A stretch of DNA of 13,786 nucleotides from Alteromonadaceae bacterium (GTDB lineage Bacteria; Pseudomonadota; Gammaproteobacteria; Pseudomonadales; Oleiphilaceae): the NCBI GenBank assembly GCA_013393545.1, contig JABXHG010000141.1, forward strand, positions 1 to 13,786. The letters are read 5' to 3'. Made by a program: the position numbers and the translations under genes. Every line of letters starts with the position of its first letter. Positions within the stretch are counted from its first letter, which is position 1. This document shows, in pieces, positions 1-13,786 of this stretch. The notes below the pieces were generated by a model that worked only from the letters and a program-made list of their open reading frames with translations, did no database searches and was not told the DNA's origin.

Positions 1-1
1 A

Positions 2-139
2 GAAGCCGACCGGATGGTGACGCCCCAGGTAATCGGCTTCGTTCCAGACTTCGGCACCGAAGGCTCAGCCGTTGCCCACCTGAAAAAACACTTCCCGGAT
101 CTGGAGATCAAGCCGGACGAGGAGGCCGCCGAGGCATGA
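2..139 (+). CDS. Unidentified early-region protein, C-terminal fragment
   Basis: The window opens inside this reading frame. The last 45 residues are visible and end at a TGA that overlaps the ATG of the next gene (ATGA). The fragment runs from EADRMVTPQV to an acidic tail rich in Glu and Ala (DEEAAEA). I do not recognise the family. In Mu-like phages this slot, just before gemA, holds small early genes of unknown or nuclease-inhibitor function. That is context only and does not identify this protein. The frame is open from the first base and coupled to gemA, so it is probably a real gene whose start lies upstream. Confidence 0.6.
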   Translation, partial: EADRMVTPQVIGFVPDFGTEGSAVAHLKKHFPDLEIKPDEEAAEA

Positions 140-702
140 CCCACGCCAACCGCAAAAAAGTCACCGCCCAGATCCACATCGCCCGCAAGCAACTGGCGCT
201 GGACGAAGACACCTACCGCCTGGCGATCGCCACCGCCACCGGCGGCAAGCGCTCCTGCGCAGACTGCACCGTGGCCGAGCTATACCAGGTGCTGCAGCAC
301 ATGAAAGACCGGGGATTCAAGGCACGGCCGCGCAAGCGTGTGGCCCAGCACCCGGGCACCCCGCACAACCTGAACCGGGAGCCCCAGCTGCAAAAAATCG
401 AAGCCCTGTTGGCCGAACTCAAGGCCCCCTGGAGCTACGCCGACGCCATCGCCAAACGCCAGTACGGGGTGGAACGCACCGCCTGGCTCAGAACCGTTGA
501 CCAGTACCGTGGCGTGATTGCTGCCCTGGACGTAGAGCTGGAGAAACGCAGCAAGCTGTCAGCGTTAGAGCAGCAGCTCTCCGAGCACGGTCTAACGCTG
601 GATGACGTGGAAACGCAGTTCCCGAACATCCGCAAGGGCTGGCGCCGCCATCGCCAAACCCTCGAACGCCTGGCCGACCACTACGCGGAGGGCCGTGCAT
701 GA
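136..702 (+). CDS. gemA: GemA-like regulatory protein (DUF1018, Mu gp16 type)
   Basis: This 188-residue protein matches the DUF1018/GemA family of transposable phages. In Mu, GemA is an early/middle protein linked to modulation of host gene expression and DNA supercoiling; its biochemistry is poorly defined. The N-terminal part (about residues 6-65) has the typical basic pattern RKKVTAQIHIARKQLALDED followed by a TYR.AIA stretch and a glycine-lysine turn. The middle has WSYADAIAKRQYGVERTAWL, a signature region of the family. The C-terminal third is helical and charged. The ATG overlaps the previous stop and is preceded by GAGGAGG at 119-125. The next two genes overlap or follow within four bases, and Mor lies two genes downstream, as in Mu. 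Family assignment is by recognition, without an alignment. Confidence 0.85.
   Translation: MTHANRKKVTAQIHIARKQLALDEDTYRLAIATATGGKRSCADCTVAELYQVLQHMKDRGFKARPRKRVAQHPGTPHNLNREPQLQKIEALLAELKAPWSYADAIAKRQYGVERTAWLRTVDQYRGVIAALDVELEKRSKLSALEQQLSEHGLTLDDVETQFPNIRKGWRRHRQTLERLADHYAEGRA
560..600 (+). repeat. 10-bp inverted repeat within gemA
   Basis: CAGCGTTAGA (560-569) and TCTAACGCTG (591-600) are perfect complements around a 21-base loop. It lies in coding sequence (LSALEQQ...LTLDD) and uses the rare codons TTA and CTA, so it is not a by-product of preferred codons. Function is unknown. Confidence 0.45.
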
Positions 703-1205
703 AGTTAGGCCGCTGCCCCATCTGCCACAGCCACATCCAGCTGGAAGCCCTGATTCAAGACGACGCCGGCAGCGAACTGCTGGGCCTGCTGGCCACCCTG
801 GGCCGCCCACTGGCCCGGCCGCTGGTGCAGTACCTGGGCCTGTTCCGCCCGGCCAAGTCTGACCTGAGCAACGCCCGCGCCCTGAAGCTCGCCCAGGAAA
901 CCCTGGAACTGGCCGACCGCGACAGCCTGGTGGCCGGCCTGCAAGACACCGTGCGCAGCCTGCACGAAAAGCGCCACCGGGGCGAAACAAAGCCCCTGCG
1001 CAACCACAACTACCTCAAGCAAGTACTGGCATCCGTGGCGCCAGACGCCCGCAAACCCGCCGCCGAGGCAGAAAACCGGCCATCCGGGTTTGTTGAGAAA
1101 CGCCAGGGCCTGGAAGAAACCCGCGAAGAGTCCCAGCGCAAGTGGGCGCGCCAGATGGAGCGGTTGGGCGTTGATACCAGTAAATTCAAGGTCAACAAGG
1201 GGTAA
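699..1205 (+). CDS. Conserved phage protein with N-terminal CxxC motif, function unknown
   Basis: This 168-residue protein lies between gemA and mor. Its start ATG overlaps the gemA stop (ATGA), with GGAGGG at 687-692 as ribosome binding site. The N terminus reads MKLGRCPICHSHIQLEAL, so Cys6, Cys9 and perhaps His10 or His12 could bind a metal; no second cysteine pair is visible, so a full zinc finger is not shown. Residues 30-75 hold a leucine-rich segment with YLGLFRPAKSDLSNARALKL, a pattern I associate with conserved hypothetical proteins of transposable phages. The C-terminal third is very charged and probably helical. Context suggests an early/middle DNA-linked role, but that is inference; I cannot name a function. 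Confidence 0.7.
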   Translation: MKLGRCPICHSHIQLEALIQDDAGSELLGLLATLGRPLARPLVQYLGLFRPAKSDLSNARALKLAQETLELADRDSLVAGLQDTVRSLHEKRHRGETKPLRNHNYLKQVLASVAPDARKPAAEAENRPSGFVEKRQGLEETREESQRKWARQMERLGVDTSKFKVNKG

Positions 1206-1208
1206 CCC

Positions 1209-1595
1209 ATGAGCGTTGAAGAGGACCTGCTGCCCGAATCCATGGCGGAACTGGTGGACATCATCGGCCTGCCAGCCGTGCTCAAGCTGATGGAAGCCCG
1301 TGGCGGTACCGAATTTTGGGTGCCGGAAAGAATCACCCACCAGCACCCCCTGGTGGACGACATTGGTACCGAAGCGGCACAAACCATGAGTGAATACATG
1401 CCCCTGGAACGAATCAAAGTACCGCGCGGCGCAGCCATCCGCCGCGAGATCCGAAACAGGGCCATCCGCCGCGAGCGCTTCGAAGGCGCAAAGCTGGCCG
1501 AGCTGGCCCTGCGTTACGGCATGACAGACCGGCAAGTGCTGAACATCCTGAACAGCGAGCCGGAAGACGATCGGCAGCAGGATATGTTTGGGTGA
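1209..1595 (+). CDS. mor: Mor-family transcription activator
   Basis: This 128-residue protein is almost the length of Mu Mor (129) and matches the Mor/C activator family. In Mu, Mor binds as a dimer just upstream of the middle promoter and recruits RNA polymerase to start the lytic cascade. The N-terminal half is the helical dimerisation part, including AELVDIIGLPAVLKLME (residues 13-29), followed by the family's glycine-strand turn GGTEFWVP (32-39). The C-terminal half is basic (RREIRNRAIRRERF, 78-91) and ends in a helix-turn-helix, AKLAELALRYGMTDRQVLNI (94-113). No separate C-type activator is seen downstream, so this one protein may serve middle and late promoters. A candidate late operator pair is listed at 2189-2213 and 10015-10039. 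Confidence 0.9.
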   Translation: MSVEEDLLPESMAELVDIIGLPAVLKLMEARGGTEFWVPERITHQHPLVDDIGTEAAQTMSEYMPLERIKVPRGAAIRREIRNRAIRRERFEGAKLAELALRYGMTDRQVLNILNSEPEDDRQQDMFG

Positions 1596-1596
1596 A

Positions 1597-1624
1597 TTTA
1601 CATTGTTTTATCGCTATTGTAGCG
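1597..1624 (+). promoter_or_regulatory. AT-rich spacer with weak promoter-like sequence before the cargo gene
   Basis: The 52-base gap after mor is much more AT-rich than its surroundings. It contains TTTACA (1597-1602), a fair match to a -35 box, and TATTGT (1615-1620), a fair -10 box, but the two are only 12 bases apart, so they do not form a normal pair. A small palindrome, CGCTA-TTG-TAGCG, lies at 1612-1624. A clear ribosome binding site, AAGGAGAAGG, starts at 1635 and fits the ATG at 1648. This could be the cargo gene's own promoter or a middle promoter. Confidence is low because no well-spaced box pair is visible. Confidence 0.35.
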
Positions 1625-1647
1625 CGTAGCAACTAAGGAGAAGGATC

Positions 1648-2115
1648 ATGGAAAGTTATCTTATATTCTGGGCATTGTGTGCCGTCGTATGTTTTGCAAT
1701 CGCTCCGATGAAAGGGCGCGACTCGTTTCCGTGGGCGTTGGGCGGGCTTTTATTCGGCCCCTTGGCGATTCTGGCAATTTTGGTCAGCCCCAAAAGTCCA
1801 GAAAAGGAAACCGCTTTAGCTATCGACAAGGGTGAATTGACTCTGTGCCCGTATTGCCGCGAGGCCGTAAAGCCTGACGCCATAAAGTGCAAGCATTGCC
1901 AATCTGCCCTCAAAGGAAATGGCATGGCTGAACTTGATGAGCGGGAAGCGCACAGCCAGCTGCAAGAGGCGATTTACGCGGGTGACGCAGAGCGAATAAA
2001 GGCAATACTGGCGTCTGGCCTGGACCTGTCAAAAAATCCGCTGGCCTTTTCCCATGTTGAATATGCAAACCTACATGGAAGCCAGGAAATCATCGATTTG
2101 GTTGAAAACCACTAA
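1648..2115 (+). CDS. Cargo membrane protein: two TM helices, zinc ribbon, ankyrin-like tail
   Basis: This 155-residue protein looks like a cargo (moron) gene. Residues 1-20 and 28-47 are hydrophobic helices, separated by a short KGRDSF loop. Residues 67-84 form a compact zinc ribbon, CPYC then CKHC, with Cys67, Cys70, Cys81 and Cys84. Residues 105-152 fit about one and a half ankyrin repeats (LQEAIYAGDAERIKAILASG, then a PLAFSHVEYANLHG-like second helix pair). Base composition and codon use (TTA, ATA, TTT) are clearly less GC-biased than in flanking genes, suggesting later acquisition. It sits where Mu encodes C, has a strong ribosome binding site and is followed by a GC hairpin. Superinfection exclusion or an anti-host role would suit such a membrane cargo protein, but nothing in the sequence proves it. 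Confidence 0.8.
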   Translation: MESYLIFWALCAVVCFAIAPMKGRDSFPWALGGLLFGPLAILAILVSPKSPEKETALAIDKGELTLCPYCREAVKPDAIKCKHCQSALKGNGMAELDEREAHSQLQEAIYAGDAERIKAILASGLDLSKNPLAFSHVEYANLHGSQEIIDLVENH

Positions 2116-2118
2116 GGC

Positions 2119-2136
2119 GGGCGGGAACCCCCGCCC
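2119..2136 (+). terminator. Strong GC hairpin after the cargo gene, then a C-rich tract
   Basis: GGGCGGG and CCCGCCC form a perfect 7-bp stem around the loop AACC, three bases after the cargo gene's stop codon. There is no U run, so it is not a classic intrinsic terminator. The next 100 bases (2126-2233) are rich in C and poor in G on the transcribed strand, which is what Rho loading sites look like. Termination of middle transcription here, just before the late promoter, would make sense. The hairpin is seen; its role is inferred. Confidence 0.5.
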
Positions 2137-2188
2137 CCTTGCCACTCCCACCCACCTGCCGTATCGTTTCCCTGCCCACCAATTAACC

Positions 2189-2213
2189 ACTACCCGAACC
2201 CTTACAGGTTCCG
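2189..2213 (+). promoter_or_regulatory. Candidate late-promoter activator site upstream of the endolysin (Plys-like)
   Basis: ACTACCCGAACC (2189-2200) is followed by a GGTTCCG arm. GAACC (2196-2200) and GGTTC (2207-2211) form a dyad with a 6-base spacer, centred at 2203.5. The same element occurs once more in the window, at 10015-10039, also with its first base 55 bp before a start codon. A -10-like TACTCT lies at 2232-2237. The site occupies the place of Mu's Plys, whose activator binds a dyad near -40. I infer that the Mor-type protein binds here. Confidence 0.6.
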
Positions 2214-2225
2214 CCACCCCGGCCC

Positions 2226-2243
2226 GCTCCCTACTCTGGGAGC
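2226..2243 (+). repeat. Perfect inverted repeat touching the endolysin start codon
   Basis: GCTCCC-TACTCT-GGGAGC forms a 6-bp stem with a 6-base loop, ending at the base before the ATG. The -10-like TACTCT is the loop. The GGGAG in the right arm is too close to the ATG (one base) to act as a normal ribosome binding site. A similar 6-6-6 dyad lies before the protease gene at 10049-10066, three bases farther from its ATG. Confidence 0.5.
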
Positions 2244-2735
2244 ATGAAAAAGACACGGCTTTCTCCCAACTTCTATCTGCACGAGTTCACCCGCTCGCAG
2301 GCGGCCGCGCGCCATGGCATTGACATCAGCGTGGCCGAAGGCGACGTTGTGTTCACCAACCTCCAGCAACTGGCCCAGACCGCGCTGCAGCCCCTGCGCG
2401 ATGCCCTGGGACCGGTGTTCATCAGCTCTGGTTACCGCCCCCAGGACCTGAACCGGGCCATCGGTGGGAGTCGCACCAGCGCCCACGTCCATGGCCTGGC
2501 GGCGGACATCTCCGTGGTGGGCTTCAGCCCGCTGGAGGTGGCCCAGTGGTTCGCCCAGAGCGACGTGCCCTTTGAGCAGGTCATCCACGAGTTCGGCCAG
2601 TGGGTGCACGTCAGCATCCCCAAGCCCGGCCAGATACCCGCATGCCAACTGCTGACAGCCGTGCGCACGCCCGGCAAAACCCGTTATGTGCGGGGCATCC
2701 TGCCCGTTGAAGACGCGCTGGCGATGGCGAGCTGA
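2244..2735 (+). CDS. Endolysin, M15-family peptidase
   Basis: This 163-residue protein is a zinc peptidase of the M15 type that would cut peptide cross-links in peptidoglycan during lysis. The N terminus LSPNFYLHEFTRS is the usual opening of the Peptidase_M15_3 family. The core has SSGYRPQDLNRAIGG (61-75), then SAHVHGLAADI (79-89), with His81 and Asp88 as likely zinc ligands, and GQWVHVSI (118-125), with His122 as the third ligand and His115 as a probable catalytic neighbour. There is no signal peptide, so export needs the holin that follows, which overlaps its stop as TGATG. No alternative in-frame start exists upstream and the family motif begins at residue 6, so ATG at 2244 is secure. No well-spaced Shine-Dalgarno sequence precedes it. 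Confidence 0.9.
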   Translation: MKKTRLSPNFYLHEFTRSQAAARHGIDISVAEGDVVFTNLQQLAQTALQPLRDALGPVFISSGYRPQDLNRAIGGSRTSAHVHGLAADISVVGFSPLEVAQWFAQSDVPFEQVIHEFGQWVHVSIPKPGQIPACQLLTAVRTPGKTRYVRGILPVEDALAMAS

Positions 2736-3226
2736 TGGACTGGGACGGCGTCAGAAACATCGTGTCCAAGTCCGCGCCCCTGCTGGGCACGGCGCTAGGC
2801 GGTCCGGCAGGTGGGGCCATTGGTGGTGCTATTGCCGCTGTGTTGGGCGTGGAAAACAGCCCGGATGCCATCGAGGCCGAGCTGCGCAAAGATCCCGCAG
2901 CATTGCTCAAGCTCAAGGGCCTGGAAGCCGATCTGGAGCGCGCCCGCATTGAAACCCGTGGCCAAGTGGTGCAAGCCGAGGCCCAGGGCGAGAGCTGGCT
3001 GCAGCGCAACTGGCGACCGCTGACCATGATCTGGTTCAGCGTGCTTATCGGCGGGTACTGGTTCGGCTACACCCCGCCCAATCTCTCCGAAGCCGCCGTT
3101 CTCTCCCTGTTTGGCCTGATGAAGCTTGGCCTGGGCGGCTACGTCATCGGGCGCAGTGCCGAGAAGATCACCCAGCATGCCACTGGCAGCGGCCTGCTGG
3201 ACAAATTCATCAAACCCAAGGGCTAG
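2735..3226 (+). CDS. Holin-like membrane protein (3TM holin family)
   Basis: This 163-residue protein resembles the '3TM holin' family first described from gene-transfer-agent release. It would form lesions in the inner membrane so the endolysin can reach the cell wall. Residues 15-37 are a glycine- and alanine-rich hydrophobic segment (GTALGGPAGGAIGGAIAAVL). Residues 45-85 form a charged helix. Residues 88-95 hold the family hallmark LQRNWRPL, followed by two hydrophobic segments (about 96-112 and 120-140). The C terminus is basic. The start ATG shares its A with the endolysin stop, indicating translational coupling. Its place right after the endolysin supports the lysis role. Some family members are annotated only as structural or hypothetical, so holin activity is inferred. 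Confidence 0.75.
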   Translation: MDWDGVRNIVSKSAPLLGTALGGPAGGAIGGAIAAVLGVENSPDAIEAELRKDPAALLKLKGLEADLERARIETRGQVVQAEAQGESWLQRNWRPLTMIWFSVLIGGYWFGYTPPNLSEAAVLSLFGLMKLGLGGYVIGRSAEKITQHATGSGLLDKFIKPKG

Positions 3227-3229
3227 GCC

Positions 3230-3454
3230 ATGGATGAAAAGCAGTTTGAGCAGGCGCAGGCCCTGACAGAACGACTGACGCAAGCGGGCATCGAGCAGAG
3301 CACGCACCGCCCCACAGAGACCCCGCTGGTGGTCGGTGGCCAGCGCCTCTGCCTGTATTGCGAGGATCCGCTCCCGGAGGCACGATTGGCCGCCAATCCC
3401 AGGGCGGTGCGCTGCGTTGAATGCCAGACAGACCACGACCGCCGGGAGGGGTAA
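3230..3454 (+). CDS. TraR/DksA-type C4 zinc-finger protein
   Basis: This 74-residue protein matches the short TraR/DksA family found on plasmids and phages. These proteins bind RNA polymerase through its secondary channel and shift promoter choice, partly mimicking DksA with ppGpp. The zinc finger is clear: CLYC (Cys41, Cys44), then LPEARLAANPRAVRCVEC (Cys62, Cys65), with the PEARL signature. The N-terminal helix reads MDEKQFEQAQALTERL. The acidic DxxDxA tip that is functional in TraR is not obvious here, so the mechanism may differ. It lies in the lysis cassette, four bases after the holin stop, and its stop overlaps the next start (TAATG). Confidence 0.85.
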   Translation: MDEKQFEQAQALTERLTQAGIEQSTHRPTETPLVVGGQRLCLYCEDPLPEARLAANPRAVRCVECQTDHDRREG

Positions 3455-3840
3455 TGGACCTCGCACAGTTCGACTACACCGCCGCCAAGCTGGTGCTGGA
3501 CATCGCACAGCTCGGCGGCCTTATAGGCTTGGGGCTCTACCAGCACATCACCAGCAAGTCCAAGGCCAACGCCGGCGCCATCAACACCGTGCGCAATGAC
3601 CTCGAAAAGTCCCAGGGCCAGCTGGAAGAGCGCATCGCCCGGGCCGAACGCCGGCAGGATGTCTTTGAAAGCCGCATGGACAGCGCCCCCACACACCAGG
3701 ACCTCTCCAAGGTGTATGACCGCCTGAACGACGTAGCCGAGGAAATGTCAAGCGTAGGCGGGCACATGCGGGCGCTTTCCCATCAATTATCCATGGTCAA
3801 TCAGTACCTGCTCAACAACAAAGGAGGCCAGGGCCAGTGA
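3454..3840 (+). CDS. DUF2730 protein (Mu gp25 type), membrane-anchored coiled coil
   Basis: I chose the ATG at 3454, which overlaps the previous TAA and has GGGAGGGG directly upstream, over an in-frame ATG at 3421 that lies inside the preceding gene. The product has 128 residues. Residues 12-31 (VLDIAQLGGLIGLGLYQHI) are a single hydrophobic helix. The rest is a long charged helix with heptad-like spacing (RNDLEKSQGQLEERIARAER and onward), so a coiled coil is likely. This matches DUF2730 in Mu-like phages, whose function is not known. The topology resembles that of an inner-membrane spanin, but no outer-membrane partner is visible, so I do not call it one. Confidence 0.75.
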   Translation: MDLAQFDYTAAKLVLDIAQLGGLIGLGLYQHITSKSKANAGAINTVRNDLEKSQGQLEERIARAERRQDVFESRMDSAPTHQDLSKVYDRLNDVAEEMSSVGGHMRALSHQLSMVNQYLLNNKGGQGQ

Positions 3841-4136
3841 GCTATCAAGACTTTCAGACCGAAGGCCGCCGCCTGGGGATTCTGCGAATCCTCGCCCGGC
3901 GCAACATGTACACCGCCAACGAATACAGCCTGAACGACGAACTGGGCGGTAACTATGGTCACCACGTCAGCAAGGATCTGCTGCACAGCGACATTGCCTG
4001 GCTGGAAGAGCAGGGCCTGGTCATCGCCCAGCAGCCCCGCGCCGGGTGGATCATCACCCTCACCAGCCGTGGCAGCGACGTAGCCGAAGGCCGGGCCAAA
4101 ACCCCCGGTGTTGCCGCACCCCTGCCGGGAGCCTGA
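3837..4136 (+). CDS. Mu gp26-type small protein with winged-helix look
   Basis: This 99-residue protein starts with GTG at 3837, overlapping the previous TGA (GTGA), with AAGGAGG at 3821-3827. It resembles the gp26-type phage protein family found between the lysis genes and the small terminase. Residues 10-70 read as helix-helix-turn-helix plus wing (RLGILRILARRNMYTANEYS, then VSKDLLHSDIAWLEEQGLV and a GWIITLTSRG hairpin), a layout typical of ArsR-like winged helices. The last 20 residues are a loose Pro/Ala-rich tail. A DNA-binding role is plausible from the fold only. The gene is four bases from the next one. Confidence 0.7.
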   Translation: MSYQDFQTEGRRLGILRILARRNMYTANEYSLNDELGGNYGHHVSKDLLHSDIAWLEEQGLVIAQQPRAGWIITLTSRGSDVAEGRAKTPGVAAPLPGA

Positions 4137-4139
4137 GCC

Positions 4140-4688
4140 ATGCCACCGCGTTCAAAGGTGTATGACCTGCCTCAGGAGCTGCGCGACGAGCTGAACGAAC
4201 GCCTGGTCTCCAACGGGTTTCAGGATTACGAAGGGCTGACCGACTGGCTGGAGGAGCGTGGTTTCAAGCTCTCCCGCTCGGCCGTACACCGTTACGGCAG
4301 CGCCCTGCAGCAGGAATTCGATGAAGCCATGGGCGCGGTGCGCAAAAGCACCGAGATGGCCAAGGCCTGGGCCGAATCCGACGAAGACACCCAGGGCGCG
4401 CTCATGGGCGCCACCTCCCAGATGGTGCAGCACCAGCTGATGCAGATCACCCTGGCCCTCAGCCGTGCCGAGCATGAGCCGGAGAAAGCCGCCAAGCACA
4501 TGGCCACCGTCAGCCACGCCATGGCGGATCTGGGCCGGATGACCATCAACCAGAAAAAGTGGGCCCGGGAAGTTCGCCAACAAGTGGCCCGGGAGGCCGC
4601 CGATAAAGCGGCAGAAGTCGCCAAGCGCGGCGGTCTGTCCGCCGATGTGGTTAACGACCTGCGCCGTGAATTGCTGGGGATTGCCTGA
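4140..4688 (+). CDS. Small terminase subunit candidate (DUF3486, Mu gp27 type)
   Basis: This 182-residue protein matches DUF3486, the Mu gp27 family that sits directly before the large terminase and is considered the small, DNA-recognising packaging subunit. The N-terminal 55 residues look like a DNA-binding domain: SKVYDLPQELRDELNERLVS, then GLTDWLEERGFKLSRSAVHR, where the last helix has the family's SRSAVHRYG recognition-helix pattern. The remaining residues are long amphipathic helices suited to oligomerisation, ending with a basic, alanine-rich segment. Its stop TGA at 4686-4688 shares a base with the ATG of a 33-codon ORF that bridges to the terminase gene. The family match is confident; the packaging role follows from position and Mu work. 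Confidence 0.85.
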   Translation: MPPRSKVYDLPQELRDELNERLVSNGFQDYEGLTDWLEERGFKLSRSAVHRYGSALQQEFDEAMGAVRKSTEMAKAWAESDEDTQGALMGATSQMVQHQLMQITLALSRAEHEPEKAAKHMATVSHAMADLGRMTINQKKWAREVRQQVAREAADKAAEVAKRGGLSADVVNDLRRELLGIA

Positions 4689-4789
4689 TGGAAGAACTCA
4701 CCATCGCTCAGGCCATTTTTAAAGCTGGCGACTCCTTGAGCTACGCCATCGTCATTGCCGCATTCGTTAGAGGGTTTCTGAACAAGTGA
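4688..4789 (+). CDS. 33-residue hydrophobic micro-ORF between terminase subunits
   Basis: A 33-codon frame exactly fills the gap between the small and large terminase genes. Its ATG overlaps the previous stop as TGATG, and its TGA overlaps the GTG start of the large terminase as GTGA. The peptide starts MEELTIAQAIFKAGDSL and continues with a hydrophobic stretch (SYAIVIAAFV), then RGFLNK. That looks like a short amphipathic or single-pass membrane peptide. Double stop/start overlap matches the pattern of the operon's known genes, which argues it is translated, at least to carry ribosomes to the terminase start. I know of no family for it. Confidence 0.55.
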   Translation: MEELTIAQAIFKAGDSLSYAIVIAAFVRGFLNK

Positions 4790-4810
4790 CTACCAACCCG
4801 CTTTCTAACG
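4765..4810 (+). repeat. 7-bp inverted repeat over the large-terminase start
   Basis: CGTTAGA (4765-4771) and TCTAACG (4804-4810) are complementary across 32 bases that include the GTG start at 4786. In the mRNA this could place the start in a loop. It uses the same core as the repeat in gemA. Confidence 0.4.
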
Positions 4811-6339
4811 CCCCCACCGCCACCGCCGACGCCCCGCCACCGGTGTTGCTGCCATATCAGCAGCAGTGGATCGCCGACGACAGCCAGCTGAAGGTCAGCG
4901 AGAAGAGCCGGCGAACCGGTCTTACCTGGGCGGAAGCCGCCGATAATGTGCTGATCGCTGCCGCCGCCAAGAACGCCGGCGGCCAGAACGTGTACTACAT
5001 CGGCTACAACCAGGACATGGCCATCGAATACGTGGAGGCCTGCGCCCTGTGGGCCCGCGTGTTCAACCACGCGGCCAGCGCCGTGGAAGAGGGCCTGTGG
5101 GAAGACGACAGCGACGACAAACACATCAAAACCTTCACCATCAAATTCCCGGACAGTGGCCACCGAATTGTGGCGCTGTCCAGCCGGCCCGCAAACCTTC
5201 GGGGTAAACAGGGCGTGGTGGTGATCGACGAGGCGGCATTCCATGACAAGCTCGGCGAACTATTGAAGGCTGCACTGGCCCTGCTGATCTGGGGCGGCAA
5301 GGTGCGCGTCATCAGCACCCACAACGGCGACAAAAACCCGTTCAACCTGCTGATCAACGACCTCAGGGCGGGCCGCCGCAAAGGCTCCGTTCAGCGAATC
5401 AGCTTCAAAGAAGCGGTTGACCAGGGCCTCTATGAGCGCGTGTGTATGCGCCTGGGCAAGGAATGGACCAAAGCCGGTCAGGACGCGTGGGTACAAGAGG
5501 TCTACGACTTCTACGGTGATGCAGCCGACGAAGAGCTGGACGTCATCCCCGCCGAAGGCTCCGGCAACTGGCTGCCACGGGCCCTGGTCGAAGACCGCAC
5601 CCGAAAAGACATCCCCGTACTGCGCCTGAAGCTGGAAGACGCCTTCAAACAGTGGCCCGCCGCCATGCGTGAGGCGGAAATCCGGGATTGGTGCGAGCAG
5701 AACCTAAAACCACTGCTGATGAACCTGCCACCCGACCTCTGGCTGGCGTTCGGCGAAGACTTCGCCCGGCGGATGGACTTAACCGTGATTGTGCCCTTGC
5801 TGATAGGCCAGGACCTGGTACGCCGCACCCCCTTTGTGGTGGAGCTGGCCAACGTCCCCTTTGAGCAGCAGCGCCAGATTCTGCACTACATCCTGGACAG
5901 GGTGCCACGCCTGCAAGGCGGCGCCATGGACGCCACCGGCAACGGCGCCTATCTGGCGGAAGTCACCGCCCAGGCCTACGGCGGCCACCGGGTGGAAGAA
6001 ATCATGCTGTCCGAAACCTGGTACCGGGAGAACATGCCACCCCTGAAGGCCGCCTTTGAAGACGGCACCCTGGAAATCCCGGCCGACAGCTTCCTGGTGG
6101 ATGACATGCGAGCCGTGCAGACCATCAACGGCATCGCCAAAGTGCCAAACAACACGCGAAAAGATGGCCGGCACGGTGATTTCGCCATTGCCCTGGCACT
6201 GGCCTGGTACGCCAGCCGCATAGACCCCGCCCCCATCGAATACACCCCCGCCCCCAGCGCGAAGAGCCGCTGGGACGCATCACCAGACAGCTGGGCAGAT
6301 GACGACGACCTGCTCATACAGGAGACTGGCGCATGGTAG
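4786..6339 (+). CDS. Large terminase subunit (Mu gp28 type)
   Basis: This 517-residue protein is the DNA-packaging motor: an N-terminal ATPase and a C-terminal RNase H-like nuclease that cuts DNA at headful. The Walker A-like loop is SRRTGLTW (41-48), a variant lacking the classic GKT as is usual in these terminases. Walker B is VVVIDEAAF (144-152), with Asp148 and Glu149. The coupling motif is ISTHNG (176-181). In the nuclease domain, Asp325 (GEDFARRMD), Asp382 (GAMDATGNG) and Asp465 (RHGDFAIAL) are the expected metal-binding acids. It begins with GTG, overlapping the micro-ORF stop, and ends overlapping the portal start by seven bases. The C-terminal 40 residues are Pro/Asp-rich and probably flexible. 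Confidence 0.93.
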   Translation: MTTNPLSNAPTATADAPPPVLLPYQQQWIADDSQLKVSEKSRRTGLTWAEAADNVLIAAAAKNAGGQNVYYIGYNQDMAIEYVEACALWARVFNHAASAVEEGLWEDDSDDKHIKTFTIKFPDSGHRIVALSSRPANLRGKQGVVVIDEAAFHDKLGELLKAALALLIWGGKVRVISTHNGDKNPFNLLINDLRAGRRKGSVQRISFKEAVDQGLYERVCMRLGKEWTKAGQDAWVQEVYDFYGDAADEELDVIPAEGSGNWLPRALVEDRTRKDIPVLRLKLEDAFKQWPAAMREAEIRDWCEQNLKPLLMNLPPDLWLAFGEDFARRMDLTVIVPLLIGQDLVRRTPFVVELANVPFEQQRQILHYILDRVPRLQGGAMDATGNGAYLAEVTAQAYGGHRVEEIMLSETWYRENMPPLKAAFEDGTLEIPADSFLVDDMRAVQTINGIAKVPNNTRKDGRHGDFAIALALAWYASRIDPAPIEYTPAPSAKSRWDASPDSWADDDDLLIQETGAW

Positions 6340-7892
6340 ATATTCTTGATCACCGTGGGCTGCCCATGCCCCGCGAAACAAAACCGGGCCCGGCCAAAGA
6401 CCCGCAAACCGCAAGTGTGGGCTACCTCTACCGCGAGTTTGCAGAGCACCCCAGCCGTGGGCTGACCCCGGCCAAGCTGTCCCGCATCCTGGAAGATGGC
6501 GAACAGGGCCGCCTGGAAGACCAGGCCCGCCTGGCCGAAGACATGGAAGAGAAAGACGCCCACCTGTTCAGCGAGCTCAGCAAGCGCCGCCGCGCCCTGC
6601 TGGGGCTGAACTGGCACCTGCGCCCACCGGAAGACGCCACCGCCCAGGAAAAAGACTGGACCAACCGCGTGGAACGCATCCTCCGGGCCCTGGACTGGGA
6701 AGAAATGGTGTACGACGCCTCCGCCGCCATCCTCTACGGGTACGCCTGCCTGGAGTACGACTGGGAGCACAGCGAGGGGCAGTGGCGCCTGAATTCAGCC
6801 GATTATCGCCAGCCGGACTGGTTCATGACACCCGCCCACGACCGCGACAACCTGGTGCTGCGCACCCTGGACGGCCGGGGCGAACAGCTGCGGGAATTCG
6901 GCTGGCTGGTACACGTACACAAAGCCAAATCCGGCTACCTCACCCGGGGTGGCCTGGCGCGAATCCTCGCCTGGCCGTACCTGTTCCGCAATTACTCGGC
7001 GCGGGATCTGGCCGAGTTCCTGGAAATCCACGGCCTGCCGCTGCGCCTGGGCAAGTATCCCGCCGGTGCCAGTGATACCGAGAAATCCACCCTGATGAAA
7101 GCCGTGGTCAACATCGGCCACGCGGCGGCCGGCATCATTCCCCAGGGCATGCAGATTGACTTCCAGGAAGCCGCCAAGGGCAGCTCAGACCCCTTCATGG
7201 CCATGATGCGCTGGGCCGAATCCAGCATGAGCAAGGCCATTTTGGGCGGCACCCTCACCAGCCAGACCAGCGAAAGCGGCGGCGGTGCCTACGCCCTGGG
7301 CGAGGTGCATAACGAAGTGCGCCACGACATCCTGGTGAGCGACGCCCGCCAGATCGCCCGCTCCATGACCCGCCACCTGGTGGAACCGCTGGTCCGCCTG
7401 AACACCCCCATGCGCCGCATGCCGGCGTTCGTGTTCGAGACCGAGCAGCCCGAAGACATCAAACTCTACGCCGATGCGCTGCCCAAGCTGGGCCGCGCCC
7501 TCAGGATTCCCGCCCGGTGGGCCTACCAGAAGCTCGGCATCCCCGAGCCGGAAGCCGACGAGGAAGTGCTGGACTTCACCCCCCGCCTGGCAACCACCGG
7601 GCCGGCAACCGCCACGGCTGCGTTGCGCACAGAGCCGGACAACGGCACCGAAGACTTCCCGGACCAAACCGAACTCGACAACGCCCTGGACGCCCTCAGC
7701 GAAGGCGAACTGAACGACGCCATGCTGCCGGTGCTGGAACCGATCATGAGCGCCGCCCAGAACGGCCCCGAAGCCCTGCAGGCCGCACTGGTGAACCTCT
7801 ACCCGGACATGGACACCGGAGAACTGGAAGAGCGCCTGGCGCGTGCCCTGTTCGTGGCGGAACTGTGGGGGCAGATCCATGGCCAGCAGTAA
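6333..7892 (+). CDS. Portal protein (DUF935, Mu gp29 type)
   Basis: This 519-residue protein matches DUF935, the portal family of Mu-like phages. Twelve copies would form the ring at the capsid vertex through which DNA is pumped by the terminase and to which the tail joins. Typical features are LFSELSKRRRALLGLNWHLR (residues 72-91), the YDASAAILYGYACLEYDW stretch, and a central wing/crown region around the FRNYSARDLAEFLEIHGLP motif. The C-terminal 100 residues are acidic and rich in helices. Length is normal for the family. The gene overlaps the terminase by seven bases and the next gene by fourteen, in keeping with tight coupling of packaging genes. Confidence 0.92.
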   Translation: MVDILDHRGLPMPRETKPGPAKDPQTASVGYLYREFAEHPSRGLTPAKLSRILEDGEQGRLEDQARLAEDMEEKDAHLFSELSKRRRALLGLNWHLRPPEDATAQEKDWTNRVERILRALDWEEMVYDASAAILYGYACLEYDWEHSEGQWRLNSADYRQPDWFMTPAHDRDNLVLRTLDGRGEQLREFGWLVHVHKAKSGYLTRGGLARILAWPYLFRNYSARDLAEFLEIHGLPLRLGKYPAGASDTEKSTLMKAVVNIGHAAAGIIPQGMQIDFQEAAKGSSDPFMAMMRWAESSMSKAILGGTLTSQTSESGGGAYALGEVHNEVRHDILVSDARQIARSMTRHLVEPLVRLNTPMRRMPAFVFETEQPEDIKLYADALPKLGRALRIPARWAYQKLGIPEPEADEEVLDFTPRLATTGPATATAALRTEPDNGTEDFPDQTELDNALDALSEGELNDAMLPVLEPIMSAAQNGPEALQAALVNLYPDMDTGELEERLARALFVAELWGQIHGQQ

Positions 7893-9207
7893 GGTCGACC
7901 TGCGGGCCGCCATGGCCCTGGAACCGAAAGATGCGGTGGCCTACTTCCGCGCCAAGGGATACCAGGTTACCGACCAGTGGCACGACATGGTGCCGGGCGC
8001 CCACGCCACCTCGTTCACCGTGGCCAAGGCCATGCGCATGGACATCCTCGAAGACATCCGCGCCGGCGTGGATGAAGCCCTGGCCGAAGGCATCACAGAG
8101 CGGGACTTCATCAAACGCCTGGCACCGAAACTGAAAGCCAAGGGCTGGTGGGGCAAAGACACCTGGAAGACCAGCCAGGGAGAAGACCGGGAAGTCCAGC
8201 TCGGCAGCCCCTGGCGCCTGAAAAACATCTACCGCAACAACCTGCAGAGTAGCTATATGGCGGGCCGGTACCGTCGGCAGCTGGCGCTGGTGGACGAACG
8301 GCCGTACTGGCAGTACGTGGCCGTGATGGACTCTCGTACCCGCCCCAGCCACCGCGCCATGAATGGCCGTGTGTTCCGCTGGGACGACCCCATCTGGCAG
8401 TACCTTTACCCGCCCAACGGCTGGAACTGCCGTTGCCGAGTCCGCAACCTCACCGAACGCCAGCTGAAGCGCGAAAAGCTAACGGTTGAAAACGGTGCCG
8501 ACTACATCGAGCTGGTCCAGCGCGAGGCCGGTACCAACGTCACTACCGGCGAGGTCGTCACCATGAACCACGCCGTGGTCAACCTGCCGGGCGGCCAGAC
8601 CATGAGCCCGGATGTGGGCTGGGCCAGCAACCCCGGCGCGGCCAGCTTCGGGGTGGACCAGGGCATCGCCCGGAAGCTGGGCCAGGTGCGCAGCACCGAG
8701 CTGCGCAGCCAGGTCATCCAGAGCCTGAACAACTCCGGGCTTCGGCATGAACAGTTTGCCCAGTGGGCCGAGCGGGTATTAACCAGCCGGCGGGCGGGCC
8801 ACGGCCTGGTATCGGTGGGCTTTCTAACAGAGCACCTGAGCAGGGCCGTATTCGAACGCATCGGCAAACAGCCTGGCCGCTTGCTGGTCATTGGCGAAAA
8901 GCAGCTGCTGCACGCCGACAGCCCCAAACACCGGGATGCGGGTATCGCACTCCCCCTGGAAATGTACCAGGCGCTGCCCAGGCTAATGGCTGAGCCGCAG
9001 GCCGTGCTGTGGGACAAGGCCAAGCAGAATCTGGTGTATGTGATCTCGGCCGATGCCGACATGGGGTACCGGGTGATCGTTAACACCGCGTGGCGGTTCT
9101 CCAAAAACGAGAAGGTGCCGCTGGATGGCGTCATCAACGCCTACCAGGCAAAGCTGTCTGACCTGCGCAATGAGGGGGCGTACGAGTTACTGCAGGGGAA
9201 ATTGTAG
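7879..9207 (+). CDS. Head morphogenesis protein F with C-terminal PBECR-like nuclease domain
   Basis: I chose ATG at 7879, which has GTGGGGGCAG upstream and leads straight into the family-typical MASSKVDLRAAM; an in-frame ATG at 7843 would lie deeper in the portal gene. The product has 442 residues. Residues about 110-190 are the Mu F/SPP1 gp7 minor-head domain, with SRTRPSHRAMNGRVF (152-166) and PPNGWNCRCRVR (178-189). Residues about 310-440 form a separate domain with LLVIGEKQLLHADSPKHRDA, a block around AVLWDKAKQNLVYVIS, and YRVIVNTAWRF. This resembles the phage Barnase-EndoU-ColicinE5/D-RelE-like (PBECR) nuclease fold known at the ends of such head proteins. Catalytic residues were not verified; His345, Lys350 and His351 are candidates. 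It ends with tandem TAG TAG. Confidence 0.88.
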   Translation: MASSKVDLRAAMALEPKDAVAYFRAKGYQVTDQWHDMVPGAHATSFTVAKAMRMDILEDIRAGVDEALAEGITERDFIKRLAPKLKAKGWWGKDTWKTSQGEDREVQLGSPWRLKNIYRNNLQSSYMAGRYRRQLALVDERPYWQYVAVMDSRTRPSHRAMNGRVFRWDDPIWQYLYPPNGWNCRCRVRNLTERQLKREKLTVENGADYIELVQREAGTNVTTGEVVTMNHAVVNLPGGQTMSPDVGWASNPGAASFGVDQGIARKLGQVRSTELRSQVIQSLNNSGLRHEQFAQWAERVLTSRRAGHGLVSVGFLTEHLSRAVFERIGKQPGRLLVIGEKQLLHADSPKHRDAGIALPLEMYQALPRLMAEPQAVLWDKAKQNLVYVISADADMGYRVIVNTAWRFSKNEKVPLDGVINAYQAKLSDLRNEGAYELLQGKL

Positions 9208-9214
9208 TAGCCGG

Positions 9215-9289
9215 ATGGGTGACGGGAGTCGAACCCGCGACACGCCGCCGTTAAACGGAGACCGCTCTACCACTGAGGCTTACACCCAT
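9215..9289 (-). tRNA. Antisense tRNA-like gene, anticodon UUA (reads UAA), atypical D region
   Basis: Read on the minus strand, 9289-9283 (ATGGGTG) and 9221-9215 (CACCCAT) form a perfect 7-bp acceptor stem, extendable to 10 bp. The T arm at 9238-9222 is textbook: GCGGG, loop TTCGACT, CCCGT. The anticodon arm has loop GTTTAAC (9256-9250), with U33 and anticodon UUA. Its stem TCTCC/GGCGG has one T-C mismatch. The D arm, CTC-AGTGGTA-GAG, keeps the conserved AGTGGTA loop but has only 3 bp and extra bases before it. No CCA follows. A UUA anticodon would read the ochre stop codon. It may be a functional suppressor-like tRNA, a decoy, or a degenerate gene. Confidence 0.65.
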
Positions 9290-9300
9290 CCGAGGCCTTC

Positions 9301-9330
9301 AGTATAGCCAACACCGGAGAAAACCCGCAA
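9301..9330 (-). promoter_or_regulatory. Promoter-like sequence for the tRNA-like gene
   Basis: On the minus strand, TATACT (complement of 9301-9306) is a five-of-six match to the -10 box. TTGCGG (complement of 9325-9330) is a partial -35 box, 18 bases upstream. Transcription would start a few bases before the tRNA-like 5' end, after a GC-rich discriminator. The -35 half is weak. The same bases on the + strand hold the ribosome binding site of the next gene, so the two readings compete for this sequence. Confidence 0.5.
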
Positions 9331-9824
9331 TGACAGAGATCGCCATTGAGTTCAACGACCAGCAGGTGCAACGCGCCCTGGACGAGCTGATCAACCGGGT
9401 GGAAGACCCCAGGCTGGCCATGCGCGCCATTGCCGGCGTCCTGGAAGATGCCAGCGAAGAAGCCTTCCGCTCAGAGTCAGACCCAGCCACCGGCATCGCC
9501 TGGGCGCCCCTGTCACCAGACACCACGCTGGCCCGGCGCCCTGACCGTGAGGGCGGCTCCATTCTCCAGGACAGCGGGTTGCTGGCCGTTTCCATCGTTT
9601 CCGACTACGGCCCGGACTATGCCGAGGTAGGCTCCAACCGGCCCTATGCGCCCACCCACCAGTTCGGGGCCCAGCAGGGCGAGTTCGGTACCACCAGCCG
9701 GGGCGGCCCCATCCCCTGGGGCGATATCCCCGCCCGCCCGTTCCTGGGCATTGGCCCGGAAGACGAGCAGGAAATCCTGGACATCGCCAGCCGGTTCCTG
9801 GCCGGGGCCTTTACCGACGAATAA
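9330..9824 (+). CDS. Virion morphogenesis protein G (Mu gp31 type)
   Basis: This 164-residue protein matches the phage virion morphogenesis family to which Mu G belongs, which acts in joining or completing heads and tails. Motifs seen are ILQDSGLLAVSI (78-89), YAPTHQFGA (106-114) and IPARPFLG (133-140), all hallmarks of the family. The length is normal. The ATG is preceded by GGAG (9315-9318) at a workable distance. Unlike the other genes in this block it is not coupled to the gene before it; the tRNA-like gene sits in the 122-base gap. It is followed by a 245-base non-coding stretch. Confidence 0.9.
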   Translation: MTEIAIEFNDQQVQRALDELINRVEDPRLAMRAIAGVLEDASEEAFRSESDPATGIAWAPLSPDTTLARRPDREGGSILQDSGLLAVSIVSDYGPDYAEVGSNRPYAPTHQFGAQQGEFGTTSRGGPIPWGDIPARPFLGIGPEDEQEILDIASRFLAGAFTDE

Positions 9825-9913
9825 CCCGACCGCCTCAGAGCCCCTGTAATCGATTCTCCGGCCTTGGGCACCCAACCGCACGCCTGAAACGAGTAAACGC
9901 GGCACAGATTAAA

Positions 9914-9932
9914 TCTAACGCGGGTCTAACGC
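9914..9932 (+). repeat. Two direct TCTAACGC copies, 11 bp apart
   Basis: TCTAACGC occurs at 9914-9921 and 9925-9932, so the copies start 11 bases apart and lie on one helix face. The same octamer occurs at 591-598 and 4804-4811 and, inverted, at 562-569. The left copy overlaps the dyad AGATT-A-AATCT. Function is unknown. Confidence 0.5.
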
Positions 9933-9976
9933 CCAACGCTTGAGCCAGCAGAGCCGACCGGGGTATTCTGCGGCTC

Positions 9977-10001
9977 CCGCTTCCTCCCCCATGCGGTTTT
10001 T
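9977..10001 (+). terminator. Weak intrinsic-terminator-like hairpin after gene G
   Basis: CCGC (9977-9980) pairs with GCGG (9993-9996), which is followed directly by TTTTT (9997-10001). The loop is 12 bases, so the stem is weak, but a second inverted repeat (GAGCCG/CGGCTC) lies just upstream. It would close the lysis-to-G transcript before the next late promoter. Confidence 0.4.
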
Positions 10002-10014
10002 CACCCCCTTGATC

Positions 10015-10039
10015 ACTACCCGAACCCGTTCGCGTTCCG
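10015..10039 (+). promoter_or_regulatory. Candidate late-promoter activator site upstream of the protease (PI-like)
   Basis: This is the second copy of the ACTACCCGAACC element (10015-10026). GAACC (10022-10026) and CGTTC (10033-10037) form an imperfect dyad centred at 10029.5, 40.5 bases before the ATG, exactly as at the endolysin copy. The rest of the region differs from the first copy except for a shared CTGG near -8 and the ATGAAAA start. A weak -10-like CAAACT lies at 10058-10063, also at the equivalent place. Mu has its late promoter PI upstream of gene I, matching this position. Confidence 0.6.
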
Positions 10040-10048
10040 GGGTGTGGC

Positions 10049-10066
10049 GCCAGTGCCCAAACTGGC
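10049..10066 (+). repeat. Inverted repeat before the protease start codon
   Basis: GCCAGT-GCCCAA-ACTGGC is a perfect 6-bp stem with a 6-base loop, three bases upstream of the ATG. It parallels the 6-6-6 dyad before the endolysin, although the sequence is unrelated and the position is shifted by three bases. It overlaps the region where a -10 box would lie. Confidence 0.45.
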
Positions 10067-10069
10067 CCC

Positions 10070-11107
10070 ATGAAAACACAACCGCACATCCAGATTGCCG
10101 CACTCACCGCCAGGCTCCGAAAGCCGGGCAACGAGATCCAGCTGTTTCCAGCTGGTCTGTTCCGTGCCCGGGATGGCCGCCCCGAAGGCCTCGAAGGCTG
10201 GCAGGTCACCGAAGCGGCGGCGAAGCAGCTGGTAGCCCTGGCCGCCCAGCGCCAGACCCCGTTCGTGATCGACTACGAACACCAGACCCTCTATGCGGAA
10301 ACCTCCGGCAATCCCGCCCCGGCCGCTGCCTGGTTCACCACCCTGGAGTGGCGCGAAGGCGACGGCCTGTACGCCGTGGATGTGCAATGGACCGAACGCG
10401 CGGCCGCGCTGATCGAAGGCGACGAATACCGCTACCTCTCACCCGTTTTCAAGTTCGACCGCAACACCGGCCTGGTAACCGAGCTGCTCATGGCGGCCGT
10501 CACCAACAACCCGGCCATTGATGGCATCGCCGATGTGGCGGCTGCCCGCTATCTGCACCAACCACACGAGGAGGCAACACCCGTGGATAAAGAACTGCTG
10601 GAAATGCTCGGGCTGGGCGAAGACGCCACCCCCGAGCAGGTCCGTGCCGCCATCCAGGCACTGAAAGAAAAAGCCGACAAGGCCGAACAGGCCGAAGCCG
10701 ATGCCGCCGCCCTGCGCGCCAAGGTCGACAACCCGGACCCCGCCAGGTTCGGGCCGGTATCAACCATCAAAGGCCTGCAGGACCAGGTGGCCACGCTGAG
10801 CGCAAAGCTGACCAGCGGCGAAGTCGAGGGATTGGTCAAGGACGGCATGGAAGACGGCCGCCTGCTGCCCAGCATGGAGTCCTGGGCCCGGGATCTGGGC
10901 AAGAAGGACGTAGAAGCCCTGCGCAGCTACCTGGACAACGCCCAGCCGATCGCGGCCCTCACAGGCCAGCAAACCGATGGCAAGAAGCCGCCCGAAGGTG
11001 ACAACCAGCTCACCGAGGAAGAGCTGGCTGTCTGCCGCCAAATGAATCAGACGCCTGAGGAGTTTCTCAAGGCCAAGGGCGTCAAGGTTGAGGAGAACAA
11101 CGCATGA
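10070..11107 (+). CDS. Head maturation protease with fused scaffold (Mu gpI type)
   Basis: This 345-residue protein matches the Mu-like prohead protease family, which trims scaffold and head proteins during capsid maturation. The protease part covers about residues 1-160, with VIDYEHQT (66-73; His71 is a likely catalytic residue), EYRYLSPVF (119-127; Ser124 is a likely nucleophile) and AAVTNNPAI (142-150). Residues 172-345 are helical and charged, with coiled-coil character (ALKEKADKAEQAEADAAALR), and represent the scaffold. A strong internal start at codon 172 would give the scaffold alone, as in Mu I/Z. The ATG at 10070 has no Shine-Dalgarno-like sequence. The stop overlaps the major head gene start as ATGA, with GAGGAG before it. 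Confidence 0.9.
   Translation: MKTQPHIQIAALTARLRKPGNEIQLFPAGLFRARDGRPEGLEGWQVTEAAAKQLVALAAQRQTPFVIDYEHQTLYAETSGNPAPAAAWFTTLEWREGDGLYAVDVQWTERAAALIEGDEYRYLSPVFKFDRNTGLVTELLMAAVTNNPAIDGIADVAAARYLHQPHEEATPVDKELLEMLGLGEDATPEQVRAAIQALKEKADKAEQAEADAAALRAKVDNPDPARFGPVSTIKGLQDQVATLSAKLTSGEVEGLVKDGMEDGRLLPSMESWARDLGKKDVEALRSYLDNAQPIAALTGQQTDGKKPPEGDNQLTEEELAVCRQMNQTPEEFLKAKGVKVEENNA
10568..10574 (+). promoter_or_regulatory. Internal ribosome binding site for the nested scaffold
   Basis: GAGGAGG lies inside the protease gene, eight bases before an in-frame GTG at 10583. It is a stronger site than the protease gene itself has. The codons HEEATP make up this stretch of the long protein, so it lies in the linker between protease and scaffold. 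Confidence 0.75.
10583..11107 (+). CDS. Nested in-frame scaffold protein (Mu gpZ type)
   Basis: A GTG at codon 172 of the protease gene, preceded by GAGGAGG with 8-base spacing, would start a 174-residue protein sharing the C-terminal half of the long product. It begins with M(V)DKELLEMLGLGEDATPEQV, is rich in Ala, Glu and Lys, and has a helical core around KADKAEQAEADAAALRAKV, as expected of a scaffold that directs head assembly and is later degraded. Mu makes its scaffold Z from the 3' part of gene I in the same way. This gene probably supplies most of the scaffold, with the longer fusion carrying protease into the prohead. Confidence 0.75.
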   Translation: MDKELLEMLGLGEDATPEQVRAAIQALKEKADKAEQAEADAAALRAKVDNPDPARFGPVSTIKGLQDQVATLSAKLTSGEVEGLVKDGMEDGRLLPSMESWARDLGKKDVEALRSYLDNAQPIAALTGQQTDGKKPPEGDNQLTEEELAVCRQMNQTPEEFLKAKGVKVEENNA

Positions 11108-12015
11108 TTATTACTCCGTCACTGCTTACGGCCTTGATGACCAGCTTCAAGAAGGAATACCAGGCCGGCCAGACCATGGCAGAGCCGAAGTGGGATCAGG
11201 TTGCCTCTCGGGTTACCAGCTCCTCCAAGAGCAATACCTACGGTTGGCTGGGGCAGTTCCCGACCTTCCGTGAATGGGTGGGTGATCGCGTCATCAACGA
11301 CATGAAAGCCCATGGCTACGAGATCACCAACAAGCTGTTTGAGTCCACGGTGGGCGTGGCCCGTACCGACATCGAAGACGACAACATCGGCGCCTACGCC
11401 ATGCTGTTCCAGGAAATGGGGCGTGCCGCGAACGTTCACCCCGATGAACTCGTGTTCGCCCTGCTAGCCGCCGGTGGCTCAACCCTGTGCTACGACGGCC
11501 AGAATTTCTTCGACAGCGAACACCCCGTGTACCCGAAGGTCGACGGCACCGGCTCCGCCACCCTGGTGGCCAACCAGGACATCCCGGCAACCGAGCCCGG
11601 CGCCGCCTGGTACCTGCTGGATGTCAGCCGCGCCATCAAACCGATCATCTACCAGGAACGCATCCCGGCAGACCTTCAGCAGATGACCAAGAACGACGAC
11701 GAGCACGTGTTCACAGCGGATGAATACCGCTATGGCGTTCGTGCGCGTTCCAACGTTGGCTTTGGCTTCTGGCAGATGGCCTACAAGAGCCAGCAGCCGC
11801 TGACCGCCGCGAACTACGCCAAGGCGCGCACCGCCATGATGAACTTCAAGGCAGACGGTGGCCGTCCGATGGGAATTCGCCCCACCTTGCTGGTCGTACC
11901 GCCCACCCTTGAGCAGTCCGCCTTTGAAGTACTAAAGGCCGAGCGGGACGCCAACGGTGCCACCAACGTGTACCAGAACTCCGCCGAGCTGCTGGTCACT
12001 CCCTGGCTGAACTAA
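11104..12015 (+). CDS. Major head subunit (Mu gpT type)
   Basis: This 303-residue protein matches the Mu gpT major head family, which builds the icosahedral shell. Signature stretches are MIITPSLLTALMTSFKKEYQ at the start, WLGQFPTFREWVGDR (about 43-57), a NKLFESTVGVARTDIEDDNI block (76-95), FFDSEHPVYP (137-146) and a C-terminal segment with LLVVPPTLEQSA ending in LLVTPWLN. Length and order are normal for the family. The start overlaps the protease/scaffold stop as ATGA, tying the levels of scaffold and shell protein together. Its stop codon lies within the ribosome binding site of the next gene. Confidence 0.93.
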   Translation: MIITPSLLTALMTSFKKEYQAGQTMAEPKWDQVASRVTSSSKSNTYGWLGQFPTFREWVGDRVINDMKAHGYEITNKLFESTVGVARTDIEDDNIGAYAMLFQEMGRAANVHPDELVFALLAAGGSTLCYDGQNFFDSEHPVYPKVDGTGSATLVANQDIPATEPGAAWYLLDVSRAIKPIIYQERIPADLQQMTKNDDEHVFTADEYRYGVRARSNVGFGFWQMAYKSQQPLTAANYAKARTAMMNFKADGGRPMGIRPTLLVVPPTLEQSAFEVLKAERDANGATNVYQNSAELLVTPWLN

Positions 12016-12025
12016 GGAGGCAATG

Positions 12026-12580
12026 ATGGCCGCAACCAAATCAACGGCCAAGGCTGCAACCGGGCAGCCTAAGGCCCAAAAGACCGCTGCCAAGCCAGAG
12101 CGGAAACCAATGGCACGGATACCCCTAAGCAAAGTCCCGAGGCCACCGGGGGCCAAACAACCTGAATCCAAGGAACCGGAGATGAAGTCGGCGGAGACCC
12201 AAGGCACGGAGCAAGAGCCATCCAAGGATGGAGGCTCCAGCGCCGAGCCCAACAGTGAGAATAAACAATCCTCTGCTGCTCGCGAAGGCAGCAAGGACTC
12301 CGACGCTGAAGAGGGCCAAACCCAGGCTGAGGCTAAGCAGCCCGAACCCAAGGAGTCTGCCGGAAAATCGCAGGAAACCGGGGATACGGAACAAGAGCCA
12401 TCCAAAGAGGAAGGCTCCAGCTCCGAAGATGAAGAAATCACCCTGGAAGTAGTCACCCGTTTGGATCGCCGCATCCGGGGCGGGGTAACGGTCACCCAGG
12501 CGCCTCAGACCGTGTCTGTCACTAAAGAAGTGGCGGCACTGCTTGAGGCTGATCCCCATATCTCAGCGAGCAGGAAATGA
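12026..12580 (+). CDS. Mu gp35-like protein with a duplicated acidic/lysine-rich linker
   Basis: Two adjacent ATGs occur. The second (12026) has the better spacing from AAGGAGG (12014-12020), so I use it; starting at 12023 would add one Met. The product has 184 residues. The C-terminal 45 residues (TRLDRRIRGGVTVTQAPQTV, then VAALLEADPHI) resemble the FluMu-type N-terminal/gp35 domain of Mu-like phages, which is found just after the major head gene. The first 140 residues are low-complexity, basic at first, then rich in Glu, Ser, Pro and Lys, and contain two copies of a 32-residue unit starting AKQPE and containing TEQEPSK. Such linkers are unusual for the family. A role as a head-decoration or minor head component is suggested by position only. 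Confidence 0.75.
   Translation: MAATKSTAKAATGQPKAQKTAAKPERKPMARIPLSKVPRPPGAKQPESKEPEMKSAETQGTEQEPSKDGGSSAEPNSENKQSSAAREGSKDSDAEEGQTQAEAKQPEPKESAGKSQETGDTEQEPSKEEGSSSEDEEITLEVVTRLDRRIRGGVTVTQAPQTVSVTKEVAALLEADPHISASRK
12152..12427 (+). repeat. Diverged direct repeat inside the gp35-like gene
   Basis: Bases 12152-12247 and 12332-12427 encode related 32-residue units 60 codons apart. Both start with AKQPE and share TEQEPSK and GSS. At DNA level CAAGAGCCATCCAA and GGCTCCAGC are identical, so this is a true duplication that has drifted rather than chance composition. Confidence 0.7.
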
Positions 12581-12999
12581 GCTACGCCGGCCAGTCTGAC
12601 ATGGTGAACCGCTTCGGTGAGCAGGAACTGATCCAGCTCACCGATCGGGACCACACCGGAGCCATCAACACCGTCGTGCTGGACCGCGCCCTGGCCGATT
12701 CCACCGCCGAGATCGACGGCTACCTGGCGTCCCGGTATCAGCTGCCACTGACCAACACCCCCACCGTATTGGTGCGGGTGTGCTCAGACATCGCCCGGTA
12801 CCACCTGCACGACGACCACATCCCGGAGCCGGTCGAAGCCCGTTACAAAACAGCCGTGGATCTGCTGCGCCAGGTGTCGAACGGCCGGGTGTCCCTGGGC
12901 GTTAGCGACACCGGGGCAGAGCCCACCTCTAACGATGGCGTCGAGATGCAGTCCGGCGGCCGGGTGTGGGATCGCAACACAAGCAAAGGGTTCATCTGA
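12577..12999 (+). CDS. DUF1320 protein (Mu gp36 type)
   Basis: This 140-residue protein matches DUF1320, the Mu gp36 family found in the head-tail joining region of transposable phages. The N-terminal pattern MSYAGQSDMVNRFGEQELIQ followed by LTDRD is diagnostic. The middle has AEIDGYLASRYQLPL, typical of head-tail connector-like helical proteins, then VCSDIARYHLHDD. A connector role is inferred from this resemblance and the position. The ATG overlaps the preceding stop as ATGA, and the gene's own stop overlaps the next start as TGATG. Length is normal. Confidence 0.88.
   Translation: MSYAGQSDMVNRFGEQELIQLTDRDHTGAINTVVLDRALADSTAEIDGYLASRYQLPLTNTPTVLVRVCSDIARYHLHDDHIPEPVEARYKTAVDLLRQVSNGRVSLGVSDTGAEPTSNDGVEMQSGGRVWDRNTSKGFI
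12899..12934 (+). repeat. CGTTAG/CTAACG inverted repeat in the DUF1320 gene
   Basis: CGTTAG (12899-12904) and CTAACG (12929-12934) form a 6-bp inverted repeat across 24 bases. Similar arrangements of the same core occur at 560-600 and 4765-4810. One such pair is unremarkable by chance; three in coding sequence of different reading frames is why it is listed. Confidence 0.3.
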
Positions 13000-13415
13000 T
13001 GCTGGAACTCACCGAGTGGGTCACCCGAATCAGCACGCCCCAGGTCAAGGCAGATCTGGCCGCCAACGTAGACACCGCCCAGCAGGCCAAAAACCTGCCC
13101 TCGGTGGCCGTGGTGCCAGGCCGGGAAACCGTCATCTCAGCCCCGCTGAGTGGTGGCGCGGTAATACGCCACCGGGTGGCGGCGGAAGTCCTGGTGGTCA
13201 CCGGGGTGCGGCGGGGCAACCAATTTCTGGGTGGCGGCATGGTAGACGAGTTGGCGGCCCTCCGCCGGCCAACACTCACCAGCCTGATCGACTGGCTGCC
13301 CACGGGGATGGATATCGAAGTGGCCTGGCAAGGTGGCCGGCTACTGTCACTCAACAGCTCGGCCCTGTTCTGGGTCGATGCGTTCAAGACGGAGTACTGG
13401 TGGACCAATGAGTAA
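12999..13415 (+). CDS. Tail terminator-like protein (Mu gp37 position)
   Basis: I chose ATG at 12999, which overlaps the preceding TGA, over an in-frame ATG at 12966 that lies within the DUF1320 gene. The product has 138 residues. The N-terminal part (MLELTEWVTRISTPQVKADL) and the central pattern PSVAVVPGRETVISAPLSGG, then VLVVTGVRR, resemble small tail-terminator/gp37-type proteins, which cap the tail tube and dock it to the head. It ends with SSALFWVDAFKTEYWWTNE, a pattern typical of tail terminators of siphophage-like tails. Its position between a connector-like protein and the tail tube gene fits. The family match is by eye and moderate. Confidence 0.7.
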   Translation: MLELTEWVTRISTPQVKADLAANVDTAQQAKNLPSVAVVPGRETVISAPLSGGAVIRHRVAAEVLVVTGVRRGNQFLGGGMVDELAALRRPTLTSLIDWLPTGMDIEVAWQGGRLLSLNSSALFWVDAFKTEYWWTNE

Positions 13416-13536
13416 AAAGCCAAAGCTGCCGCAAGCCGGCGGCCAGTATGAACGAGACAGCAACGGCAACCCGGTACCGCGCCGGGCGCCAAAAGCCACC
13501 GCCCCGGCCAAGGCCGAGCGCAAGGAAAAGGAGTAA
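13408..13536 (+). CDS. Small basic phage protein, 42 residues, function unknown
   Basis: This gene starts with ATG at 13408, overlapping the previous stop by eight bases, and ends three bases before the tail tube gene. The peptide begins MSKKPKLPQAGGQYERDSNG and is basic, with a Lys/Ala/Glu-rich end. The 'GGxYxRDxxG' pattern is common in small phage proteins encoded beside tail tube genes; no function is known to me. In-frame codons extend upstream, but the ATG at 13408 is the natural start given the overlap style of the operon. Its 3' end carries AAGGAG, which serves the next gene. Confidence 0.65.
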   Translation: MSKKPKLPQAGGQYERDSNGNPVPRRAPKATAPAKAERKEKE

Positions 13537-13539
13537 ATC

Positions 13540-13786
13540 ATGGCTGGATTCAAAATGCGCCGGCGCTTGCTGCTGGCCGCCATCGAAACCACCTACGGCA
13601 CCGATGCGGCCCCAACACCGGAAGCCAACGCCATCCTCACCCGGTCCATCCAGGTAACCCCGTTGGCGGGTAACGACATCGAGCGCAACCTGCTGCGGGC
13701 CTACTACGGCAACGCCCAGTCTCTGGCGGGCGAAAAGCACGTCGAGCTGACCCTGGAAGTAGAACTCACCGGTTCCGGTACCGCCG
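13540..13786 (+). CDS. Tail tube protein, N-terminal part (cut by window end)
   Basis: The first 82 codons are visible, from ATG at 13540, with AAGGAG at 13527-13532. The protein begins MAGFKMRRRLLLAAIETTYG, then TDAAPTPEANAILTRSIQV, and later SLAGEKHVELTLEVELTGSG. The 'ETTYGT-APTP...A' opening and the ELTGSGT strand are typical of phage tail tube (major tail) proteins of non-contractile tails. In Mu the equivalent place leads to the tail sheath gene, so this points to a B3/D3112-like siphovirus-type tail. The frame is still open at the window end. Confidence 0.75.
   Translation, partial: MAGFKMRRRLLLAAIETTYGTDAAPTPEANAILTRSIQVTPLAGNDIERNLLRAYYGNAQSLAGEKHVELTLEVELTGSGTA

What the first reader, a model, noticed from the sequence alone, without database searches (positions are those of the whole stretch)
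2189..10039. Matched late-promoter elements 55 bp before endolysin and protease genes
ACTACCCGAACC occurs twice, at 2189 and 10015, and nowhere else in the window. Each is followed by a GTTCCG arm that makes a GAACC-N6-(G/C)GTTC dyad. Each copy starts exactly 55 bp before an ATG, and both dyads are centred 40.5 bp before it. The genes behind them correspond to those behind Mu's Plys and PI. Since no C gene is seen, the Mor-type protein may bind these sites and drive both late operons, giving a one-activator late switch unlike Mu's two-step Mor-then-C cascade.
Basis: partly seen in the sequence, partly recalled or inferred. Interest (0 to 1): 0.75.

Follow-up and report, generated by a model that had tools for sequence, protein, structure and literature searches.

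The report
Leaderless late promoters in Mu-like phages
Two matching switches in a Mu-like phage appear to start messenger RNA right at the first codon of the lysis gene and of the capsid-protease gene, and a hairpin around each promoter could keep stray transcripts silent, so that one activator would decide when the cell bursts.

Summary
ACTACCCGAACC occurs only at 2189 and 10015, each 55 bp before the ATG of an M15 endolysin and a Mu-like protease, and is conserved there in close relatives. The late-promoter reading is supported. A single activator is likely: one Mor/C gene in 9 of 10 related records, none in the tenth, a fragment.

Two things were missed. (1) Across related phages the site is a 5-N6-5 dyad centred at -43.5/-44.5 from the A of the ATG, the geometry of Mu Mor at Pm relative to +1. 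A -10 lies near -12 to -7, and C precedes the ATG in 45 of 46 non-redundant promoters, with little Shine-Dalgarno signal. Transcription should start at the ATG: leaderless late mRNA, unlike Mu's lys and I. (2) A GC-rich inverted repeat encloses or overlaps the -10 and ends at or near the ATG; its arms covary beyond arm-swapped controls. Read-through RNA would carry a hairpin beside an SD-less AUG, as in T4 gene e; Mu's own I promoter shows a comparable hairpin.

No start site, binding or translation was measured. New variant of a known kind.

The parts
1209..1595 (+). Mor/C-family activator gene (128 aa), the only Mor/C gene recognised in the window
   Evidence: PF08765 E 1.2e-12, phrog_836 late transcriptional activator E 8.2e-37; session-made profile
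2193..2208 (+). Plys activator site, positions -51 to -36, CCCGA-ACCCTT-ACAGG (3 of 5 pairs; right half degenerate)
   Evidence: family-wide 5-N6-5 register; arms
   Evidence: right arm lost in L006 and L016
2226..2243 (+). inverted repeat GCTCCC-TACTCT-GGGAGC whose loop is exactly the putative -10 and whose 3' arm ends at the base before the ATG
   Evidence: forms in the RNA fold, which is -14.2 kcal/mol, z -1.59
2232..2237 (+). putative -10 of Plys, TACTCT, at -12 to -7 from the A of the ATG
   Evidence: position rule met by 39 of 46 promoters against 26 of 410 control starts
2244..2735 (+). endolysin gene (M15 peptidase); predicted transcription start at 2244 (leaderless)
   Evidence: PF08291 E 7.5e-22, phrog_894; start inferred
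2735..3226 (+). holin-like gene, second in the lysis operon
   Evidence: phrog_3427 E 1.6e-19, PF11351 E 1.5e-5
10019..10034 (+). PI activator site, positions -51 to -36, CCCGA-ACCCGT-TCGCG (4 of 5 pairs), centre -43.5
10049..10066 (+). inverted repeat GCCAGT-GCCCAA-ACTGGC; the -10 spans part of its loop and part of its 3' arm
   Evidence: forms in the RNA fold, z -0.47, not significant on its own
10058..10063 (+). putative -10 of PI, CAAACT, at -12 to -7; the same hexamer lies just upstream of the inferred Mu PI start
10070..11107 (+). Mu I-like head maturation protease; predicted transcription start at 10070 (leaderless)
   Evidence: PF10123 E 3.9e-103; start inferred

Best explanation
The two elements are the lys and I late promoters of a Mu-like phage. 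A dimer of the phage's single Mor/C-type protein binds a 16-bp dyad centred about 43.5 bp upstream of the start codon and activates host sigma-70 polymerase at a -10 at -12 to -7. Transcription begins at or within a base or two of the A of the ATG, so the late mRNA has no leader. A GC-rich inverted repeat encloses or overlaps the -10 and ends at or near the ATG. Transcripts that read in from upstream carry it as a hairpin beside an AUG without Shine-Dalgarno, so endolysin and protease are not made from them; transcripts begun at the late promoter lack it and are translated from their 5'-terminal AUG. Shown here: sequence architecture, its conservation and covariation, and gene content. Inferred: start site, Mor binding, leaderless translation, silence of read-through RNA. 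My odds: late promoters 0.93, Mor-type binding 0.85, leaderless 0.8, RNA-lock role of the hairpin 0.6 (raised from 0.5 after searches showed a comparable hairpin at Mu PI, which I had first said was absent).
For: Conserved position before both genes. Best 5-N6-5 dyad with 4 or more of 5 pairs at -43.5 or -44.5 in 26 of 46 non-redundant promoters, 0-4 at any other centre; Mu Mor binds 5-bp repeats with a G/C-rich 6-bp spacer centred -43.5 from +1 (PMC4390567 abstract and passages; PMC4287176 figure legend and passages). -10 rule 39 of 46 against 26 of 410, C at -1 45 of 46 against 162 of 410, SD core 5 of 46 against 181 of 410. Starts not chosen by hand: 10 of 15 new proteases meet all three rules against 5 of 195 control ORFs, and 19 of 27 first-set proteases with a single possible ATG do. 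Generic scan of 29 loci: 31 hits on the gene strand, 3 on the other. Stem mean 4.26 against 2.86 +- 0.15 with arms swapped (max 3.30 of 300). Promoter and ATGAAAAA stay the same before two unrelated endolysins. Helix/left-arm agreement 24 of 24. T4 gene e precedent (PMC3014915 passages). In Mu, read-through RNA at I folds to -14.7 kcal/mol (z -3.44, 1 of 200 shuffles as good) and RNA from the inferred start does not (z +1.54).
Against: No mapped 5' end. Mu itself appears to make leadered lys and I mRNA. 10 of 46 promoters fail at least one of the three rules, and 5 of 15 new ones fail; 3 of the 10 new passes (L303-L305) are close kin of L042 in the first set. 24 of 46 have a stem under 5 bp, and the AT-rich L019 and L020 have short stems and an SD core. 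Folds of the two window promoters are not significant alone (z -1.59, -0.47), nor is Mu lys (z -0.82). The Mu hairpins were looked for after the idea existed, and 41 perfect 7-bp inverted repeats with loops of 4-12 occur in the 28.2-kb Mu stretch. Stem mismatches (CA 2, CC 1, AG 1, GT 1, TG 1) do not favour RNA over DNA pairing. The window's lys site has only 3 of 5 pairs at -43.5. Read on the right arm, the helix rule fails in L176 and L177 and in the three clade lys sites examined (L176). The tree reduces the agreement to about three lineage-level changes. Starts in the first set were partly chosen by hand.
Confidence: 0.65

Rival explanations
1. One reading: the activator reads GAACC-N6-GGTTC centred at -40.5, and the late mRNA is ordinary.
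For: Perfect arms at the window's lys site, 4 of 5 at I; GTTCC is kept in the 11 close I promoters and in 6 of 8 relatives' lys promoters.
Against: Only 3 of 46 non-redundant promoters have 4 or more of 5 pairs at -40.5, against 13 + 13 at -43.5/-44.5; the arm is lost in L006 and L016 lys. GTTCC may be a block next to the site.
Confidence: 0.15
2. The inverted repeat works as DNA: extruded under supercoiling, it presents the -10 as a single-stranded loop to sigma and helps open the GC-rich promoter, which the activator then captures.
For: In the window's lys, and in L022, L029 and L037, a 6-base loop coincides with the -10. Arms covary without conserving sequence. Mismatches do not favour RNA pairing. 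In Mu, C acts on isomerisation at Plys, PI and PP (PMC4461284, first quarter of the text seen).
Against: In the window's I promoter the loop is offset by 3 bases; loops range from 4 to 9 bases, the limits of the search; at Mu PI the repeat lies downstream of the -10 and its 3' arm reaches the SD-like sequence, as an RNA lock needs; no sigma-70 precedent known to me. Lowered from 0.12 for the Mu result.
Confidence: 0.08
3. Transcription starts further upstream and the hairpin is a leader element next to the start codon, perhaps bound by a protein or opened by translation.
For: The hairpin ends at or near the ATG; Mu late mRNAs have leaders of about 20-25 bases as inferred from oligonucleotide design.
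Against: The -10, C at -1 and dyad distances agree with a start at the ATG; little SD signal.
Confidence: 0.08
4. Another activator, outside this window or unrelated to Mor/C, reads the dyads; Mor drives something else.
For: The window is a fragment and no genome is held for it.
Against: One Mor/C gene and no second in 9 of 10 related records; dyad geometry is that of Mor; helix residue and left-arm base agree in 24 of 24 rows.
Confidence: 0.1
5. The inverted repeat is a by-product of GC-rich discriminator and spacer sequence.
For: Arms are mostly G and C.
Against: Arm swapping keeps composition and gives shorter stems (2.86 against 4.26; 5 bp or more in 22 of 46 against 5.3 expected, max 12).
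Confidence: 0.05

Closest known systems
Mu middle promoter Pm with Mor
   Same: 5-bp inverted repeats with a G/C-rich 6-bp spacer, centred -43.5, and a -10; Mor-family activator (PMC4390567 and PMC4287176 passages)
   Different: Here the sites stand before lysis and protease genes, i.e. late operons, and +1 appears to coincide with the ATG
Mu late promoters Plys and PI with C
   Same: Same two gene classes; CAAACT near the inferred Mu PI start as in the window's PI; read-through RNA of Mu I has a hairpin that a start at PI would remove (z -3.44), and that of Mu lys pairs CUGCCAUCA with the AUGAUGG region (z -0.82)
   Different: Mu uses a second activator, C, and leaders of about 20-25 bases with SD-like sequence; in Mu PI the repeat is downstream of the -10 instead of around it
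T4 gene e, soc, 49 and I-TevI translational hairpins
   Same: Sequestering hairpins at the start of translation; for gene e, early read-through RNA carries the hairpin and late transcripts begin so that its 5' part is missing (PMC3014915 passages)
   Different: T4 hides an SD and/or AUG and uses its own late sigma; here there is no SD and the AUG would be the 5' end
Leaderless mRNA of lambda cI (recalled)
   Same: 5'-terminal AUG
   Different: Here a late lytic operon switch, repeated across related Mu-like phages

Membership tests
Mor/C-dependent promoter of Mu type | 5-N6-5 dyad centred near -43.5 from +1 | tested here: met
   Family-wide 26 of 46 at -43.5/-44.5, taking the A of the ATG as +1; window I 4 of 5 pairs, window lys 3 of 5
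Mor/C-dependent promoter of Mu type | -10 hexamer at the matching distance | tested here: met
   39 of 46 against 26 of 410
Mor/C-dependent promoter of Mu type | No -35 hexamer | not tested
   Not scored; a lineage-specific block near -36 to -31 was only noted by eye
Mor/C-dependent promoter of Mu type | Mor/C-family gene in the same phage | tested here: met
   window 1209-1595; 9 of 10 related records
Mor/C-dependent promoter of Mu type | Activator binds and is needed for transcription | not testable with these tools
   Only indirect: helix/arm agreement
Two-step Mor-then-C cascade of Mu | Two Mor/C-family genes | tested here: not met
   One in the window, which is only a fragment; one in each of 9 of 10 related records
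Leaderless gene | -10 about 7 bases before the start codon, C or T at -1, no SD | tested here: met
   both window promoters and 36 of 46 in all (C at -1 scored); 10 of 15 new
Leaderless gene | Mapped 5' end at the AUG | not testable with these tools
   No transcript start data at hand
T4 gene e type translational lock | Hairpin present in read-through RNA and absent from late RNA | tested here: inconclusive
   Repeat present and covarying; fold z -1.59 and -0.47; absence from late RNA rests on the inferred start

The most novel reading that the evidence does not exclude
Most Mu-like phages with a protease related to this one start late mRNA exactly on the AUG of their lysis and capsid-protease operons and enclose the promoter's -10 in a hairpin lock; Mu keeps a lock but has a leader. 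Only transcripts begun by the Mor-type activator could then be translated, which would make activator binding a licence for both transcription and translation of the lysis gene.
Probability: 0.48. Interest if true: 0.75.

Novelty: new variant of a known kind. Interest (0 to 1): 0.6.

Why it matters
It would give a phage group a compact late switch with one activator and leaderless late mRNA, make Mu's leadered two-step scheme look like a special case, and show independent invention of the T4 lysozyme lock. It predicts transcription starts, start-codon corrections (KS10 protease), a lock in Mu itself that can be tested in E. coli K-12, and a base-reading rule for Mor/C proteins.

Tried and rejected
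A second protein site in the inverted repeat is not favoured, but the argument is weak: in 14 of 15 same-phage pairs the dyad is more alike than the upstream arm (L012 is the exception; L002, L011 and L071 are close), yet 11 of the 15 second promoters were found by dyad likeness; of the 4 found otherwise (window, L001, L002, L012) 3 agree. A fixed-centre covariation test of the repeat gave no signal (z 0.3 at -9.5), as loop length and register vary; the free-register test did. The GU-versus-AC test was too small to decide (6 mismatches). A third site for tail genes: none in 6 records of the close clade apart from one two-mismatch hit in G002, but L046 has one before a DNA_circ_N gene and L043 one upstream of a similar gene. 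Of the 31 scan hits on the gene strand, L006 782, L013 7706 and L042 8255 are not at lysis or protease genes and look like chance. B3, D3112 and vibriophage martha gave no hit with the signature search and are in no count; some annotated starts there may be wrong. The genome-contig scan found 17 loci, none above 48% identity to the window's Mor. In the helix/arm count I left out phages with Mor but no recognised promoter (L182, L183, L188-L196), L187, whose candidate has no ATG at the right distance, and further members of groups already shown; L177 and L180 were kept though no ATG lies at the usual distance from their sites. The arms were entered by me from earlier outputs and later read from sequence for most rows. 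L045 could not be tested because no Mor was found in its record. The ten paper searches listed nothing on leaderless late promoters in Mu-like phages; that is from listings, and only open-licence papers are held. The Mu hairpins were found after the last paper search, so whether they are in print was not searched.
Full report
OBSERVATION. The two 12-mers, their dyads and distances are as described. Repeats of this length are common in the window (63 repeated 12-mers), but only this one is equidistant from two ORF starts. The genes are an M15 endolysin and the Mu I-like protease; upstream lie GemA and one Mor/C-family gene. No whole genome is held for the window. The only annotated phage that matched 1500-4500 by blastn is Alteromonadaceae phage B23 (71.5% over 42%).

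CONSERVATION. The protease scan found 88 relatives and kept 80. In 11 loci whose protease is 72-86% identical, some of them near-duplicates, CCCGAAYCC-N6-GTTCC stands at the same distance from the ATG. L034 and L035, similar over a segment, lack it and have an SD. A search of six long records found two perfect copies in four of them and one in the other two. In those two (L006, L016) the lys promoter keeps CCCGAACCC and the TACTCT/GGGAGC/ATGAAAAA part but not the GGTTC arm. In L006, L011, L013 and L016 the gene behind the lys promoter is not the M15 endolysin but a different protein that starts MKNT; the L011 copy is DUF5675. The promoter thus travels independently of the gene, with the junction close to the start codon.

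ARCHITECTURE ACROSS PHAGES. I lined up 68 promoters on the ATG, 46 of them under 75% alike. Protease starts were chosen partly by hand. Second promoters were mostly found by dyad likeness alone and kept if an ATG lay within one base of the same offset; a few came from tblastn or annotation. The base at -1 is C in 45 of 46, against 162 of 410 control starts. A -10-like pair (A-11 and T-7, or A-12 and T-8) is present in 39 of 46 against 26 of 410; an SD core in 5 of 46 against 181 of 410; all three rules are met by 36 of 46 against 8 of 410. The control starts are first ATGs of ORFs of 150 aa or more, some of them likely spurious. To remove my choice: 19 of 27 first-set proteases with a single possible ATG meet all three, and of 15 non-redundant new contigs 10 do, against 5 of 195 control ORFs. 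Three of those 10 (L303-L305) are close kin of L042 in the first set. Of the five that fail, L306, L338 and L372 still have a stem of 5-8 bp near the ATG; L300 and L364 have 3 at most. A generic scan of 29 loci gave 31 hits on the gene strand, 28 of them at lysis, protease or tail genes, and 3 on the other strand; many of these promoters were in the first set, and L018 and L184 are one phage type.

THE DYAD. Mu Mor binds 5-bp inverted repeats with a G/C-rich 6-bp spacer, centred at -43.5 from the mapped start of Pm (PMC4390567 abstract and passages; PMC4287176 figure legend and passages). This agreement is the main argument that +1 is the start codon. In Mu, the oligonucleotides of PMC4461284 (Table 1, said to carry 20 nt downstream of the start) place the lys and I starts about 20-25 bases before the ATG, with SD-like sequence between.

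THE INVERTED REPEAT. GCTCCC-TACTCT-GGGAGC-ATG at lys puts the -10 exactly in the loop; at I, in GCCAGT-GCCCAA-ACTGGC, it spans part of loop and 3' arm. Over 46 promoters the longest stem ending near the ATG averages 4.26 bp, against 2.86 +- 0.15 with right arms swapped between phages (max 3.30 of 300) and 2.57 in shuffles; 22 of 46 have at least 5 bp against 5.3 expected (max 12). A fixed-centre test does not see it. Within a phage the dyad is usually more alike than the arm (14 of 15 pairs), but 11 of the pairs were selected by dyad likeness, so this says little. RNA folds of the two window promoters form the hairpin (MFE -14.2 and -18.3 kcal/mol for the stretches) but are not exceptional against shuffles (z -1.59, -0.47). 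Stem mismatches do not tell RNA from DNA.

MU COMPARED. On checking, Mu is not free of such repeats. A stretch read through into Mu I folds to -14.7 kcal/mol (z -3.44, 1 of 200 shuffles as good): CTGCTCA/TGAGCAG lies between the -10 and the ATG, its 3' arm next to the SD-like AGCAGGA. RNA from the inferred PI start has no such fold (-5.8, z +1.54). At Mu lys, read-through RNA pairs CUGCCAUCA with UGAUGGCGG, over the start codon, but not beyond chance (z -0.82); RNA from the inferred start cannot. The Mu stretch has 41 perfect 7-bp repeats with loops of 4-12 (17 in simulation), and I looked after the idea existed, so this is support, not proof. It favours an RNA lock over a DNA role, since at Mu PI the -10 is outside the repeat.

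WHO BINDS. PF08765 finds one Mor/C gene in 9 of 10 related records and none in the tenth, whose record begins at the endolysin. Of a second set of 19 records 9 match at E up to 0.001, one (G016) with two matches in one frame. Mu has two by the session-made profile. A profile of 12 such proteins reaches the solved structures of Mor (1rr7, 9l0y) and C (9l0x, 9vw8) at E 0.0013-0.0026. In 24 rows with Arg at one place of the C-terminal helix (TDRQVLNIL in the window), an aromatic residue three further on goes with left-arm base 3 = T (14 of 14), Arg with G (4 of 4), Leu/Met/Gln with C (6 of 6). On the right arm of the I or only site, L176 and L177 break the rule, and the three lys sites examined in the window's clade (window, L006, L011) do too. 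Two of the promoters (L186, KS10) were found by a scan that did not use arm sequence. The tree groups the Arg rows (86/80) and the Leu/Met rows (95/92), so the independent changes are about three. That this is the DNA-reading helix is recalled from the Mor fold, not tested. [quoted passage not shown] it gave me no start sites.

MECHANISM. The best reading is a Mor-dependent, leaderless late promoter with a translational lock. In T4 gene e the structure in read-through RNA lowers lysozyme synthesis about 100-fold (PMC3014915 passages). The steps from sequence to start site are well supported; binding is likely; the lock is a hypothesis. Neither part is a new kind, but my ten paper searches listed no description of leaderless late mRNA in Mu-like phages. 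Odds changed in checking: RNA lock 0.5 to 0.6, DNA role 0.12 to 0.08, novel case 0.45 to 0.48, all for the Mu result.

Noticed in passing
L178 (Burkholderia phage KS10, NC_011216) 18120 and 18177: The annotated protease start is TTG 18120; the late-promoter signature (TGTGA-AATGGT-TCACC dyad, -10, C before ATG) points to ATG 18177 as the true start.
   Followed up: partly
L179 (Mu NC_000929) 9527-9550: Perfect inverted repeat CTGCTCA/TGAGCAG between the PI -10 and the I start codon; read-through RNA folds well (z -3.44) and RNA from the inferred start does not.
   Followed up: partly
L176 (Pseudomonas phage LPB1, HE584812) 9997: A late-promoter-like signature precedes an unannotated 115-aa ORF, ahead of the next annotated gene at 10289.
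   Followed up: no
L046 18843, L043 18742: A further copy of the promoter stands before a DNA_circ_N tail gene in L046; in L043 the match is followed 75 bases later by a GTG-start gene that looks alike.
   Followed up: partly
window 3230-3454: A DksA-like zinc-finger gene (phrog_54) lies in the lysis operon, whose promoter has a very GC-rich stretch between -10 and start.
   Followed up: no
window 1648-2115: A gene with a weak zinc-ribbon match sits between Mor and the lysis promoter; the L006 and L016 sequences there look different by eye.
   Followed up: no
promoters, positions about -37 to -31: A lineage-specific block (GTTCC, CTTAAC, CTTATCC, CTAACC) follows the dyad in many phages by eye; it may replace a -35 contact.
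   Followed up: no
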